Assembly: GCA_002698995.1 (NCBI GenBank)
Contig: PAAX01000011.1
Coordinates: 1-64,000 of the forward strand
DNA length: 64,000 bases
Source: Ignavibacteriota bacterium
GTDB taxonomy: Bacteria; Bacteroidota; Ignavibacteria; Ignavibacteriales; Melioribacteraceae
Direction: 5' to 3'
The first letter of the stretch is position 1. The number at the start of each line of letters is the position of its first letter. Both the position numbers and the translations under genes were made by a program. Under the pieces are notes generated by a model, which made no database searches, was not told the origin of the DNA, and saw only the letters and a list, made by a program, of their open reading frames with translations. Shown one piece after another: positions 1 through 64,000 of the stretch.

Positions 1-152
1 TTCTCAATAATTTTGAGTTTAGTCCCCATAAATATATATCAAAGAACATCTTACAGCAATTTTAGCAACACTTTTTGACTATTATACCCGAAATGACAAA
101 GAGTAAGTAATGATATATTTAGTAAAAGTTATTGAGAAAAGAAGAAAGAATT

Positions 153-216
153 GAAGGAATATGAAGCGAAGAGAAATCTTTCCATTGTTAAGATTTCTCA
201 GTCGCTTCACTCCTTC
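153..216 (-). repeat. Long imperfect hairpin downstream of the T9SS cargo gene
   Basis: The arms at 153-180 and 190-216 are near-perfect reverse complements around a 9-base loop, giving a stem of about 27 bp with a few mismatches. It lies just past the stop codon of the minus-strand gene ending at 260, so it could end or stabilise that transcript. The right arm continues into TTCGAAATGACA, and a related GAAATGACA occurs near 93. This looks like a dispersed palindromic intergenic repeat rather than a simple terminator, because no T run follows on the minus strand. I see no gene in 1-152. Confidence 0.6.
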
Positions 217-259
217 GAAATGACAATATGTAAATATTTAATTGCTATTCTAATAATTC

Positions 260-3166
260 TTATTTCAAGAATACCATCTTTCTTGTTTCAACAAATTCCT
301 TACCGGAAGCACCAACAGCTTGTATTTTATATAGATAAATACCGCTTGAAAGCTGTGAACCGCTTAATGATTTAGAATTCCAGTTAACATTGTAAGTGCC
401 TGCCGATTGAAAATCATTAACAAGTTCTGCAACTACTTCTCCCAGCACATTAAATACAGTCAATTTAACTGATGATGCTTCGGGAAGAGAATATTTAATT
501 GTAGTTGTCGGGTTAAAAGGATTAGGATAATTTTGGAACAAAGTATAGTCAGTAGGTACAACATTTCTGTTTTCTTTAACACCAACTATTGACTCAGGAG
601 TAAATAGTAAATAATTGATTCCTGCTGCACCAACATCACCAAGTTCTGTTAATGAATAATCACCAGTATTTATAGAAACCAAAATACTTTTTAGAATAGG
701 TTTGTAGTTAATCCCAAAAAGATTTCCCTCTCTATCAAATGCAATTGCTTCTATACGTTTTGCATTTCCAACTGAAGCAACAAATGTTTTACTTCCGTCG
801 GTTGTATTGATTTTATAAAGTCTATCTTTATTTGTAGTAGAATCTACAGTAACCCATAATTCATTGGTGGTTGGGTGGAAAGTCATACCCATAGTTTTAA
901 TATCAATATCAGCTATAAAATTAGCTGAAGCGGATTCTAAATTAATTGTATATAATTTCTGATCTTTTGATATTCCGTACAATACATCATTGTTATCGTA
1001 TGCAATTCTTGAAAATTCTGTTTCAATTGAATTAGTGGAAAGGACTTCACCATTTTCCGAATTAACTCTGAAAAATGCAGTACCACCGGCTCCCGCAAGC
1101 ATAGTAATTAATTCACCGTTAGTTCTATCTAAAGCTATTCCATCTAATTTTGCCAACCCTGAAGCGCCTATAATTGAAGCTTGATATGATTCATCAATTT
1201 TTATTAATTCACCTTTTGAACTGCTTGCATAAAGTGTATTCGGTAAAGGAGAAACTACATCAAATCCTTTTGCATTTAGATCAATAACAGTTTGAGGATT
1301 TTGAGAATCACTTGAATTAATAGTAATTGTTTCGTTAAGTACGCCGTGTGCTGTAGGAACAAATTTAATTCCTACTTTAACCGAATCAAAAGTATTTAAT
1401 GAAACCGGCATAGGTAAATCCGTATTAATTACAAATGCTTCTGAACTGGATACAATGCTTGAAATATTCAATTGCTGCGAACCAAGATTCTTTACAATTA
1501 AATATTGTTCTTCACTTTCAAAATCGACTTCAGTTAAACTAAAACTGTAAGATTCTTCTGAAGGGAAAATAAAAGCATTTTCGAATGGTTCGGCTCTTAC
1601 TCCTGCAATGTATGTTCCCCATTGATCAGTAGCATTTACATATTCTGAATGAAGCCAGAATGTATTATTATCAAAAGGATCGAGCCATGCACCGCTGTAA
1701 TCTCCCCATCTATTTCTAGTTCCGCCGTAAGTTACATAATAAGTACCTGCACCTGGTTTAATTTCTTTACTTCCTACAGGAGAATTTGCCCCGGCAGGAA
1801 TAACTGTGTAATAGGCTCCCATATATTCTGATGTTGATGAACGGCTGTATGTTAAAACAACATCTTCATTATCTGCAACTGCAATAGCGGGATAATTATG
1901 AAATGAATTAGGAGTTCCCATTCTAAAATCTCTGACTGCAGTCATTGTATTTAGGTCTATTTCAGCAAAGCGAACACTTGATCCGCTGCTTCCATTTGCT
2001 ACTGCATGTGCTAAATATAATTTTCCACTTTTAACTATCGGTTCAAATCTAATATTAAAACCGCCTCCGTCAATAGTATTTGAAGTACCTAACTGTCCAG
2101 CATTTGGCGGAGAGCTATAAGAAGCAACCGAAACCGGGACACCTGTTAAAGTTGGAGTTCCCAGCGGATCAGATAAAGTATAGACTCCGAAACTGTTTGA
2201 ATTTGTGAATACTCCTGCAGTTGCAAAGTAATAATTATCTGATGCAGTTTGAGCTATAGTTGGACGAATACCAAAAGCTGTACTGCCGGTACCGGGGAAT
2301 CTAATCTGCCATAAATCTTTCCAAGTAACTTGACCCGGATTAGAGTCAACATATAAATCTGATTTAGGAATAATTCTAATTTTTGGATATTGATAACTTC
2401 CCGCAAAACTAAATTGGTTGGATGTGATATAAATTGCTCTATCATCATAACCAACACCTTGATAATCTCCCCATCCTCCTGAAGGAGTATTACCATTAAC
2501 ATTTGAAGGGACAGCCCAGTTAAACCATGTTCCCATCGGATCTTCATCATCGGAAACTGAAATTAAGAAGTAGCTTGATGAACTACCGTCATCTTGGCTT
2601 AACCAAACCATAACCCATCTTTTATCAAAGTGATCGTAAACCACTTTAGGATCGAAAGTTCCGGCATTACTTAAAACATTGCTGAACCATGAATCTGCCG
2701 GTAATGAAAATAGAGTATTTCCTTGTTTATCGGATATCTTAAAACTTGAGTTAACAACTGATAGAATATGCTCAGGACCAACAGCTAAGTACGGATCTGG
2801 TGGAATTGAATTTGACTGAATAAATCCTAAGAATTTTTTAAAAATGAAAACACTATCACCGGCATTTGTAATTTCATTTGTACTATTACTTTTTCTATAT
2901 GACGGATCAAAAATAAAAGTTTCCTCACCATTTATAGTAGGTTGAGTTGGGTCAGTTTGATCCAAGACATAAGTCATAGAAAATCTATTAAAGAATTTCG
3001 GCTGTTTATCTCCCAGCTTTAGATTTTGCCCTGTACCGAAATCATCTGTTGAAACTGCTGCTCCAATTGCTAATGAACCTTCTGCAGGACCTAGATAACT
3101 TATCTGTCCGTACAACAAGGATACACTAAAGAATAAAAACAACACTATGTAAGTGTATTTCTTCAT
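260..3166 (-). CDS. Secreted T9SS-targeted beta-propeller/ASH-like protein
   Basis: A 968-residue exported protein of unknown substrate. Residues 1-20 form a signal peptide ending near LLYGQ. A large repetitive beta-rich region (about 100-530) follows. A segment at about 545-640 resembles choice-of-anchor D/ASH domains, and a second propeller-like stretch spans about 650-860. Residues 874-968 match the type IX secretion (Por) C-terminal sorting domain, with FQNYPNPFNPTT and a closing VETRKMVFLK. It should therefore cross the outer membrane by T9SS and be attached or released. ATG with GGAGG five bases upstream supports the start. It is transcribed away from the kinase-like gene at 3324. The sorting domain is certain by eye; the propeller calls are inferred from pattern only. 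Confidence 0.85.
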   Translation of the reverse strand: MKKYTYIVLFLFFSVSLLYGQISYLGPAEGSLAIGAAVSTDDFGTGQNLKLGDKQPKFFNRFSMTYVLDQTDPTQPTINGEETFIFDPSYRKSNSTNEITNAGDSVFIFKKFLGFIQSNSIPPDPYLAVGPEHILSVVNSSFKISDKQGNTLFSLPADSWFSNVLSNAGTFDPKVVYDHFDKRWVMVWLSQDDGSSSSYFLISVSDDEDPMGTWFNWAVPSNVNGNTPSGGWGDYQGVGYDDRAIYITSNQFSFAGSYQYPKIRIIPKSDLYVDSNPGQVTWKDLWQIRFPGTGSTAFGIRPTIAQTASDNYYFATAGVFTNSNSFGVYTLSDPLGTPTLTGVPVSVASYSSPPNAGQLGTSNTIDGGGFNIRFEPIVKSGKLYLAHAVANGSSGSSVRFAEIDLNTMTAVRDFRMGTPNSFHNYPAIAVADNEDVVLTYSRSSTSEYMGAYYTVIPAGANSPVGSKEIKPGAGTYYVTYGGTRNRWGDYSGAWLDPFDNNTFWLHSEYVNATDQWGTYIAGVRAEPFENAFIFPSEESYSFSLTEVDFESEEQYLIVKNLGSQQLNISSIVSSSEAFVINTDLPMPVSLNTFDSVKVGIKFVPTAHGVLNETITINSSDSQNPQTVIDLNAKGFDVVSPLPNTLYASSSKGELIKIDESYQASIIGASGLAKLDGIALDRTNGELITMLAGAGGTAFFRVNSENGEVLSTNSIETEFSRIAYDNNDVLYGISKDQKLYTINLESASANFIADIDIKTMGMTFHPTTNELWVTVDSTTNKDRLYKINTTDGSKTFVASVGNAKRIEAIAFDREGNLFGINYKPILKSILVSINTGDYSLTELGDVGAAGINYLLFTPESIVGVKENRNVVPTDYTLFQNYPNPFNPTTTIKYSLPEASSVKLTVFNVLGEVVAELVNDFQSAGTYNVNWNSKSLSGSQLSSGIYLYKIQAVGASGKEFVETRKMVFLK

Positions 3167-3323
3167 TTGTCCTCCATTTGTATAAAAAAAATTTGCCCAT
3201 TTAATTATTTCGTAAAATAAAATATTATTATTAATTATGATAGTGAATAAAACATATTCTCATAGATATCAAATTTTTGTGATAATTGTTTATATTAGAA
3301 ATTGAAAAAAAATTAGGATGTAA

Positions 3324-5687
3324 ATGCTGCAGGGTGCCAAAATTAATTTAATAACAAAACTGAATGAACTTTTTCTCTTTGCAAAAAAAGGCAAAGAAGA
3401 TTTTGTTGATGTACTATCAAACTTTCTTGTTACTGAATATGAATTTAATGCCGTAGTTTTATTTAAGGTATCAAACGGAAATTTAATTGTACTCGGTAAA
3501 TCTGAAAATGCTAAGAAAAATTATGCTGCCGGAAATTCTTTTAATTGTTCCAATTGTGAACTTATTAAAAAGGGTGTAAATAGTTTCTATACAAGTGCAG
3601 ACTGCAATTTGCAAATATCCGATTTTGTAGTTTATGAATCATGTTCAACATTTAGTTATGGTAATGAGACAGGCTTAATTAAAATTGCAAGAAAATCCCC
3701 TTTAACCGAGAGTGAAAGAGAATCATTAAAAAAATTAACGGAATTAATTTCTAACTTTTTAGTTGTGTGGAAAGATGCGAGGGGTTCGGATAATTTATCG
3801 GCAGACATATCCTTCACAAAACTAGTTTTGGAAACCGGCAATGAATTAAGAAACCCTACTAATAATATTATCGGTTTCACATCTATTCTTGCTGAGGATA
3901 ATTTAACTTCGTCACAATCAAATTATGTTTACACAATAAAAAAGCATGCGCAGAAATTATTATCTACCCTAAATGATTTGGGAGAAATTGCTAAGATTGA
4001 AACCAGTCAAATTACATCCGATATTTCAACTGTAAATGCAGCTGATTTAATCAAAGAAGTTATTTCTCTTTTTGAAAGTAAAAATGAATTCGGACATATA
4101 AAATATTCCTTCCGAAGTGATAAAGAAATTTCTAATCAGATTGTCACTGATCCAAAAAAATTGAAATCTATCTTAAATACAATTTTGATTACAATATCTA
4201 AATTAACTGTAAGCGGCAATATTGAAATTATTCTAAGAGGATCGGAAAACTCTACCAATCTTTTAATAAATGCTGAAGGTGAAATCACTAACTATGATAA
4301 AATTAATAAACTCCTCTATCCATACACAACTGCAAAAATAGATGAGTTAAAAGAATCTAATCTCTCCGGATTAGCTCTTCCGCTTGCTAAAAAATATGCT
4401 GAATTAATTGGAAGTAATTTAATTATCAGTACCGAGTCTTCAAATAATTCTATTAATATTAAGCTCCCTTTAAACAGCATCAAAAAGGAAAAAGAAAAAG
4501 TAAATGTTGAAGATATCTCTGCCAAACTTCCAAAACCTACTGATCAAAATAAAGTATTGGTAATTGAAGATGATTTTGCGACATCAAGATTATTAAGTAA
4601 TTACCTAAACAAATGGGGCTATGATCCTGTTATTGTAAATACGGAAGAACAGACTTTTTCTCAAATTGATAAAGAAAAGTTTTTAGCAGTTATACTTGAT
4701 ATTGAACTTCCTAATACCAATGGTTTGGAATTACTGAAGAAAATCAGAGAACATAAAAACGCAAAAAATGTTCCTGTAATAGTATGTTCAGTTGAAGTAG
4801 AAGAACAAAAAGCTTATATGATGGGGGCAGTTGAATATTTTGTTAAGCCGATAAACTATAACTTTTTGGTTGAAGTTCTTACAAGCTACAAATTGAGAAA
4901 AGACTCAAAAATTTTATGCGTAGATGATGATGTTCCGACTCTCAATTTAGTAAAGCAGGCTATTGAAACCGCAGGATATAAAGCTGTTGCCGAACATGTT
5001 TCTGCAAATGTGTTAAATCTTATTAAAGATAAAGATATTGATCTAGCTATTGTTGATTTGGATATGCCGCATCCAAACGGTTTTGAATTAATAAAATTGA
5101 TTAAATCTGAGCAGAAGTTTGCTAATCTTCCGATTATAATTTACACAGGTAAAGAAAATTACCAAGAAGATTTAAAGAAGATTGAAGGATTATTCGAAGA
5201 TTTACTCGATAAGAAAAGTGTAAATATCGAAGACTTATCATCAACTATAAAATCGATGATTAACAGATATGAAACACCTGCTAAAGTTGAAGAAGTAATA
5301 AAAAAAGAAAATGTAATAAAAATTCTTTTAGCAGAAGATTATAAGCATTCTCAAATTATTGTAACAAGACTGCTAAAGAAAAACGGTTTCGAAAACATAG
5401 TAGTAGTTGAAAATGGTGAAGAAGCATTAAATACAGCAAAGAAAGAAAGATTTGATTTGATTTTGATGGATATGCAGATGCCAATTATGAACGGTTTTGA
5501 AGCAACTGAGGCATTAAGAGAAATTGAAGAATATAAGGAAACTCCTATTGTTGCATTAACTGCTTTTGCAATGAAAGGAGACAGAGAAAAATGTCTCGCA
5601 TCGGGAGCAACAGATTATATTCCAAAACCAATTGACAGCAAAGAATTTATTGAAAAGGTAAAATACTACACTAATTCTTTCGTATAG
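3324..5687 (+). CDS. Degenerate histidine kinase fused to three receiver domains
   Basis: A 787-residue cytoplasmic signalling protein. Residues 1-150 look like a GAF-type sensor. Residues 165-225 match the HisKA helix pair, but the H box reads GNELRNP, with Asn173 where the phosphoacceptor His belongs. The ATPase-like region (about 235-385) keeps a G2-like GLALPLAKK. It has Thr290 where the N-box Asn is expected, and AEGEI in place of the DxGxG G1 box. Three receivers follow: about 410-520 (phosphoacceptor Asp459), 528-645 (Asp578) and 665-785 (Asp716, KP at 768-769). The receivers look intact, so the protein probably takes phosphate from another kinase or acts as a scaffold. No membrane segment or DNA-binding domain is visible. 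Confidence 0.85.
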   Translation: MLQGAKINLITKLNELFLFAKKGKEDFVDVLSNFLVTEYEFNAVVLFKVSNGNLIVLGKSENAKKNYAAGNSFNCSNCELIKKGVNSFYTSADCNLQISDFVVYESCSTFSYGNETGLIKIARKSPLTESERESLKKLTELISNFLVVWKDARGSDNLSADISFTKLVLETGNELRNPTNNIIGFTSILAEDNLTSSQSNYVYTIKKHAQKLLSTLNDLGEIAKIETSQITSDISTVNAADLIKEVISLFESKNEFGHIKYSFRSDKEISNQIVTDPKKLKSILNTILITISKLTVSGNIEIILRGSENSTNLLINAEGEITNYDKINKLLYPYTTAKIDELKESNLSGLALPLAKKYAELIGSNLIISTESSNNSINIKLPLNSIKKEKEKVNVEDISAKLPKPTDQNKVLVIEDDFATSRLLSNYLNKWGYDPVIVNTEEQTFSQIDKEKFLAVILDIELPNTNGLELLKKIREHKNAKNVPVIVCSVEVEEQKAYMMGAVEYFVKPINYNFLVEVLTSYKLRKDSKILCVDDDVPTLNLVKQAIETAGYKAVAEHVSANVLNLIKDKDIDLAIVDLDMPHPNGFELIKLIKSEQKFANLPIIIYTGKENYQEDLKKIEGLFEDLLDKKSVNIEDLSSTIKSMINRYETPAKVEEVIKKENVIKILLAEDYKHSQIIVTRLLKKNGFENIVVVENGEEALNTAKKERFDLILMDMQMPIMNGFEATEALREIEEYKETPIVALTAFAMKGDREKCLASGATDYIPKPIDSKEFIEKVKYYTNSFV

Positions 5688-5772
5688 ATTTAAAAAGTGA
5701 ATTAGCTGCACTCAAAAGATTAATTACTTTGTTATATTTGAATCTTGTATCTAAAAATATTTAGAGGATTTA

Positions 5773-7230
5773 ATGATAAGTGATAATGTAAGAGTGCGTT
5801 TTGCTCCAAGTCCTACCGGTTACCTTCATGTAGGTGGATTAAGAACCGCACTTTATAATTACCTATTTGCAAAAGCTAACAATGGAACATTTGTATTAAG
5901 AATTGAAGACACAGACCAAAATAGATATGTTGAAGGTGCTGTTGAAAATTTAATTAATACTCTTAATTGGGTTGGATTAAGTTATGATGAAGGTCCAGAA
6001 AAAGAAGGTAACTACGGTCCTTATTTTCAATCACAGCGATTAGATATTTATAAAAAATATGCTCTTGAACTAGTAGAAAAAGGGAAAGCATATTATGCAT
6101 TTGATACACCGGAAAGACTTCAAGAACTAAGAGAAAAACAGATTGCCGAAAAACTTCAACCTAAATATGATAAAGCTGATTTAGATTTATCCCCAGAAGA
6201 AGTTAAACAAAAACTTGATAACGGCGAGCCTTATGTAATAAGGCTAAATGTTGTGCCAGGATTAAGAGTTACTGTAAATGATAAAATTCGCGGGTTGGTT
6301 GAATTCAGTACAGACACAGTTGATGATCAAATATTAATTAAAAGCGACGGCTATCCGACTTACCATTTAGCAAATGTAGTTGATGACCATTTAATGAAAA
6401 TTACACATGTTATAAGAGGTGAAGAGTGGCTTCCATCAACACCTAAACATGTACTTCTTTATGATTATTTAGGATGGGAAAAACCAGAATTTGCACACCT
6501 CCCTCTTCTGCTAAATCCTGATAAATCCAAATTAAGTAAAAGACAAGGTGATGTAGCAGTTGAGGATTATAAAGCCAAAGGATATTTAAAAGAAGCACTA
6601 ATTAATTTTGTTGCTTTATTAGGCTGGAATGCCGGCGATGAAAAAGAATTTTATCAGCTTGAAGAATTAATAAGTTCATTTAGTTTAGAAAGAGTTCATA
6701 AAGCCGGAGCGGTGTTTAATTTGGAAAAATTAGACTGGCTGAATTTTGAACACTTGAGAAATAAACCGGAAAATGAAGTTCTGGAAATGTTGAAGAGTGA
6801 ATTGAAAGCATCTGTTTATTCCGATAAAGAATTTACAGATGAATATCTGTTAAAAGTAATTGAGGCGATGAGAGAAAGAGTAAATTTCGCAAAAGATTTT
6901 ATCAATAATTCTCCTTACTTTTTTGAAGAGCCGACAAGTTATGATGAAACTGTTGTAAGCAAGAGATGGAAGGAAGATAGTCCGGTTCTGCTTAAAAAAT
7001 TGAGTGATGAATTTGAAGCGCTTGATAATCCAACTAAAGAAGATTATGAAACTGCGTTGAAAAAGGTAGCTGAGAGTGAATCAGCAGGAGTTGGAAAGCT
7101 TATACATCCATTACGTTTGGCTGTTTCTGGTGTAGGAGGCGGTCCCGGAGTTTATGATATTTTAGTAATTATTGGCAAAGAGAAAACTATCTCAAGAATA
7201 AATAAAGCAATTGCAGAAATAAAACCATAA
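5773..7230 (+). CDS. gltX: Glutamyl-tRNA synthetase
   Basis: Charges tRNA-Glu with glutamate (class I aminoacyl-tRNA synthetase, cytoplasm). The 485 residues are a normal length. The ATP-binding HIGH signature appears as HVGG at 19-22 inside PSPTGYLHVGG, and the KMSKS-type loop is KLSKR at 253-257. The alpha-helical anticodon-binding region fills the C-terminal third. ATG follows GAGGA at good spacing. It is followed after 8 bases by glnS, so the two related synthetases form one transcription unit. Whether this enzyme also charges tRNA-Gln is open: a GlnRS and a GatA are both present in the window. Confidence 0.97.
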   Translation: MISDNVRVRFAPSPTGYLHVGGLRTALYNYLFAKANNGTFVLRIEDTDQNRYVEGAVENLINTLNWVGLSYDEGPEKEGNYGPYFQSQRLDIYKKYALELVEKGKAYYAFDTPERLQELREKQIAEKLQPKYDKADLDLSPEEVKQKLDNGEPYVIRLNVVPGLRVTVNDKIRGLVEFSTDTVDDQILIKSDGYPTYHLANVVDDHLMKITHVIRGEEWLPSTPKHVLLYDYLGWEKPEFAHLPLLLNPDKSKLSKRQGDVAVEDYKAKGYLKEALINFVALLGWNAGDEKEFYQLEELISSFSLERVHKAGAVFNLEKLDWLNFEHLRNKPENEVLEMLKSELKASVYSDKEFTDEYLLKVIEAMRERVNFAKDFINNSPYFFEEPTSYDETVVSKRWKEDSPVLLKKLSDEFEALDNPTKEDYETALKKVAESESAGVGKLIHPLRLAVSGVGGGPGVYDILVIIGKEKTISRINKAIAEIKP

Positions 7231-7238
7231 GGTAAGTT

Positions 7239-8927
7239 ATGTCAGAAGAAATTAAGAAATCCTCAAATTTTATAACGGAAATTATTGATGAACATTTAAA
7301 GACTAATAAGTATCAAGGTAAAGTTCACACCCGCTTTCCTCCCGAACCTAATGGTTATCTGCACATCGGTCACGCAAAATCTATCTGCTTAAACTTTGGA
7401 TTAGCAAGAGATTATAACGGACTTTGCAATTTAAGATTCGATGACACAAATCCTACAAAAGAAGATATTGAATATGTTGATTCTATAAAGGAAGATATCA
7501 AATGGCTTGGTTTTACTTGGGATGAGAGAGAATATTATGCATCAGATTATTTTGATAAACTTTATGAATTTGCTGTTCAGTTAATTAAGAAAGGTAAAGC
7601 ATATGTAGATTCATCCTCGGCAGAAGAAATAAAGGCTTTAAGAGGAACACCAACTGAGCCGGGGAAAAATAGTCCATACCGAGATAGACCAATTGAAGAG
7701 AATCTTGAACTTTTCGAGAAAATGAAAAATGGTGAATTTAATGAAGGTAAATACGTTCTAAGAGCAAAGATTGATATGGCTTCACCAAATCTAAATATGC
7801 GTGATCCTATAATGTACAGAATTAGATTTGCCGAACATCATAGAACCGGTAACAAGTGGTGTATTTACCCTACTTATGACTGGGCTCACGGACAATCCGA
7901 TTCTATTGAAGGAATAACACATTCTATATGTACATTAGAATTTGAAAATCACAGACCACTTTATAATTGGTTTATTGAAGAACTGGGAATTCATCATTCG
8001 CAACAGATTGAATTTGCAAGACTTAACTTGAATTATACTGTAATGAGTAAAAGAAAACTTCTTAAGCTTGTAGAAGATAAAATAGTTGACGGATGGGATG
8101 ACCCTAGAATGCCTACCATTTCAGGTTTGAGAAGAAGAGGTTACACACCGGAATCAATTAGAAATTTTGCCGAAGGAGTCGGCGTAGCAAAGCGTGACAA
8201 TACAATTGACGTGGCACTTTTGGAATTTAGAGTCAGAGAAGATCTCAATAAAAAAGCACAGAGAGTAATGTCCGTTCTTCGTCCGCTAAAAGTTGTAATT
8301 ACAAACTATCCAGATGGTAAAGTTGAGTTAATGGAAGCGGTAAACAATCCAGAAGATGAAACGATGGGAACAAGAGAAGTTCCATTCACAAAAGAAATCT
8401 ATATTGAGCATGATGATTTTATGGAAGATCCTCCAAAGAAATATTTCAGATTATCTCCAGGGAATGAAGTTCGTTTACGTTATGCATATATCATAAAATG
8501 TGAAGAAGTTATTAAAGATTCTGAGGGAAATATAACTGAATTAAGATGTACTTATGACCCGGAAACAAAGAGTGGTCATGATACAAGCGGTAAAAAAGTG
8601 AAAGCAACAATTCATTGGGTTTCTGCTGAGCATGCGGTTAATGCGGAAGTTAGACTTTACGACAGACTTTTCAGTTATGAAGATCCGGCAGGTGCAAAAG
8701 AGAAAGATTTCATGGAATATCTAAATCCAAGTTCTCTTGAAATATTAAATGACTGTAAATTAGAACCGTACTTAAAGGATGCAAAGAAAGGGGATAAATT
8801 TCAGTTTGAAAGGCTTGGATATTTTTGTGTTGATACCAAATATAGTACTGATGAAAATCTTGTTTTCAATCGTACTGTAACATTAAGAGATACTTGGGCA
8901 AAAATTCAAAAGAATAGTGAACAATAA
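7239..8927 (+). CDS. glnS: Glutaminyl-tRNA synthetase
   Basis: Charges tRNA-Gln directly. The 562 residues match the bacterial GlnRS length. HIGH appears as HIGH(A) at 42-45 after PPEPNGY, and the second signature is VMSKRK around 268-273. A central stretch with [12 protein letters not shown] and [13 protein letters not shown] is typical of GlnRS rather than GluRS. The C-terminal two-barrel anticodon-binding region completes the protein. The start follows AAGGTAAG. A hairpin follows the stop. GlnRS is patchily distributed in bacteria and is generally taken to be acquired from eukaryotes; here it sits beside gltX. Confidence 0.97.
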
Positions 8928-8933
8928 ATTTAA

Positions 8934-8956
8934 ATGAGCCGGTTCAGCCGGCTCAT
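8934..8956 (+). terminator. Hairpin after glnS
   Basis: A perfect 9-bp stem (8934-8942 with 8948-8956) around a 5-base loop, GC-rich in the middle. Only a weak AT run follows, so it may terminate or merely attenuate transcription into the CBM9-like gene 18 bases on. Confidence 0.55.
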
Positions 8957-8973
8957 AATTCCCTACCCTAATT

Positions 8974-9627
8974 ATGAAATCAATTAAAGCAAAAAAAGTT
9001 AAAGAAAGCAGAATACCTTTCGATTGGAATAATGAATTTTGGAGCGATATAAATTCTGCTGAATTAGATTATCATAGAAAGGAAAATCAGCAGTTTCCAG
9101 AAGTTGAAGTGAAAATTTGTCATTCAGAAAATGATATAATTTTATTCTGGTTGGTTAAAGAAGAAGAGATAGTTTGCAATCATAAAAATCATTTTGATAG
9201 AGTTTACCAGGACAGCTGCGTTGAGTTTTTTGTAAAGCCTAATGGTGCAAAAGGATATTTCAATTTTGAAATTAATTGTATCGGAAAAATATTATGCTAT
9301 TATGTAACTGACTGGATAAGGAATGAATCGGGTACTTTGAAAGGTTTTTCAAGATTGGATTTGAATGATATAAATAAAATTCAGATAGAAAATTCAATTG
9401 AAGAATCTGATACAGCAGCAGATGAATGGTTTATGTTAGTTAAAATTCCTAAATCAATTTTAATTTCTAACTCAGAATTATCAGAATTAGATTACCGTAA
9501 ATCTTGGAGAGGAAATTTCTACAAATGTGCGGATGCATCATCACTTCCCCATTGGAGTTCATGGAATCCGGTTACGGAATTAAATTTTCATCAGCCAAAA
9601 GATTTTGGTGAAATTATATTTGAATGA
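8974..9627 (+). CDS. CBM9-like carbohydrate-binding family protein
   Basis: A 217-residue protein without a signal peptide. The pattern of beta strands, with an early FDWNNEFW segment, a central DSCVEFFVKP and NFEINCIG, and a C-terminal WRGNFYKCAD followed by HWSSWNP, resembles the family 9-like carbohydrate-binding proteins found in Bacteroidota. The family usually binds sugars, but free-standing members like this one have no defined role. It follows glnS after a hairpin and may be read through or have its own promoter. Family recognition is by eye from these motifs. The function in this genome is not established. Confidence 0.7.
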   Translation: MKSIKAKKVKESRIPFDWNNEFWSDINSAELDYHRKENQQFPEVEVKICHSENDIILFWLVKEEEIVCNHKNHFDRVYQDSCVEFFVKPNGAKGYFNFEINCIGKILCYYVTDWIRNESGTLKGFSRLDLNDINKIQIENSIEESDTAADEWFMLVKIPKSILISNSELSELDYRKSWRGNFYKCADASSLPHWSSWNPVTELNFHQPKDFGEIIFE

Positions 9628-9635
9628 ATAATAGA

Positions 9636-9667
9636 TTTGAAAATCGGAAATAATTGATTATTTTTTG
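9636..9667 (+). promoter_or_regulatory. Candidate Bacteroidota-type promoter for tRNA-Leu
   Basis: TTTG at 9636-9639 and TATTTTTTG at 9659-9667 are separated by 19 bases. This resembles the -33 TTTG / -7 TAnnTTTG promoter of Bacteroidota, with one extra T in the -7 element. Transcription would start a few bases before the tRNA at 9681. Confidence 0.35.
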
Positions 9668-9680
9668 AATTCTAAAAAAT

Positions 9681-9766
9681 GCCGAAGTGGCGAAATTGGT
9701 AGACGCGCTGGACTCAAAATCCAGTCGGGGTTAAACCCGGTGCCGGTTCGAGTCCGGCCTTCGGTA
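9681..9766 (+). tRNA. tRNA-Leu (CAA)
   Basis: A class II tRNA of 86 bases. The acceptor strands GCCGAAG (9681-9687) and CTTCGGT (9759-9765) pair with a closing G-U, and discriminator A is at 9766. The anticodon stem CTGGA/TCCAG encloses loop CTCAAAA, giving anticodon CAA, which reads UUG. A long variable arm (about 9726-9740) and a T arm GCCGG-TTCGAGT-CCGGC at 9742-9758 are present. The CCA end is not encoded. Two copies of its 3' half occur downstream, each after a GIY-YIG ORF. Confidence 0.97.
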
Positions 9767-9786
9767 CAAAAAAAATCATAACTACG

Positions 9787-10032
9787 TTGTTCACTGTTTA
9801 CGCTATAAAAAGTATTTCCCATAAATTTATCTATGTCGGGATGACCACTAACCTTGATGAAAGACTTTATCAGCATAATTCAGGTTTTAATAAATCCACA
9901 AAACCTTATAAACCTTTTAGACTCATTTATACTGAAGAATTTGAATCTTCTATTAAAGCTAGAATTCGTGAAAAACAATTAAAAACTGGTAAGGTAAAGA
10001 AATTTTTGTACTCTTTAATTGAACAAGAATAA
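9787..10032 (+). CDS. Small GIY-YIG nuclease-domain protein, copy 1
   Basis: An 81-residue protein made only of a GIY-YIG fold: VYAI near the start, FIYVGMT as the YIG strand, the Arg of DERL, and REKQLK with the likely metal-binding Glu. These are the catalytic positions known from UvrC and I-TevI. The codon matching the ATG of copy 2 is ACG here (9784-9786), so translation would need the next codon, TTG at 9787. There is no Shine-Dalgarno sequence in the 20 bases after the tRNA, so expression is doubtful. The stop TAA (10030-10032) lies in sequence matching the tRNA variable arm. It may be a decaying homing-type nuclease. It is not a UvrC fragment, since no other UvrC domain is present. Confidence 0.75.
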   Translation: MFTVYAIKSISHKFIYVGMTTNLDERLYQHNSGFNKSTKPYKPFRLIYTEEFESSIKARIREKQLKTGKVKKFLYSLIEQE

Positions 10033-10082
10033 ATCCGGTGCCGGCCTACTGCGTAGGTAAATTCGAGTCCGGCCTTCGGTAC
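10030..10082 (+). pseudogene. Displaced tRNA-Leu 3' half, copy 1
   Basis: 10030-10044 matches the tRNA variable arm and 5' T-stem (9732-9746) with one mismatch. 10062-10082 matches the T-loop through the 3' acceptor strand (9747-9767) exactly. Between them lie 17 inserted bases. There is no 5' half, so it cannot fold as a tRNA. Confidence 0.9.
10045..10061 (+). repeat. Single 17-base palindromic unit in the T arm
   Basis: CCTAC-TGC-GTAGG plus TAAA, inserted exactly between the T-stem GCCGG and the T-loop TTCGAGT of the displaced tRNA fragment. The 5-bp palindrome can form a small hairpin on top of the T stem. Confidence 0.9.
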
Positions 10083-10192
10083 TTTTCAATTTACAATTCA
10101 GAATTTATAATTTACAATTGCTTCTTCAAGTTAGATTTGTTAATTAGTCCAATTATTTTTTTGATATCGAATTATTTTTCACAGGTTTTTCA

Positions 10193-10441
10193 ATGTTGTT
10201 CACTGTTTACGCTATAAAAAGTATTTCCCATAAATTTATCTATGTCGGGATGACCACTGACCTTAATGAAAGACTTCATCAACATAATTTCAGTTTTAAT
10301 AAATCCACAAAACCATTTAAACCTTTTAGACTCATTTATACTGAAGAATTTGAATCTTCTATTAAAGCTAGAATTCGTGAAAAACAATTAAAAACTGGTG
10401 TGGGAAAAGATTTTTTGTATTCGTTGATTGAAGAAGGTTAA
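10193..10441 (+). CDS. Small GIY-YIG nuclease-domain protein, copy 2
   Basis: An 82-residue GIY-YIG-only protein, about nine-tenths identical to copy 1. Differences cluster at the C-terminus and in the YQHNSG/HQHNFS region. VYAI, FIYVGMT, NERL and REKQLK are intact, so catalytic competence is plausible. It starts at ATG with a modest ACAGG upstream, making it the better candidate for a working gene. The stop TAA at 10439-10441 lies inside an exact 18-base match (10436-10453) to the tRNA variable arm and T-stem, so the ORF is joined to tRNA sequence at its last codons. Free-standing GIY-YIG proteins are known as homing-type or repair nucleases. Its target here, possibly the tRNA-Leu gene, is my inference. 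Confidence 0.8.
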   Translation: MLFTVYAIKSISHKFIYVGMTTDLNERLHQHNFSFNKSTKPFKPFRLIYTEEFESSIKARIREKQLKTGVGKDFLYSLIEEG

Positions 10442-10525
10442 ACCCGGTGCCGGCCTACTGCGTAGGTAAACCTACTTCATAGGTAGACCTACTCCGTAGG
10501 TAGATTCGAGTCCGGCCTTCGGTAC
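10436..10525 (+). pseudogene. Displaced tRNA-Leu 3' half, copy 2
   Basis: 10436-10453 is identical to tRNA positions 9729-9746, and 10505-10525 is identical to 9747-9767. A 51-base insert separates them at the T-stem/T-loop junction. The acceptor 3' strand and T-loop are conserved, but there is no 5' half. Confidence 0.9.
10454..10504 (+). repeat. Three tandem 17-base palindromic units
   Basis: Units at 10454-10470, 10471-10487 and 10488-10504. Each is CCTAC, three variable bases (TGC, TTC, TCC), GTAGG or ATAGG, then TAAA or TAGA. The first equals the single unit in copy 1. The array sits exactly between GCCGG and TTCGAGT of the tRNA-derived T arm. Confidence 0.92.
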
Positions 10526-10668
10526 TTTTCAACTTTCAATTTACAATTCAGAATTTATAATTTACAATTGCTTCTTCAAGTTAGATTTTAAACTCACCCA
10601 ATAATTTTATATGAAATTAACTTATCTTGCAAAAAGTATTTTTCAATTTTAGAATTGGTAAAATTATT

Positions 10669-11430
10669 ATGAGACATTACATTCTTGAAGAAACTAATTG
10701 GAAACATCTTAAGGAAAGAAAAATTGAACTTGCAATTCTTCCTTGGGGTGCCACTGAAGCACATAATTATCATCTCCCCTATTCAACTGATGTAATTGAA
10801 TCTAATTACATTTCTCATGAAGCTGCAAGAAAAGCCTATGAGAAGGGGGCTGATATTATAGTATTACCAACGGTTCCTTTTGGAGTTAATACTGGTCAGA
10901 CAGATATACTATTAGACATAAACATTTATCCATCAACACAATTAGCGATTCTGCATGATATTATTGAAGTATTGAATAGGCAAGGAATTAATAAATTACT
11001 GATTTTGAATAGTCACGGCGGAAATGATTTCAAACCGATTTTGAGAGAACTTGGAGTAAAATTTCCTAATATGTTTTTGACTCTTTGCAATTGGTATTCA
11101 ACAGTTAATAAGGAAAAGTACTTTGATAATTCCGGTGATCATGCAGATGAAATGGAGACAAGCATAATGTTAAACATCGCTCCGGAATTAGTTCTTCCAT
11201 TAAATGAGTCAGGTTTTGGAATTGAGAAGAAGATAAAAATAAAAGGGATTAAAGAAGGATTTGCATGGACAGAAAGAAAGTGGTCAAAGGTAACTAACGA
11301 CACAGGAATTGGAAATCCTAAAAAAGCCTCCTCTGAAAAAGGGGAAATATTTTTAGAAGATTTAACTAATCAGTTAAGTGATTTGCTAATTGAAATCTGC
11401 AATGCTGATTTAAATAATCTTTATGAATAA
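10669..11430 (+). CDS. Creatininase-family amidohydrolase
   Basis: A 253-residue metal-dependent amidohydrolase. Family signatures are WGATEAHNYHLPYSTD (metal-binding Glu/His/Asp), LNSHGGND and GDHADEMETS. The family cleaves cyclic or linear amides (creatinine, formamidopyrimidines, the mycofactocin precursor peptide), so the substrate cannot be read from sequence. I chose ATG at 10669 over an in-frame TTG at 10627, because the extra 14 residues are not family-like. It converges on the amidoligase cluster with only 3 bases between stop codons. That proximity makes a shared pathway possible, but they are separate transcripts. Confidence 0.85.
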   Translation: MRHYILEETNWKHLKERKIELAILPWGATEAHNYHLPYSTDVIESNYISHEAARKAYEKGADIIVLPTVPFGVNTGQTDILLDINIYPSTQLAILHDIIEVLNRQGINKLLILNSHGGNDFKPILRELGVKFPNMFLTLCNWYSTVNKEKYFDNSGDHADEMETSIMLNIAPELVLPLNESGFGIEKKIKIKGIKEGFAWTERKWSKVTNDTGIGNPKKASSEKGEIFLEDLTNQLSDLLIEICNADLNNLYE

Positions 11431-11433
11431 AAA

Positions 11434-12609
11434 TTAAAAATGATATCCAATTGAGGCACCGATCCAGTCTTTGTCTTTATTAAAATCTACTCCTATCATT
11501 TTGCCTTTGCTTGTTCTAACAAGATTGTTGACTAATATTGGTTCATCATTCCAGATAAACATCATTCTAACTTCTGCTTTTGAAAATCCGGTTGGAGTAT
11601 CAATAATTTCTGCATATTCAACTTTTTCCTGCAGAAGATAATTCTGTTTATTTTCTATAGAAGTCAAATCATCTTCTGTTAAATCAACCTTTACACCGGC
11701 TCCGGCAAAGGAATAAAGAGGTTTTAGTACGTATTTTGACAAATCAATATCATCTAAATTAACTTCAGATAAGAAATAACAATTTGGCACAGATTCCCCT
11801 TTTAGAAAAGGTAGAGTGTGTTTGCTGATTTTAAAAAACCAATTGGGATGACCAACCCAGTAAACATCTAAATCACTTTTATAATCGAAAGGGATATTAA
11901 TATTTTTTCTTTCAAGTTCATCAAAAATTACGCGGTTATAAATTCTTTCTATTCTAATTTTCTTTTGATCCTTAATATAGAAAAGAGAATTCCCCTCTTG
12001 AATAATTTCGGTAATGCAAACCGGTTCAACCCCAATATATTCTTTAGTCAGATAAAAATCGATTCGAGTTTTTTGATTATGCGGTTCTAACTCCAAGAGA
12101 ATTACATTTTCCCGTGATGAACTGCCTAGTATAGTTTTTTTAAGAAGATCAATGTAAGAGGTAAAATTATAATTATTAAAAAATGTTTTTAATCTATCAT
12201 CAATATTAAAGTGATTCCTTATTTCAATATCTAAATAAGCCTGAAATGCATACAGTGAAGGAAATCCTTGCAGTTCAATAAGTTTAGGGACTAACTCACC
12301 TTTTTCATCTTTACAGATTCCAAAATCAATCTGTAAAAAAATTGGATGAGAATCTTCATTGGCAATTTTAAACTCTTCAGGAACAGCATTCGAAGCGTAT
12401 TTCTGGAATGATTCCGTTTTCAATTGATTTATAATATTATTGCATGAATCAATAAGTTTGTCCTTCAGATTATCATCAAAAAAGAATGGAGTTTCGCACA
12501 AACGAAAATCGATCTTGTTATTATTTTTACTCCAGACAGAATTAATAAAATTATGATAAGCTTCAGGTGTAAAGTCCGAATTATATTTTTGTCTAATTTC
12601 TTTTATCAT
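11434..12609 (-). CDS. ATP-grasp-like ligase with unknown N-terminal half
   Basis: A 391-residue protein. The C-terminal part (about 285-391) has ATP-grasp features: VLKPLYSFAGAGVKV as the ATP-binding lysine/glycine segment, YLLQEKV as the hinge, and AEVRMMFIW followed by LVRTSKGKMIGVDFNKDKDW for the metal/ATP pocket. The first 280 residues are not recognised; a glutathionylspermidine-synthase-like or permuted arrangement is possible. It is the last gene of a tight minus-strand cluster, 7 bases after the GCS2 ligase gene, so it probably adds an amine or amino acid to the product of the upstream ligases. Substrates are unknown. Confidence 0.65.
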   Translation of the reverse strand: MIKEIRQKYNSDFTPEAYHNFINSVWSKNNNKIDFRLCETPFFFDDNLKDKLIDSCNNIINQLKTESFQKYASNAVPEEFKIANEDSHPIFLQIDFGICKDEKGELVPKLIELQGFPSLYAFQAYLDIEIRNHFNIDDRLKTFFNNYNFTSYIDLLKKTILGSSSRENVILLELEPHNQKTRIDFYLTKEYIGVEPVCITEIIQEGNSLFYIKDQKKIRIERIYNRVIFDELERKNINIPFDYKSDLDVYWVGHPNWFFKISKHTLPFLKGESVPNCYFLSEVNLDDIDLSKYVLKPLYSFAGAGVKVDLTEDDLTSIENKQNYLLQEKVEYAEIIDTPTGFSKAEVRMMFIWNDEPILVNNLVRTSKGKMIGVDFNKDKDWIGASIGYHF

Positions 12610-12616
12610 AAAATTC

Positions 12617-13735
12617 TTATATATCTAATCCCTTATTGGTTTCGGCAACAATGTAATCTACAACTTTAGTAAAGTCATGATCATTATCATTCCAAACCTT
12701 AAGTTGTCTTCTAGCACCAGTTCCGGTTTCAAGCATTTGATAAATATAATTAATCTCGGCTCTGCTGTTAAGTTCATCAACAACATCATCAACAAAATGA
12801 AGCAGTTCATAGATTAAATCTCTAACCGGAACCTCTTCCTTTTTACCAAAATCGATTAATTTCCCTTCCAAACCATAACGGGAAGCACGCCATTTATTTT
12901 CATTAATCAATAATCTTCTATATAATCTGAAACCTAAGTTTTGTTTTAATAACTTATAAAGTTTTGCGACAACAGCCTGCATAAGTGCGGCGAGAGCAAT
13001 TGTTTCATCAATAGTTAATTGTACATCGCAGATTCTAAATTCAAGAGTATTATAAATTGGATGAGGTCTTATATCCCACCAGATTTTCTTTGCATTATCG
13101 ATACAACCCGTTTTAATAAGGAGATTAACATAAGATTCAAATTCACCCCAGCTGTTAAAATGATCGGGAATACCAGTTCTTGGGAAGCGATCGAAAATTT
13201 TTATTCTATAAGATTTGAAACCTGTATTTCTTCCTTTCCAAAAAGGAGAATTGGTTGATAACGCAAAAATATGGGGAAGAAAATATCTGGCAGCATTCAT
13301 AATTTGAATTGCAGTTTCCTTGTCATCCATTCCAACATGAACATGCAGACCAAAAATTAAATTAGCTCTAGCAACCTGCTGCATTTCTTCAACAACACCA
13401 CGGTATCTGTCGTGATCTGTAATTCTTTGATCTTCCCATCGAGAGAAAGGATGAGTTCCGGAAGCTGCTATTACTAATCCCTGCGCTTTAGCAAGTTTTG
13501 CCAGATTAGTTCTAAGTTTAATAACTTCACTCCTAGCCTCTTTTATATCCTGACAAATTTCTGAACCGGTCTCAACTACTGATTGGTGCATTTCAGCTTT
13601 AATTTGTTCTTTGAGAACCATTTTACCGCTTTCTTCAAGCATCTGCTGAATATGCGATTTCAATTCTCTTGTATTTGGATCAATAATTTGAAATTCTTCT
13701 TCTATGCCAAGTGAAAATAGTTTCGGGCTTCCCAT
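12617..13735 (-). CDS. Carboxylate-amine ligase, GCS2/YbdK type
   Basis: A 372-residue member of the glutamate-cysteine ligase type 2 family (glutamine-synthetase fold), which joins a carboxylate, often glutamate, to an amine using ATP. Family signatures are SLGIEEEFQIID at the N-terminus, SVVETGSEICQ, ASGTHPFSRWEDQ and GLHVHVGM. Some members make gamma-glutamylcysteine, while YbdK-like enzymes act on other amines, so the product is uncertain. ATG at 13735 is preferred; a GTG at 13744 in the same frame would add three residues. It lies 11 bases after one ATP-grasp gene and 7 before another. Confidence 0.9.
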   Translation of the reverse strand: MGSPKLFSLGIEEEFQIIDPNTRELKSHIQQMLEESGKMVLKEQIKAEMHQSVVETGSEICQDIKEARSEVIKLRTNLAKLAKAQGLVIAASGTHPFSRWEDQRITDHDRYRGVVEEMQQVARANLIFGLHVHVGMDDKETAIQIMNAARYFLPHIFALSTNSPFWKGRNTGFKSYRIKIFDRFPRTGIPDHFNSWGEFESYVNLLIKTGCIDNAKKIWWDIRPHPIYNTLEFRICDVQLTIDETIALAALMQAVVAKLYKLLKQNLGFRLYRRLLINENKWRASRYGLEGKLIDFGKKEEVPVRDLIYELLHFVDDVVDELNSRAEINYIYQMLETGTGARRQLKVWNDNDHDFTKVVDYIVAETNKGLDI

Positions 13736-13746
13736 AATAATCACTT

Positions 13747-14724
13747 TTATTTGTTTTTAGCTTTATTTGATTTAACTGTTTTATTATTTGCAAACGATGT
13801 TATAAAATCACCCCAAGTTAAATTGTTCTCTCCTGGATTATGATTCTTAGCTTTTCTAATTGCCATATTAGCTGCGGCTTCAACTACCCATTCAAAATTT
13901 TCTTCGCCAACAGAATGAACATCGGCATCCGGCGCTGGATTACAGAAATCAATTGCAATTGGAATTCCATCTCTAACTGCAAATTCAACTGTATTAAAAT
14001 CATAACCTAAAGCATTGTTTAATTTTATAACATCTTCTTCAATCCGCTTCATTAGGTTTTTATCTTTGGGAACATAGTTTTGAACATATCTTAAATGATG
14101 CGGTTGTTTAGGATCGTACGCCATAATTTTAACATCTTTTCTATCGATACAGTAACATCTGAAATATTCATCAAATTCGATTGCCTCTTGCAGCATCATA
14201 ACTAAGGTACCGGTCTCATTATAAGCGTTAAAGAATTCTTCTTTATTGTGGACCTTATAGACATTCTTCCATCCGCCTCCGGCAAACGGTTTAAAGAATG
14301 CCGGGAAACCGACATAATTAAAAATCGATTCCCAATCTAATGGATATTCCAAGTTCCTCATTGAAAATTCATTTGTATCGGGGGGATGCTGATTAGAAGG
14401 AAGAATTACTGTCTTAGGAACAGCAACCCCAACCTTTACAGCTAATGCATTGTTAAAAAATTTATCATCGGCTGACCACCAGAAAGGATTATTAATAACC
14501 GCAGTTCCGGTTATAGCAGCATTTTTAAGCATTGCTCTATAGAAAGGAATATCTTGTGAAATTCTATCTATAATTACATCATAACCCTGAGGTTCAGCCT
14601 GCATTACTTTGCCAATTTTTACAAGTTCAGCAGAAATCCCCTTTTCATTTTTTGAATTAACTCGATCAACAAATGCTTTTGGAAAGGTATTCTCCTGCCC
14701 AAAAAGAATTCCAATCTTTTTCAT
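13747..14724 (-). CDS. RimK/glutathione-synthetase-like ATP-grasp ligase
   Basis: A 325-residue ATP-grasp enzyme. The N-terminal Rossmann-like part begins KKIGILFGQENTFP. The ATP-grasp fold follows, with FPAFFKPFAGGGWKNV (phosphate-clamp lysine and glycine loop), MMLQEAIEF at the hinge and TVEFAVRDGIPIAIDFCNPAPD near the metal ligands. It should activate a carboxylate as acyl-phosphate and couple it to an amine. With the GCS2 enzyme next door this resembles the two-step logic of glutathione synthesis, but the substrates are unknown. The C-terminal 15 residues are a lysine/asparagine-rich tail. It starts 29 bases after the esterase-like gene in the same operon. Confidence 0.85.
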   Translation of the reverse strand: MKKIGILFGQENTFPKAFVDRVNSKNEKGISAELVKIGKVMQAEPQGYDVIIDRISQDIPFYRAMLKNAAITGTAVINNPFWWSADDKFFNNALAVKVGVAVPKTVILPSNQHPPDTNEFSMRNLEYPLDWESIFNYVGFPAFFKPFAGGGWKNVYKVHNKEEFFNAYNETGTLVMMLQEAIEFDEYFRCYCIDRKDVKIMAYDPKQPHHLRYVQNYVPKDKNLMKRIEEDVIKLNNALGYDFNTVEFAVRDGIPIAIDFCNPAPDADVHSVGEENFEWVVEAAANMAIRKAKNHNPGENNLTWGDFITSFANNKTVKSNKAKNK

Positions 14725-14753
14725 AAACCCCTCTATAAAAATTATATTTGAAA

Positions 14754-15470
14754 TTATAAATTAGAAACGTAAAACTGAAAGACTTCTCTAGCTTTATCCC
14801 AATTTTTGCCTAAGCCCTCAATGTAGGCAAAAGTATGACCAATTTTTTTCTGATTTAATATTTGGGAAATTCTTTTACTTTCATCCAAATGATTATCAAA
14901 ATTTCCGGTAACAATGGTTATCGACATATCTTTAATTTGATCCAAATACCAAGGATCATTTAAATTCGGGATATAATCCAATGGATTATTATAATAAGCT
15001 TCATCATCATAATGCCCTAATATGAACTGCTTCATGTCATAAATTCCGCAAAATGCATAAATTCCTTTTACAAGATCAGGATATTTAAAAGCTAGATTTA
15101 GTGAATAATAAGCACCAAACTCGTATCCGCATAAAATTACTTTTTCGTTTTCTGTATCATATTTTGCAAATTCAATTACATCTTTAATAATTGTCTGTTC
15201 ATATGCTAAATGATTTTGAATTCTTTCTTCAGGTGAGATATTAAAATTAAGCCAGGTTTGATTGACAATCGAATCCGGGCAATAAACTTTAATTTTATTT
15301 GAGTTAATTAGTTCTTGAAGAGAGTGAATAAATCCGAGATCTTTGGGAGTGTAGTATCTTCCCAGAGTTGAAGGAAACACGATAATAGGAATGCCCGTTT
15401 CGCCAAAAACGAGCATTTCAAAATCTCTATCGAAAAATTGGGAATACCACTTGTGATAATGTTCAATCAT
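14754..15470 (-). CDS. Esterase-like alpha/beta-hydrolase lacking catalytic residues
   Basis: A 238-residue protein resembling the small COG4947-type esterases: an HYHKWYSQFFDRDFEMLVFG start, a nucleophile-elbow strand at 110-125, and an acid region GNFDNHLDES at 189-198. The elbow reads GYEFG (115-119), so Glu117 replaces the nucleophilic Ser. Near the C-terminus GKNWDK (221-226) has Asn223 where the family has the catalytic His. It is therefore probably not a classical esterase. It may act as a binding or scaffold partner for the ligases that follow at 29 and 11 bases. The codon is GAG, not a one-step change from a common Ser codon, so a sequencing slip is unlikely. Confidence 0.75.
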   Translation of the reverse strand: MIEHYHKWYSQFFDRDFEMLVFGETGIPIIVFPSTLGRYYTPKDLGFIHSLQELINSNKIKVYCPDSIVNQTWLNFNISPEERIQNHLAYEQTIIKDVIEFAKYDTENEKVILCGYEFGAYYSLNLAFKYPDLVKGIYAFCGIYDMKQFILGHYDDEAYYNNPLDYIPNLNDPWYLDQIKDMSITIVTGNFDNHLDESKRISQILNQKKIGHTFAYIEGLGKNWDKAREVFQFYVSNL

Positions 15471-15533
15471 TAAAAAATCTGCCCAAGAATTTTAGGCAAA
15501 TATAATGATGAATTGAGTAAATATCATAAAAAA

Positions 15534-15983
15534 CTATTGCTGATTCAGATAATCCTTAGAAACTATTTTGGATAATAAATCAGTAAAGTTTGTGGGATCT
15601 AAATATCCCGGAACAATTCCAATAAATTGACCGGAGGGCTCAAAAAATCCGGTTGCTGGATATCCAGTAACTCCAGCGGCACCGGCAAATTGTCCGTTAG
15701 TATATTTATTTGAATCAAAATTTACAGTGCCAGGTTTCTCCGGATTCAATTTCACTAAAACAAAATCTTTATTTAGTAATTTAATAATATTCTTATTAGC
15801 ATAAGTTTCAGAATCCATTTTTTTACACCATCCGCACCAGTCAGTGTAAAAGTCTACTAAAAGAAATTTATTTTCTTTCTTAGCTTTTGCCAATCCTTCA
15901 TCAAAACCGTACCACTTTAATTTGTCGTTTGCTGAAATAATTGTTGCAAATAAAAATATAGTTAATAATAGTTTCTTGATCAT
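15534..15983 (-). CDS. Exported thioredoxin-fold protein
   Basis: A 149-residue protein starting at ATG 15983, seven bases after AGGA; a longer frame to 16037 adds 18 residues that would bury the signal peptide. Residues 1-18 form a hydrophobic signal peptide. The thioredoxin fold carries DFYTDWCGWCKKM with CxxC at about 50-53. The cis-proline region is GVTGYPATGFF. This matches thioredoxin_7-type periplasmic disulfide reductases. It lies 63 bases upstream of the esterase-like gene on the same strand, so it may share the transcript of the amidoligase cluster. Confidence 0.85.
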   Translation of the reverse strand: MIKKLLLTIFLFATIISANDKLKWYGFDEGLAKAKKENKFLLVDFYTDWCGWCKKMDSETYANKNIIKLLNKDFVLVKLNPEKPGTVNFDSNKYTNGQFAGAAGVTGYPATGFFEPSGQFIGIVPGYLDPTNFTDLLSKIVSKDYLNQQ

Positions 15984-16121
15984 TTTATATCCTATTTCTG
16001 TTTTTGATTTGATGAGGTTTTTAAATAAATGATTCAAGAATTGCGAAAAAATAAATAAATTTCAATGTAATTCGATATCATATCTATTTAGAATTTTCAG
16101 ACAATACTTTTATATAAAAAC

Positions 16122-16595
16122 TTAATTTTCTATCAATTCCAGATAATTTTTAAGAAAATCTCTACCCGTAACTGAATCAACAGAAATCCAGAATAATTTG
16201 CCATTGGATGAAAAGACATAATGAGCCTGCCCCATTCCAAAGCATTCATAAACATTTTTATTGTTTACTTGAAAATACTTTCCCGCTATAAAGACTGAAT
16301 TTTCGGGAGATATTTTGTCAGTCATTTTAATTTCATCTTTGAGGGCTTCTTCTTGTGAATTATAATGAGTTATATAAATTGTAAGATTTTTATTTTCTTT
16401 TTGATAGAAAGCTATTTCATTTTGTAAATCTGTAACTTCATTAAAATGAAGTTTATTAACAAAATTTTTCGCCTCTTCCCCGTCAAGTTTTTTTTCTAGC
16501 TTGTATTCAAATAAAGTTTCCGGGAGATAATTGATTTCTTTTGAGCATCCAATAACAAAAATGAATAACGTAACATGAAGAATATATTTTTTCAT
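16122..16595 (-). CDS. Small lipoprotein of unknown function
   Basis: 157 residues with a lipoprotein signal: a hydrophobic segment ending VIGC, with the lipid-bearing Cys at 17. The mature part has a repeated mixed alpha/beta pattern with THYNSQEEALKDE and FSSNGKLFWISVDS, suggestive of a small globular envelope protein. No family is recognised. It lies between a strong hairpin terminator and the thioredoxin-fold gene, which begins 138 bases further on. Confidence 0.7.
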   Translation of the reverse strand: MKKYILHVTLFIFVIGCSKEINYLPETLFEYKLEKKLDGEEAKNFVNKLHFNEVTDLQNEIAFYQKENKNLTIYITHYNSQEEALKDEIKMTDKISPENSVFIAGKYFQVNNKNVYECFGMGQAHYVFSSNGKLFWISVDSVTGRDFLKNYLELIEN

Positions 16596-16617
16596 AAATT
16601 ATACCTTTCATTTAAAG

Positions 16618-16646
16618 AAAAGGCTGTCCTTTTTGAACAGCCTTTT
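16618..16646 (-). terminator. Terminator after the DHOD-like gene
   Basis: A perfect 10-bp stem (16618-16627 with 16637-16646) around a 9-base loop. AT-rich sequence on both sides means it could work in either direction. It follows the stop of the minus-strand gene at 16672 and should end the nifJ unit. Confidence 0.8.
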
Positions 16647-16671
16647 TATACAGAATAAACAAATGTTACTT

Positions 16672-17670
16672 TTAAATAAGAGTTTTATAACTCTGTAAAG
16701 TTTTCATATAGTTTGCTCTTTCAAAAGCTGCCGGCTCGCCAACAGATTTTTGACTCATACTTCCTTTCATCTGATCAATAGATACATATTCATTTTCTTC
16801 CATCCATTTTTCAACACCGGAAACTAATTCATTTATTCTTCCAACTCCATTCATCAGAAGTTCAGAACAAACCATAGCAACATCGCCACCAGCCATCATA
16901 ACCTTTATTACATCTTCTGTCTTATGAATACCGCTTGTTGCTGCAAGACTAGCTTTAATATTATTGTATAAAATAGCAATCCATCTTAAAGGAAGTCTCA
17001 TTTCCCAGTTTGTACTTAAAACCAAATTTGGTACTACTTCTAATTTAGCAAGATCAAAATCAGGCTGATAAAATCTATTAAATAACACCAGAGCATTAGC
17101 ACCGGCTTGATCTAATCTTTTAGCCATATTAGCAAGTGATGTAAAATAAGGGCTTAATTTTACAGCAACCGGAATTGAAACTTTTTCCTTTACTGCTGCT
17201 AAAGTATCCACATACATAGCTTCAACTTCTTGAGAAGTTAAAGAAGAATTAGTAGGGATATAATAAATATTAAGCTCTAAGCCATCAGCGCCGGCATCCT
17301 GAATATTTTTAGCATATTGAACCCATCCACCTTTGCTGACACCATTAAGACTAGCAATAATCGGTATATCAACAGCTTTTTTGCATGCTGCTATATGATC
17401 TAAATATTCGTATGGTCCTAAGTTAAATTGTTCCGGTTCAGGAAAGTAAGAAGTAGCTTCTGCATAACTTTCTGTACCGTAATTTAAGTAATGATCTAAT
17501 TCACCAGATTCATGAGCTATTTGTTCTTCGAATAATGAATAAAGAACTACAGCTGCAGCTCCATTATCTTCAAGAGATTTTACAGAATCTAAATTATATG
17601 ATAGTGGTGAAGCTGACGGAACTATAGGATTTTTAAGCTTTAGTCCCATATAAGTTGTTGTTAAATCCAT
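16672..17670 (-). CDS. Dihydroorotate-dehydrogenase-like flavoprotein
   Basis: A 332-residue TIM-barrel protein of the DHOD/PreA group, with [11 protein letters not shown] at the N-terminus, IIASLNG and PVAVKLSPY flavin-site strands, and [18 protein letters not shown] at the phosphate-binding end. The loop where true DHODs carry the base (N-x-S/C-x-PN) reads NIYYIPTN, with no Ser or Cys at that point, so dihydroorotate may not be its substrate. ATG at 17670 has GGAG five bases upstream; an in-frame GTG at 17676 overlaps that site and is rejected. It follows nifJ by 51 bases, across a perfect palindrome. Confidence 0.8.
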
Positions 17671-17699
17671 TTCCACTCCATTATTTATTAAAATTTTGG

Positions 17700-17723
17700 A
17701 ATGGACTCCAATTGGAGTCCATT
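17700..17723 (-). terminator. 24-bp palindrome at the nifJ stop codon
   Basis: A perfect self-complementary run of 24 bases overlapping the nifJ stop codon (17722-17724). There is no T run on either side, so partial attenuation or 3'-end protection of nifJ mRNA is more likely than full termination. The next gene starts only 30 bases downstream. Confidence 0.6.
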
Positions 17724-20700
17724 AATTAACACTTTCTTCAGTATCTTCACCATTTGTAGGTGCAGAATAATGCAATCCAGCTAACTGCTCATAATACTTC
17801 CAGTTATTATTTACATTTATTTGAGCTTGGTCAAGCAATGTTTTAGCAGCTTTTGGATCAGCTTTAGTTAACATTTTGTATCTTGTTTCTTTATAGAAAT
17901 ATTCATCTAATTTTATTTTTGGTGCTTTTGAATCTAATTTTAGAGGATTCTTTCCTTCTAAAACATTAGCCGGATTATATCTGAATAACGGCCAGTGTCC
18001 AGAATCAACGGCAGCTTTCTGACTATCCATTCCTTTTGCCATATTGATACCATGAGCAATACAATGACTGTATGCAATAATTAAAGAAGGACCGTCATGT
18101 TTTTCCGCTTCAATAAATGCTTTAAGGGTTTGAAGATCGTTGGAACCCATAGCAACTTTAGCCACATAAACATTACCGTAGGTCATTGCCATCATTGCTA
18201 AATCCTTTTTAGCTGTAGGTTTACCACCAGCAGCAAATTTAGCTACAGCTCCCATTCCAGTTGATTTAGACATTTGTCCACCAGTATTAGAATAAACTTC
18301 AGTATCTAAAACAAGAATGTTAACATCTTTTCCAGAAGCAAGAACGTGATCTAAACCACCGTACCCAATATCATAAGCCCAGCCGTCACCTCCCATTATC
18401 CATACAGATTTTCTAACGAGATAATCGGCAATTGCTAATAAATTAGAAGCATCATCACCTTCTAGTTTTTCTAATATTGATTTAAGTTTAGCAACTCTTT
18501 CTCTTTGTTCATAAATACCGGCTTCATCTCTTTGTTCTGCATTTAGAATTGCTTCAACTAATTCTTTACCAACTTTATCTTCTAATTTTACTAAAAGTTC
18601 TCTAGCAAACTCAGATTGTTTATCAATTGAAAGTCTCATACCAAATCCAAACTCAGCATTATCTTCAAATAATGAATTTGACCAAGCAGGACCTCTACCA
18701 TCTTTGTTCTTTGTCCAAGGAGTTGTTGGTAAATTACCACCGTAAATTGAAGAACAACCGGTTGCATTAGCTACAACCATTCTATCACCAAACAATTGAG
18801 AAGCTAATTTAACATAAGGAGTTTCACCGCAGCCTGAACAAGCGCCGGAGAATTCGAATAATGGTTCTAATAACTGACTTCCTTTAATGGTATCTATTTT
18901 CACTTCTCTTCTATCATATTCAGGAATTTCTAAGAAGTAATCCCAATTTACTCTTTCTTGTTCTCTTAAAGGAATTTGAGGAACCATGTTAATTGCTTTT
19001 AATCTGGTTTCTTGTTTGTTTTTAGCTGGACAAACTTCAACGCAAAGTGCGCAGCCGGTACAATCTTCAACTGCAACTTGAATTGTATATGCTTTGTTGT
19101 CAAATTCTTTTCCTTTTGCATCAATCCATTTAAATGTTTCAGGTGCATTTTCTGCAAATTGTTTGTCGTATGTTTTAACTCTAATTGTAGCATGAGGACA
19201 AACCATAACGCATTTATTACATTGAATACAAACTTCAGGATCCCATTCAGGTACTTCTAATGCAATATTTCTCTTTTCCCATTTTGTTGTTCCAAGCGGG
19301 AATGTACCATCGATAGGCATTTGACTAACATTAACATTATCCCCTTTACCCTGCATCATTAATGCTAAGGTATCTTTAACATAATCAGGAGCTTTATCAG
19401 ATACAATAGGAGGAAGTTCAATTGAGCTTGTAACTTCTGCCGGAACAGCTATTTCATAAAGATTATCTAAAGTTTGATCAACAGCTTGATAGTTCTTCTG
19501 AACTATAGCTTCTCCTTTAGTTCCATATGTTTTATAGATTGCTTTCTTAATTTGTTCAATTGCTTCATCTTTAGGTAAAATACCGGAAATTGCAAAGAAA
19601 CATGTCTGCATAACAGTATTTATTCTTGCACCCATTCCGGTTGCCTTAGCAACTTCGTATGCATCAATTACATAGAATTTTAATTTTTTATCAATTATTT
19701 CTTGTTGAACTTTCTTTGGTAAATGATTCCAAACTTCATCTTTATGATAAGGAGCATTTAATAAGAAGGTACCTCCTTCAACTATTTTCTCCAGCACATC
19801 AAATTTTTCTAACAGATTAAACTGATGGCATCCAACAAAGTTAGAACTTTGGATAAGATAAGTTGAGTGAATTGGTTTTTTACCAAATCTTAAGTGAGAT
19901 ACAGTGGTAGAGCCGGATTTTTTTGAATCATATACAAAGTAACCTTGTGCAAAATTTTCGGTTTCTTCACCAATAATTTTGATTGAGTTTTTGTTTGCAC
20001 CTACAGTACCATCAGCACCTAAACCGAAGAACATACTTCTTACAACGCCGTCACCTTCAATAATAAAGTTTTCATCGTAATCTAAACTTGTAAAAGTAAC
20101 ATCATCATTAATACCGACAGTAAAATGATTTTTCGGATTATCTTTTTTCAATTCATCATAAACCGCTTTAACCATAGAAGGAGTAAATTCTTTAGATGAT
20201 AAACCATATCTTCCGCCGATAATTTTTGGCATTTTTTCGAAAGGTTTATTCTCGGAATTCATTGCTTGAGCAATTGCAGTAACAACATCCAGATAAAGAG
20301 GTTCGCCAATTGCACCGGGTTCTTTTGTTCTATCAAGAACAGCAATGCTTTCAACTGATTTTGGTAATGCTGCTAAAAGATGTTTTTCAGAGAAAGGTCT
20401 GTATAATCTAACTTTAATAACACCAACTTTTTCTTCCATTCTTTCAGATAGATATTCAACTGTTTCCTCAACTGTTTCACCACCTGAACCCATCATTACA
20501 ATAACTCTTTTTGCATCCGGAGCACCATAGTAATCGAATAAATTATATTGTCTTCTGGTTAATTCAGCAAGTTTATTCATAGCATTTTGAACAACTTCAG
20601 GACAAGCTTCATAGAATTTATTTACTGCTTCTCTTCCTTGGAAATAAACATCAGGATTCTGAGCAGTTCCTCTAAGAACAGGATTATCAGAATTCAATGA

Positions 20701-21318
20701 TCTTTTTCTATGTTCGATAACTGCTTTTTCATCAATCATAGCTTTAAGATCTTCTAAACTAAGCTGTTCAATTTTATTTACTTCATGAGAAGTTCTAAAA
20801 CCATCAAAGAAATGTAGAAAAGGAATTCTTGATTCTAATGTCGCTTTATGAGCAACAGCAGCTAAATCCATAACTTCTTGAACAGAACCGGAAGCTAACA
20901 TAGCGAAACCGGTTTGACGAGTAGCCATAACATCGCTATGATCGCCAAAGATTGATAAAGCAGAAGCTGCAATTGATCTAGCTGTAACATGAAAAACAGT
21001 TGGAGTCAATTCGCCAGCAATTTTATACATGTTAGGAATCATTAACAGCAAACCTTGTGAAGCTGTAAATGTTGTAGTTAAAGAGCCAGTCTGTAATGAA
21101 CCATGCACTGCACCGGCTGCTCCTCCTTCACTCTGCATTTCTGCAACATGAGGTACAGTGTTCCAAATATTTTTTTGACCGACGGCAGCCCAAGCATCGG
21201 ACATTTCTCCCATTCCTGAAGAAGGGGTAATTGGATATATTGCAATAACTTCGGAGTTATGATATCCAACATATGCCGCGGCTTCGTTACCATCAATTGT
21301 TATTTTTTTTCGTTCCAT
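17722..21318 (-). CDS. nifJ: Pyruvate:ferredoxin (flavodoxin) oxidoreductase
   Basis: A 1198-residue single-chain PFOR, converting pyruvate and CoA to acetyl-CoA and CO2 with transfer of electrons to ferredoxin; it is reversible. The N-terminal domain has YPITPSSGMGE, followed by the transketolase-C-like and gamma domains. Two ferredoxin clusters are at about 694-760 (CIQCNKCVMVCPH and CTGCALCVEVCP). A further cysteine at CSGCGETPY serves the proximal cluster. The TPP-binding C-terminal domain includes GGDGWAYDIGYGG. The length is normal and all eight ferredoxin-type cysteines are visible. This indicates anaerobic or facultative carbon metabolism. A roughly 240-base leader lies upstream. Confidence 0.96.
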   Translation of the reverse strand: MERKKITIDGNEAAAYVGYHNSEVIAIYPITPSSGMGEMSDAWAAVGQKNIWNTVPHVAEMQSEGGAAGAVHGSLQTGSLTTTFTASQGLLLMIPNMYKIAGELTPTVFHVTARSIAASALSIFGDHSDVMATRQTGFAMLASGSVQEVMDLAAVAHKATLESRIPFLHFFDGFRTSHEVNKIEQLSLEDLKAMIDEKAVIEHRKRSLNSDNPVLRGTAQNPDVYFQGREAVNKFYEACPEVVQNAMNKLAELTRRQYNLFDYYGAPDAKRVIVMMGSGGETVEETVEYLSERMEEKVGVIKVRLYRPFSEKHLLAALPKSVESIAVLDRTKEPGAIGEPLYLDVVTAIAQAMNSENKPFEKMPKIIGGRYGLSSKEFTPSMVKAVYDELKKDNPKNHFTVGINDDVTFTSLDYDENFIIEGDGVVRSMFFGLGADGTVGANKNSIKIIGEETENFAQGYFVYDSKKSGSTTVSHLRFGKKPIHSTYLIQSSNFVGCHQFNLLEKFDVLEKIVEGGTFLLNAPYHKDEVWNHLPKKVQQEIIDKKLKFYVIDAYEVAKATGMGARINTVMQTCFFAISGILPKDEAIEQIKKAIYKTYGTKGEAIVQKNYQAVDQTLDNLYEIAVPAEVTSSIELPPIVSDKAPDYVKDTLALMMQGKGDNVNVSQMPIDGTFPLGTTKWEKRNIALEVPEWDPEVCIQCNKCVMVCPHATIRVKTYDKQFAENAPETFKWIDAKGKEFDNKAYTIQVAVEDCTGCALCVEVCPAKNKQETRLKAINMVPQIPLREQERVNWDYFLEIPEYDRREVKIDTIKGSQLLEPLFEFSGACSGCGETPYVKLASQLFGDRMVVANATGCSSIYGGNLPTTPWTKNKDGRGPAWSNSLFEDNAEFGFGMRLSIDKQSEFARELLVKLEDKVGKELVEAILNAEQRDEAGIYEQRERVAKLKSILEKLEGDDASNLLAIADYLVRKSVWIMGGDGWAYDIGYGGLDHVLASGKDVNILVLDTEVYSNTGGQMSKSTGMGAVAKFAAGGKPTAKKDLAMMAMTYGNVYVAKVAMGSNDLQTLKAFIEAEKHDGPSLIIAYSHCIAHGINMAKGMDSQKAAVDSGHWPLFRYNPANVLEGKNPLKLDSKAPKIKLDEYFYKETRYKMLTKADPKAAKTLLDQAQINVNNNWKYYEQLAGLHYSAPTNGEDTEESVN

Positions 21319-21561
21319 TAATAACTCCCGATTTATATGTAGTTTTGTTTTTTGTAATAATACAAATCATAAGCAAATTTTAGACCATAAAAGATTGTAG
21401 TGTCTTCTTTGAATTTGTGCCATTTTCGCATTTTTTAGTCAATCATGAATTTTGTTTTAGAAAATGGTCTTTGAAAATCTTAAAAGTAAGAATATTCTTT
21501 TTAGTTTATTAACAAGATAATCAAGACAATAATATACGAATATTTCTCAAAAAATTTTTAC

Positions 21562-22191
21562 TTACTTTTTAATTCCAAACAACAAACATCTGCCGTCTTT
21601 TAAAAATACTGCTATTGAGGAATTATTGTTTGCTCGGTAGGATTTTCTTCTTGCAGAAAGGTCTAGTTCACTCCAAATTGATTGATCACGAAAATCTTTA
21701 CTCATTATTCTGCATTTAATAATTTCGTTTAATGATATACTTTCGATTTTATTCAACGAAAGTTTTATATCCAGGTGTTCTTTTTTTATTTTCAAAACGA
21801 ATTTCTTTTGATAGAGAAAAAAAGGAATTGTGAATGTTGTTAAGAGGAAGTAAAATCCAATACTGAAAAGTGCTTCACTTGATATATTATTACTAACACT
21901 AACTCTGCCGGTAATTACTTGATTTAAGATTGTATAGAGTATTAAAAAAACTGCAGTTGACGCGAAGATTATTAAAAAAGTATTGAGACTAAAGATTGAT
22001 TTTTTTCCAAAATGAAATGTAGATTTCTGGTAATTCTCAATTGGAAAAATTTCATTCTTTTGATTTTTTTGAAGTGTAAATATCGAATCATTTATTGAAT
22101 ATTCTTTCGATCCAATTTCGATGCGATCGTTCTGCTTACTTTCAATTATCCGATGTGTGTATTCATTTTTAATGATATTTTTGGATATCAT
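21562..22191 (-). CDS. Two-TM membrane protein with PH-like tail
   Basis: 209 residues of unknown function. An N-terminal soluble part (about 1-70) is followed by two hydrophobic helices near 72-92 and 105-125. The C-terminal region runs LNKIESISLNEII...SIAVFLKDGRCLLFG, a pattern like bacterial PH-type domains in small membrane proteins. ATG follows GAGGGTGAG. It is flanked by longer gaps on both sides and looks monocistronic. Confidence 0.65.
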   Translation of the reverse strand: MISKNIIKNEYTHRIIESKQNDRIEIGSKEYSINDSIFTLQKNQKNEIFPIENYQKSTFHFGKKSIFSLNTFLIIFASTAVFLILYTILNQVITGRVSVSNNISSEALFSIGFYFLLTTFTIPFFLYQKKFVLKIKKEHLDIKLSLNKIESISLNEIIKCRIMSKDFRDQSIWSELDLSARRKSYRANNNSSIAVFLKDGRCLLFGIKK

Positions 22192-22279
22192 TAACTCACC
22201 CTCTTATTCCTCTCACACAAAAATAGGATATTAAAATATGATAAGAAATATTTTTTTAATAAAAAAAAGAGGTTATGAC

Positions 22280-23221
22280 TTAAATTCCCAATTTCCTTTT
22301 GAAATATTCTATTGTGATTTTAAGTCCTTCTTTTCTATCAATTTTTGGTTCCCAGTCCAATAACTTTTTTGCTTTGGTTATATCCGGTTGTCTTACCATA
22401 GGATCATCAATCGGTAATGGTTTATAAATAATCTTGCTTGATGATTTTGTTATTTCTAAAACTTCTTCCGCAAATTGTTTGATTGTAATTTCGGAAGGAT
22501 TCCCAATATTAACCGGATCAGTAATTTCAGACATCATTAAACGATAAATACCTTCAATCAAATCATCAACATAGCAAAATGATCTTGTTTGAGAACCATC
22601 ACCGAATACTGTAATATCTTCCCCTCTTAAAGCCTGACCAACAAAAGCGGGCAATGCACGTCCGTCATCAAGACGCATTTTGGGTCCATATGTATTGAAA
22701 ATTCTTACTATTCTTGTCTTAACTCCGTGAAATCTATGATAAGCCATAGTCATAGCTTCTGCAAATCTTTTTGCTTCATCATAAACTCCGCGCGGACCAA
22801 CCGGATTAACATTTCCCCAGTAATCTTCTGTCTGAGGATGAATTTTGGGATCTCCGTATACTTCTGAAGTTGATGCAAGTAAAAATGCAGCATTCTTATC
22901 CTTAGCTAAACCAAGTACTTTATGAGTGCCTAAAGAACCTACTTTTAATGTTTGGATCGGTAATTTCAAATAATCAATTGGGCTGGCTGGAGAAGCAAAA
23001 TGAAAAACGTAATCAACTTTTCCGGGAACATGAATAAAATTTGTAACATCATGTTTGATGAACGAAAAATTTTCATTCCCAAATAAATGTTCAATATTTT
23101 CAATACTTCCGGTAAGGAGATTATCAATACAAACAACTTTTAATCCGTTAGAAATAAGCTTATCACACAAGTGCGAACCTAAAAATCCGGCACCGCCGGT
23201 AACCACAGCAACTTTAAGCAT
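22280..23221 (-). CDS. UDP-glucuronate decarboxylase (UDP-xylose synthase)
   Basis: A 313-residue extended short-chain dehydrogenase that should make UDP-xylose from UDP-glucuronate with bound NAD. The glycine motif is GGAGFLG (9-15). The UXS-specific [11 protein letters not shown] (74-84) and [14 protein letters not shown] carry the catalytic Tyr147 and Lys151. FNTYGPKM and [13 protein letters not shown] are also typical. It overlaps the preceding Wzz-like gene by 8 bases, so it belongs to the polysaccharide locus and suggests a xylose- or pentose-containing polymer. Other SDR sugar decarboxylases are less likely given the UXS motifs. Confidence 0.9.
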
Positions 23222-24350
23222 TTTTCTTCCTTAGTTGATTGTAAGCTATAAGAATTAGTATGTAAGAAAGCATAATGAAAATCGAACCTAACGCAGTATG
23301 AAATAATAATCTTGGACTATAAGCTTTCAGCGGCGGAACTGCTTCATCCAATACTTCTACTGTTGTAATGTTTTTATTCTCTTGAATTTTTTCTGTATAA
23401 TATTGTCTCTGCAGCAATAAATAGACTTCATTTTGAACTTTTACTTCTCTAGTTAATCTAGCAAGTTCAAGACTTAATTCCGGAATTTCATTAAATGAAG
23501 GTAAATAATCTTTATCTAATTTTCTTCCCGCTTCAATTTGATTATACTGATCCTTTAGTACATCAATTTTCTTTTTAAGTGATTTTAAATATTCACTTTC
23601 CTCTTTAAGATTATACTGCAAAGTTTGTAATTCAATTTCGGAAATAATAATCTGGCTTTTAATTTTAGCCGCATTATCTAATGATGCTTGCAGCTGTTCA
23701 GGAACAGATAGAGTTTTATTTTCAACCTGGAAATTCTTGAGATTTTCTTCTGCTGAGGTTAAAGACTTTTTAGCATTCTCGATTTGATCTTCAATAAAGA
23801 TTCTAGTTCTCTTAGCTCTTTGGTTTAATTTATTTTTATTGATTGAATCTAATGCGGCAACAAAACTATTTGAAACTGCGGCAGATAAAAATCTCATATC
23901 ATTATTCTGTCTGCTGAATCTGGAAAATAAATCAGTACTTACAGGAACATTTAGTAAAATTATTCCTTCTTTAGTTACTTCAACATTTAAATCTTTCTGG
24001 AGCAGATAAGCAGCTTCATAAAGGTTATCAGCATTATAATAATCAATCAAATTACATTTCCTAACAACAAATTCTGCAGCGGTTCTACTTTTTAGAATTT
24101 CAGCAAACAATTGAGAATTACCTGAAAATGAACCTAATCCCATAAAACTTTGAATTTCGGAACCACCGATTAAGTTTGCAAAGCTGCTGACATTTTGTTC
24201 TTCCGGGGGTAAAAGTTTTACTTCAGATTGATAAGTTATTGGGTAAACAAAATAAAGAATCAAAAGCAAAATAATAGTTCCTAAAACTGTAACTTTTAGA
24301 ATTGCTTTAAAGTGCTGCTTTAAAATCGATATTAATTCTTCGTATTTCAC
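23214..24350 (-). CDS. Wzz-type polysaccharide co-polymerase, no kinase domain
   Basis: 378 residues. One membrane helix near 20-40 and another near 350-370 bracket a long periplasmic coiled-coil part, with a PPEEQN segment after the first helix and a conserved proline region ([13 protein letters not shown]) before the last. This is the Wzz/PCP layout that sets polysaccharide chain length. GTG start with AAGG six bases upstream, inside the end of the SLBB gene. It is a second PCP next to the kinase-fused one at 25952, so two copolymerases may divide the work. Confidence 0.85.
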
Positions 24351-24353
24351 TTT

Positions 24354-25946
24354 TTACCTTGAAGCAACTATAATTGCAACAATTGCTGTTATAACAGTTG
24401 CTAATTGTCCGGTTATTGATAAAACATCTTTAAATGTTTCCCAAAACGGTGGAGCCGGAGGATCTTCCGGTATCCAGATAATATCGCCTGGAGAAAGTGA
24501 TTCAACTTCATCAGCTTCAATCCATTCACCCGATTCAGATTTAATTACTCTTACGTCATCCTCAATAGCCCGCCAAGCAAATCCACCTGCTAAATTGATG
24601 TAATCATCAACTGAGAGGTTTTCTTTATAAATTAAATTGCCGGGACGAACTACTTGACCCACAAGCGTTACATAATCTTTTGCTTCAGGGATGTAAATTA
24701 CATCTCCCCTTTTTAATATCAGATCTTCCTTATAATCATTTTCTAAAAAAAGTTTACTAAAGTTGAGTACAATCCTACCTTTTTCTTCTCGCGATCTTGC
24801 CTTAAAATAATCATATTCATCTTCAGTCATATCGGCAATTGGAATGGTTTTTAGTCTTTCAAATTCGGCATCAATTTCATCTGAGCCTATTGTTCTAATA
24901 ACATAAGCATCTTTTAATGATGCTTCTTCTCTAAATCCGCCAGCAGAATTAAGAATCATTTCCGATAACTTAGTTTTTCCTTTAACAATTTTATGATAAC
25001 CGGGATAATTAACAAACCCATCAACTCTTACTAATCTCTCGGTAAAATAATCTACTTTCTCTCTAACAATTATTTTATCAAATTTTTTGATTTGATGATT
25101 CTGCAATTCATCCATATTGAGGAATGTACTTTCAAGTGTTTTATTATCATTTGCAAAACTAACTAATTCAATTGAATCGGCTTTGGCATTGTGAGTAAAT
25201 CCTCCGGCAATCTTAACTAAATCTAAAATTGATTCATCATTAACAAACTCATAATTTCCCGGGTATAAAACTGCACCAAAAATAGAAACAAACTTATCAA
25301 CTTTATTAATTCTAATTACAGTTCCATCAAATAAATATGGATTATGCTTTTTATTACCGGTCCTTATAAAATTCAAAAGATCTATGTTTTCTTCTGAATT
25401 ATTATTAATCAGCTTAATATTTCTAATGTCCGATGTCTTCAACAATCCGGCTTTTGATACCGCATCAAACAATCTTGTATTTGATTTGAAAGTAAATGTA
25501 GATGAATTTACAACATCACCAACAATAGTAACTTTAATTGATCTAAAATTTTCTAAGGTTACAAAAGTCGTAACATCCTTAAAGGATTTATTGATAAAAG
25601 AGATTATCGATTCTTTAGATTGCGAGAGTGTATTGCCTTGCAGATTTACCGAACCTATTCTAGGTATTAACAAATTCCCTTCGGGATCAACTTGAAGTCT
25701 GTAATTGAATGTTTCAATTCCAATGAGCTGTATATTAAGAATATCTCCAGGACCAATAAAATATTCATCGGGATTAATAAATCCTTCTGATGCAGAAAGT
25801 GAAACTGATTGAAATGTTTGAATAGAATCTGATTTTATTATACCAATTCTATCTTCATAATTTGGTATAAATTGAGCGGTGATTTTCATGTTGAACATAA
25901 AAATCACCGTATAAAAAAATAACAACTTGTATTTTATTTTTAACAA
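24354..25946 (-). CDS. Multi-SLBB polysaccharide export protein
   Basis: 530 residues. An N-terminal signal peptide is followed by a Poly_export domain (FIGPGDILNIQLIG...YRLQVDPEGNLLIPRIG), then at least three SLBB units, recognisable by VNYPGYHKIVKGKTKLSEMI and VGQVVRPGNLIYKENLSVDD. The C-terminus ends in a hydrophobic helix (about 505-528). Wza-type exporters form the outer-membrane channel for exopolysaccharide. The C-terminal helix here may serve as the membrane-spanning part. The start is a weak TTG at 25946; an in-frame ATG 16 codons on would shorten the signal. It is 5 bases from the BY-kinase gene. Confidence 0.85.
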   Translation of the reverse strand: MLKIKYKLLFFYTVIFMFNMKITAQFIPNYEDRIGIIKSDSIQTFQSVSLSASEGFINPDEYFIGPGDILNIQLIGIETFNYRLQVDPEGNLLIPRIGSVNLQGNTLSQSKESIISFINKSFKDVTTFVTLENFRSIKVTIVGDVVNSSTFTFKSNTRLFDAVSKAGLLKTSDIRNIKLINNNSEENIDLLNFIRTGNKKHNPYLFDGTVIRINKVDKFVSIFGAVLYPGNYEFVNDESILDLVKIAGGFTHNAKADSIELVSFANDNKTLESTFLNMDELQNHQIKKFDKIIVREKVDYFTERLVRVDGFVNYPGYHKIVKGKTKLSEMILNSAGGFREEASLKDAYVIRTIGSDEIDAEFERLKTIPIADMTEDEYDYFKARSREEKGRIVLNFSKLFLENDYKEDLILKRGDVIYIPEAKDYVTLVGQVVRPGNLIYKENLSVDDYINLAGGFAWRAIEDDVRVIKSESGEWIEADEVESLSPGDIIWIPEDPPAPPFWETFKDVLSITGQLATVITAIVAIIVASR

Positions 25947-25951
25947 ATTAG

Positions 25952-28198
25952 TTAAGATTTTAATTCAGCTTTTGGTTTTTTATTTTTTTGATCAGGTCTA
26001 GAGTAATAATAATAATATTTATAATAAGAACCGTATCCACTTCTATACATAAATCTATTTAATACAACTCCGATAAATGATCCATGATCGTGTGTTAATA
26101 ATTCAACTGATTTTTCCAATAAATCATTTTCAGTAATGTTTGCCGAAGCAACAAGAACGGTAGCGTCAACCATTCTAGATAGAATTTCAGAATCAGTTAC
26201 GGCAATAACCGGAGGTGAATCAAGAATAACAACATCATAAAGTGATTTTAATTTTTCTAAGAATTTTTCCATCTGAGGTGAACCTAAAATTTCAGAAGGA
26301 TTTGGAGGAATAGTTCCGGCTGTTATAAAGTCTAAATTTTCGATTTCACTAGTTCTAACAATTTCCTCATATTCAGCCTGCCCGAAGAAATAATCTGTAA
26401 AGCCTGGGAATCTCTGAGCTTTAAAGACATTATGCATTCTAGGTTTTCTTAAATCGCAGTCAACTACAACTGTTCTTTTATTGGTATAAGCAAAACTTCC
26501 AGCTAAGTTTACGGAAACTGTAGTTTTTCCTTCTTTTGGAGTTGAGGAAGTAACTAAAATAGTTTTTAATGCATCAGGTCTAATTTTTGAGAATTGAATT
26601 CTTGTTCTTAATGCTCTGAAAGCTTCACTAGGGATAGAATCCGGTCTTTTAGCCACAATAAATTCAAATTCTTTATGATCTTCCGATCCCACACCTTCAA
26701 TTTCAGGAATCCATGTAAGCAAGTTTATATTTTTATTTTGAATATCTTCAGGTGTTTTTACTGTAGAATCAAAATAATTTCTAACAAAGGCAAAACCTAA
26801 TCCCATACCGGTTCCAAGTACAATTCCGACTAAAACTATCAACATTCTATTTGGTTTAGAAGGTTTGGTTGCTCGTCTTGCTTGATCTACAATAATTACA
26901 TTTCCGGGAGTTGATTGTTCATTAATTAAAGCCTCTTGATATTTTTCTTCTACAAGAAGATATAATTTCTCGTAAGCTTCTCTTTCTCTTTGAAGTCTTG
27001 CTAAATCAATTGTTCTCTCCGGAAGTTGATTAAATCTTCTTTCATAATTTTTAACAATCTTATCCAATTCATTATAAGAAGCTTTATAGGCATTATATTT
27101 AACTTCTTCTTCAAGTTTTTTGAGAGTTAGTTCTTTTATTTCTTCAGGAGAAGATGCGAATATACTTGCTTCATATTTTTCAAGAAGTTTATCAACCTTT
27201 TTATTTAAATCAGCTATTTTATCATCATAATATTTGGCAATTTCTTGTTCCTTATTAGTTCTATTAAGATTAGCCATTGCAAGTTCTTTATCAACCGTTA
27301 ACTTTGCGATAGAAGTTTGATACTGCTCCAATTCTTTTTGAGCTGCAAAATTTTCAATATATTTTTTTATTTCGGGATTTTGTCTATCTAATTCTTCATT
27401 ATATAATTTAAGTGTAAGCTCTGAAGACATCATTTCAATCTTAGCAGCATTTAACTGCGATTCAAACTCTGATATCAAATCAATCAAAGCCCTAGCTTGT
27501 TCATCAAGTACAACAATTCCACCCTGCTCTTGATATTTTTTCACAGCATCTTCAGCTTCACGAAGCTCATTTAACTTATCAACTCTTTGTTCTTCGAGAA
27601 AGTTTTTTACTGTAATTAATTGCAGTCTATTATAAGTTAGATTTTGTTGTTTATAAGCTTCTGCATATGAATTAGCTATTAAAGCAGCTTCAAAAGATGA
27701 GGGAGATTCAACTGAAATCTCTAAAATATCCAATCCTCTTTTCTGTTCAATGACAGCTATTTTTGATAAAAGTTCTGATAACTGAACAACAGTTTTTACT
27801 TCTGAATCCGGGGTTAAATCTAAATCTTGATTAAGTACCCAATAAAAACTATCACGAACACCAATGTTATGAAAAGTGTCAATTAATGATTTAGCTACTT
27901 TTTCCCTAATCGTATAGCTTTTCATAATTTCGATTTCATTTGCGATAAATCTGTCACTTCCAAAATCTTGAAATTCGGGCATCAAAGGAGCTTCTAAAAT
28001 ACTTCCTTGAGGTTTACTTAATTTCATAACTGTGGTTGATTTATAAATATTCTGTGCAGTTAAAGCATATAAAACAGAAACTATTAAACCTGCTGCACTA
28101 ATCAGCAAAATTGGTATAATATTTATCTTAATAAGATTTATATAATCTTTAAGAGAATTTCCTTCCTGCTCTCTATAATTCATTTCGTGGTTGTTCAC
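25952..28198 (-). CDS. Wzc-like tyrosine autokinase and chain-length regulator
   Basis: A 748-residue inner-membrane protein. An N-terminal Wzz domain with a helix at about 30-50, a long periplasmic coiled coil and a second helix near 460-480 is followed by a cytoplasmic BY-kinase. Walker A is STPKEGKTTV near 551, Walker A' is VVDCDLRKPRMH, and a DSPPV acid motif follows. The last 32 residues hold a tyrosine cluster (718, 722, 725, 726, 728-732), the usual autophosphorylation site. GTG start with GGAG six bases upstream. It should control polymer length and export together with the neighbouring SLBB proteins. Confidence 0.93.
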   Translation of the reverse strand: MNNHEMNYREQEGNSLKDYINLIKINIIPILLISAAGLIVSVLYALTAQNIYKSTTVMKLSKPQGSILEAPLMPEFQDFGSDRFIANEIEIMKSYTIREKVAKSLIDTFHNIGVRDSFYWVLNQDLDLTPDSEVKTVVQLSELLSKIAVIEQKRGLDILEISVESPSSFEAALIANSYAEAYKQQNLTYNRLQLITVKNFLEEQRVDKLNELREAEDAVKKYQEQGGIVVLDEQARALIDLISEFESQLNAAKIEMMSSELTLKLYNEELDRQNPEIKKYIENFAAQKELEQYQTSIAKLTVDKELAMANLNRTNKEQEIAKYYDDKIADLNKKVDKLLEKYEASIFASSPEEIKELTLKKLEEEVKYNAYKASYNELDKIVKNYERRFNQLPERTIDLARLQREREAYEKLYLLVEEKYQEALINEQSTPGNVIIVDQARRATKPSKPNRMLIVLVGIVLGTGMGLGFAFVRNYFDSTVKTPEDIQNKNINLLTWIPEIEGVGSEDHKEFEFIVAKRPDSIPSEAFRALRTRIQFSKIRPDALKTILVTSSTPKEGKTTVSVNLAGSFAYTNKRTVVVDCDLRKPRMHNVFKAQRFPGFTDYFFGQAEYEEIVRTSEIENLDFITAGTIPPNPSEILGSPQMEKFLEKLKSLYDVVILDSPPVIAVTDSEILSRMVDATVLVASANITENDLLEKSVELLTHDHGSFIGVVLNRFMYRSGYGSYYKYYYYYSRPDQKNKKPKAELKS

Positions 28199-28212
28199 AC
28201 TTGCTCCAAAAC

Positions 28213-28716
28213 TTATTTAAATATTAATATTGATAATGATATCATTGCTGATAATATTGATAATGCTACTTGAAGATAATCTTTGAAATAGAATCTTGGA
28301 CTACCTGGCACAACTAAAACATCGCCGGCTAATAATTCAGGAATTTGTCTGCTGGTTGTAACTAATTCATCTTCCCACATTAAATCTTCGTAATTAAATT
28401 TTAGAAGAGTTTGAGTTTTATCTTCGTTTTGTCTATAAATTCTTAATTCATCAAGATGAGCATCATCAGTAGGTCCACCAGCATATGACATCAGATCAGT
28501 TGGAGTTGTATAAATAGGTACAATATACCTTCCAGGATATTTGACAAAGCCCCATATTGATACTTTTATATTTAATGTGGTCTCATCTGAATAATCCCAA
28601 AAAGCTCCTTGGGATGTTCGCAAATTTGGACTTACGCCAATTTCATAATCTTGAACTTGCGCATTTACAGAGATCACAAATAAAAACAGAAAAATTCCAT
28701 AAAAAATGTTTTTCAT
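28213..28716 (-). CDS. Small SLBB-domain protein with C-terminal helix
   Basis: 167 residues: signal peptide (1-19), one SLBB-type domain (SIWGFVKYPGRYIVPIYTTPTDLMSYAGGP) and a C-terminal hydrophobic helix (about 147-167). It lacks the Poly_export domain of full exporters. Its position at the head of the Wzc/SLBB/Wzz operon implies a role as an accessory export or periplasmic adaptor subunit. The function is inferred from domain and context only. Confidence 0.75.
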   Translation of the reverse strand: MKNIFYGIFLFLFVISVNAQVQDYEIGVSPNLRTSQGAFWDYSDETTLNIKVSIWGFVKYPGRYIVPIYTTPTDLMSYAGGPTDDAHLDELRIYRQNEDKTQTLLKFNYEDLMWEDELVTTSRQIPELLAGDVLVVPGSPRFYFKDYLQVALSILSAMISLSILIFK

Positions 28717-28728
28717 TTTTACCCGAAT

Positions 28729-29601
28729 TTAATTTGAAATGATGAGTTTTCTAAATTTTTTGTTTCTTGTAGAAATTATACTACCTAATATTCCTATAGA
28801 AACCGCCCAGATAAACATCAGTAGATTGTTAAATAAAATCAATTTTGTAAAGCTAACATCTAAATTTAATTTAGTCAATAAAAAGAAAATTAAATTATGA
28901 AGCAGCGCACAAAAGAAAAAAGCTAAAAGTCCGAGTAAAAACCCATTTAAAATTATCGGAATACGAAGTGATGTATTTGCTGCTCCAACTAATATCATAG
29001 TGTTTAAGTTTTCAGAATTACTTTTTATTATAACGTTTTCTGTTACATAAACTAGTGAAAGTCCGGTGATTACAAGTAAAAATGATATTATTACAATAAA
29101 TATTTTTGATGAATCAATAAAGTATAGAATTCTGCTTAGTATATCAGAATCAAACTGAACTTCATCTATGTAAGGAATCAACAGTAAATTTTTAGAGATA
29201 TTATTCAGATTATTTTCAGTGAAATTTTTATTCTTAAGTGTAACAATTAGCGAAGCAGGTAAAGGATTAAAATCTAATATATCCTTAAACTCTTCACCAT
29301 TCTGCTCAATAAAATTTTTAATTGCTTCGTCTTTTGATACATAAGCAATTTTTTCTGTTTCAATTACCTTGTTAACTTTCTGTGATATTTCTTTTAGCTG
29401 ATTATCATTCAATTCTTGGGTTAAATAGATATGTATATTAAATTGATTTAAAAGGTAATTATCAATTTTGCTGGATAGTATAAATGAGTTGACTGCAACC
29501 AACGTAAAGAAAGTTGAAATACAAATCACAAAGACTGCTAAAAAGCTTAACAGTCTTGCATACTTAAAAACCCGCAATGATTCTTTTAAATAGAAAAACA
29601 T
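28729..29601 (-). CDS. ftsX: Cell-division protein FtsX
   Basis: A 290-residue four-helix permease of the FtsX family. A cytoplasmic FYLKESLRVF start precedes TM1. A large extracytoplasmic domain follows, with the typical IYLTQELNDNQLKEI, YVSKDEAIKNF and NPLPASLIVTLK strands, then three TM helices. With FtsE it forms an ABC-type complex that controls cell-wall hydrolases at division. No ftsE is adjacent. ATG at 29601 lies four bases after the upstream stop; an in-frame TTG at 29625 would overlap the upstream gene and is less likely. Confidence 0.9.
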   Translation of the reverse strand: MFFYLKESLRVFKYARLLSFLAVFVICISTFFTLVAVNSFILSSKIDNYLLNQFNIHIYLTQELNDNQLKEISQKVNKVIETEKIAYVSKDEAIKNFIEQNGEEFKDILDFNPLPASLIVTLKNKNFTENNLNNISKNLLLIPYIDEVQFDSDILSRILYFIDSSKIFIVIISFLLVITGLSLVYVTENVIIKSNSENLNTMILVGAANTSLRIPIILNGFLLGLLAFFFCALLHNLIFFLLTKLNLDVSFTKLILFNNLLMFIWAVSIGILGSIISTRNKKFRKLIISN

Positions 29602-29605
29602 CAGC

Positions 29606-30097
29606 CTAAAAATTTGATTCGTCAATCCATTTGGATATTTTCCAAATGCCTTCTTTTTTTTCTAAACTTAAATTTACTCTTCCATCAACAAATATAATAT
29701 CTGTAGGATTAAAAGTAATAGTAAGATTAAAACTTCTAATTATATTTGTTGAGTCGCTGGTAATTGCAACAATATTATTCCAAACCAAGTCGAGCTTTTG
29801 AGAATTGCGGAAAAGACCATCAGTTACCTTCATCTCTTCCTCTCTTCCCCAAGAAATATCAACTCCTTGATCATAATCTCTATAAGTAAAAATAAATTCA
29901 TTCGATAAAAGATTTCCATATATCGTAGTATCTTTAAAAGTATAAGCATATTGAAAATTCTGGAATACTCCGTCGACTGAGGTCTGATCACTTATTAATG
30001 AGCCGCTCGAATTTAATTCAGTATCCAACTCAGGTGCAAAAGGATTAACACATGACATTAAAAAAAGGAAAGGAATTATTTGAAATACTTTTTTCAA
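29606..30097 (-). CDS. Lipoprotein of unknown function
   Basis: 163 residues with a lipoprotein signal ending FLMSC (Cys16). The mature part ends VNLSLEKKEGIWKISKWIDES, a pattern common in NTF2-like or DUF-type lipoproteins that report a small beta-cone. It overlaps the preceding lipoprotein gene by 4 bases and precedes ftsX by 4, so it is translationally coupled in the recR-to-ftsX run. It shares a general layout with the neighbour (signal, about 45 variable residues, beta-rich end). Confidence 0.7.
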   Translation of the reverse strand: MKKVFQIIPFLFLMSCVNPFAPELDTELNSSGSLISDQTSVDGVFQNFQYAYTFKDTTIYGNLLSNEFIFTYRDYDQGVDISWGREEEMKVTDGLFRNSQKLDLVWNNIVAITSDSTNIIRSFNLTITFNPTDIIFVDGRVNLSLEKKEGIWKISKWIDESNF

Positions 30098-30666
30098 TAG
30101 AATCTTCCCTTTAAATCACTCCATGATGAAAAACCTTCAATTCCAATATCTTCCCAGTTTAGAATTACCCAGTAATTTCGTGAATCTAAAATTATTGTAA
30201 AAATTGCAGTTCCTCTATATTCGGAAGGAATTGAATTATCGACTGGAGAAATGATAATTCTATAATCATATTGAAAAGTAGCCGAACTTCCTTGAATATT
30301 TTGGAATTCGTTAAACAATTCAAGAATAACAGCACTCTCATCATTAACACTTGTTTTAAGATTATTAAAGTACTGCTGTTCAGAACTTCTTTCCCAATTT
30401 GATAAAGCCGGATAATTTTGAAGTGATGAAGCATTAGGTATAAAAATGAATTCACTTTCTGTTAATGTTGGATCAATTAAGCACTGCATATAATTTTCAA
30501 CAATTTTTTCTCTTAGAGAGCTTTTGAGATTATTAAATAATATTTCCGGAGTTGTTGGTGTTACAAACTCAGTTCTTCCGGTGTTTGGATTTTCGGGCTC
30601 TCTTGTTTCAAAAACATCACAAGTAGTAACTAATATTAATAAAAAAATTACCAGAAACTTTTTCAT
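30094..30666 (-). CDS. Lipoprotein of unknown function
   Basis: 190 residues with a lipoprotein signal ending VTTC (Cys16). After a proline/threonine-rich linker comes LFNNLKSSLREKIVENYMQCL, then beta strands ending NYWVILNWEDI. The form resembles the neighbouring lipoprotein, suggesting an old duplication, though similarity is weak. It overlaps the methyltransferase gene by 4 bases. No catalytic motif is seen. Confidence 0.7.
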   Translation of the reverse strand: MKKFLVIFLLILVTTCDVFETREPENPNTGRTEFVTPTTPEILFNNLKSSLREKIVENYMQCLIDPTLTESEFIFIPNASSLQNYPALSNWERSSEQQYFNNLKTSVNDESAVILELFNEFQNIQGSSATFQYDYRIIISPVDNSIPSEYRGTAIFTIILDSRNYWVILNWEDIGIEGFSSWSDLKGRFY

Positions 30667-31394
30667 AGTGTAAAGAAAATAACTAATCTTTCTGAAAGTT
30701 CTTCATCAAAATTATTTCCATCATAATTCCCAAAAATAAATCTAGGTTTGTATCCAAACTTACCGAAATGATCTATGATTTCATCTTTCGAATAGAGCTT
30801 TACCGATTCATAAAATTTATCAGTCTTACTGTTTTGAATAAAAATCTCTTTTACTATTCTTTTATTTTTTATCTCTCTCTTCTCTGAAATTCTTATTCCG
30901 TTAACTTCCCTTTCAGAACTGGGAATTAAATTCTTTTCCAAATAGAATTGATTAAAATAATCGAATACAAAAAATCCATCTTTCCTTAAAAATTTTGATG
31001 AGTTTTTAACAAAAGAAAAGTTTTCTTCATCCGACTCGAAGTAACCAAAACTTGTAAATAAATTACTTATCAAATCAAATTTATTTTTGAAGCATACATT
31101 TCTTATATCTGCTCTTAAAAGGAATGCATTATTAAAATCGATTAAGTTTTCTTTTGCTCTAAGTAGGAGAGTTTTGCTTAAATCAAACCCAACTACATTC
31201 ATAGTTTTATCTGCAAAGATTTGAGAGTGTCTTCCAAAACCGCATGCAGCATCTAAAACCCAGCTTTTCTGTTTTAAATTTGTTTTTGATATTATTAAAT
31301 CGATGAGTTTATTAGCGTCTGAAATGTTTCTATGATTGTAAACTGTCTGATAAAAATCAGATGCAAACCAATCAACAAACCAATTTTTTGTCAT
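30663..31394 (-). CDS. Class I SAM-dependent methyltransferase
   Basis: A 243-residue Rossmann-fold methyltransferase. Motif I is VLDAACGFGRHS (about 46-57), a post-I acidic strand NVVGFDLSKTLL follows, and FDLISNLFTSFGYF is motif IV-like. The C-terminal half has beta strands typical of small-molecule or tRNA methyltransferases of the UbiE/YcgJ type. The substrate is unknown. It overlaps recR by 4 bases and the lipoprotein gene by 4. Confidence 0.85.
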   Translation of the reverse strand: MTKNWFVDWFASDFYQTVYNHRNISDANKLIDLIISKTNLKQKSWVLDAACGFGRHSQIFADKTMNVVGFDLSKTLLLRAKENLIDFNNAFLLRADIRNVCFKNKFDLISNLFTSFGYFESDEENFSFVKNSSKFLRKDGFFVFDYFNQFYLEKNLIPSSEREVNGIRISEKREIKNKRIVKEIFIQNSKTDKFYESVKLYSKDEIIDHFGKFGYKPRFIFGNYDGNNFDEELSERLVIFFTL

Positions 31395-31987
31395 ATTGAA
31401 CTTCGGTTAATTACTGCTCTTCCAATTGTAGCTTCATCTGCAAATTCAAGATCACCTCCAATCGGTAAACCTCTTGCTATTCTTGTAACATTAATTCCCA
31501 AAGGCTTAATTCTTTTAGCAAGAAATAAAGAAGTAGCTTCCCCTTCCGTATCGGGATTAAGAGCAAGAATTATTTCATTAATTTTTTCTTTTTCTAATCT
31601 GTCGAATAACTCTTTAATTTTCAGAGATTCAGGATCTGTACCGCTAAGTGGAGATAGGACTCCACCCAGAACATGATAAAGTCCATTGTATTCATTTGTT
31701 TTTTCAATTGCAATTACATCGCTTGCTTCTTCAACAACACAAATAACAGTTCTATCTCTTTTAACACTTTTACAAATATCACATAAATCATCGGTAGATA
31801 TATTAAAACAATCCTTACAAAATTTTATTTTTTCTTTTAAGTCCTTTAAAGAATTTAAAAGATTGTTCACATTGTTTATATCACTCTTTAATACATGAAG
31901 TGCTAATCTTTGAGCTGTTTTTCTTCCGATACCAGGAAGTTTGCTTAGTTCTTCAATTGCAATTTGTAATGGCTCTGCTATTAACAA
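31391..31987 (-). CDS. recR: Recombination mediator RecR
   Basis: 198 residues, the usual length. A helix-hairpin-helix start (LSKLPGIGRKTAQRLALH) precedes a zinc finger with Cys57, Cys60, Cys69 and Cys72, then a Toprim domain (TVICVVEEASDVIAIEK) and the Walker-B-like C-terminal region. It works with RecO and RecF in loading RecA at gaps. The start is TTG at 31987, just after the YbaB stop; the ybaB-recR pairing is widely conserved. Confidence 0.95.
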   Translation of the reverse strand: MLIAEPLQIAIEELSKLPGIGRKTAQRLALHVLKSDINNVNNLLNSLKDLKEKIKFCKDCFNISTDDLCDICKSVKRDRTVICVVEEASDVIAIEKTNEYNGLYHVLGGVLSPLSGTDPESLKIKELFDRLEKEKINEIILALNPDTEGEATSLFLAKRIKPLGINVTRIARGLPIGGDLEFADEATIGRAVINRSSI

Positions 31988-31989
31988 TA

Positions 31990-32313
31990 TTAGAATCCCG
32001 GAATATTTAATCCTGGAGGAATCATTCCTTTAGTTACATTTGCTAATTCTTCTTCAGCCATTTTTCCAGCAGCTTCAAGAGCTTTATTAACTGCGGCAAC
32101 AACCAAATCTTCCAACATCTCTTTTTCTTCTGGATTAATAACTTCTTGACCAATTTCAATCTTTACAATTTCTTTCTTCCCGTTAGCAGTAACTTTAACA
32201 ATTCCGCCGCCGCTTTCAGCATCTATAGTTTTATTCCCTAATTCATTTTGAACTCTTTCCATCTCAGCTTGCATTTTCTGAATTTGCTTCATCATGCCGC
32301 CCATTCCTTTCAT
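31990..32313 (-). CDS. YbaB/EbfC family nucleoid-associated protein
   Basis: 107 residues. A basic, methionine-rich start (GGMMKQIQKMQAEMERVQNEL) is followed by the family core with GGGIVKVTANGKKEIVKIEI and a helical end. The family forms dimers that bind DNA without strong sequence preference. It is directly upstream of recR, the classic arrangement. ATG follows GGAGG. Confidence 0.93.
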   Translation of the reverse strand: MKGMGGMMKQIQKMQAEMERVQNELGNKTIDAESGGGIVKVTANGKKEIVKIEIGQEVINPEEKEMLEDLVVAAVNKALEAAGKMAEEELANVTKGMIPPGLNIPGF

Positions 32314-32438
32314 ATTCCCTCCAATTATTTTCTTTATTATTTTAAACAGTCAACAAAATTAACAAAATATTATTTCACAAAGAAATTAAATGAAATTTAT
32401 GCTAAATTTAGAGTTTAATTTAAGAGAACAGAAAAACT

Positions 32439-33083
32439 ATGCTAACTAAATATGGATACAATACACTTGGAGTAATTTCGATTGTAGTGTTTGTTCTTTT
32501 TGCACTCGGAATTTTCTTAAGTAATCCTTATATAAAATATACTTTGATTGTAATAGGAGTTTTTCTATTAGTATTTTCACTCAATTTTTTTAGAGATCCG
32601 GATAGAACTATTCCGAAGGGAGAAAACATAATTGTTTCTCCAGCTGATGGTAAAGTATTGCTGATTAAAGAGGTGTTACCAAATAGATTTATAGATGAAC
32701 CCTCCTGGCAGATTTCAGTGTTTATGTCACCATTAAATGTACATGTTAATAGAATACCAATAGATGGTAAAGTAGCTTATGTTAAATATGTTGAAGGTGA
32801 ATACTTAGTTGCTTATCACGATAAAGCTGATGAAAGAAATGAAAGAAGTGAAATTGGTATTGAAAGTAGTCATGGTAAGGTTTTCTTTACGCAGGTAGCC
32901 GGGTATGTTGCAAGACGAATTGTTTATGAATTGAAAGAAGGAGATAATGTTAAAATGGGTGATAGATTTGGTATGATAAAATTCGGCAGCAGAGTTGATG
33001 TTATAGTTCCTAAAAAATGGAATATTAAAGTTAAAGAAGGTGATATTGTTACAGCCGGCGAAACCATTCTATATGAGTTATAA
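32439..33083 (+). CDS. psd: Phosphatidylserine decarboxylase, short form
   Basis: 214-residue proenzyme, the short archaeal-type PSD. Two N-terminal membrane helices precede RDPDRTIP, SPADGKV, SPLNVHVNR and the self-cleavage site KFGSRVDV, where Ser184 becomes the pyruvoyl group. It converts phosphatidylserine to phosphatidylethanolamine. The next gene is pssA with no gap, so the two steps of PE synthesis are coupled. It is divergent from the YbaB gene. Confidence 0.95.
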   Translation: MLTKYGYNTLGVISIVVFVLFALGIFLSNPYIKYTLIVIGVFLLVFSLNFFRDPDRTIPKGENIIVSPADGKVLLIKEVLPNRFIDEPSWQISVFMSPLNVHVNRIPIDGKVAYVKYVEGEYLVAYHDKADERNERSEIGIESSHGKVFFTQVAGYVARRIVYELKEGDNVKMGDRFGMIKFGSRVDVIVPKKWNIKVKEGDIVTAGETILYEL

Positions 33084-33827
33084 ATGAGCAAAATAAAATT
33101 CTCTCGTTCTTATTTACCTAATTCGGTAACGGCACTTAATGTTTTCTGTGGATTTGCATCAATCGTATTTGCTTCTCAAGGTGATTTCTACTTAAGTGCT
33201 ATATTAATTTTTCTAGCAGCCTTTTTTGATTTAATTGACGGTTTGATTGCAAGAATGATCGGAACATCAAGTCAATTTGGTGTTGAATTAGATTCTCTTT
33301 CAGATGTGGTAAGTTTTGGAGCTGCTCCTGCTTATTTATTATACAGCATAAATCTATATCAGATTGATTATTTAGGAATTGTATTCAGTTCATTCCTTTT
33401 AATATTCGGAGCCTTAAGACTGGCAAGATTCAACAGCCAAATTGTTGATATAAATACAAAAGCTGATTTCAAAGGCTTACCGATTCCAATTTCTGCATCA
33501 GTTGTTGGTTCATTAATAATTACGTTTCCTGAAGAGGTTCTAAAAAATGAAGAGATAACAAACTATCTCATAATGTTAATTATTTCTCTTTCTTATTTGA
33601 TGGTTTGCAATATAAAATATGATGCTCTTCCCAAACCAAAAATTGAAGTTATAAAAAAGCGTCCAGTATTCTTTTTGTTTGTCTTAGTTGGATTAATATT
33701 TTTGATTGCAACAAGCGGTAAAGGAGCATTTTATATATTTATTTCATTTGTCCTTTTTGGTATTTTGCGTCATGTTTATTATCAAGTTTTTCAGCAGAAA
33801 GAAAAATTCCCAAATAAATCTAATTAA
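33084..33827 (+). CDS. pssA: CDP-diacylglycerol-serine O-phosphatidyltransferase
   Basis: 247-residue integral membrane enzyme. The CDP-alcohol phosphatidyltransferase motif is complete: Asp49, Asp52-Gly53, Ala56-Arg57, Gly66, Asp70 and Asp74. The start PNSVTALNVFCGF is typical of PssA. It makes phosphatidylserine for the decarboxylase encoded immediately upstream. About eight hydrophobic helices are visible. Confidence 0.95.
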   Translation: MSKIKFSRSYLPNSVTALNVFCGFASIVFASQGDFYLSAILIFLAAFFDLIDGLIARMIGTSSQFGVELDSLSDVVSFGAAPAYLLYSINLYQIDYLGIVFSSFLLIFGALRLARFNSQIVDINTKADFKGLPIPISASVVGSLIITFPEEVLKNEEITNYLIMLIISLSYLMVCNIKYDALPKPKIEVIKKRPVFFLFVLVGLIFLIATSGKGAFYIFISFVLFGILRHVYYQVFQQKEKFPNKSN

Positions 33828-33850
33828 TGAAATTAAACAAAGGTGCATAA

Positions 33851-34099
33851 TTGTATAAGGCTACGGTAATTGTAAAAAGAAGACCTAAAATTTTAGATCC
33901 ACAAGGAAAAGCTGCCGAACAAGGTGCTAAACTGCTTGGATTTAATAATGTAAGCAAAACTAGAATTGGAAAGTATATCGAATTTTTTGTGAATACTCCA
34001 ACTCTTGAAGAAGCTGAAAAAGAAGTTAAGGAGTATTCGGAAAAACTTTTATCAAATCCAATTATGGAAGATTTTGAATTTAAAATTGAGAAAGCCTAA
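33851..34099 (+). CDS. purS: Phosphoribosylformylglycinamidine synthase subunit PurS
   Basis: 82 residues. The fold signature [25 protein letters not shown] is clear. PurS bridges PurL and PurQ in the FGAM synthetase complex of de novo purine synthesis. It starts at TTG with AAAGGTG six bases upstream, and its stop overlaps the purQ start by one base. purL is not in the window. Confidence 0.95.
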
Positions 34100-34794
34100 T
34101 GAAACCTAAATTTGGAGTAGTTGTTTTCCCAGGTTCAAATTGCGATCATGATGCATACTTTGCAGTAAAAAAGATTTTAGGTTATGATGCTGAGTTTTTG
34201 TGGCATAAAGAAACTGATTTGAAAAACTCTGATGTAATTATACTTCCAGGCGGATTTTCATACGGAGATTATCTTAGAACCGGTTCTATTGCCCGCTTCT
34301 CCCCTATTATGAATTCTGTTATTGATTTTGCTAATAAAGGGGGTTATGTTATTGGAATATGTAATGGTTTTCAAATTTTATTGGAAGCAGGTTTATTGCC
34401 AGGAGCAATGCAGCAAAATGAATCGTTAAAATTTATTTGTGAAGATGTTTATTTATCTGTAAAGAATAAAGATACTGTTTTTACCAAATCAATTGATACA
34501 GAAATTCTAAAAATTCCGATAGCACATGGTGAAGGAAATTATTTTGCAGATGATGATACATTAAAGGAATTAGAAGATAATGAACAGATAGTTTTCCAAT
34601 ATTCTTCACAAGATAATAATATTGATAAAAAATATAATCCCAATGGTTCATTATTAAATATTGCCGGTATTGTTAACAAAAGAAAAAATGTACTAGGTAT
34701 GATGCCCCATCCGGAACGAAGCTGTGATCCGATTTTAAGGAAAACCGATGGACAAAAGATTTTTAAATCAATAGCAGAAAATATTTTTAATTAA
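34099..34794 (+). CDS. purQ: FGAM synthase glutaminase subunit PurQ
   Basis: 231-residue class I glutamine amidotransferase that supplies ammonia to PurL. Start [16 protein letters not shown]. The nucleophile is Cys88 in GICNGFQ, with the His-x-Glu of MPHPERS completing the triad and the [11 protein letters not shown] loop typical of PurQ. It overlaps purS by one base (TAATG). Confidence 0.96.
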
Positions 34795-34803
34795 GGAGTT
34801 AAA

Positions 34804-35004
34804 ATGTTTGGAAATATAGGTGCTTGGGAAATAATAGTAATTGTTCTTGTAATTTTGATTTTCTTTGGTGCTAAAAAAATTCCTGAACTTGCTCAAGGAA
34901 TCGGCAAGGGTATGAAGGAATTTAAAAAAGCAATTAAAGATGTTGAAGATGACATCAAAGTAACCGATAACGATAAGAAAGATTCAACTAAAGATAAATC
35001 TTAA
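34804..35004 (+). CDS. tatA: Twin-arginine translocase subunit TatA/TatE
   Basis: 66 residues. One N-terminal helix (IGAWEIIVIVLVILIFFG), the hinge FGAKKIPELAQGIGKG, then an amphipathic helix and a charged Asp/Lys tail. It forms the pore of the Tat export system for folded proteins. It sits between purQ and gatA, with no tatC in view. GGAG lies just before the ATG. Confidence 0.92.
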   Translation: MFGNIGAWEIIVIVLVILIFFGAKKIPELAQGIGKGMKEFKKAIKDVEDDIKVTDNDKKDSTKDKS

Positions 35005-35017
35005 AAGGTAGATCATA

Positions 35018-36433
35018 TTGGTTTTATACAGAGATCACGATGAAAAATTAGATTTACTAAAAGCTGGTAAACTAAGCTTATTAGAAAATGTAAAAGAGTT
35101 CTTAAAAAGAATTGATGCAAACAAAGATATAAATGCATTTAATTTTGTTTTTGAAAAAGATGCTTTAGAATCTGCCGAAATTATTCAAGAAAAAATTAAA
35201 AGCGGTAAATTCGGTAAACTAGCCGGAATGGTTATTGCCATTAAAGATGTGCTTTCAATTCAGAACAAACCACTTACCTGCTCTTCAAAAATTTTAGAAA
35301 ATTTCCATTCTGTTTATACTGCAACTGCAGTTCAAAAATTAATTAATGAAGATGCAGTTATTATCGGTAAAACAAGCTGTGATGAATTTGCAATGGGTTC
35401 ATCCAATGAAAACTCTGCCTTTGGTCCGGTTAAAAATCCAATTGATAAAACAAGAGTTCCCGGTGGTTCAAGCGGAGGATCAGCAGCAGCTTTAGCAGCA
35501 AATCTTTGTGATGCTTCAATAGGAACAGATACCGGTGGATCAATCAGACAGCCTGCAGCTTTTACCGGACTTATTGGATTAAAACCAACTTATGGAAGAG
35601 TTTCTAGATTTGGTTTAACTGCTTATGCTTCATCGTTTGATTCTATCGGTCCTTTTGCTAAAAATTCCTCCGATCTACCAAAAATTATGGATGTATTATC
35701 TGGACAAGACTTAAATGATTCAACAAGCATATCTTCTTCATCAATTATTGATGAAGATATTTCGAAAATTAAAATAGGTGTACCTAAAGAATTTTTTGCT
35801 GCAGGATTGGATACTGAAATTAAATCTAGAATTGATCAAATAATTTCGATTCTTGAGAAAAATTTTGAAATTGTTGAGATTGAACTCCCTAATACTAAAT
35901 ATTCAATAGCTGCTTATTATATCTTAACTACTGCTGAGGCTTCATCAAATCTATCCAGATATGATGGAGTTAGATATGGTCATCGCTCAAAATCAAATAT
36001 TAATCTGCAGGATCTCTACGAATCATCAAGATCAGAAGGTTTTGGTGATGAAGTGAAAAGAAGAATTATGCTGGGGACTTATGTTCTTTCAGCAGGATAT
36101 TATGATGCTTATTATCGTAAAGCTCAGAAAGTTAGAAGAATAATTAAAAATGATTTTGAGAAAGCATTTGATAAGGTTGATTTAATTCTTTCTCCTACTA
36201 CCCCAACGACTGCCTTTAAGATAGGAGAAAAAACAGATGATCCGCTTTCAATGTACTTAAATGATATATATACTACTCCAGCCAATTTAGTGGGTATACC
36301 TGCAATATCAATTCCAATTGGAAATGATTCTAATAATCTCCCAATTGGTTTACAATTTATGGCTAATATATTTGAAGAATCAAAATTAATAGCTGTTTCA
36401 AAGTTTATAGAAAATAATTTGGTAAAAAAGTAA
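35018..36433 (+). CDS. gatA: Asp/Glu-tRNA amidotransferase subunit A
   Basis: 471-residue amidase. The catalytic Lys76 (AIKDVLS), Ser151 (GGSSGGSAAA) and Ser175 (GTDTGGSIRQPA) are present at the spacing known for GatA. With GatB and GatC it amidates Glu-tRNA-Gln or Asp-tRNA-Asn. A GlnRS is encoded in the same window, so the Asn pathway may be its main task. TTG start after AAAGG. gatB and gatC are not seen here. Confidence 0.95.
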   Translation: MVLYRDHDEKLDLLKAGKLSLLENVKEFLKRIDANKDINAFNFVFEKDALESAEIIQEKIKSGKFGKLAGMVIAIKDVLSIQNKPLTCSSKILENFHSVYTATAVQKLINEDAVIIGKTSCDEFAMGSSNENSAFGPVKNPIDKTRVPGGSSGGSAAALAANLCDASIGTDTGGSIRQPAAFTGLIGLKPTYGRVSRFGLTAYASSFDSIGPFAKNSSDLPKIMDVLSGQDLNDSTSISSSSIIDEDISKIKIGVPKEFFAAGLDTEIKSRIDQIISILEKNFEIVEIELPNTKYSIAAYYILTTAEASSNLSRYDGVRYGHRSKSNINLQDLYESSRSEGFGDEVKRRIMLGTYVLSAGYYDAYYRKAQKVRRIIKNDFEKAFDKVDLILSPTTPTTAFKIGEKTDDPLSMYLNDIYTTPANLVGIPAISIPIGNDSNNLPIGLQFMANIFEESKLIAVSKFIENNLVKK

Positions 36434-36499
36434 AAAGCATTTTATAACTCTTTTTAATAGTTTAGTAAATAGTGATTAAAAATAATTAAAGGAATTCTG

Positions 36500-37384
36500 A
36501 TGAGTATACTACTCGATAAAAAAACAAAAGTCATAGTTCAAGGAATTACGGGAAGTGAAGGTTCGTTCCATGCTTCTCAGATGATTGAATACGGCACTAA
36601 CGTTGTCGGCGGTGTAACTCCCGGCAAAGGCGGAACTAAATTTAATAAACTCCCAATTTTTAATACTGTTGAAGATGCCGTTAAAGAGACAAAAGCAACA
36701 GCTTCGGCAATATTTGTTCCCCCGCCGTTTGCAGCTGATGCAATATTAGAAGCTGCAAATGCTGGAATTAAATTAATCGTTTGTATTACCGAAGGTATTC
36801 CCGCAAATGATATGGTTAATGTTTACAATGCAATTAAAGGTAAAGGGATTACTCTTATTGGTCCTAACTGTCCCGGAATCATTTCTCCCGGTAAAGCTAA
36901 AATCGGAATTATGCCCGGCTTTATTCATAAAAAAGGAAAGATTGGTGTCGTATCAAGAAGCGGAACCTTAACTTATGAGGCAGTAAAACAATTATCAGAT
37001 TTGAAGATTGGTCAATCTACCTGCGTTGGTATTGGCGGCGATCCTGTTATCGGTTCACAGTTTATAGATATCATCAAACATTTTAATGAAGATCCTGATA
37101 CGGAAGGCATTATAATGATTGGTGAAATTGGCGGTTCTGCAGAAGAAGAAGCAGCAGCTTTTATAAAGAAAAATGTAACCAAACCAGTTGTAGGATTTAT
37201 AGCAGGAAGAACAGCACCTCCCGGAAGAAGAATGGGACATGCCGGAGCTATTATTTCAGGTGGTAAAGGTACAGCTTCAGAAAAAATGAAAGCTATGAAA
37301 AAAGCCGGAATTCATGTGGTTGAATCCCCTGCTGAAATTGGTGTTACAATGAAAAAAGCTTTGGAAGCAGTTAAATCAAAATAA
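36500..37384 (+). CDS. sucD: Succinyl-CoA synthetase alpha subunit
   Basis: 294 residues. An N-terminal CoA-binding Rossmann fold ([14 protein letters not shown]) and the ligase domain carry the phosphohistidine His247 in [13 protein letters not shown], matching His246 of the E. coli enzyme. It makes ATP or GTP from succinyl-CoA in the TCA cycle. sucC is not adjacent. AAAGGA lies before the ATG, and a strong terminator follows. Confidence 0.96.
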
Positions 37385-37402
37385 AATTAGTAGAAAATTA
37401 TT

Positions 37403-37440
37403 ATAGCTGACTATTACTCGTTTAGTAGTCAGCTATTTTT
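37403..37440 (+). terminator. Rho-independent terminator after sucD
   Basis: An 11-bp perfect stem (37403-37413 with 37426-37436), 12-base loop, followed by TTTTT. It lies between sucD and ndk. Confidence 0.88.
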
Positions 37441-37474
37441 ATGTTTGAACAAATTATAAATGGAGGATAATAAA

Positions 37475-37906
37475 TTGAGTAACAGAACGCTTGCAATTCT
37501 TAAACCGGATTGTGTTAGAAAAAATTTAGCTGGTACAGTAATTAAACAAATTCAAGAAGCAGGCTTTAAAGTTTTAGCTTTGAAGATGACTAAACTAACT
37601 GAAGATTCTGCTAAAGGATTTTATGAAGTTCATAAAGAAAGACCATTCTTTTCAGAATTAGTTGAATTCATGACGTCAGGACCTTGTATTCCAATTGCTT
37701 TAGAAAAAGATAACGCAGTTGCTGAATTCAGAAAACTAATCGGTGCTACAAATCCAAAAGAAGCTGAAGAAGGGACAATAAGAAGATTATATGCTGATTC
37801 AATTGGGGAAAATATAGTTCACGGATCTGATTCAGATGAAAATGCAGCTAAGGAGATTTCTCATTTCTTCAGTAGAAAAGAAATTTTAGAGAATAACGGT
37901 TTTTAA
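37475..37906 (+). CDS. ndk: Nucleoside diphosphate kinase
   Basis: 143 residues with the TTG start at 37475, which lies eight bases after GGAGG. The upstream ATG at 37460 overlaps that ribosome site and would add five residues not seen in the family. Residues [11 protein letters not shown] and the active-site His116 in NIVHGSDS identify Ndk, which balances NTP pools by phosphate exchange. Its stop overlaps the start of the Nudix gene by one base. Confidence 0.95.
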
Positions 37907-38454
37907 TGTCACTCAAAATCTGGAAGAAATTAAGTACAAAATTAATTGCAAGGAATGACTATTGGTCATACTTTTTAGATAAGTTTGAAATTGAAGAGAA
38001 ACAAGGTGGCGAATATCATTATGTTCATACGCTTGGTTCTACAATGGTCATTCCAATTACTTCCGACAATAAAATAATTTTGACAAATCAATTCAGATAT
38101 TTACACCAAAGAGAAAGTCTTGAATTCCCTTGCGGATCGGTTGAAGCAAATTTGTCTTTTGAAGAAAATGCCAGAAAAGAATTGCGAGAAGAGACAGGAT
38201 TTGATGCAGAAGAATTGATTTATATTGGTGAATTTGCGCCTTACTCAGGTGTTAGTGATGAGATGTGTTATGTCTATTTGGGAACAGGATTATTCGAATC
38301 CCCTCTCCCCCATGATGAAACGGAAGAGATAAATATTTCATTTCATACATTTAATGAAATAGAAGATTTATTACAAAAAAATGTAATTTGGGATGGGATG
38401 ACATTTGCTGCTTGGCAGTTAGCTGTAAATAAATTAAGGGAAATGATTAAATGA
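37906..38454 (+). CDS. Nudix hydrolase, ADP-ribose pyrophosphatase-like
   Basis: 182 residues. The Nudix helix is CGSVEANLSFEENARKEL followed by REETGF. The ITSDNKIILTNQFRY strand and EFAPYSGVSDE are typical of the ADP-sugar pyrophosphatase group. One position of the classic Gx5E part is Leu rather than Glu. It hydrolyses a nucleoside diphosphate linked to another moiety; the exact substrate is not resolved. It overlaps ndk by one base and the NamZ gene by four. Confidence 0.85.
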   Translation: MSLKIWKKLSTKLIARNDYWSYFLDKFEIEEKQGGEYHYVHTLGSTMVIPITSDNKIILTNQFRYLHQRESLEFPCGSVEANLSFEENARKELREETGFDAEELIYIGEFAPYSGVSDEMCYVYLGTGLFESPLPHDETEEINISFHTFNEIEDLLQKNVIWDGMTFAAWQLAVNKLREMIK

Positions 38455-39683
38455 AAAATCTAATTATATTTTTATTATTATTTGCTTCAGTAATATCTGC
38501 ACAATCATCAAAAGTTTTAAGCGGTGCTGATGTATTACTGAAAGACAGTCTGCATTTAATCGAAAATAAAAACATCGGAATAATTACTAATCATACCGGG
38601 ATTTTATCAAACTCCGTTCACATTGTTGATACATTAAATTCATTAGAGAATGTAAATGTAGTTGTTTTATTCGGACCTGAACATGGAATTAGAGGAGATG
38701 CTCCCGATGGTCAAACTATAACAGACGGAAAGGATAGCAAAACCGGAATTCAAGTTTATTCACTTTACGGAAAAACTAGAAAACCAACTCCGGAAATGTT
38801 GAAGAATGTAGATTTATTAATATTTGATATACAGGATATTGGTGCTCGTTATTATACTTACATTTCAACAATGTACTTTGCAATTCAATCTGCTGCCGAA
38901 AATAATATTCCTATTCTAATCTTAGATAGACCAAATCCAATAAATGGTATACGGGTTGAAGGGCCATTGACAGCAGACAATTTTCAATCATTTGTGGCAA
39001 TTGCAAAAATTCCAATTGTACATGGAATGACAGTTGGTGAATTAGCAAGATTATTTAACGAGGAAAACTTTATCAAAACTGAAAGAAGAGCTGAGTTAAA
39101 TATTATAAAAATGGAGAATTGGAAAAGGGAAATGTATTTTGATGAAACCGGATTACCTTGGATTAAACCTTCTCCAAACATGCCTTTCTTAGAAACCGCT
39201 TTAGTTTATCCCGGATTATGTTTAATTGAAGGGACAAATGTTTCAGAAGGAAGAGGAACTCAAAATCCATTTTTGCAAATCGGAGCTCCATATATTGATC
39301 AAAAAAAATTAATAGAAAAACTTGATTCCTATAATTTAGAAGGAATCAAATATAATTCTATAGAATATACACCCATTGAAATACCAAACATGTCTTCTAA
39401 ACCAAAACATGAAGGAAAAATCTGCAACGGAATTGAATTGCAGATTACTGACCGAAACAACTTTGATGCATTGAAATTTGGAATTATTTTGATTCATTCA
39501 ATCATGCATTTGCATCCTGATGATTTCGAATTTAGGAAAGGAAGTATTGACAGACTTTCAGGTTCGGAAAACCTAAGAACAATGCTTACAAAAGGATTTT
39601 CCCCGGAACAAATATTTAATACATGGCAGAATGAATTAGAAGAATTCAAACTGCTTAGAAAAAAATACTTAATCTATAATTGA
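38451..39683 (+). CDS. NamZ-like exo-beta-N-acetylmuramidase (DUF1343)
   Basis: A 410-residue exported protein with a signal peptide at 1-18. DUF1343 signatures are IGIITNHTG, LFGPEHGIRGDAPDG, LIFDIQDIGARYYTYI, LDRPNPINGIRVEGP and EGTNVSEGRGT. Family members have been shown to release N-acetylmuramic acid from the non-reducing end of peptidoglycan fragments, so a role in wall recycling or feeding on walls is likely. It overlaps the Nudix gene by 4 bases and is followed by a lipoprotein gene after 7. Confidence 0.9.
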   Translation: MKNLIIFLLLFASVISAQSSKVLSGADVLLKDSLHLIENKNIGIITNHTGILSNSVHIVDTLNSLENVNVVVLFGPEHGIRGDAPDGQTITDGKDSKTGIQVYSLYGKTRKPTPEMLKNVDLLIFDIQDIGARYYTYISTMYFAIQSAAENNIPILILDRPNPINGIRVEGPLTADNFQSFVAIAKIPIVHGMTVGELARLFNEENFIKTERRAELNIIKMENWKREMYFDETGLPWIKPSPNMPFLETALVYPGLCLIEGTNVSEGRGTQNPFLQIGAPYIDQKKLIEKLDSYNLEGIKYNSIEYTPIEIPNMSSKPKHEGKICNGIELQITDRNNFDALKFGIILIHSIMHLHPDDFEFRKGSIDRLSGSENLRTMLTKGFSPEQIFNTWQNELEEFKLLRKKYLIYN

Positions 39684-39690
39684 GGAATAA

Positions 39691-40701
39691 ATGAAGAAAT
39701 ACCTATTAATATTAATACTTATTGCAATTGCAGCATGCAGCAGTAATGAAAGTGAAAGTAAGAGTGAGAATAAGGATTCCAACGAAGTATATACTGAAGC
39801 TGTTGAACAGCCGGTTATTCTTTCTTATAGTTATACAAAAGGACAGAAATTTTCTTACAGATTGACAACAATTTCTGAAACAAAGCAGCAGATTGTTGCG
39901 GATACAACAATTGCTACAGAAATGGACCAAACTGTAAAATACGAGCTTGGATTGACTGTAGATAATGTTGATTCACTTGGAAATACCGAAATAAGCATGG
40001 TTGTAAATTCAGTATCACTTAAATCATCTATGAATGGAGAAGTAATTGAATATGATTCTAAAAAATCACCGGAAATTGGAAACGATAATTCAATAATTGA
40101 TTACAGAGTAATGTTAAATAAACCTTTCCAAATAAAAATAAACAATACCGGTGAAGTTACCGATGTTTCAAATGTTACTTCTATTGTTAATAAATTTATT
40201 GACCATCAATTTCAAGGTCAGCCGTTAAAACCTGAACAGAAAAAAGAAGTAGAAGAGCGTTTAAAAACAGGAATGATTATGCCGGTTGCTCAACAATTAT
40301 TTAAAGTAATGCCGAATAAAGAAGTTAATAAGGATTCTACATGGACAAGAAGTTATAAATCCCCTTTTGCAGTATTTGAAATTGACAACAATATTACTTT
40401 TAAGGTTGCGGGATTCAATAAGGATAATAATTCTGTAAAGATTGATATGAATTTAACTTCAGTTTCCAGCGGTCAAACTGAGGCAACCGAAAATGGAGTT
40501 AATTATAAATTCCAAAAACCTGTGATTAATGGTAAAGGTACAATCGATTTTGATTATGAAAATTGTTTAATCAATAAATCAGAAACTGAGACAAACATTT
40601 CAATTTCACTATCTATGGAAGGTAAAACTTCTGATAATCAAACTAGTATTGTTACAAGAAAAGATTCTACAAAGAATATAAATATTGTAGAAAGAATATA
40701 A
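39691..40701 (+). CDS. DUF6263-like lipoprotein
   Basis: 336 residues with lipobox IAAC (Cys16). The mature part is an extended beta-rich domain with YSYTKGQKFSYRL, ELGLTVDNVDSLGNTEISM and a C-terminal KFQKPVINGKGTIDFDYENC. This pattern is like DUF6263 lipoproteins of Bacteroidota. The function is unknown. It ends the plus-strand run and is followed by a bidirectional terminator. Confidence 0.75.
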   Translation: MKKYLLILILIAIAACSSNESESKSENKDSNEVYTEAVEQPVILSYSYTKGQKFSYRLTTISETKQQIVADTTIATEMDQTVKYELGLTVDNVDSLGNTEISMVVNSVSLKSSMNGEVIEYDSKKSPEIGNDNSIIDYRVMLNKPFQIKINNTGEVTDVSNVTSIVNKFIDHQFQGQPLKPEQKKEVEERLKTGMIMPVAQQLFKVMPNKEVNKDSTWTRSYKSPFAVFEIDNNITFKVAGFNKDNNSVKIDMNLTSVSSGQTEATENGVNYKFQKPVINGKGTIDFDYENCLINKSETETNISISLSMEGKTSDNQTSIVTRKDSTKNINIVERI

Positions 40702-40715
40702 TTCAAATAGAAGAA

Positions 40716-40745
40716 TAATCCCGCAAACAAAAATTTGCGGGATTA
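40716..40745. terminator. Bidirectional terminator between convergent genes
   Basis: A 12-bp stem (40716-40727 with 40734-40745) around a 6-base loop. It serves the lipoprotein gene from the left and the NfeD gene (stop at 40748) from the right. Confidence 0.85.
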
Positions 40746-40747
40746 CT

Positions 40748-42064
40748 TTATAAATTCTCTATTGCCTCAACAACTATTTTAGCCCCGTCAACTTTTACAA
40801 CTTTAATTTCTACACCATGAGAAATAAACTCTCCGGCTGTAACAACATCATATCTTTTATTATTAATAATAGCTGTTCCGCTTGGTCTTAAGTCAGTTAA
40901 ACATTTACCTGTCTTGCCGAAAATTTCTTGAAAATCTGGAGCTGAACTATAACCTGAAGTAGTTATTATATTATCTTTAAGAATCAGAGTATTCCACGAA
41001 GAACTTTTCGGTAAAAATTTTGATAGCAAGAATACCATAAATATGGTAGCAACAAAAGTTAATGCAAGTTGAATTATGGCCATAGAAATCATATTGCTGT
41101 CAACTAAAGGAAAATCTGCAATAAGACCCAAAAACAATCCGGCTACCATCAATAAAATTCCGGCAATTTCAAATAATCCGAATCCAGGTACAACAAAAAT
41201 ACCAATAATTACAAGTATAACTCCGGCAATAAACAATATAATTTCTATAACGGAAGCTAACTCAAGAATATAACCTGTGCCAAAGAAAAGAGCTAATGCA
41301 ATAAGAGCAGCAGTGCCAGGTAGTCCCCAGCCTGGTGTTTTGATCTCTGTAAATAAACCTAAAAGTCCTATCATAATTAATAATGATGAAATAATAGGAT
41401 TATTGATAAATCTAACTATACTTTCAGCCCAATTTTCATCCAGATTAATAACTTCAGCATCCTCCAATCCATTAGCAATAAGAACATTATCAAATGAATT
41501 AATTATCGTATCGGCAATTCCCCATTTAACAGCTTCTTCTGAGGTTAGAGTAACTAGTTTTGTGCTGTCAACTAAACCTTCAATGACCACAGTTTCATCT
41601 ACCATAGCTTCTGCTACATCTGTTGGTCTGCCGGTTTTTTCTGCTGTAGCTCTCATTTCAGAACGCATATAAGATTGATATTTCTCAGCTTGCTTTTGTC
41701 CAGCTTGATCTACAACCGTTGAAGCACCAATTGATGCTCCAGGTACCATTATAATTTGCTCGCACGAGAGAGATATTAATGCTCCTGCTGAAATCGCACG
41801 TTTGTCAATAAAGGCAATTGTTTTTACTTTGCTGTCTAAAATTGCATCTTTAATTTGTGTAGCTGCATCAACTCTTCCGCCAAATGTATTAATTTCAAAA
41901 ATTATTGCATCTGCAAGATTCGTTTCAGCTTCAGAAATTACTCTTTTTACATAAGGAGCCAACCCAAGGTCAATATCTCCTTCTATGTAAGCGTGATACA
42001 CCTTTTTATCCTGTGCAGACAAAGAGATTAAAAAAATTACTGCCAACAATATTAATTTTTTCAT
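40748..42064 (-). CDS. NfeD-family membrane serine protease (ClpP class)
   Basis: 438 residues starting at the signal-peptide Met (42064); a GTG 13 codons upstream gives an implausible leader. The ClpP-like protease domain has EINTFGGRVDAATQIKD, the nucleophile in KRAISAGALISLSC and GASIGAST. Four to five membrane helices follow (about 225-365), then a C-terminal OB-fold NfeD domain. Family members cleave hydrophobic segments of stomatin-like proteins. No stomatin gene is adjacent. Confidence 0.9.
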   Translation of the reverse strand: MKKLILLAVIFLISLSAQDKKVYHAYIEGDIDLGLAPYVKRVISEAETNLADAIIFEINTFGGRVDAATQIKDAILDSKVKTIAFIDKRAISAGALISLSCEQIIMVPGASIGASTVVDQAGQKQAEKYQSYMRSEMRATAEKTGRPTDVAEAMVDETVVIEGLVDSTKLVTLTSEEAVKWGIADTIINSFDNVLIANGLEDAEVINLDENWAESIVRFINNPIISSLLIMIGLLGLFTEIKTPGWGLPGTAALIALALFFGTGYILELASVIEIILFIAGVILVIIGIFVVPGFGLFEIAGILLMVAGLFLGLIADFPLVDSNMISMAIIQLALTFVATIFMVFLLSKFLPKSSSWNTLILKDNIITTSGYSSAPDFQEIFGKTGKCLTDLRPSGTAIINNKRYDVVTAGEFISHGVEIKVVKVDGAKIVVEAIENL

Positions 42065-42157
42065 GGTTTTAATTTCTTTTTTATTTGATACAGAATTTAA
42101 CACTTTAAATGAATAAAAGATTCTGAAATTCTTTTACTTTATTTTAGAAATGATAAA

Positions 42158-42185
42158 TATTCCCGGAAAATTATTTCCGGGAATA
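42158..42185 (-). terminator. Terminator after ribBA
   Basis: A 12-bp perfect stem (42158-42169 with 42174-42185) and 4-base loop, just past the ribBA stop at 42193. The tail on the minus strand is AT-rich but not a pure T run. Confidence 0.8.
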
Positions 42186-42192
42186 AAAATAA

Positions 42193-43392
42193 TTATCTGG
42201 TGAGAATTAAATGACCGAGTTTATCTCTTTTGGTGAGTAAATATCTTTCATTATTTTCATTTGGAGATATTTCAATTGGAATTCGTTCAACTATTTCCAT
42301 TCCATATCCCTTCAATCCAATAATTTTTTTAGGATTGTTAGTTAATAATCGAATCTTCTTTAATCCAAAATCACTAATAATCTGTGCTCCAATTCCATAA
42401 TCTCTTAGATCAGCTTTGAATCCTAATTCTTCATTAGCTTCAACCGTATCTTTTCCAAGTTCTTGAAGTTTATAGGCTTTGATTTTGTTTGTCAAACCAA
42501 TTCCTCTTCCTTCTTGGCGCATATAAACTAATAATCCGTTTCCTTCTTCTTCAATCTTTTCTAAAGCATAATATAATTGATCATGGCAATCGCATCTTAA
42601 AGAGTGAAAAACATCTCCTGTAAAGCATTCGCTGTGCACACGAACTAAAGTTGGTTTTTCAGGATCAATAATTCCTTTTGATAAAACCACATGCTCTTTA
42701 TTGTCTAAAATGCTTCTGTAAATATGAAGTTTAAACTCACCGATTTTAGTAGGGAAAAATATTTCCTCAACCTTTTCTATTAGTCTTTCTTGTTTCGATC
42801 TGTACTTAATAAGTTCAGTTATAGCAAGAATTTTAAGATCAAATTTTTCAGCAATTTCTTCAAGATCAGGAACTCTTGCCATTGTACCGTCATCGTTAAG
42901 TATTTCACATAAAACACCAACTGGATTTAATCCAGCTAAATTGCACAAATCAATAACAGCTTCGGTATGTCCCGCTCTTCTAAGGACACCTTCTTCCATT
43001 GCTCTTAAAGGAAAAATATGTCCGGGTTTTGCGAAATCATTTGGTTTGGAATTTGGGTCAGCTAATTTCTTAATAGTTATTGATCTATCGCTTGCAGAAA
43101 TTCCGGTTGTAGTTCCATGCAGTGCATCAACAGTAACAGTAAACTGTGTTCCGTGAATTGCAGTATTTGAATCGACCATCATATTAAGTTTTAATTCGTT
43201 CATTCTTTTTTGAGTCATTGGGACACAAATCATACCTCTGCCGTGTTTAGCCATAAAATTAACTACTTCAGGAGAAGCAAATTCGGCAGCACAAACAAAG
43301 TCACCTTCGTTTTCTCTATCTTCTTCATCAACAACAATAATTATTTTACCGTTTTTAATATCCTCAACGGCTTCTTCTACAGAACAAAACAT
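42193..43392 (-). CDS. ribBA: Bifunctional DHBP synthase / GTP cyclohydrolase II
   Basis: 399 residues, two riboflavin-synthesis enzymes in one. Residues 1-205 form DHBP synthase (VVDEEDRENEGDFVCAAE, FTVTVDA, RAGHTEA). Residues 206-399 form GTP cyclohydrolase II, with zinc ligands in CFTGDVFHSLRCDCH and the GTP-binding MRQEGRGIGL. The start directly follows the yajC stop. I looked for an FMN riboswitch upstream and saw none. Confidence 0.97.
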   Translation of the reverse strand: MFCSVEEAVEDIKNGKIIIVVDEEDRENEGDFVCAAEFASPEVVNFMAKHGRGMICVPMTQKRMNELKLNMMVDSNTAIHGTQFTVTVDALHGTTTGISASDRSITIKKLADPNSKPNDFAKPGHIFPLRAMEEGVLRRAGHTEAVIDLCNLAGLNPVGVLCEILNDDGTMARVPDLEEIAEKFDLKILAITELIKYRSKQERLIEKVEEIFFPTKIGEFKLHIYRSILDNKEHVVLSKGIIDPEKPTLVRVHSECFTGDVFHSLRCDCHDQLYYALEKIEEEGNGLLVYMRQEGRGIGLTNKIKAYKLQELGKDTVEANEELGFKADLRDYGIGAQIISDFGLKKIRLLTNNPKKIIGLKGYGMEIVERIPIEISPNENNERYLLTKRDKLGHLILTR

Positions 43393-43725
43393 CTATTTTG
43401 CCTTTTCTTCTTTTGGTCTTAAAACATTTGCAATAGCTGATTTTTCAAATTTCATTTTAACATTATTTCCAACATCAAGAAGTACAGTTTTGTCTTCCAT
43501 TCCCGCAACTGTAGCATGAAGTCCGCCGCTTGTAACAACTTTATCACCTTTTTGAACATCACCAAGCATTTTGTCTCTTTCTTTTGCTCTTTTCTGCTGA
43601 GGTCTAATAATCATAAAATAGAAAATCACAAAGATTAAACCGAACATTATGAGTGTACTTACTAAACTTCCACCGCCGCTAGAACCATCTGCCGGGGGGG
43701 CCATTAATAATAATTGATATAGCAT
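43393..43725 (-). CDS. yajC: Preprotein translocase subunit YajC
   Basis: 110 residues: one membrane helix (LIMFGLIFVIFYFMIIRPQQKR) and the following cytoplasmic domain with GDKVVTSGGLHATV. It accompanies SecDF. AAAGGAGG upstream of the ATG lies inside the end of tgt. tgt-yajC adjacency is widely conserved. A run of seven G residues near 43694 encodes part of the Ala-Pro-Pro start region. Confidence 0.95.
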   Translation of the reverse strand: MLYQLLLMAPPADGSSGGGSLVSTLIMFGLIFVIFYFMIIRPQQKRAKERDKMLGDVQKGDKVVTSGGLHATVAGMEDKTVLLDVGNNVKMKFEKSAIANVLRPKEEKAK

Positions 43726-44910
<1,185 letters not shown>

Positions 44911-44949
44911 TTAATTATTAGAGATGTTCCATATAATAATTGGATTGCA

Positions 44950-45351
44950 TTAAACATCAATGAATAATGATTTATCAAATCCTTTTGGAATTGTGCACGA
45001 ATCCTTTTTTCCGAAAAATTTATACCTATTTTCGGCAATTAATTTATAAACATAATCAGTAAAAGGTTTTGGAAGAAACTTAAAATATCCTATAATTTTA
45101 CAAGGAAATTGAAGTTCTTTTGAGATTTCAAAGACAGCTTTACTTTTTGTGTAAATCTGATTATCGCTTAAATAGATAACAGAATCATATTCATTTGATT
45201 TAAGAATTTCTGGAGGCAATTTACTTTTAGCAAAATTGCTTTGAAGGGGGGCGAATTTTATATTTTTCTTCTTATTTGTCTGAATTACTTGTCTAACAAA
45301 AAAATTGCAAAGGTTGCATACTCCATCATAGAAAATAATTTTATCATTCAT
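44950..45351 (-). CDS. DCC-family thiol-disulfide oxidoreductase-like protein
   Basis: 133 residues of the DUF393/DCC family, named for the motif seen here at residues 9-15, DGVCNLC. FAPLQSNFAKS and FLPKPFTDYVYKLIAENRY are also typical. A thioredoxin-like redox role is proposed for the family but not well established. It overlaps the unknown 87-residue ORF by 8 bases and lies downstream of a sulfur-handling set, which fits a thiol-related task. Confidence 0.85.
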   Translation of the reverse strand: MNDKIIFYDGVCNLCNFFVRQVIQTNKKKNIKFAPLQSNFAKSKLPPEILKSNEYDSVIYLSDNQIYTKSKAVFEISKELQFPCKIIGYFKFLPKPFTDYVYKLIAENRYKFFGKKDSCTIPKGFDKSLFIDV

Positions 45352-45607
45352 TGTTTATTTTGATTTTGTAGATTCCTTTTAAAATCTCAATTTTTTCAGA
45401 AATATCACTTTCAGAAATCATTCTGCATTCAAATCTACCATTTTTCAGATTTGGATTTTTATCTAAATATTCTTGCCACAAATAAAATGACCCTTCAAGA
45501 ACAAGATAAGATTCTCCGTCATCTGTAAAATATGTATTTCCTTCTTTTAATTTTCTTGTAAACACTGTTATTGGTTTTATGCTCCTAATCCCGGCTTTAT
45601 CAGCCAA
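45344..45607 (-). CDS. Small protein of unknown function
   Basis: Up to 87 residues, not recognised. It is mixed alpha/beta with TYFTDDGESYLVLEGSFYLW and GRFECRMISES, without signal peptide or membrane helix. The start is uncertain. The TTG at 45607 lies inside a strong hairpin (45582-45616) and has no ribosome site, while a GTG at 45565 would leave 73 residues. It overlaps the DCC gene by 8 bases, so the two are probably translated together. Confidence 0.6.
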   Translation of the reverse strand: MADKAGIRSIKPITVFTRKLKEGNTYFTDDGESYLVLEGSFYLWQEYLDKNPNLKNGRFECRMISESDISEKIEILKGIYKIKINNE

Positions 45608-45616
45608 GATTAGGAG
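45582..45616 (-). terminator. Nested hairpin between CstB-like and unknown gene
   Basis: Outer arms 45582-45590 and 45608-45616 (9 bp), two-base internal bulges, then an inner GGCT/AGCC stem with a 5-base loop. It follows the stop of the CstB-like gene. No T run follows, so it may be an attenuator or mRNA 3' guard. It covers the first codons of the next ORF as annotated. Confidence 0.65.
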
Positions 45617-45630
45617 ACAAATTTATTTTA

Positions 45631-47049
45631 TTAGGCAACTACAAGGTTTTCTTCTCTTTCAATTTTAAAACCATTATTTGCCCAGTTGGAGTATCCACCG
45701 GTTAGATTTATTACATTCTTAAATCCTTTAGAGAGTAATAAACTTGCCGCAATACTTGATCTATCTCCACTTACACAATGTACCACAACATCTTTATCTT
45801 TTGGAATTGTATCTAAATTATCAAATAAATATCCGACATGAATATTAATAGCATTTTGCAGATGACCGGCATTAAATTCAGCATATCCTCTCACATCAAG
45901 AACCTGAATGTTGTTTTCATTTAATCTGTTTTGTAAATCACTGCAGGTAATTTGGTTAACAGTTTCAAGTTCATGACCGGCATTTGCCCAGCCGTCAATA
46001 TCACTAAGATAACCGGCAATATTATCCAGACCAATTCTAATTAACTGTTTAGTCAATTCTTCAATTCTATGATCATGAGCAACTAAAACGAATGGTTTTT
46101 CATAATCTAAAATCCAACCGGCCCAAGTTGAAAAAGCTGAATTATCTTGAATATTTATTGATCCGGGTACATGTCCCCCGGCAAAGGATAATTTATTTCT
46201 AGTATCAATAATTGTGATATTTTCTTTCACAGCATTATCAAACTGCGCTAGAGTATATCTTGCCGGTCTAGGAATGCCACCTAAAATTGCTGGACCTACT
46301 TTATTAAGTTTTTTCATCATTGCAAAATATTTTGGAGGTTCAGGCTGTCCATCTAATAATGTATCTACAAATTTCTCTTCATCATCAATTTGGAATGCCC
46401 AATTGACTAATTTTTCATATCCAACAGTTGAGCTTGGTACTGCTCCCAGAGCTTTTCCGCATGCTGAACCTGCTCCATGTCCAGGCCATACTTGAACATA
46501 ATCAGGCAAAGCTTTGAATTTATTTAATGATTGAAACATTTGTTTTGCACCGACAATTCTTGTTCCTTCAATACCGGCGGCTTTTTCTAAAAGATCAGGG
46601 CGACCAATATCACCAACAAAAACAAAATCTCCAGTAAAAATCATTATTGGTTTATTTGATGCAGCTGTATCTGTAAGTAAAAAGCTGATATGTTCAGGAG
46701 TATGTCCGGGAGTATGAAGGACTTCAAATTTTAGGTTACCAACTTTAAATACCGAACCATCTTTTAATCCGGTATGTGAGAATTGGTATTCCCAATCTTT
46801 GCCACCTTCATCACTTAAAAGAATTTCCGCATTTGTTACAGCAGCTAATTCTCTTGTACCGCTTAAAAAATCAGCATGAATATGTGTTTCGGTTATTTTC
46901 GTAATTTTTAATTTTTCTCTCTCTGCAATCTCAAGATAAACATCGATATCTCTTCTCGGATCAATAACAATAGCTTCTCCGGTTTTTTGACAACCAATCA
47001 AATAGCTTGCCTGTGCAAGACCTTTTTCATATATATTTTGAAAAAACAT
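45631..47049 (-). CDS. CstB-like persulfide dioxygenase with two rhodanese domains
   Basis: 472 residues. The N-terminal metallo-beta-lactamase fold of the ETHE1 type has ETHIHADFLSG and HTPGHTPEHISF. A degenerate rhodanese domain without Cys (VLVAHDHRI) is followed by an active one with VVHCVSGDRSS. This order matches CstB of Staphylococcus aureus, which oxidises low-molecular-weight persulfides to thiosulfate. ATG at 47049 has GGGGAG eight bases upstream; the ATG at 47058 abuts that site. It is downstream of a rhodanese and a TSUP transporter, as in cst operons. Confidence 0.88.
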   Translation of the reverse strand: MFFQNIYEKGLAQASYLIGCQKTGEAIVIDPRRDIDVYLEIAEREKLKITKITETHIHADFLSGTRELAAVTNAEILLSDEGGKDWEYQFSHTGLKDGSVFKVGNLKFEVLHTPGHTPEHISFLLTDTAASNKPIMIFTGDFVFVGDIGRPDLLEKAAGIEGTRIVGAKQMFQSLNKFKALPDYVQVWPGHGAGSACGKALGAVPSSTVGYEKLVNWAFQIDDEEKFVDTLLDGQPEPPKYFAMMKKLNKVGPAILGGIPRPARYTLAQFDNAVKENITIIDTRNKLSFAGGHVPGSINIQDNSAFSTWAGWILDYEKPFVLVAHDHRIEELTKQLIRIGLDNIAGYLSDIDGWANAGHELETVNQITCSDLQNRLNENNIQVLDVRGYAEFNAGHLQNAINIHVGYLFDNLDTIPKDKDVVVHCVSGDRSSIAASLLLSKGFKNVINLTGGYSNWANNGFKIEREENLVVA

Positions 47050-47066
47050 TTTTATCATCTCCCCTA

Positions 47067-47420
47067 TTAATAATCACTTTCAATTTCACCATGCCAATCG
47101 ATAATTCCACCGGCAAGATTATACACTTTCTCGAATCCCATTTGAGCCATCATTAAACCAGCATGATAGCTTCTGTTGCCGCTTCTGCAATAAACATAAT
47201 AGGATTTCGATTTGTCTAGTGTTTCAATATCTTTTTGAAAAGTAGGACTCATAATATCAATTAATTGAGAGTTTGGAATTCTAGCTTCCGAATTCTCTCC
47301 TGCTGTTCTTACATCTATAAGAACCGCATTTTCATCTTTTGAATATTGATCTTGAAACGATTGCGAATCAAGATTTACTACACCTTTCTTTTGTCCGAAC
47401 ATTGTGTTAAGTATCCCCAT
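47067..47420 (-). CDS. Single-domain rhodanese
   Basis: 117-residue sulfurtransferase. The active-site loop is YCRSGNRS with the persulfide-bearing Cys near 82, and LIDVRTAGENSEARIPNS is the opening strand. No signal peptide, so cytoplasmic. It lies between the TSUP transporter gene (16 bases) and the CstB-like gene (17 bases), and probably passes sulfane sulfur to the latter. Confidence 0.92.
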   Translation of the reverse strand: MGILNTMFGQKKGVVNLDSQSFQDQYSKDENAVLIDVRTAGENSEARIPNSQLIDIMSPTFQKDIETLDKSKSYYVYCRSGNRSYHAGLMMAQMGFEKVYNLAGGIIDWHGEIESDY

Positions 47421-47436
47421 TTATTCCTCTGTTTAT

Positions 47437-48231
47437 TTATAAACTTTTTGAAAATTCTTTTAATAATATGTAAAAACCCATTGCCAAAACAAACCAACCG
47501 AATGCAGGTTTTAATTTGGCTCCACTAATAAACTTTGTCAAGTAGCTTCCTAAAATTATACCGGCAATTGTTATTACAGAAATTGATGAAAGGAAAAACC
47601 AATCAATCTCAAAATTTGAAAGATCACCAAGAAAACCGATTAATGATTTAGCGGCAATTATAAGGAGCGAAGTCCCGACAGCAACTTTCATGGGCAATTT
47701 GGCAAAAATTACTAAAGCCGGAATAATTAAAAATCCACCCCCAGCTCCTACTAAACCGGTCAACACTCCTACTATAAATCCTTCTAATGTAATTAAAGGA
47801 TAATTGAAAGACTGGATTCCCTCAAGTTCACTTGCTTTATGTTTTCTGATCATCGAAATAGATGAAGCAAGCATTAATACAGCGAATAAAGTCATTACAA
47901 AAAATGATTTGGAAACTTCAAATTCACCAATGCTGAAAATCTGATCAGGTATCCAAGGAAGTATAAATTTTCTTGTAATAAAAACAGCAATAAAAGCCGG
48001 AATTGCAAAAACTATTGCAGCTTTATAGTCAACAAGCTTTTGCTTCATATAAGATAAAGAACCGGCTAGCGCAGTTAAACCAACAATAAAAAGTGAATAT
48101 GCAGTTGAGATTATCGGATCTAAACCAAATAAGTATACTAGAACAGGAACAGTTAAGATTGATCCACCACCACCGATTAACCCAAGTGTTAATCCAATAA
48201 ATACAGCACCTATGTATCCTAAAATTTCCAA
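47437..48231 (-). CDS. TSUP/TauE-SafE family sulfur-anion transporter
   Basis: 264 residues, about eight membrane helices in two repeats with the family glycine motif GLIGGGGSILTVPVL and its second copy GLVGAGGGFLIIPAL. Family members export sulfite or organosulfonates or carry thiosulfate. As the first gene before rhodanese and CstB-like genes it probably exports the thiosulfate or sulfite that they form. The start is TTG at 48231 with a weak ribosome site. Confidence 0.9.
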   Translation of the reverse strand: MEILGYIGAVFIGLTLGLIGGGGSILTVPVLVYLFGLDPIISTAYSLFIVGLTALAGSLSYMKQKLVDYKAAIVFAIPAFIAVFITRKFILPWIPDQIFSIGEFEVSKSFFVMTLFAVLMLASSISMIRKHKASELEGIQSFNYPLITLEGFIVGVLTGLVGAGGGFLIIPALVIFAKLPMKVAVGTSLLIIAAKSLIGFLGDLSNFEIDWFFLSSISVITIAGIILGSYLTKFISGAKLKPAFGWFVLAMGFYILLKEFSKSL

Positions 48232-48302
48232 ACTATTTCCAAATTTTTAATGGATATGATGTGCTATTATACAAAAAGGATTCAAGGTTTTATTTAGATG
48301 CG

Positions 48303-49541
48303 TCAATCTTCAATTAAATCATTTGGATCAACAAATACTTTTACCAAATCGATTTTGGTTTTATCGGCATAAAGTACTTGTATTTTGTATGGTGGAATTT
48401 CTATAAATTCACCTCGAGTTGGAATTCTTCCAATATGTGTTATAATAAAACCACCGATTGTTTCATAATCCCCTTCAGGGATATTCAATTCAAATTCTTC
48501 GTTAATTCTGTCTATTTCTACTCTTCCGGAAATTACATAACTGTTATCATCAATTTTCTTTAGAACCTCTTCTTCTTCATCATATTCATCTCTAATTTCG
48601 CCGAGCATTTCTTCTATAATATCTTCAACGGTAACTAATCCAGCAGTCCCGCCAAACTCATCAACTACAATTGCAATCGATAATCTCTTCTCAAGAAGTT
48701 CATTTAATGTTTCAAGTGTCTTTTTAGTCTCCGGTACAAAAACAACTTCACGCATTACTGATTTCAATGATTCAGGCGATTTAAACATATCATAAGTAAG
48801 TACAATACCTTTTATATTATCAAGACTTTCCTCAAAAACCGGAATTTTAGAGTAACCGGATTCAATAAATGTATTTATCACTTCATCTATTGAACTGTTA
48901 ATTTCTACTCCAACAATATCTGTTCTTGGAGTCATTGCTTCATAAACTTTTTGTTCTCCAAGTTCAAATACTTTATTTATAACATCAGAATCATCCTCAT
49001 CAACATTTCCCGCTTCCGAGCTTTCATCTAATAAACTCTGCATATCTTCTTTTCCAAAAAGATAGGAAATATGTTCTTCATTTTGGTTTTCAGATCGAGT
49101 TAAAATTGCAGAAATTGATGAAGTAATTTTCACTAAAGGATAGAGTATAATTGAAATAAATCTAATAGGAATTACAGAAAGCATAATAACAGTATCTGCA
49201 AATTCCCTTGCAAAATACTTAGGAATAAGTTCACCAAAAAGTAAAATAGCTACGGTAGAAACCAGCAGAATTTCACCTTCACTTAAAGCAAAAGCTGAAT
49301 AAAGAAAAAGAGTTGATATAGAAGCAAACGCAATATTAATAATGTTATTCATAATTAATATTGTTGAAAAAAAGTATTGAGGATGCTTTAAGAAGAATAA
49401 GGCTTTTTTTGCAGCCAGATTATTTTTGCGTGCTCTAATTTCAATTTTTATTTTGTTTGAAACTACAAATGCTAGTTCAGCTGCAGACGAAAATGCACTG
49501 AATATTAATAATGCGATTAATCCTAGTAAGTCGAGAAACAT
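48303..49541 (-). CDS. CNNM/CorC-like protein (DUF21, CBS pair, CorC_HlyC)
   Basis: 412 residues. A DUF21 membrane domain of three to four helices (1-about 170) is followed by a CBS pair beginning MTPRTDIVGVE and including VDEFGGTAGLVTVEDIIEEMLGEI, then a C-terminal CorC_HlyC domain (about 330-405). The family is linked to magnesium or cobalt efflux; 'hemolysin' in its name is historical. The start is 1 base after the upstream lipoprotein stop. Confidence 0.92.
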   Translation of the reverse strand: MFLDLLGLIALLIFSAFSSAAELAFVVSNKIKIEIRARKNNLAAKKALFFLKHPQYFFSTILIMNNIINIAFASISTLFLYSAFALSEGEILLVSTVAILLFGELIPKYFAREFADTVIMLSVIPIRFISIILYPLVKITSSISAILTRSENQNEEHISYLFGKEDMQSLLDESSEAGNVDEDDSDVINKVFELGEQKVYEAMTPRTDIVGVEINSSIDEVINTFIESGYSKIPVFEESLDNIKGIVLTYDMFKSPESLKSVMREVVFVPETKKTLETLNELLEKRLSIAIVVDEFGGTAGLVTVEDIIEEMLGEIRDEYDEEEEVLKKIDDNSYVISGRVEIDRINEEFELNIPEGDYETIGGFIITHIGRIPTRGEFIEIPPYKIQVLYADKTKIDLVKVFVDPNDLIED

Positions 49542-49542
49542 T

Positions 49543-50025
49543 TCAGTATGTTTTTTCTATATGGATTGATTGTATAAAGTTAAGAAGCTTTTCACCGTTG
49601 TAATCAAATTCAAATAATGCATCTATTTTTTGATCTTGATCTAAAGTTGGTACCAACGATAATCCTTTAAGTGTTGAGATGGCAAATGATCTTGATGTGA
49701 TATCGTCATTATTCCATCTTACTATCGGTTTAATTCTGTAAATCTCTTTCTCATCTTGATAAATTTTTATTTCTGTCAATTCGATTTCATCCAATCTTAT
49801 ATCATCTGTTTTTAATAAGCTGAATTCGCCGGTGATATTAAATCTTGGTTCAGTGTTTGGCATTAGATTTATCCATGCAAATACTCTTTTCACATTCACA
49901 TTAATATCATTTTCAAATAACGGTTTCTTTTCAATGGATAAATCTTTTACGGTTTCTTTTTCGGATGAACATGAAACCAGTAATAAAATCAGTATTGTAA
50001 ATAAATATTTATAAAGATTTTTCAT
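49543..50025 (-). CDS. Lipoprotein of unknown function
   Basis: 160 residues with lipobox LVSC (Cys19). The mature domain looks like a single beta-sandwich (LMPNTEPRFNITGEF...IRLDEIELTEIKIYQDEKEIYRIKP), somewhat like immunoglobulin- or LEA-type folds. No known family. It overlaps the UbiA gene by 17 bases and is 1 base from the CorC-like gene. Confidence 0.7.
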   Translation of the reverse strand: MKNLYKYLFTILILLLVSCSSEKETVKDLSIEKKPLFENDINVNVKRVFAWINLMPNTEPRFNITGEFSLLKTDDIRLDEIELTEIKIYQDEKEIYRIKPIVRWNNDDITSRSFAISTLKGLSLVPTLDQDQKIDALFEFDYNGEKLLNFIQSIHIEKTY

Positions 50026-50884
50026 GGTAAATAAGATAATAAATAACTATTCCATAAATAAAAATATTTATTATCGATGGAATATCCTTCAATAATATTT
50101 CTAACGAATTTTCACCATTTTTCTCTTTATGGATTAAATACAAGTATCTGAAAATACCATAAATAACAAAAATAGTTGTAAAGACTAGGTTTTCAGTATG
50201 GAAATAATTAACTGTTCTTTCTGCTACGGAATAAAGTGAATAAGAGATAATTATACCTCCGGCACTAACAGCCAGAAATAAATCGAGCAACTTGAGATTA
50301 TAATCTTTAAGTACAATTCTAGTATTATTTTCATTTTCATAAATAATAAACTCAGCCCTTCTTTTAGCAACTGCAAGAAATAATGATAGAAATAAAGTAG
50401 TTAAAATTAACCATGATGAAAGAGGGACAGTAATTACCAATGCACCGGAAATTACTCTAAGCATAAATCCAATTGATACTGAGAGTAAATCAACAATTAC
50501 AATTTTTTTAAGTAAAAGAGAATATGAAATATTTAATAAAATATAGCCAAGCAAAACTGAATTGAATTGAAGATTTAAGACAAAAAATGATACTGCGGTT
50601 AGAATAATTAAAATAAAGATTATTACTACAGCTTTGGATCTTGAAATTTTACCTGATGCAATCGGTCTAAATTTTTTAATTTGGTGAAGTTTATCTTTCC
50701 CCGCATCAATCAAATCATTAAAAACATAAACCAGGCTTGATGCAATCGAAAAGAAAACAAACGCAAAAAGGACTTCAACTAAGAAGTCCTTATTCATTAA
50801 ATTTTTAGAAAAAACAAGAGGGACAAAAACAAAAACATTTTTTGTCCAATGAGAAACTCTTAATAATTTGATTATCTCTTTCAT
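50009..50884 (-). CDS. UbiA-family prenyltransferase, DPPR-synthase-like
   Basis: 291 residues, eight or nine membrane helices. The prenyl-pyrophosphate motif NDLIDAGKD and the following KKFRPIASGKIS are clear. The start LLRVSHWTKNVFVFVPLVF is typical of the decaprenyl-phosphate phosphoribosyltransferase subgroup, which transfers a phosphoribosyl unit to a polyprenyl phosphate in arabinose-donor synthesis in mycobacteria. In this genome the acceptor and product are unknown. It abuts the mutase gene (no gap) and overlaps the lipoprotein gene. Confidence 0.85.
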   Translation of the reverse strand: MKEIIKLLRVSHWTKNVFVFVPLVFSKNLMNKDFLVEVLFAFVFFSIASSLVYVFNDLIDAGKDKLHQIKKFRPIASGKISRSKAVVIIFILIILTAVSFFVLNLQFNSVLLGYILLNISYSLLLKKIVIVDLLSVSIGFMLRVISGALVITVPLSSWLILTTLFLSLFLAVAKRRAEFIIYENENNTRIVLKDYNLKLLDLFLAVSAGGIIISYSLYSVAERTVNYFHTENLVFTTIFVIYGIFRYLYLIHKEKNGENSLEILLKDIPSIINIFIYGIVIYYLIYHEKSL

Positions 50885-52537
50885 TTAGAAAACAGCAGTT
50901 TCCTCGTAAACACCAAACGGAACTTTTAATGTATCAATCATTTCACCCAAAGTGCAGTAATTCTCTGCTGCTTCAATTAGAATAGGCATTAAGTTCTGAT
51001 TATTTTCAGCAGCATATTTTAATTTCCTTAATGATTCTTCAACTGCTTCATTGTTTCTTCTGGATTTTAATGCTGCTAATTTTTCTTTCTGCTTTTTCTC
51101 AACTTCTGGTGATACTTGTAAAATTGGGATATCAATTTTTTCATCCTCTTCAACAAATTCATTTACGCCGACTACAAATTTCTCCTTTTTCTCAAGTTCA
51201 AGTTGATATCTATATGCAGCATCGGCTATTTCTCTTTGAAAATATCCGGCTTCAATTGCTGGAATAACTCCACCTAAGGAATCAATCTCATCAAAAATTC
51301 TGTTTGCTCCCTCTTCCATTTTATCGGTTAAAGATTCTACAAAATAACTTCCACCTAACGGATCAACAGTATTTATAACACCAGTTTCATAAGCCAAAAC
51401 CTGTTGGGTTCTTAATGCAATTTTTACTGCCTTTTCACTTGGAAGCGCAAGTGTTTCATCCATTGAGTTTGTATGCAACGATTGAGTTCCTCCTAATACA
51501 GCTGCCAAAGCCTGGAATGCAGTTCTGACAATATTATTCTCCGGCTGTTGAGCCGTTAAAGTACAGCCGGCAGTTTGAGTATGAAATCTTAACCACCAAG
51601 AACGCGGATTTTTTGCGCCGTATCTTTCTTTCATTCTTTTTGCAAAAATTCTTCTGGCAGCTCTATATTTTGCAATCTCTTCAAAAAAATCCAAATGTGA
51701 ATTAAAGAAGAATGAAATTCTAGGAGCAAATTCATCAATATCTAATCCTCTTTCCATTGCTGATTCTATGTATGCAAATCCATCTGCCAAAGTATATGCT
51801 AATTCTTGAACGGCAGTAGAACCGGCTTCGCGAATGTGATATCCGCTTACAGAAATTGGATTAAACTGGGGAACTTGTTTAGTAGAAAATTCCACCATAT
51901 CAGTTATAATTCTCATTGAAGGATTTGGCGGATAGATAAATTCTTTTTGCGCAATGTATTCTTTCAAAATATCATTCTGTAAAGTTCCTCTTAAGTTTTC
52001 AAAAGGAACACCTTGTTTTTTTGCGACAGCCAAGAAAAAAGCATAAATCATAGCAGCTGGAGAATTAATCGTCATTGAAACAGAAACTTGATCTAAAGGA
52101 ATTCCATCAAGTAAAGTTTCCATATCTTCCAAAGAAGAAATTGCAACACCACAAATACCAACCTCACCGTCACTTATCGAGTCATCAGAATCACAACCCA
52201 TTAAAGTAGGGAGATCAAAAGCAACAGATAAACCGGTTTGTCCGTTCTTCAATAAATATTTGAATCTTTGATTTGTATCTTCGGGAGAACCGAATCCAGC
52301 AAACTGTCTCATGGTCCAGATTTTGCCACGATATCCATTTGCATGAATTCCCCTAGTAAAGGGATACTCTCCGGGGAAAGATATTTTTTCTAAATAATTC
52401 TGACCATTAAAATCATCCGGAGTATAAAGAACTTCAACCTCTTCGCCAGATACCGAAGTAAATTTCATTCCGGTAGTTTTTGCTTTAGAAACATTCTCTT
52501 GAAATTTATTTTTTGCATCTTTGTATTCAGAATTCAT
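50885..52537 (-). CDS. Acyl-CoA mutase large (catalytic) subunit
   Basis: 550 residues, the substrate-binding TIM-barrel part of a B12-dependent methylmalonyl-CoA-type mutase. [31 protein letters not shown] and [13 protein letters not shown] are family signatures. It ends without the B12-binding domain, so a separate small subunit must exist elsewhere. The substrate could be methylmalonyl-CoA or a related branched acyl-CoA, since the segment before the barrel (IHANGYRGK) differs from the usual PTMY. It abuts the UbiA gene and follows mutL by 50 bases. Confidence 0.9.
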
Positions 52538-52587
52538 CTTGCCCTCAAATTAAATTTTTCTAAACTTAATAAAATTTTTTGAAATGA

Positions 52588-54453
52588 TTAAGTCCTTCCA
52601 AATCTTCTATCAAATTCATCTAATGTTAATTTTATTATGATTGGTCTTCCGTGGGGACAAACATAAGGCATACTTGTAGCAAAAAGCTGATCAACTAAAA
52701 CACGCATTTCTTTCTCAGAAAGCTTATCCCCAGCCTTTATTGCTGCTTTACATGAATAGGAGGCTGCCAAGTTATGATTTATATCCATCTTCTTATCTCT
52801 TTGATTTTCTTTATACTCTTCAAGAATTTCAAAAAGAATTTCTTTCTCGGTACCATTTTTTATATCGGATGGAACACCATTTATAATAATTCTTTGTTTT
52901 GTTAAAAACTTTAGTTCAAAACCTAGTTTAGTTAAATAATTATTAAGTTCCTTAAGAAGTTCATAATCACTTGGATCAACAGAAATTGTTTCGGGAAATA
53001 AAAGAGATTGTGAAAAAGGTAATCCAACCGAAAGTGAGTTTAGAGCTTTTTCATATAATATTCTTTCATGTGCAATATGCTGATCAATAATCATTAATCC
53101 GCTTTTTATTTGAGCCAAAATATATTTGTTATGAAGACTAACCAAAAAGGGAGTATGTTCATGAACATCCTGCTTTTCTTCATGTTGATGTGAAGACTTT
53201 TCATGATAAATTTCTTTTTCAGTTTTATTTTCAAAAGGATGAGGAGATTCGGCATTTATATTTGTTTTTATTTCTTCATTTATTGAACTGAATAATAGAT
53301 CAAGATCATCATCGGTAAAACTCTGAACTTCCTTTCTTGATCTTTCCGAATTATAACTTGGTCTGTCACTAAAATCATTCTTTTCAGATTTCTGAAAACT
53401 TACTAATCTGAGCTTTTCTTTATCTTCAGTTGAATTATGAAAAGTTAATGAAGGAGTTAAATCATAACTGCCTAGACTTTTCTTAATTACTGCCTGTACA
53501 AAACTGTAAATTTCCTTGTCATCTTCAAACTTCACTTCAAGTTTTTGAGGATGAACATTTATATCAATTTTTTTGGGATCAAGTTCTAAAAAAAGAACAA
53601 AAAATGGATAATCTCCTTTTTCTAAAATATTTTCATAAGCAGTAAATACGGCATGATTAACAGTTTTACTTATGACAAACCTTTTATTGATGAATAAGTA
53701 TTGATCCCCTTTGCTTTTGATAAGATAAGATGGTTTAGCTGCAACACCATGCAGACTTATATAATCGGTCATTTCTTTTACATCAACAACGGCATCATCA
53801 ATATTATCAGCAAATACTTGTCTAATTCTTCCCTTTAAGTCTGTTTCTGAATAATCAAAAATTATTTCATCGTCAGTAATAAATCTAAAATGAATTGAAG
53901 GCTGACTTAGCGATATTTTTTTGAATGTATCAATTACATGTTTCAATTCTGTTGCGTTAGATTTCAAAAAATTTCTTCTTGCCGGAGTATTAAAGAACAA
54001 ATTCTTAACTGCGATTGAGGTACCTTTAGCAAAAGCTCCTTTTTCTTTTATTACTTCTCCTCCGCCGTCAACTTTAATTAAAGTTCCTAATTCTTGATCT
54101 TTAGTTTCGGTCTTAATTTCAAGCTGGGAAACAGATGAAATTGAACTTAAAGCTTCACCTCTAAATCCAAATGTTAAAACATTTTCTATATCTTCAAACT
54201 GGCTAATCTTGCTTGTTGCATGTTTATGAATACACATTAATGCGTCTTCTTCGGTCATCCCTATTCCATCATCAACAACTTGAATTAATGATTTTCCTGC
54301 CTGCTTTATATATAGATCGATATTTTTTCCACCGGCATCAATCGCATTTTCTAAAAGCTCTTTAACCACAGATTCGGGGCGCTGAACAACTTCGCCGGCA
54401 GCAATTTTATTTGTAATAAATTCAGGTAATATTTTAATTTTTGTATTTGACAT
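52588..54453 (-). CDS. mutL: DNA mismatch repair protein MutL
   Basis: 621 residues. The GHKL ATPase has NAIDAGGKNI, DDGIGMTEED, TFGFRGEALSSI and GTSIAVKNLFFNTPARR. A variable linker (about 345-440) precedes the C-terminal dimer domain with the endonuclease motif DQHIAHERILYE and CPHGRP. It is therefore a nicking MutL, as in bacteria without MutH. A 65-base gap separates it from folA upstream. Confidence 0.96.
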   Translation of the reverse strand: MSNTKIKILPEFITNKIAAGEVVQRPESVVKELLENAIDAGGKNIDLYIKQAGKSLIQVVDDGIGMTEEDALMCIHKHATSKISQFEDIENVLTFGFRGEALSSISSVSQLEIKTETKDQELGTLIKVDGGGEVIKEKGAFAKGTSIAVKNLFFNTPARRNFLKSNATELKHVIDTFKKISLSQPSIHFRFITDDEIIFDYSETDLKGRIRQVFADNIDDAVVDVKEMTDYISLHGVAAKPSYLIKSKGDQYLFINKRFVISKTVNHAVFTAYENILEKGDYPFFVLFLELDPKKIDINVHPQKLEVKFEDDKEIYSFVQAVIKKSLGSYDLTPSLTFHNSTEDKEKLRLVSFQKSEKNDFSDRPSYNSERSRKEVQSFTDDDLDLLFSSINEEIKTNINAESPHPFENKTEKEIYHEKSSHQHEEKQDVHEHTPFLVSLHNKYILAQIKSGLMIIDQHIAHERILYEKALNSLSVGLPFSQSLLFPETISVDPSDYELLKELNNYLTKLGFELKFLTKQRIIINGVPSDIKNGTEKEILFEILEEYKENQRDKKMDINHNLAASYSCKAAIKAGDKLSEKEMRVLVDQLFATSMPYVCPHGRPIIIKLTLDEFDRRFGRT

Positions 54454-54518
54454 ATTCTTTCGGATTAAATCTAATTTTAATAAAAACCAATTATGAAGAT
54501 AAGCAATTTAGGAGAGAA

Positions 54519-54992
54519 TTATTTTCTTACCCACTCTTTTAGAATAAAATCATTATAATCTTTTGATAATTCAACTTTCCATTCGTTTTCAAATTCCGGA
54601 AAAAATGTATCCCCTTCTGTTTCTAATTTCATGTGGCTGATAATTAATCTATCAGCAAATTTTAATGCTTGAATGTAAATTTCTGCTCCGCCAATTATAA
54701 ATACTTTCTCATAATTTTCACCTCTGCAGAATTCAATTGAGTTTATCAAATCATTAAAAACAAATACATCTTCATGGTTATAAATATAATTTTTATCGCG
54801 GGTGATTATAATATTTTTTCTTTTTACCAAAGGTTTACCTATTGATTGAAAAGTTTTTCTCCCCATAATTATAGGAAAACCTAAAGTTGTTTCTTTAAAG
54901 TGCTTAAAATCTTCTTTTGAATGCCAAGGGATAGTTCCGTCTTTGCCGATAATATTGTTATTTGCAATTGCAGCAATAATTATAATTTCCAA
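54519..54992 (-). CDS. folA: Dihydrofolate reductase
   Basis: 157 residues. Start IIIIAAIANNNIIGKDGTIPW, then the carboxylate region KEDFKHFK, IIMGRKTFQSIG and VFIIGGAEIY. It regenerates tetrahydrofolate from the dihydrofolate released by ThyA, whose gene is in the same run about 3.5 kb upstream. It lies 6 bases from the PEGA lipoprotein gene. Confidence 0.96.
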   Translation of the reverse strand: MEIIIIAAIANNNIIGKDGTIPWHSKEDFKHFKETTLGFPIIMGRKTFQSIGKPLVKRKNIIITRDKNYIYNHEDVFVFNDLINSIEFCRGENYEKVFIIGGAEIYIQALKFADRLIISHMKLETEGDTFFPEFENEWKVELSKDYNDFILKEWVRK

Positions 54993-54998
54993 AATTCC

Positions 54999-55307
54999 TC
55001 ATTCGTAAATACTGTTTAATTTTACGTTCAAAGATACATCATTATTCGGATTTACAACTACAAGAATTGACGTATCTCTAAATCCCGACAATTTTAATCT
55101 CATTGAATATTCTCCTGGAGATACATCATAAATTGTATCGGGTGTAACTTTTCCCGAGTATTGATTAGCCAGATAAATATATGCGCCGGAAGGAATTGAT
55201 TCAACAATAACCTTACTTGATGAATTCTCTTCCGGATAGACAAAAGCATTTTCTCTGCATGCAATAAATAGCAGCAATAAAAGAATAACTGCTAAAATGA
55301 ATTTCAT
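54999..55307 (-). CDS. PEGA-domain lipoprotein
   Basis: 102 residues: lipobox LFIAC (Cys17), then one PEGA domain, VIVESIPSGAYIYLANQYSGKVTPDTI and GEYSMRLKLSGFRDTSI. PEGA domains are small beta-sandwiches found on envelope proteins and sensors. It is 65 bases after the propeller sensor kinase gene and may work with it, though this is only contextual. Confidence 0.85.
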   Translation of the reverse strand: MKFILAVILLLLLFIACRENAFVYPEENSSSKVIVESIPSGAYIYLANQYSGKVTPDTIYDVSPGEYSMRLKLSGFRDTSILVVVNPNNDVSLNVKLNSIYE

Positions 55308-55372
55308 TTTATTTCCGGTTAAAATTTCTGCTAATATTTTATTTTTTTATGAGAATGGCAATTCAAAATTTA

Positions 55373-58300
55373 TTAGATATTTTGGGGAATTGTAATTTGG
55401 AAAGATGAACCTTCATTTTGTTTTGAATCTAATTCGATTGAGAATTTGTGTTTGTCTATTATCTGTTTTACAATGAACAATCCTAATCCGGTTGAAGATT
55501 CTCCTGCGGTTGGTTTTGCACTCAATCTTTGGAATTTCGCAAATAATTTTGACTTATCATCATCTGTAAAGCCGGGTCCATTATCAGTTATAGAAAGTTT
55601 TATATCATTATAATTTGATTCTAATCTCACTTTAATTTCAGATTTTTTTGGCGAATATTTAATTGCATTTGAAATTAGATTATCTATTGCTTCTCTAAAC
55701 CAGAATTTATCCACTTTAACTTTTTCGATTTCGTATTCAATTTCGGTAATTATTTTCTGATCTTTTCTCTTGGCAAGAATTTTTTGATCATTTACAGAAG
55801 AATTTAGTAATTCAGCCAAATCTGTTTCAACTAGATTTAATTCCAGTTGAGCCGCATCAGCTGCTGCCGATTCTAAAGTCTCCGAAATCATACCCAGCAT
55901 TTTTTTTGCAGCATTAAATATCGAATTAAGCATTTCCTCTTCTTCCGCAGTTAAAGTCATATCTTCTTTATAAAATTCATATCCCAATATTACTTGAAGA
56001 GGATTCTTAAGATCATGTGCAGCAATACTGAGCAATTGACTTTTCAGTTCATTTGCAGCTTGAAGCTGATTTTTAGATTTTTCACTTTCTACTAGAAGTA
56101 TTTCTGTTTTTTCTTTTTCTTTGTTGAGATCGGATGTTCTCTCTTCAACCATTTTGTTTAATAATCTTTCTCGTTCAAGTACCTTTTCCAGCTTAAATTG
56201 ATTGTACTTTAGAGCCGATACAACAAATAATATTAACGATATTAAAATATATAACGGAATAACCTGATTTGATAAATACCACGGATTAAGAACTTCAAAT
56301 GTAAATTTTGTTATATCACTTTTATAATTGCCCGGATTCTCAGCTCTGATTTCAAGAACATATTCACCTGCAGAAATGTTTTGTATGTTCAAAACTGAAT
56401 TATTTCCTTGTGAGGTCCAGTTCGAATCAATCCCCAAAATGCGTGTATAGTATTTGGTTTTGGTCGTAGGAAAATAAAGAGTAGAATATTCAACTTTTAG
56501 ATTTACACCTGAATACAAAATATCATTTTTATGATGAAAATTTTTATCCCCCTTTTTGAAATTTATATCTACAATTTTCGGTAAAGGAAGTTTTTCAAGG
56601 TTCTCCTGCAGATTAAAATATGCAATTCCACTTGGAGTACCGACCCACAATTTATTGTTGTCAATTTTTATTGCCTGAAGTGAAATTGTTGAATTGGGAA
56701 GTCCGTTTCTTTCATCAAAATATATAAATTCGTTTTCATCAATAATAATAAGACCAAAATCGGTACCGCACCATATTCTATTTTTATTATCAATCATAAC
56801 CGCTTTTATTACCGGTTGATTTTGAATATTTGGAATAATAACTCTTTCTAAAATTCCATTTTCTAATTTAAGCAGACCAAAATTGGTGGCTATAAAAAAT
56901 GTATTCTCTCTTTTATAAAAATCAAAAATATTTATCTGCAAAGATATTTTATCATGCTCTATAACTTTTTGAAATTCATTATTAGTTCTATTCAGCTTTA
57001 AGAAAAGGGGATCTTCTGCCAAACCGGCTATATAAATTTCTCCATCAAATTCCTTAATTACTTCAATGTATGCATTTGATTGATCATTAAAGTTGTACTC
57101 AGAAATTGAATAATCTTTGCTAAGTGAAAAAACTTTTTTCTTATTTTCTAAATAAAACCAAAGATTTTTTTGTGAATCGACATACAAATGATTCGGTCTA
57201 TCATTTTCAAATTTAATTTCGTGAATAATTTGATATGACTTATTGAAAGTAATTAAATCGCCATTACGAGTTGAAATAATCAGATTATTATCTGCAATTA
57301 CAAAATCAAAAATTTCGTAGCTGGTGTTTATCTCATCAATTTTTATACTTCTATTATTTTCAATTTTATTAAGCAAAAATTGTGAAGTAAAATAAATTTC
57401 ATTCTTGTCGGCAATTTCAATTCTACGAACGAATGAGATTTCTTCATTAATTGATTTATCAACATCGATTTTTTTAAAATTGTTTTCCTTAATTAAGATT
57501 AACCCTTGATCGCTGGCAACCCAAATTCCATTGTGTTCATCAACAAAAATATTCTTAACAATATTTCTTCTTAATCCAATAATTTCTTCAAGTGTATTTG
57601 TTTGATAATCAAATACAAATACACCTTTATTTTTACTGCCGATTAATATTTTGTTATTCTTCCACTTTACAGCGGCAGTTATGTCAGCAATATCTATTAC
57701 TTTTTGGAAATCAATTATTTGATTATTTATGAATCTGAATCTAAATAATCCCTTAGATGTTGAGAGATAGAAATGATCATCAATCCAATTAAGGTTTTCG
57801 ATAAAAGTATTTCCGGAGAATTTGAAATCAATCTGATCAAAAGTTTTTGTTTTATTATTGAATTGAAATAGAAATCCGCTCCACGAAGAAGCTAAAATAT
57901 TTCCCTCATTATCTTCTGCTATTTTATATGAGACGGTATAATCATCAGACCAAAACTCTTTAGAAAAAGAGTATTTAATTAATTGATTATTCTCAAAAGA
58001 GTTGATGCTTCTAAAATCAGAAATCCAAAGCCTTCCATTATTATCTTCATAAATAGATTTTGGATAATAAAGAAATTCATTACTATTAAAAGTTTTACCG
58101 GCTAAAAGCGTACTGATGTTAATAGAATCATCAATCTGCTCAATTTTAGAAATTGATAAATCGGAAGCAATTAAAAGTGTACCGTCGTTAAGTCTTGTAA
58201 TATCTTTAAGAAAAATTGTTGGAAGCTGTTCATTAAAGGTCTGAAATTTATTTCCGTCATATTTTAAAAGCCCGCCATCTGTAGCAAGCCAAATATAACC

Positions 58301-58465
58301 TGTTGTATCTTGAGTGATGTTTTTAATTAGATTAGTAATCAGTCCATTCGAATTATCGAATTTAATAATTCTGAATTGGGAATCAAGCGCTTTTAAATTT
58401 ATTAAAGAAGCTACAAAAAATAGTAATAAATATAAGTTCTTGATATTAGAGCAAATTCGTTTCAT
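55373..58465 (-). CDS. Two-component propeller sensor histidine kinase
   Basis: 1030 residues. After a signal peptide, repeated propeller motifs (DTTGYIWLATDGGLLKYDG, NGRLWISDF, NRIWCGTDFGLIII) fill about 25-620. A Y_Y_Y-type domain (YYTRILGIDSNWTSQGN) follows, then one membrane helix near 745-765, a coiled coil, the HisKA domain with His817 (AAHDLKNP) and an HATPase with NLISNAIKYS, DNGPGF and STGLGLFIVKQ. It resembles the sensor half of Bacteroidota hybrid systems but has no receiver or AraC domain, so a separate regulator is needed. The periplasmic ligand is unknown. Confidence 0.92.
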   Translation of the reverse strand: MKRICSNIKNLYLLLFFVASLINLKALDSQFRIIKFDNSNGLITNLIKNITQDTTGYIWLATDGGLLKYDGNKFQTFNEQLPTIFLKDITRLNDGTLLIASDLSISKIEQIDDSINISTLLAGKTFNSNEFLYYPKSIYEDNNGRLWISDFRSINSFENNQLIKYSFSKEFWSDDYTVSYKIAEDNEGNILASSWSGFLFQFNNKTKTFDQIDFKFSGNTFIENLNWIDDHFYLSTSKGLFRFRFINNQIIDFQKVIDIADITAAVKWKNNKILIGSKNKGVFVFDYQTNTLEEIIGLRRNIVKNIFVDEHNGIWVASDQGLILIKENNFKKIDVDKSINEEISFVRRIEIADKNEIYFTSQFLLNKIENNRSIKIDEINTSYEIFDFVIADNNLIISTRNGDLITFNKSYQIIHEIKFENDRPNHLYVDSQKNLWFYLENKKKVFSLSKDYSISEYNFNDQSNAYIEVIKEFDGEIYIAGLAEDPLFLKLNRTNNEFQKVIEHDKISLQINIFDFYKRENTFFIATNFGLLKLENGILERVIIPNIQNQPVIKAVMIDNKNRIWCGTDFGLIIIDENEFIYFDERNGLPNSTISLQAIKIDNNKLWVGTPSGIAYFNLQENLEKLPLPKIVDINFKKGDKNFHHKNDILYSGVNLKVEYSTLYFPTTKTKYYTRILGIDSNWTSQGNNSVLNIQNISAGEYVLEIRAENPGNYKSDITKFTFEVLNPWYLSNQVIPLYILISLILFVVSALKYNQFKLEKVLERERLLNKMVEERTSDLNKEKEKTEILLVESEKSKNQLQAANELKSQLLSIAAHDLKNPLQVILGYEFYKEDMTLTAEEEEMLNSIFNAAKKMLGMISETLESAAADAAQLELNLVETDLAELLNSSVNDQKILAKRKDQKIITEIEYEIEKVKVDKFWFREAIDNLISNAIKYSPKKSEIKVRLESNYNDIKLSITDNGPGFTDDDKSKLFAKFQRLSAKPTAGESSTGLGLFIVKQIIDKHKFSIELDSKQNEGSSFQITIPQNI

Positions 58466-58502
58466 TCATTTATTATCGAATGAACTGGGAAATTGTTTAG
58501 GA

Positions 58503-59390
58503 TCAAACAGCTACCTCAAACTTAATTCTAGGATGATGCTGATAATTTACAAGTTCAAAATCATCAAACTGTAGTTCATCAATCGATTTATCAGCAATTT
58601 TCAACGTGGGTAAATCATAAGGATTTCTGCTTATTTGTTCTTTCAATCCTTCAACATGATCATAAGCTTCCATCTCAGAACCCTTATCTGCTGCATAAAT
58701 ATGTGCATCAACAATAGTATGAGCAAAGTAACCAAGATCTAAATTAGTCTGCTTAGCTATAATTTGTGTTAGCATTGAATAAGCAGCTAAGTTAAACGGA
58801 ATTCCTAATGCAATATCTCCTGATCTTTGAGTTAAATGGCAATTCAATTTGCCATCGTTAACATTGAATGTAAAAGTATAATGGCAAGGAGGGAGTTTAC
58901 TAACAACTGCATTTGCCGGATGCCAAGCAAGTACAACCATTCTTCTGGAATTTGGGTTTGTCTTTATTTCATTTATAACCCATCCTATTTGATCGAATGT
59001 TAAAGTTCCGTTTTCTTCAACATTTACAAATGGATGACTTTCATCAACATAAACTTCACCGTCTAAAATTGCTCCGTTTGAAGGGACCGGATATCTTCTC
59101 CAAAATCTGCCGTAAGCAGTTTGTAGTCTTCCCTCTTCATCTGCCCAAGCATCCCAAATTTTAGTTTTTTCTCTTAAGGTTTTGATGTGTTCTTCGCCGG
59201 ATAAGTACCAAAGAACTTCATGAAGTAATGATTTCCAAATCATCTGTTTTGTTGTTAATAAAGGAAATCCTTTAGAAAGATCAACCCTATAAAAAGCACC
59301 AAAATATGAAAGAGTATCAACTCCGGTTCTTGATTTTTTTCTTACTCCATTTTCAAGTACAAGTTTTACTAAATCATGATATTCTTTCAT
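58503..59390 (-). CDS. thyA: Thymidylate synthase
   Basis: 295 residues. Methylates dUMP with methylene-tetrahydrofolate. The nucleophile Cys169 is in LPPCHYTF; the RRMVVLAWHPANA phosphate loop, RSGDIALGIPFN and YFAHTIVDAHIY are all present. GGAAGGA lies before the ATG. It precedes the sensor kinase gene by 37 bases and follows the HIT gene by 46. Confidence 0.96.
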   Translation of the reverse strand: MKEYHDLVKLVLENGVRKKSRTGVDTLSYFGAFYRVDLSKGFPLLTTKQMIWKSLLHEVLWYLSGEEHIKTLREKTKIWDAWADEEGRLQTAYGRFWRRYPVPSNGAILDGEVYVDESHPFVNVEENGTLTFDQIGWVINEIKTNPNSRRMVVLAWHPANAVVSKLPPCHYTFTFNVNDGKLNCHLTQRSGDIALGIPFNLAAYSMLTQIIAKQTNLDLGYFAHTIVDAHIYAADKGSEMEAYDHVEGLKEQISRNPYDLPTLKIADKSIDELQFDDFELVNYQHHPRIKFEVAV

Positions 59391-59436
59391 TACAATCCTT
59401 CCGGAAAATTTTTAAGAAATAAATGTGAATATAGAT

Positions 59437-59937
59437 TTATAATAATAATTTCTCAAACTGTTTAACAAGTTTGTTTTTCATTTCAAGCAAATCTTGGGAA
59501 ATAACTTTAATCTCTCCAATTACAGGCATAAAGTTAGAATCACCAATCCACCTAGGCACAATATGAAAATGCAGATGAGTATCAATGCCGGCACCGGCAG
59601 CTCTTCCTAAGTTTGCCCCAAAATTAAATCCTTGAGGCTTTGATTCCATCTCTAGAGCTTTTAAAGCAGTTTTTGTAAGATTCATAATTTCGGTTAGTTC
59701 ATCTTCAGATAAATCAATAAAATTATCAAGATGACGATATGGAACAATCATTAAATGACCGCCATTGTATGGATAAAGATTTAAAACAACGAATGCAAAT
59801 TTTCCCTTATGAACTAATAAAGTTTTATCATCATTGATTTCTTGATCTATTGCATCACAAAAAATACAGCCGGTTTTACTTTCCTCTTTGAAAGAATCAA
59901 TATATTTACTTCTCCAAGGAGACCATAATTTATCCAT
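59437..59937 (-). CDS. HIT-domain nucleotide hydrolase/transferase
   Basis: 166 residues. The HIT motif HLHFHIVP holds His121, His123 and His125, with GGHLMIVPYRH upstream. A CxxC pair (Cys24, Cys27) and the start DKLWSPWRSKYI match the Ap4A-phosphorylase-like group (as in Rv2613c). It cleaves diadenosine polyphosphates or related nucleotides; the exact substrate is unknown. Confidence 0.9.
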   Translation of the reverse strand: MDKLWSPWRSKYIDSFKEESKTGCIFCDAIDQEINDDKTLLVHKGKFAFVVLNLYPYNGGHLMIVPYRHLDNFIDLSEDELTEIMNLTKTALKALEMESKPQGFNFGANLGRAAGAGIDTHLHFHIVPRWIGDSNFMPVIGEIKVISQDLLEMKNKLVKQFEKLLL

Positions 59938-59980
59938 TTATTATAACCTTTGTGTTATCTCAAATTTTCAAACAGCAAAA

Positions 59981-60013
59981 ATAAAAAAAGCGGAAGTAAA
60001 CAACCTTCCGCTT
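59981..60013 (-). terminator. Rho-independent terminator after the EF-G-like gene
   Basis: A 9-bp stem (59988-59996 with 60005-60013) and 8-base loop. On the minus strand it is followed by a run of eight T residues. It lies 20 bases past the stop of the EF-G-like gene. Confidence 0.9.
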
Positions 60014-60033
60014 CAATCTTAGTAGAATATAAT

Positions 60034-62127
60034 TTATTCTTCTTCTTCTTTGGCTTTCTTAAATTCCTCAATTATTTTTGCTTCAATATCTTTAGGAACT
60101 TCTTCATAATGTGAGAAAGCTCTAGTATGCATTCCTCTTCCTGAAGTTAAGCTTCTTAAGTGAGTAGAATATTTATAAAGTTCTGACAATGGTACTTTTG
60201 CTTTAATTAATTGGAAAGGACCTTCTGAATCCATACCGCTGATTTTTCCTCTGCGGCTGGAAATATCCCCCATAACATCTCCCATATATTCTTCAGGAAC
60301 TTTAACTGTAATATCATAAATCGGTTCAAGAATAACAGGTTTTGCAGCAAGGAATCCTTTTTTAAATGCTTGAGAAGCGGCAAGTTTAAAGGAAACTTCA
60401 TCAGAATCTACGTTGTGGTAAGTACCGTCAAACAAAGTCACTTTTACATCAATAACTTTGCTTGAAGTTAATATTCCTTTTTCCATAACCTCTTTTAAAC
60501 CTTTTTCAACAGCAGGAATAAATCTTCCAGGAACAACTCCGCCAACAATAGCATCAACAAATTCAAAACCAGTTCCTCTTGGCTGAGGTTCTAATTTAAG
60601 GTGAACGTGACCATACTGACCTCTACCGCCGGATTGTTTTTTATGTTTGAATTCAGCATCATCGCAAGAACCTTTAATTGTTTCTCTGTAAGGAATTTTT
60701 GGTTCTACTAATTCAACTTCCACGTTGTATCTATCTTTTAAGAGTTTTACCGCTAATGCTAATTGTAATTCACCTTGACCAGAAACTATAGTTTGACTTA
60801 ATTCCGGATCGAAATGAACTTTTAAGGTTGGATCTTCTTCATGAACAGTATGAAGACCGGAAGAAATCTTATCTTCATCCCCTTTTGATTTTGGTTTTAT
60901 AGCTCCTCTAATAACTGATTCAGGAAATTCAATTGGATCAATTACAACAGAATATGATTTTGAAGATAAAGTATTTCCTGTATGAGTATCTTTTAGTTTA
61001 ACTACTGAGCCAATATCACCGGCAGAGATTGTTTGTACTTCTTTGCGGTTTTTTCCATTAAGAATAAATAACTGTCCAAGTCTTTCAGATTTATCTCTGG
61101 AAGTATTTTGTAAATCCTGACCGGCTTGAAGTGTACCGGAATATACTTTGAAAATTGAAAGTTCTCCAACGTGCTGTTCGTTAAGAGATTTGAAAACCAA
61201 CAAAGCTGCTTCACCTTTCGGATCGCATTTAATCTCTACAACTTGATTTGAATCTTTTAATTTACCTTTCATTAAAGGTCTTTCAGAAGGAGCAGGGAAA
61301 TAAGAAGCTGTAAAATCTAAAAAGTTGTTATATCCAACACCCTTTGCAAAAGATGCTGCAAAAACCGGAACTAATGATCTTTTATTAATTGCAGCTTTCA
61401 AACCTTTTGTAAGATCATCTTCGTTTAATGTTCCTTCTTCAAAAAATTTATTCATAAGTTCTTCATCAGATTCAGCAACTTTTTCAATTAATTCTTCACG
61501 TAAAGCATCAGCTTCATCTTTTAAGTCTGCAGGTATATCTTCTACTGTAACATTCTTAGAACCAAGGTCACCGTATTTAACCATTTTCATTTTAACAAGA
61601 TCAATAACAGAATTAAAGTTAACACCTTCTGAAACCGGGAAAGTAATAATAGTAGCTTCACTGCTTAATCTTTGCTTAATCATTTCAACGGTTTCACTAA
61701 ACTTTGAATGCTCATTATCTACTTTGTTTACAATAACTGCAGCAGGTATTTCAAATTTATTTACAAATTCCCAAGTAGTTTCCGTATTAACTTCAATACC
61801 TTCTGCGCTTTTTACAACAACAACGGCTGTATCTGCTACATATAAACTTGCTATAACTTGACCAATAAAATCGGAATAACCAGGAGTATCAAGAATATTT
61901 ATTTTTTTGTCTTTCCAGTCTAAATGTAAAGGAGTTGAAGAAATAGAGATTTGTCTTTCAATTTCATTCGGATTAAAATCTGAAATTGTATTACCTTCTT
62001 CAACACGACCTATTCTGTTGATTTCTCCTGCTGTAAATAAAAGTAATTCAGAAATGGAAGTTTTGCCGCTTCCGCTGTGTCCAATGAATGCTATATTTCT
62101 AATTGCATCTGGGCTGTACTGTTTCAA
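60034..62127 (-). CDS. EF-G-like translational GTPase (FusA2-type)
   Basis: 697 residues with the five-domain EF-G layout: GTPase with GHSGSGKT (16-23), DTPGYSDF and NKVDNEH, followed by domains II-V (RETIKGSCDDAEFKHKKQSGG; PILEPIYDITVKVPEEYMG). The residue after DTPG is Tyr84, where true EF-G has the catalytic His. This and the altered G1 box place it in the EF-G-like paralogue group of uncertain function. TTG at 62127 is preferred. The ATG at 62139 overlaps GGGAGG, and the family starts with M-x-x-Y. It follows a DUF948 gene by 29 bases. Confidence 0.88.
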   Translation of the reverse strand: MKQYSPDAIRNIAFIGHSGSGKTSISELLLFTAGEINRIGRVEEGNTISDFNPNEIERQISISSTPLHLDWKDKKINILDTPGYSDFIGQVIASLYVADTAVVVVKSAEGIEVNTETTWEFVNKFEIPAAVIVNKVDNEHSKFSETVEMIKQRLSSEATIITFPVSEGVNFNSVIDLVKMKMVKYGDLGSKNVTVEDIPADLKDEADALREELIEKVAESDEELMNKFFEEGTLNEDDLTKGLKAAINKRSLVPVFAASFAKGVGYNNFLDFTASYFPAPSERPLMKGKLKDSNQVVEIKCDPKGEAALLVFKSLNEQHVGELSIFKVYSGTLQAGQDLQNTSRDKSERLGQLFILNGKNRKEVQTISAGDIGSVVKLKDTHTGNTLSSKSYSVVIDPIEFPESVIRGAIKPKSKGDEDKISSGLHTVHEEDPTLKVHFDPELSQTIVSGQGELQLALAVKLLKDRYNVEVELVEPKIPYRETIKGSCDDAEFKHKKQSGGRGQYGHVHLKLEPQPRGTGFEFVDAIVGGVVPGRFIPAVEKGLKEVMEKGILTSSKVIDVKVTLFDGTYHNVDSDEVSFKLAASQAFKKGFLAAKPVILEPIYDITVKVPEEYMGDVMGDISSRRGKISGMDSEGPFQLIKAKVPLSELYKYSTHLRSLTSGRGMHTRAFSHYEEVPKDIEAKIIEEFKKAKEEEE

Positions 62128-62156
62128 TGTTCCTCCCATGTATAATTTATTTCGGA

Positions 62157-62555
62157 TTATTTATTAGTCTTGTATGAATTCCAAAACGCAGATACACCTT
62201 TTGATATTGCTTGCAAATTTTTGATTAAATCGGCAGCCGGATTTTTGCCTCCGCCTTCTTTTTGAAATGAATTTTTTTGAGGAATAAACTTATAAACAAC
62301 TGATTTGACAGAATGGAATGCTTCATTAATTTCGGTAATCTTATTTTGTGTACTATCAGCTATCCCGTTAAATTTTTCAATTGTTTCTCTTAATTCCTCT
62401 AAAAGAGGAATAGATTTTTGAGACAGCTGATGTACATCTTTTTCCATATTCTCAATATTTTTAGAAATACTTTTTAGAACAAGGAATAGATAACCAATTA
62501 ATGCAATAACAGAAATTAACAATACAATAATTAATATGTCTGTTAGTACTTCCAT
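62157..62555 (-). CDS. DUF948-like membrane protein
   Basis: 132 residues. An N-terminal helix (about 5-27) is followed by a coiled coil (KSISKNIENMEKDVHQL...LLEELRETIEKFNGIAD), typical of DUF948 general-stress proteins, then a less conserved tail. It is 3 bases after the YtxH-like gene, a pairing also known in Bacillus. The function is unknown. Confidence 0.8.
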   Translation of the reverse strand: MEVLTDILIIVLLISVIALIGYLFLVLKSISKNIENMEKDVHQLSQKSIPLLEELRETIEKFNGIADSTQNKITEINEAFHSVKSVVYKFIPQKNSFQKEGGGKNPAADLIKNLQAISKGVSAFWNSYKTNK

Positions 62556-62558
62556 AAT

Positions 62559-62972
62559 TTAAGCTTCTTTTTCAGATTTATAACTATCAATTCCTGCTTT
62601 AACTGCATTTCTTAATTTGTCGGTTTCTTTTGTGAATTTATCTTTGCTTCCTTCAAAAGCTACACCTGCTTTATCTTTTGCATTTTTTAAAATCAATTCA
62701 GCTTCATCTAAAAGAGCATCAACTTTTACCTTTGCATCAGTAACTAATCTTTCTGATTTCTTCTTTCCATCATTAATAAGCTGATTGGCTTTGTGTTTTG
62801 CTTCTTCCAAATAAGTTTCTGCATCATCAATAAACTCATCTGATTTTATTTTTATATCCCCTCTTAATTCTTTACCGGATTTTGGGGCATATAATAACGC
62901 AATTACAGATCCTACAATTGATCCTGTTAGAAAACCGATCAATAAACCTTTGCCCATATTATCTTGTGCCAT
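62559..62972 (-). CDS. YtxH-like membrane protein
   Basis: 137 residues. One N-terminal helix (GLLIGFLTGSIVGSVIALLYA) ending in the YtxH signature YAPKSGKELR, then a long alanine/lysine-rich helix (ETYLEEAKHKANQLI...AELILKNAKDKAG). The family is linked to stress responses without a defined activity. GGAGG lies five bases before the ATG. Confidence 0.85.
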   Translation of the reverse strand: MAQDNMGKGLLIGFLTGSIVGSVIALLYAPKSGKELRGDIKIKSDEFIDDAETYLEEAKHKANQLINDGKKKSERLVTDAKVKVDALLDEAELILKNAKDKAGVAFEGSKDKFTKETDKLRNAVKAGIDSYKSEKEA

Positions 62973-63288
62973 ACTATCCTCCTTTTAAATAAATCTAAGT
63001 GAATTAAATTACTAAGCCATAAATCGAAAATCAAGGATAATCAAGTCTATTAAAAGTAATAAGTTAATTTTTATGATAAAAAATAGGGAGAATTGAGGTT
63101 AATTTCTCCAAAAGATTTTTTTATATAAATAATTAATCAACATTAAACATCAAAAAACTTAATTATGATTTTCACTTTCTCTAACTCTATTAAATAGCTT
63201 CAAGTTCCTAAAAAAGGAATAAAAGCATTTTAGAAACATGATTAACTTTTTTTATAGTACAAAAAACTTTGATGGAATTCCAGATTAA
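62973..63288 (-). other. Intergenic region, no gene seen
   Basis: 316 AT-rich bases between the flippase-like stop and the YtxH-like start. I see no ORF with family features, no tRNA and no strong hairpin. It should hold the promoter of the YtxH-like unit. Confidence 0.6.
63006..63034 (-). promoter_or_regulatory. Candidate promoter of the YtxH-like unit
   Basis: On the minus strand TTGATT (63034-63029) and TAATTT (63011-63006) are separated by 17 bases, about 35 bases before the ATG. In AT-rich DNA such a match is weak evidence. Confidence 0.25.
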
Positions 63289-64000
63289 TTAAAAATTTCT
63301 TAGATCCGTCACATCAATTTCTTTGTTAGAAAGGAATTTTTTTAATTTTAGTAAACCCAGTAGTCCAATAAAAACTGCAAACCATAAAGTAGCAATTCTT
63401 ATTAGAATTGTTGAGGCTACGGCATAACTTTCACTTAAACCGTTTTCGATAAGAAGAAATGAAAGCGAACCTTCTGTCACTCCAATTCCCGCAGGAAGCA
63501 TTGTTATTGCACCAGCTATAGTTGAAAAGGTATAAACGAATAAAGCCCACAATAATGTTATCGAATTATCAAAATTGGTTAGTACTAGATAAAATCCAAA
63601 GCACTCAAAAAACCAAGCAGCTAAACTTATAACCGTAGCATTAAATAAGGGCTTTAATTTCAGCAGATTATAACTTGCCTCATAAAAACTCTTCAATCTT
63701 GGAATAAACTTTTTGACTAAATTTATTTTTTCTAGAAGCTCAATAAAATAAATAGATAACTTTCTGTTTGAGATTATTAATACGGTTATTAGAAAAAACA
63801 ATCCGGTTACATAAACTATTACTTTACCATAATCAAAAAAATAAACACCAACCATTGCAAGCATAACTAATGAAATAAAATCAGTAATTCTTTCAGTAAT
63901 TATTATTGACGAAGATTTGCTAAATGATTCATTGTACATTTCCTTTAAGAAATAGGACTTTAACAATTCCCCCATTTTACCCGGAGTAACACTCATAGCT
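63289..64000 (-). CDS. Flippase-like (LPG synthase TM-region/UPF0104) membrane protein, partial
   Basis: The reading frame stays open through the window edge, so the N-terminus is missing; the internal Met at 63996 is not the start. About 237 residues are visible. The segment SVTPGKMGELLKSYFLKE is the conserved internal loop of the lysylphosphatidylglycerol-synthase transmembrane-region family. TMLPAGIGVTEGSLSFLL is another hallmark, among about six hydrophobic helices. Members transport or modify lipids, but the role here is unknown. Confidence 0.85.
   Translation of the reverse strand, partial: AMSVTPGKMGELLKSYFLKEMYNESFSKSSSIIITERITDFISLVMLAMVGVYFFDYGKVIVYVTGLFFLITVLIISNRKLSIYFIELLEKINLVKKFIPRLKSFYEASYNLLKLKPLFNATVISLAAWFFECFGFYLVLTNFDNSITLLWALFVYTFSTIAGAITMLPAGIGVTEGSLSFLLIENGLSESYAVASTILIRIATLWFAVFIGLLGLLKLKKFLSNKEIDVTDLRNF

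Follow-up and report, generated by a model that had tools for sequence, protein, structure and literature searches.

Introduction

Mobile open reading frames (ORFs) that replace the ends of the genes they enter have been described in fungal mitochondria, at atp6 in Allomyces and at atp6, atp9, cox2, and nad3 in Glomus (PMC3630166). The hosts are mitochondrial protein genes, the endonucleases are of the LAGLIDADG or GIY-YIG type, and the replacements as described concern 3' ends only (PMC3630166). Among phages, SegB of T4 and T6 is a free-standing GIY-YIG homing endonuclease encoded among tRNA genes (PMC2988022, PMC13096335); in the passages of these accounts consulted it is a phage gene that targets a tRNA intergenic region and drives tandem amplification of a tRNA-nuclease segment (PMC13096335), with no spare tRNA half or rebuilt tRNA described there.

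Here we analyze a 64,000-nucleotide stretch of an Ignavibacteriota genome (hereafter the window), together with related loci, in which small GIY-YIG ORFs adjoin halved tRNA genes, an arrangement for which the fungal mitochondrial mobile ORFs and phage SegB are the closest precedents. The likeness to the fungal systems lies in an endonuclease ORF within an essential gene, an incoming end that gives a hybrid gene, and a native end left beyond the ORF (PMC3630166); in contrast to them, the hosts are bacterial tRNA genes rather than mitochondrial protein genes, both 5' and 3' versions occur, the nuclease has 80 amino acids, and there are tandem arrays and hairpins in the spare halves. With SegB, which we compared by its description, neither a close sequence relation nor a phage location was found, as a phage collection returned distant matches alone (34-37% identity, mainly Rhizobium phages). 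Partial tRNA repeats around an insert and a tRNA that stays whole are also features of integrase-driven elements at tRNA 3' ends, from which the cassettes differ in the absence of a tyrosine or serine recombinase gene from the units, in the use of 5' halves too, and in a unit size of about 0.3-0.45 kb. No description of such a tRNA-ORF-half arrangement in bacteria was found in the open-access literature searched, and the finding, which is real and general, is apparently undescribed in bacteria within that literature.

Organization of the window locus

The window holds a single tRNA gene as predicted by ARAGORN and Rfam, an intact tRNA-Leu(CAA), which is followed by two units that each combine a GIY-YIG ORF with a tRNA-Leu 3' half (Table 1). 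ARAGORN, Rfam, Pfam, and alignment thereby confirm the arrangement reported in a preliminary description of the same DNA, as well as its claim that the units encode a GIY-YIG nuclease as their only protein, no integrase being found between the parts in the window. The 3' halves that it reported are likewise real, with zero to one mismatch to the intact gene and, for the unit 1 piece, a z of 14-22 against shuffles in a script alignment, but they are not contiguous, as the T-arm is split by palindromes that the description had overlooked. The break lies in both halves just 5' of the T-loop TTCGA and is made by one or three copies of CCTACTNCGTAGGTARA, a palindrome present four times in the window against 0.02 expected and in further exact copies elsewhere in the source genome. 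The stop codon of each ORF falls within its tRNA piece, and the two ORFs are 88% identical to each other. That the cassette had stacked up twice holds as far as the presence of two units goes, with repeated invasion and local unequal recombination both possible as their origin.

Table 1. Features of the tRNA-Leu(CAA) locus in the window
Feature	Position	Strand	Evidence or remark
tRNA-Leu(CAA), intact, invaded gene	9681..9767	+	ARAGORN; Rfam RF00005, 60.5 bits
Unit 1 GIY-YIG ORF, 81 aa, TTG start	9787..10032	+	Pfam PF01541 E 2e-16; invariant family residues present
Unit 1 tRNA-Leu 3' half, nt 52-87, T-arm interrupted	10030..10082	+	One mismatch to intact tRNA
Palindrome CCTACTGCGTAGGTAAA in T-arm of unit 1 spare half	10045..10061	+	
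Unit 1 AT-rich tail, recurring after unit 2	10083..10138	+	Direct reading
Unit 2 GIY-YIG ORF, 82 aa, ATG start	10193..10441	+	Pfam E 1.3e-14; AlphaFold2 pLDDT 91
Unit 2 tRNA-Leu 3' half, nt 49-87	10436..10525	+	No mismatch to intact gene, insert aside
Three tandem palindromes in T-arm of unit 2 spare half	10454..10504	+	
Unit 2 AT-rich tail	10526..10588	+	Direct reading

Distribution of the ORF family and its tRNA neighbors

Twelve sites in the source genome match the ORF and six of them adjoin tRNAs (Leu twice, Cys, Met, Ser, and Arg), for which chance adjacency is negligible because the genome has 42 tRNAs in 4.2 Mb. Matches at an E-value of 1e-8 or better are present in 37 of 58 relatives, many of them as tandem arrays that repeat about every 315-450 bp. 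When 40 additional loci were taken from the relatives' match list in order of E-value, with tRNAs disregarded, a tRNA lay within 160 nt on the same strand in 34 and on the opposite strand in none, and 32 of the 40 carry a spare tRNA half. A GTDB scan, run with a Leu-type alignment as a first one was too diverse and hence biased to tRNA-Leu, yielded 80 named loci in Bacteroidota, Ignavibacteriota, Balneolota, and Patescibacteria, cultured strains among them, and in 71 of these loci a tRNA on the same strand lies within about 160 nt. Among the remaining nine, six were read in detail: L070, L062, L086, L096, and L120 keep tRNA pieces by the ORF, and L126 has a tRNA-like match. Across the loci examined, the same ORF family and a spare half are found beside ten tRNA isotypes; a search of other tRNA genes had been proposed in the preliminary description. 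Searches for a carrier gave no match in the plasmids searched and, in viral contigs, a single match at a contig end that identifies no carrier.

Several loci depart from the common arrangement. In L070 (2880-3360), L120 (2478-3348), and L086 (2900-3330), an uninterrupted tRNA-Leu 3' half lies 5' of the cassette and the tRNA body is absent; an integrase-like ORF is seen by eye close to the cassette of L070, and at loci of this type the tRNA that the cassette uses may also have been entered by integrase elements, on the 5' side of the cassette. In L325 (1045-1755), two predicted tRNA-Ser(GGA) genes and two GIY-YIG ORFs form an alternating array, the inner tRNA copy appearing nearly complete. In the source genome, the GIY-YIG ORF of L007 (1310-1990) apparently lies within a split ORF, with copies of the window palindrome on both sides; assigned by eye, the split ORF would encode a four-helix-bundle protein like those of 23S rRNA intervening sequences.

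Two layouts and the palindromes of the spare halves

Besides the tRNA-ORF-3' half order of the window (layout A), which the preliminary description had recognized correctly, there is a mirror layout that it had missed, in which a tRNA 5' half, the ORF, and the intact tRNA follow one another (layout B) and the ORF thus stands between the tRNA promoter region and the tRNA. Hairpins interrupt 86 of 100 spare halves and leave the intact tRNA uninterrupted; they occupy 38 of the 50 spare halves in layout A, mostly at nt 59-70 in the T-arm, and 48 of the 50 in layout B, mostly at nt 8, 15, and 23-24 in the D-arm. The 3.9 kb of spare halves contain 70 consensus palindromes, as opposed to 2 for the 6.4 kb of linkers and a single one for the 14.6 kb of outer flank. 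Furthermore, of the 39 halves that do not differ from the tRNA in any other way, 34 have a hairpin, which indicates that hairpins come with the insertion or very soon after it. At the tRNA-Cys locus L028, a decayed sequence that resembles tRNA-Cys and has several arms occupied by palindromes (1250-1360) lies 5' of the intact tRNA-Cys and is probably the scar of an older insertion.

Short palindromes dispersed over many sites are familiar from the Rickettsia palindromic elements. Comparable elements are the GC clusters of yeast mitochondria (PMC4478555), and the palindromes studied here are also dispersed elements in their own right in their genomes; unlike in such dispersed elements, however, the palindromes are more than 50-fold denser in spare tRNA halves than in linkers and flanks and sit in set arms. 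The set positions of the hairpins and the dispersal of such palindromes in the same genomes are what would be seen if the nuclease mobilized palindromes in the manner of REP-associated transposases, tRNA arms being merely preferred landing sites. We nevertheless consider this quite improbable, as the palindrome families differ among genomes, most of the dispersed copies read have no such ORF near them, and the nuclease tree tracks tRNA isotype (see below).

Empty sites and direction of replacement

The Flavobacteriaceae tRNA-Leu(CAA) adjoins a gene that we name, from its sequence, as ribose-phosphate pyrophosphokinase. In Flavobacterium, 1 of 81 genomes is filled, with two units and the local terminator repeated after each half, and 80 are empty; in Allomuricauda, 3 of 40 loci are filled, all in layout B, and filled L304 and empty L305 have nearly the whole 49-nt upstream flank in common; and in Polaribacter, 3 of the 28 loci that have the tRNA are filled. 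In three genera, the same site is thus filled in some close relatives and empty in others, as known for homing, and congeners carry the same tRNA with zero, one, or two units, in agreement with what the preliminary description had proposed to look for in relatives. For the window locus itself, flank-protein synteny revealed no relative with the same neighborhood and no close relative with an empty site among those compared.

The direction of the exchange can be read in Polaribacter L362, which occupies the same place as L058. Its outermost pieces are a 5' half that starts with GCTCGAG and a 3' half that ends with CTCGAGTAC; these outer halves (GCTCGAG and CTCGAG(T)) are mutually pairable and match native congeners, and from the outer 3' half into the flank 132 of 143 positions are identical to the empty congener L382, with a match score of 177, where no other exceeds 28. 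The inner, intact tRNA, in contrast, deviates in both its acceptor stem (GCCTCGA/TCGAGGT) and its terminator. Native outer halves around a non-native inner tRNA imply that the resident gene was split and that a working tRNA was provided; L362 compared with L382 is thus one clear case in which the native end is displaced and the incoming end functional. L362 combines a decayed layout-B unit with two layout-A units, which would explain the change of both acceptor strands.

At most other loci, the comparison has less resolving power: spare half and intact tRNA agree in the acceptor strand in 92 of 117 cases, so that rebuilding cannot be separated there from target duplication followed by gene conversion. 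An insertion of the ORF beside an untouched tRNA, with repair duplicating half the gene and no rebuilding, would account for the identity of spare half and local tRNA at most loci and for the local terminator in F. orientale, which is likewise repeated on both sides. It does not account for L362, where a non-native intact tRNA stands between native outer halves, the flank past the outer 3' half being native as well, and the tRNA-Cys case L028 likewise differs in the acceptor stem, a native half with a replaced tRNA being just as likely there as a foreign spare half. On these grounds, we regard duplication without rebuilding as unlikely.

Replacement of a tRNA gene is also seen where there is no GIY-YIG ORF. 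In two Allomuricauda loci and one Polaribacter locus, L286 (2015-2154), L299 (about 2000-2140), and L390 (about 2020-2163), a displaced native, palindrome-free tRNA-Leu 5' half lies just 5' of a different, complete tRNA-Leu, which has a GCCTCGG acceptor in all three and a similar terminator.

Fold, selection, and phylogeny of the nuclease

The encoded protein is little more than a catalytic domain and belongs to the GIY-YIG superfamily by its conserved-residue domain, its Pfam E-values, and its fold, with the catalytic residues Y6, G19, R27, H31, E63, and K67 invariant in 40 sequences. The solved folds nearest to the AlphaFold2 model of the unit 2 ORF are UPF0213 (1zg2) and Slx1, followed by the UvrC N-terminal domain and the I-TevI catalytic domain. 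The small UPF0213 (YhbQ-like) proteins are thus the nearest in fold and similar in size, but the sequence match to them is weak (phmmer E 0.021), and to our knowledge the description of that family mentions no tRNA association. A group I intron endonuclease was considered as well and rejected, as the match to the NCBIfam intron-endonuclease model is far under the cut-off and no intron family was found when the window and ten loci were scanned with Rfam.

The placement of the ORF next to a half tRNA on the same strand, and hairpins that could stabilize an RNA, would fit a tRNA-cutting RNase toxin whose antidote is the transcribed half tRNA. The fold, however, most resembles those of UPF0213 and of the DNA enzymes Slx1, UvrC, and I-TevI, and empty sites together with native outer halves are signs of DNA invasion, which leaves the toxin reading highly improbable.

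Purifying selection is evident in close pairs, with dN/dS mostly 0.04-0.3 once the saturated values of distant pairs are disregarded, and is weaker in the window ORF pair (dN/dS 0.53). On a tree of 72 proteins, from which the Leu-biased GTDB set was left out and in which many forks are weakly supported, tRNA isotype changes 13 times against a shuffled mean of 44.5, none of 200 shuffles being as low (three families). Leu, Cys, Met, Gly, Asp, and Ala each lie on one side of a tree branch and span different families, so that by this tree nuclease lineages are tied to one target across hosts, as is characteristic of homing. Layout, scored as two states, changes 14 times against a shuffled mean of 21.7, with switches often inside one clade; the side of entry is therefore not a fixed property of the nuclease, and a single fixed cut site is not evident.

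It is general knowledge that tRNA genes often duplicate and recombine, and a small gene could hitchhike by chance in tandem tRNA duplications. Against this stand the strand bias of 34 to 0, the tracking of isotype, the selection on the ORF, and its presence in Bacteroidota, Ignavibacteriota, Balneolota, and Patescibacteria, and we give chance hitchhiking practically no credence.

A proposed model for tRNA-gene homing

As read from the DNA, the loci present an insert at a tRNA gene, a tRNA half beyond the ORF, and a retained intact tRNA, and the core idea of the preliminary description, that a cassette invades a tRNA gene and a rebuilt tRNA results, held in all comparisons made. That the process is nuclease-driven, as it also claimed, we infer. 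Where spare half and intact tRNA are the same, as in most copies, the direction of origin is not readable. For a system that combines sporadic insertion, gene splitting, one replaced tRNA, a nuclease under selection, and isotype fidelity, we favor as the likely explanation a minimal homing-type mobile cassette that consists of a small GIY-YIG nuclease only and is faithful to the gene of one tRNA isotype. To judge from L362, such a cassette can split a resident tRNA gene and supply a working one, and it works like a gene-end-replacing homing element with putative cleavage and transfer steps.

In the mechanism that we propose, the nuclease would cut the tRNA gene and repair from cassette-bearing DNA would copy the ORF in, the tRNA sequence that flanks the ORF serving as homology. 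A palindrome in the spare half may then ruin its nuclease site or its tRNA fold and so stabilize the locus; as the intact tRNA keeps an uninterrupted site, self-cutting would have to be prevented. Tandem units could stem from renewed invasion or from recombination of the repeated halves with each other. With somewhat more reserve, we think it plausible on balance that the cassettes form a new and widespread class, in which sibling nucleases, each devoted to one isotype, would enter essential tRNA genes from either side and give a replacement half, a host palindrome in the discarded half stabilizing the result.

If this is correct, homing would occur here without an intron, an intein, or a tolerant intergenic site, and a nuclease of 80 residues would inhabit highly conserved essential genes by replacing half of them, which would place the cassettes among the smallest known self-propagating DNA units. 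Acceptor stems of tRNAs would move between species, so that tRNA genes would not be purely vertical in their inheritance, and the family would provide small, related nucleases that in nature are specific, between them, for about ten kinds of tRNA gene. The cassettes also raise the testable possibility that a nuclease is linked to dispersed palindromes, and they would account for many of the tiny GIY-YIG ORFs that adjoin tRNAs in Bacteroidota genomes.

Follow-up and report, generated by a model that had tools for sequence, protein, structure and literature searches.

The window analysed here, by which we mean the whole stretch of 64 kb that opens contig C16 in a 4.23-Mb assembly, contains a tRNA-Leu(CAA) gene within which lie two tandem units of what is probably a free-standing, homing-type cassette, belonging to a lineage specific for tRNA-Leu. 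On one strand (the forward strand, as for all window coordinates below) the order is a complete tRNA, ORF 1, broken tRNA copy 1, ORF 2 and broken tRNA copy 2. The complete tRNA-Leu(CAA), recognised from its ARAGORN structure and by Rfam, lies at 9681-9767 and is the sole tRNA of the window; the best other full-length match to it elsewhere in the assembly has 84% identity. Rfam reported only the tRNA over 9500-10700, and a group I intron was ruled out because the tRNA is intact and there was no intron match in that interval.

ORF 1 (9787-10032) encodes 81 aa from a TTG codon and ends with a TAA at 10030-10032, and ORF 2 (10193-10441) encodes 82 aa from an ATG codon and ends with a TAA at 10439-10441. 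Both are GIY-YIG ORFs that match PF01541 (E=2e-16 and 60.4 bits for ORF 1, E=1.3e-14 and 54.7 bits for ORF 2, against a gathering cutoff of 22.6). Broken copy 1 begins at 10027-10044 (GAATAAATCCGGTGCCGG) with a segment that runs from the variable arm to the 5' T stem and contains the ORF 1 stop; it is identical to 9729-9746 of the tRNA at 15 of 18 positions and is more decayed than its counterpart in copy 2 (GGTTAAACCCGGTGCCGG, 10436-10453). It can be seen that both broken copies are interrupted by palindromic inserts at the border between T stem and T loop, of 17 nt in unit 1 (10045-10061; hairpin CCTACTGCGTAGG plus TAAA) and of 51 nt in unit 2 (10454-10504; three 17-nt hairpin units, CCTACTGCGTAGGTAAA, CCTACTTCATAGGTAGA and CCTACTCCGTAGGTAGA), after which the remainder of the tRNA, positions 67-87, follows with 21/21 identity at 10062-10082 and at 10505-10525. 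The two units are 276-nt repeats with 92% identity. The ORF 1 frame stays open back into the tRNA over 9703-9786, and an ACG stands at the position of the ATG of ORF 2; ORF 1 may start at the TTG at 9787, or may be inactive.

The first-pass annotation had placed the ORF 2 stop codon inside tRNA-derived sequence, and this was borne out. The segment 10436-10453 was re-found as tRNA positions 49-66, with 18/18 identity to 9729-9746, and the TAA at 10439-10441 is the tRNA TAA at 9732-9734, which belongs to the variable arm according to the ARAGORN bracket structure. The stop of copy 1 was likewise correctly assigned to the same tRNA place, though there the surrounding match is the decayed one, so that in both units the coding frame enters the 3' half of the tRNA and is ended by the variable-arm TAA. 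Chance is ruled out for the shared TAA because the units are repeats of each other and because each unit is followed by the second exact 21-nt match, collinear with the first. The further claim that the junction is thereby fixed to the variable arm holds in both window units but not as a rule across related cassettes: when their junctions were compared, the idea that the stop always comes from the variable arm failed in a tally of 108 3'-type junctions, and we reject it as a general law. Even among Leu(CAA) cassettes a variable-arm stop is seen only in the two window units and at L173; the stop lies ahead of the tRNA match at L014, L017 and L129 and within the insert at L021, L022 and L044. 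Since stop sites differ in this way among related cassettes, we conclude that the common variable-arm TAA is a local outcome of the fusion point of this cassette.

What is general is a very tight ORF-tRNA junction. For the 148 ORFs with tRNA-derived sequence no more than 400 nt downstream, the median gap between ORF and tRNA sequence is 0 nt; 77 stops fall within or overlap the tRNA sequence, 36 are at most 10 nt away, 22 are 11-50 nt away and 13 are farther. A further 103 ORFs had no tRNA sequence detected downstream, a figure that includes an unlinked clade and frameshifted ORFs and that reflects a fragment search requiring exact 8-mers, by which decayed remnants are missed. At the 108 3'-type junctions the first retained tRNA base lies in the D arm (47), the anticodon arm (23), the variable region (18), the acceptor (12) or the T arm (8). 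The stop is inside tRNA-matching sequence in 27 of them, 17 of these in the D arm (for example, the Cys TAA at tRNA positions 21-23 and the D-loop TAG of Pro and Val); 9 stops straddle the start of the match, 21 are inside an inserted hairpin, 25 lie at most 10 nt upstream of the match and 26 farther upstream. The tRNA sequence thus often provides the stop because the ORF extends to or into the broken copy; once fused, an ORF probably just ends at whichever in-frame stop comes first in the tRNA sequence.

The window units are members of a wider group. The host assembly has ten more GIY-YIG matches besides the window ORFs, and four of these loci (L003, L005, L006 and L011) likewise flank tRNAs, for Cys, Met, Ser and Arg, respectively. 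Matches are present in 48 of 57 genomes of the same bacterial family, and a search of genome contigs for related loci yielded a single locus. A named relative is an uncultured Ignavibacteriales contig, from which we take the sampled phylum to be Bacteroidota. With a ten-sequence profile at E<=1e-9, matches turned up in 91 of the 148 genomes examined from across the phylum. Some 180 loci, picked by similarity to the window ORF, were examined; many are related to each other, and locus counts do not equal independent events. Where a tRNA was nearest within 400 nt (259 ORFs considered), it was on the same strand in 172 cases and on the opposite strand in none, and a search for partial tRNA copies against 186 intact tRNAs gave 204 on the same strand, a few of which are neighbouring paralogous tRNAs, compared with 9 in the antisense control. 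The isotypes include Leu, Ser, Cys, Asn, Met, Arg, Pro, Asp, Lys, Val, Gly, Glu, Ala and Gln, and the cassette layout recurs at some 20 isotypes in many families, in two mirror forms: intact tRNA, ORF and broken 3' part, or broken 5' part, ORF and intact tRNA. Taken together, these loci form a family of tRNA-linked GIY-YIG cassettes that spans the phylum.

Some relatives stand apart from tRNAs. One clade without tRNA linkage (L008, L010, L012, L114, L119 and L121) serves as an internal contrast. L007 (G000:C26:1392-4622) has a GIY-YIG ORF at about 1486-1749 without a recognisable tRNA and with CCTACTNCGTAGG palindromes near the ORF at C26:2468, 2485 and 3420; its clade (L065, L077 and L097) is also not linked to tRNAs. 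L152 (G103:C34:5900-10900) contains eight GIY-YIG ORFs at a spacing of about 360 nt, with no ARAGORN tRNA in the 5 kb. At L004 (G000:C7:1-2195) a Cys-type ORF and part of its leader stand at the contig start with no tRNA near; this is a solo or displaced cassette. L092 (G013:C97) has, at about 429-852, tandem broken tRNA-Ser(TGA) remnants with a period of about 203 nt and no ORF between them.

Comparison of filled and empty sites shows that the cassette is inserted inside the tRNA gene. Within one genus, a Gly-TCC cassette is present in G023 and absent from G043. Filled and empty loci correspond as far as the intact Gly tRNA extends (filled 625-1006, empty 359-752). They correspond again from where the broken copy reaches tRNA position 10, on through the native tRNA-Thr (filled 1356-1792, empty 687-1128), and 349 bp and a 66-bp duplication are the extra sequence of the filled locus. 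It follows from this match that the native downstream flank has stayed with the broken copy, counted from its position 10 onwards. The same pattern was seen for Lys, where the filled array contains an N gap, and for Cys, with G023 again filled and G043 empty. No GIY-YIG ORF was found in the empty Gly-TCC, Lys or Cys loci, where the tRNA of the sister species is joined directly to the flank that trails the broken copy. In the Cys array the resident gene is split, its 5' piece lying leftmost, its 3' piece rightmost and the intact copy in between. The broken copy is disrupted, but nothing visible shields the cassette's own intact tRNA, whose sequence does not differ from that at the empty site for Gly, Lys (two pairs) and Asn: of the five pairs compared once the Ser pair had been set aside, four show no protective substitution, and Cys differs at two positions. 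Presence in one genome and absence from the other could also mean that repeat recombination removed a cassette, not that one was gained. Two candidate comparisons were rejected: the Ser-GCT locus of G038 as an empty site, for an ORF remnant is present, and Lys in G016 and G040 as a clean pair, for G040 carries a decayed remnant. For the window locus itself, the loci of 16 relatives around the downstream creatininase-like gene were searched for an empty site and none had a tRNA.

The sole protein of the cassette is an 82-aa GIY-YIG nuclease. Residues Y6, Y17, G19, R27, H31 and E63 are invariant in 52 sequences. The AlphaFold model of ORF 2 (82 aa) gives a confident GIY-YIG fold (pLDDT 92.5), which among solved structures comes closest to UPF0213 BH0048 and Slx1, then to the I-TevI and UvrC domains; in the model the protein amounts to the catalytic domain plus one C-terminal helix, with no separate DNA-binding domain. 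A 139-ORF tree, built on few columns and with many open forks, required 40 changes of isotype over all groups compared with 85 after shuffling (none of 200 shuffles as low), and 24 changes with isotype labels compared with 99 with genome labels. ORF lineages track the tRNA isotype, not the host. The ORFs are under purifying selection, with dN/dS values of 0.07-0.19 between same-isotype orthologues.

Among broken copies close to ORFs, an insert is present in 125, an arm has been swapped in 24, and 25 show neither change. The 162 inserts catalogued are concentrated at loops, 130 touching the D, anticodon or T loop, where 33% of positions would be expected, and the 143 distinct inserts fold with a mean z of -3.2, at most 5% of shuffles folding as well for 71% of them. 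One recurrent insert of 22 nt sits in the T loop between C56 and R57 (Ser, Pro, Lys, Glu and Gly) and consists of two hairpins, each with 4 bp and a 3-nt loop; 97.7% of its cells are paired, six of its eight pairs have changed on both sides, and none of 500 shuffles scored as high. In remnants of Pro, Lys, Val, Gln, Ala and Gly, the anticodon arm has been swapped, exactly at its borders, for another hairpin, often TCCCGA..TCGGGA. Ready-made palindromes inserted independently could mimic covariation, but the constancy of length and site and the precision of the arm borders speak for structural constraint on the hairpins. The broken Ser-GCT copy at L084 (G023:C21) has a separate insert in each retained arm (35|36, 56|57 and 72|73), and its long inserts follow a TCCG...CGAGAT...CGGA-like double-hairpin design in common with L070, L037 and L074. 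The window palindrome CCTACTNCGTAGG also occurs at a few tRNA-free sites in this genome, and clusters of it with no tRNA found lie at G000:C10:92589-92778 and G000:C33:2787-2865 (L192 and L193). A T-loop hairpin as a universal block of the cut site was rejected, as the Gly and Lys remnants of G023 retain their T loop and carry a replacement for the anticodon arm instead.

From this anatomy we infer cleavage and mobility of the cassette. The nuclease would cut the tRNA gene, and repair off a cassette-bearing copy would insert the tRNA part, the ORF and the remnant, the imported tRNA part regenerating the essential tRNA. Tandem arrays could then arise by recombination between the repeated tRNA stretches. 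The hairpins of the remnant would most likely bar its use as a cut site, as a recombination partner or as a tRNA, which is the weakest step of the scheme. A passive origin strikes us as unlikely; in it, tRNA genes would serve as recombination substrates, a tandem duplication would have swept up a small GIY-YIG gene together with a tRNA segment, and the broken copies would be neutral leftovers where dispersed palindromic repeats land. Near-identical tandem units (L046, L115 and L122), decayed remnants (L208 and L199) and the occurrence of CCTACTNCGTAGG-like palindromes away from tRNAs too in this genome are in keeping with it; however, it sits poorly with independent recurrence of the layout at so many isotypes and in so many families with zero strand exceptions, with strong purifying selection on the ORFs, with the excess of inserts that touch a loop, with the precise replacement of anticodon arms at stem borders and with 22-nt double hairpins that change sequence yet hold their length and pairing. 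That the arrangement is an artefact of collapsed or mis-joined repeats we regard as highly improbable: many of the genomes are draft and MAG-like, with N gaps (L206 and L093), but the layout is also found in the single-contig genomes G008, G172 and G083 and at more than 100 loci.

We give somewhat less credence than to passive duplication to a nuclease that cuts the tRNA, or the tRNA gene in invaders, with the arm-swapped remnant as an uncleavable RNA decoy that acts like an antitoxin. The isotype-specific lineages, the setting of hairpins exactly at the anticodon, T and D loops and the structural covariation would suit such a system, as would weak PADLOC matches to candidate defence families and the bacterial fusion of an Slx1-like GIY-YIG domain to a TrmH-type tRNA methyltransferase (PMC1564403), which hints at RNA-linked roles; yet the GIY-YIG enzymes in the review and the matches here are DNA nucleases, and a decoy does not need insertion inside a tRNA gene with regeneration. 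Against the homing reading, the protein, unlike I-TevI, has no separate DNA-binding domain, and its nearest folds are those of structure-specific Slx1 enzymes; how it would single out one tRNA gene by sequence is a serious difficulty for that reading and leaves room for a partner. It is doubtful, slightly more so than for the antitoxin-like decoy, that the hairpin-tagged remnant itself works as a structured RNA (or single-strand DNA) that partners the minimal nuclease as decoy or guide. If it did, the enzyme, with 82 aa and no DNA-binding domain, would owe to the remnant its specificity for a single tRNA gene, and the pair would be a tRNA-derived counterpart of RNA-partnered mobile nucleases.

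Under our preferred reading of a homing-type cassette, a chromosomal nuclease element would have repeatedly invaded essential tRNA genes, apparently rebuilding them and marking the displaced piece with hairpins, which would account for many small GIY-YIG genes that adjoin tRNAs. We found no description of such cassettes in the open-licence PMC literature, and they appear to represent a type of tRNA-invading genetic element not described before. They share with homing endonucleases the presence or absence of the insertion at one site in close relatives (Gly-TCC, Lys and Cys) and lack a separate DNA-binding domain.

The minimal GIY-YIG domains of UPF0213 and Slx1 are the nearest by sequence and structure; they have no known tRNA link, and Slx1 is structure-specific and partners Slx4. 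Integrative elements whose attachment sites are tRNA 3' ends duplicate that end and retain an intact tRNA. In contrast to these, the cassettes have no integrase, are units of 0.3-0.4 kb, and have junctions that range from the acceptor to the T arm. The double-hairpin and repetitive hairpin-forming elements of mtDNA are short, structure-preserving insertions (PMC2800124), but they are mostly intergenic, whereas the cassette hairpins are in the tRNA loops of broken copies beside a nuclease gene.

SegB of T-even phages is a free-standing GIY-YIG homing endonuclease (PMC13096335, PMC2988022), and that of T6 cuts within tRNA genes and yields tandem tRNA+segB repeats, with microhomology between the tRNA and the segB 3' end (PMC13096335); we read its cut motif as a T-loop complement. 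SegB is located between phage tRNA genes, whereas the cassette ORF splits a chromosomal tRNA gene, has just 82 aa, forms isotype-specific lineages and leaves a hairpin-tagged remnant. Membership of the SegB group was rejected: there was no full-length similarity, PHROG gave only weak matches to homing endonuclease families, and no T-even phage was among the tblastn matches. Fungal mitochondrial mobile ORFs (Glomus atp6, atp9, cox2 and nad3, and Allomyces) carry a replacement gene end (PMC3630166). Common to them and the cassettes is an endonuclease ORF within an essential gene and an incoming end that completes the gene while the native end is pushed downstream of the ORF; as in the fungal type, the broken copy of the cassette is contiguous with the native downstream flank. 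The fungal cases differ in that they concern protein genes of an organelle, with LAGLIDADG in the atp6 example, and the passages used here describe the displaced end without hairpin tagging (PMC3630166). The anatomy of the cassette combines features of SegB and of the fungal mobile ORFs, in bacterial chromosomes and with hairpin-tagged remnants. Our best reading is that the cassette is of the free-standing homing type and close in logic to T6 SegB and the fungal mitochondrial mobile ORFs, to which it would be a bacterial-chromosome parallel.

Follow-up and report, generated by a model that had tools for sequence, protein, structure and literature searches.

Several described systems resemble parts of the gene set analysed here. 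In glutathione biosynthesis, a GCS2-fold ligase and an ATP-grasp ligase act in series (a GCS2-type GshA together with GshB or the eukaryotic GSS). The E. coli proteins YgiC and YjfC are peptide-spermidine ligases, and the related GspS pairs its ligase with an amidase. In fungi, the E-64 pathway ligase Cp1B is an ATP-grasp enzyme of the GSS/YgiC fold, belonging to a standalone NRPS-free pathway that yields an amine-capped pseudodipeptide (PMC12568646). The GCS2 family is represented by the carboxylate-amine ligases E. coli YbdK and NCBIfam PRK13515. Finally, the N-acetylglutaminylglutamine amide (NAGGN) osmoprotectant trio brings together a peptide ligase, a glutamine amidotransferase and an M42 peptidase (TIGR03106).

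In the window (the whole 64,000-nucleotide stretch of Ignavibacteriota DNA that was analysed), four genes are transcribed from the minus strand in the order EST, AG1, GCS2, AG2 (Table 1). The intergenic gaps are 29 bases for EST/AG1, 2-11 for AG1/GCS2 and 7 for GCS2/AG2; the middle one is 2 bases as called and 11 if GCS2 starts at the ATG at 13735, the codon of an invariant Met4 and the probable start. A sequence-only reading had described a one-strand unit of an esterase-like gene, a RimK-like ATP-grasp gene, GCS2 and a second ATP-grasp gene, and the ORF coordinates bear this out. The same reading had linked the exported thioredoxin-fold gene, 63 bases from EST, to the cluster, but this gene is a local neighbour only, near the unit in 3 of 27 relatives. 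Given this rare adjacency and a terminator-like site between it and EST (15501-15477), the thioredoxin-fold protein probably stands outside the system. Thioredoxin and creatininase were both rejected as pathway genes, as neither is conserved at the locus. Judging by its motifs, the EST of the window has been catalytically inactivated through loss of Ser and His: it reads GYEFG for GxSxG and GKNW for GHDW, and was therefore rejected as an active serine esterase. Most relatives retain both catalytic residues.

Table 1. Coordinates of the ligase unit and its upstream neighbour, in positions of the window.
Feature	Position	Strand	Remark
Thioredoxin-fold gene, exported protein	15534-15983	minus	ORF call; upstream neighbour
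EST, esterase-like alpha/beta-hydrolase	14754-15470	minus	ORF call; first gene of the unit
AG1, predicted RimK/LysX-type ATP-grasp ligase	13747-14724	minus	ORF call
GCS2/YbdK-family carboxylate-amine (gamma-glutamyl) ligase	12617-13744	minus	ORF call
AG2, ligase with predicted glutathionylspermidine/glutathione synthetase (permuted ATP-grasp) fold	11434-12609	minus	ORF call

GCS2 is a clear member of the YbdK/PRK13515 family, matching PF04107 at 3.5e-69 in the Pfam search, NF010039 with 551 bits (cut-off 371) in the NCBIfam search and the YbdK structure 1r8g at 2e-59. Its GIExE, HxH and Arg/Glu ligase residues are intact and align with the same residues of YbdK, and E15, E17, E58, H134, H136, E235 and R237 are invariant in 28 sequences. 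The sequence-only reading would have doubted a shared pathway had GCS2 lacked its ligase residues, and these are all in place. What sets this GCS2 apart from YbdK and PRK13515 is that AG1 and AG2 accompany it in a conserved unit. AG1 is a RimK/LysX ATP-grasp fold according to its structural model (pLDDT 82), which compares with RimK at Z 21.3 and rmsd 3.1 over 263 residues. In the NCBIfam search it matched TIGR00768 at 1.8e-7 with 30.8 bits, below the cut-off of 143.4, and is thus RimK-like and outside the RimK family proper; aligning it with E. coli RimK as a single sequence yielded no informative score. Residues K145, E180, D259 and N262 are invariant in the alignment.

AG2 has no family match in Pfam or NCBIfam, so its assignment as an ATP-grasp enzyme rests on the predicted fold. 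Pfam GSP_synth (PF03738) matches neither AG2 nor anything else in the whole genome, and membership of that family was rejected. The structural model indicates that AG2 is a permuted three-domain ATP-grasp fold of the glutathionylspermidine/glutathione synthetase type, comparing with YjfC (Z 25.8), GspS (24.6) and human GSS (24.1) over residues 1-391, nearly the whole chain. The likeness to the YgiC/YjfC/GspS enzymes extends to the metal- and ATP-binding residues: a local profile alignment with YgiC/GspS (p 6e-5) pairs D95, E112, Q114, K263 and K296 with D, E, N, K and K, and these five, together with R365, are invariant in 103 homologues. The alignment by hhalign in global mode gave no useful score. 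Within the GspS R-x-D ... E-x-N motif, D95 and E112 are kept, whereas the Asn is replaced by the invariant Gln114 and the Arg, at position 93, mostly by Q, A or V. Because AG2 lacks the Arg that stands beside the metal-binding Asp in GspS and Cp1B, its substrate or chemistry may differ. Its host also differs, in that SpeE and NspC are both below cut-off in the window's genome; home-made spermidine is therefore disfavoured as the amine used here, and uptake or other amines could serve. Cp1B shares the fold of AG2 but has neither a GCS2 nor a RimK-type partner, and in its pathway an adenylating synthetase, rather than an ATP-grasp enzyme, attaches the amine.

The order AG1-GCS2-AG2 is preserved at every complete locus among the 27 relatives compared. 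The sequence-only reading had proposed a check of this kind, on the four-gene order across Bacteroidota, and had held a shared pathway to be unlikely if the genes were unlinked in relatives. Among 198 genomes of the phylum, AG1 is present in 69, GCS2 in 59, AG2 in 59 and the whole trio in 53; the co-occurrence P values for this set count related genomes as independent. The trio is not fully linked in 22 of the 53 genomes, and 53 of the 59 AG2-bearing genomes carry all three genes. Since the three co-occur even where they are unlinked, it is very likely that they serve one shared pathway, and their joint travel across several bacterial groups, linked or not, suggests that they probably make one small peptide-like molecule. 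Around unlinked AG2 genes the neighbourhoods look lineage-specific. Scanning one genome per species confirmed AG2 in at least 591 stretches, and a plasmid search gave no match to it.

A class-I glutamine-amidotransferase-like protein (GAT), M29 or M42 aminopeptidases and a circularly permuted CP-ATP-grasp protein (PF14403) accompany these ligases elsewhere, all of them outside the window's operon and hence not visible to the sequence-only reading. GAT is encoded at another place in the window's genome. Of 80 named loci, about 40 have it directly upstream of AG2, and 14 have an M29 aminopeptidase there. The pairing of AG2 with GAT or peptidases parallels that of ligase and amidase in GspS. GAT was found in 49 of the 198 phylum genomes, 48 of which also have AG1. 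At all eight AG1+GAT loci without AG2 that were examined, PF14403 stands in for it. Four genomes, all of one family, carry AG1, AG2 and GAT but lack GCS2; the gamma-glutamyl step may therefore be unnecessary or come from another source. No gene for a transporter, a regulator or a dedicated precursor was found that would fix the product.

We would give an even chance to the reading in which serial ATP-dependent amide couplings yield one small gamma-glutamyl pseudopeptide, probably not a thiol, by the logic that leads from glutathione to glutathionylspermidine and with different enzymes. As we infer its substrates, step order and product, GCS2 would activate the gamma-carboxylate of glutamate, or of a similar acid, and couple it to an amino acid through the amine of the latter; AG1 would attach a further residue; and AG2 would turn the remaining carboxylate into an acyl-phosphate and cap it with an amine or ammonia. 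GAT would either feed ammonia to AG2 or serve as the matching hydrolase, and the M29 or M42 aminopeptidases of relatives would probably degrade the product. Somewhat more tentatively, the operon may lie at the heart of a pathway that is widespread in Ignavibacteriota, Bacteroidota, Verrucomicrobiota and their neighbours and as yet undescribed. It would lead to gamma-glutamyl pseudotripeptides of a new class, capped with an amine or amide; AG2 would represent a new GSS-fold ligase family, and GAT would donate the amide to it or act as its hydrolase.

It is rather unlikely that the genes instead form a NAGGN-like compatible-solute or peptide-amide pathway, in which the ligases make a dipeptide, GAT splits glutamine to supply ammonia for a C-terminal primary amide formed by AG2, and M42 or M29 degrades the product. 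The position of GAT before AG2, its intact and invariant Cys-His-Glu triad (C108, H211, E213) and the M42 aminopeptidase gene that precedes GAT-AG2 in Chitinophagaceae are consistent with such a pathway. However, GAT is of class I and not of the asparagine-synthase type, its elbow is CHSFQ rather than CxGxQ, its best PDB match is the acyltransferase MetA, and it is absent from 21 of the 59 AG2 genomes of the phylum; against TIGR03106, whose cut-off is 398, the M42 protein of a Chitinophagaceae relative reaches a weak 39 bits, and it is nearer lysyl aminopeptidase.

A glutathione-like thiol, as the sequence-only reading suggested, is improbable. GCS2 would then make gamma-glutamylcysteine, to which AG1 or AG2 would add glycine or another residue, with the thioredoxin-fold protein linked to the process. 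Gamma-glutamylcysteine ligases do belong to the GCS2 superfamily, and the predicted eukaryotic glutathione synthetase fold of AG2 brings the glutathione logic closer than that reading could know; its cluster of three ATP-dependent ligases is also present and conserved. The thiol product, however, is unsupported: BshA and BshC are above cut-off in the window's genome, and BshC, found in 196 of 198 phylum genomes, is so nearly universal that the AG1/GCS2/AG2 pathway is no replacement for bacillithiol. The thioredoxin gene is unconserved at the locus, and the unit departs from glutathione biosynthesis in its two ATP-grasp enzymes of different classes and its GAT and peptidase partners.

Still less probable is a tagging system, in which the ligases modify a protein and GAT, M29, M42 or the esterase strips the tag. 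The predicted fold of AG1 is nearest RimK and LysX, enzymes of protein carboxylates (RimK modifies ribosomal protein S6), peptidases accompany the ligases, and for the PF14403 class that can replace AG2 a tagging role was reportedly proposed by Iyer et al. 2009; but no locus showed a conserved gene for a small carrier or target, and GspS, GSS, Cp1B and gamma-glutamylcysteine ligases work on small molecules. That the genes are chance neighbours without a shared pathway is highly improbable, for despite the broken linkage in some trio-bearing genomes, chance adjacency cannot explain co-occurrence without linkage.

A full-text literature search, which did not cover the amidoligase survey of Iyer et al. 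2009, found no paper on the AG1-GCS2-AG2 gene set; that survey is said to be the likeliest place for an earlier listing of this neighbourhood. We know of no product of this gene set. About a third of the sampled phylum genomes carry AG1 or AG2, although neither Pfam nor NCBIfam has a family for AG2. The four candidate enzymes, the cultured hosts (Spirosoma, Hymenobacter, Chitinophaga) and the natural replacement of AG2 make a testable set. If the ligases do make one small molecule, a metabolite common among free-living Bacteroidota and their relatives would so far have been overlooked.

Three ligases in the window, the RimK/LysX-type ATP-grasp (AG1), the GCS2/YbdK-family carboxylate-amine ligase (GCS2) and the ligase with a glutathionylspermidine/glutathione synthetase fold (AG2), follow an esterase-like alpha/beta-hydrolase (EST). 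The sequence-only reading had described a single four-gene unit on one strand, and this was confirmed, with intergenic gaps of 29 (EST/AG1), 2 (AG1/GCS2) and 7 bases (GCS2/AG2); the second becomes 11 bases if the invariant Met4 is the GCS2 start. The exported thioredoxin-fold gene indeed lies 63 bases upstream. A terminator-like site at 15501-15477 on the minus strand separates it from EST, and is weak evidence because the scan overall yielded 4 such sites, close to the 2.9 expected after shuffling. Elsewhere in the window, a GIY-YIG nuclease-like ORF of 276 nt is duplicated in tandem (9786-10061 and 10195-10470, 92% identical), the family name being assigned by eye from the motif; each copy is followed by a 75-nt repeat containing TTCGAGTCCGGCCTTCGG.

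Genes of the unit and the adjoining convergent gene
Feature	Position	Strand	Remark
EST, esterase-type alpha/beta-hydrolase	14754-15470	minus	first gene of unit
AG1, ATP-grasp	13747-14724	minus	second gene of unit
GCS2-family ligase	12617-13744	minus	third gene of unit
AG2, second ligase	11434-12609	minus	last gene of unit
Creatininase-family amidohydrolase	10627-11430	plus	convergent with the unit's end, 3 bases from AG2 gene

GCS2 is present in 27 relatives beyond the source genome (68-81% identity), and the order AG1-GCS2-AG2 is retained at every complete locus among them. EST lies directly upstream of AG1 in 14 of the 27 (42-50% identity), the thioredoxin gene is close to the unit in three and the creatininase gene in none. 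Across 198 genomes drawn from the phylum, counting clear matches only, AG1 was found in 69, GCS2 in 59 and AG2 in 59, the last distributed over about 19 families. All three occur together in 53 genomes, fully linked in 31 and with at least one gene elsewhere in 22. The hypergeometric P values for co-occurrence lie under 1e-34, with related genomes treated as independent. Such co-occurrence without linkage is stronger evidence for a common pathway than linkage by itself. Iyer et al. 2009 reportedly predicted many amidoligase neighbourhoods, and the present one may be among them. No publication on this combination of genes came up in full-text literature searches, which did not cover that study.

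The identity of GCS2 as a ligase was upheld: it belongs to NCBIfam NF010039 (551 bits), matches the YbdK structure at 2e-59 and conserves the ligase residues. AG1 likewise proved RimK-like, its predicted model (pLDDT 82) having the RimK/LysX fold (Z 21, rmsd 3.1), though its score is far under the TIGR00768 cut-off. AG2 matched nothing in Pfam or NCBIfam. Over residues 1-391 its model (pLDDT 91.5, pTM 0.92) shares the fold of the E. coli proteins YjfC (Z 25.8), YgiC (25.7) and GspS (24.6) and of human glutathione synthetase (24.1). Residues D95, E112, Q114, K263 and K296, invariant across 103 homologues, pair in a profile alignment (p 6e-5) with the D, E, N and two Lys of YgiC/GspS homologues, which in GspS serve as metal and ATP ligands. 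GspS, YgiC and the fungal E-64 pathway ligase Cp1B have an Arg before the metal Asp, whereas AG2 has mostly Q, A or V there; in Cp1B this residue, R139, is needed for full activity (PMC12568646). On these grounds AG2 is taken to work like GSP_synth, without being assigned to that family. Two relatives have a sodium:solute symporter (PF00474) fused to or directly upstream of AG2 (L199:3637-6240, L203:6984-8369), which may point to an imported substrate; an assembly error may account for the fusion. In several relatives AG2 is followed by a protein of 1,230-1,270 aa with an alpha-amylase domain (family f3; L037:12788-16573 and similar).

Many relatives carry between GCS2 and AG2 a gene for a class-I glutamine-amidotransferase-like protein (GAT, PF00117) or an M29 aminopeptidase (PF02073). 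Among 80 named loci, which belong to Ignavibacteriota, Bacteroidota, Verrucomicrobiota, Calditrichota and Cloacimonadota, GAT is present at about 40 and M29 at 14. Chitinophagaceae often show the arrangement M42 aminopeptidase-GAT-AG2. In the genome from which the window comes, a single GAT orthologue (58% identity) is encoded on another contig. Of the 198 genomes, 49 have GAT, and all but one of these (48) also carry AG1. GCS2 is the less constant member, since four genomes of a single family, f29 (L162, L163, L209, L164/L165), lack a GCS2 orthologue although AG1, GAT and AG2 are all present. AG1 and GAT occur without AG2 in 11 genomes, and at all eight such loci examined a circularly permuted ATP-grasp (PF14403), absent from all other loci searched with it, stands between them; the partner of AG1 is thus nearly always a permuted ATP-grasp, either AG2 or the PF14403 protein. 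The GAT triad (C108, H211, E213) is invariant. As its top PDB match is homoserine O-succinyltransferase (1.8e-5), acyl transfer or hydrolysis would be no less possible a role than ammonia supply.

The window EST retains the Asp but has GYEFG at the nucleophile position and GKNW at that of the His, so that both residues are lost; here it is a pseudo-esterase and at best a non-catalytic partner. Six rows of the 34 in the alignment (window, L034, L031/L057, L043/L086) have lost the nucleophile through different substitutions (E, G, D, G), among them three or more further relatives from the same family. Ser and His are kept in all other rows, and also in the EST proteins at loci with the permuted PF14403 ATP-grasp.

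We infer the product, the step order and the role of GAT. A thiol, raised as a possibility by the sequence-only reading, is unlikely because the genome encodes BshA (559 bits) and BshC (498 bits); BshC is found in 196 of the 198 genomes, and the pathway therefore fills no missing-thiol niche. YgiC and YjfC are annotated in E. coli, and cited in PMC12568646, as peptide-spermidine ligases. Spermidine is unlikely as the amine in this organism, since SpeE and NspC both score under the cut-off in its genome. A series of GCS2-family, RimK-like and GspS-fold ligases mirrors the route that leads through glutathione to glutathionylspermidine, and by this analogy the product would most likely be a gamma-glutamyl pseudopeptide with an amine or ammonia cap.
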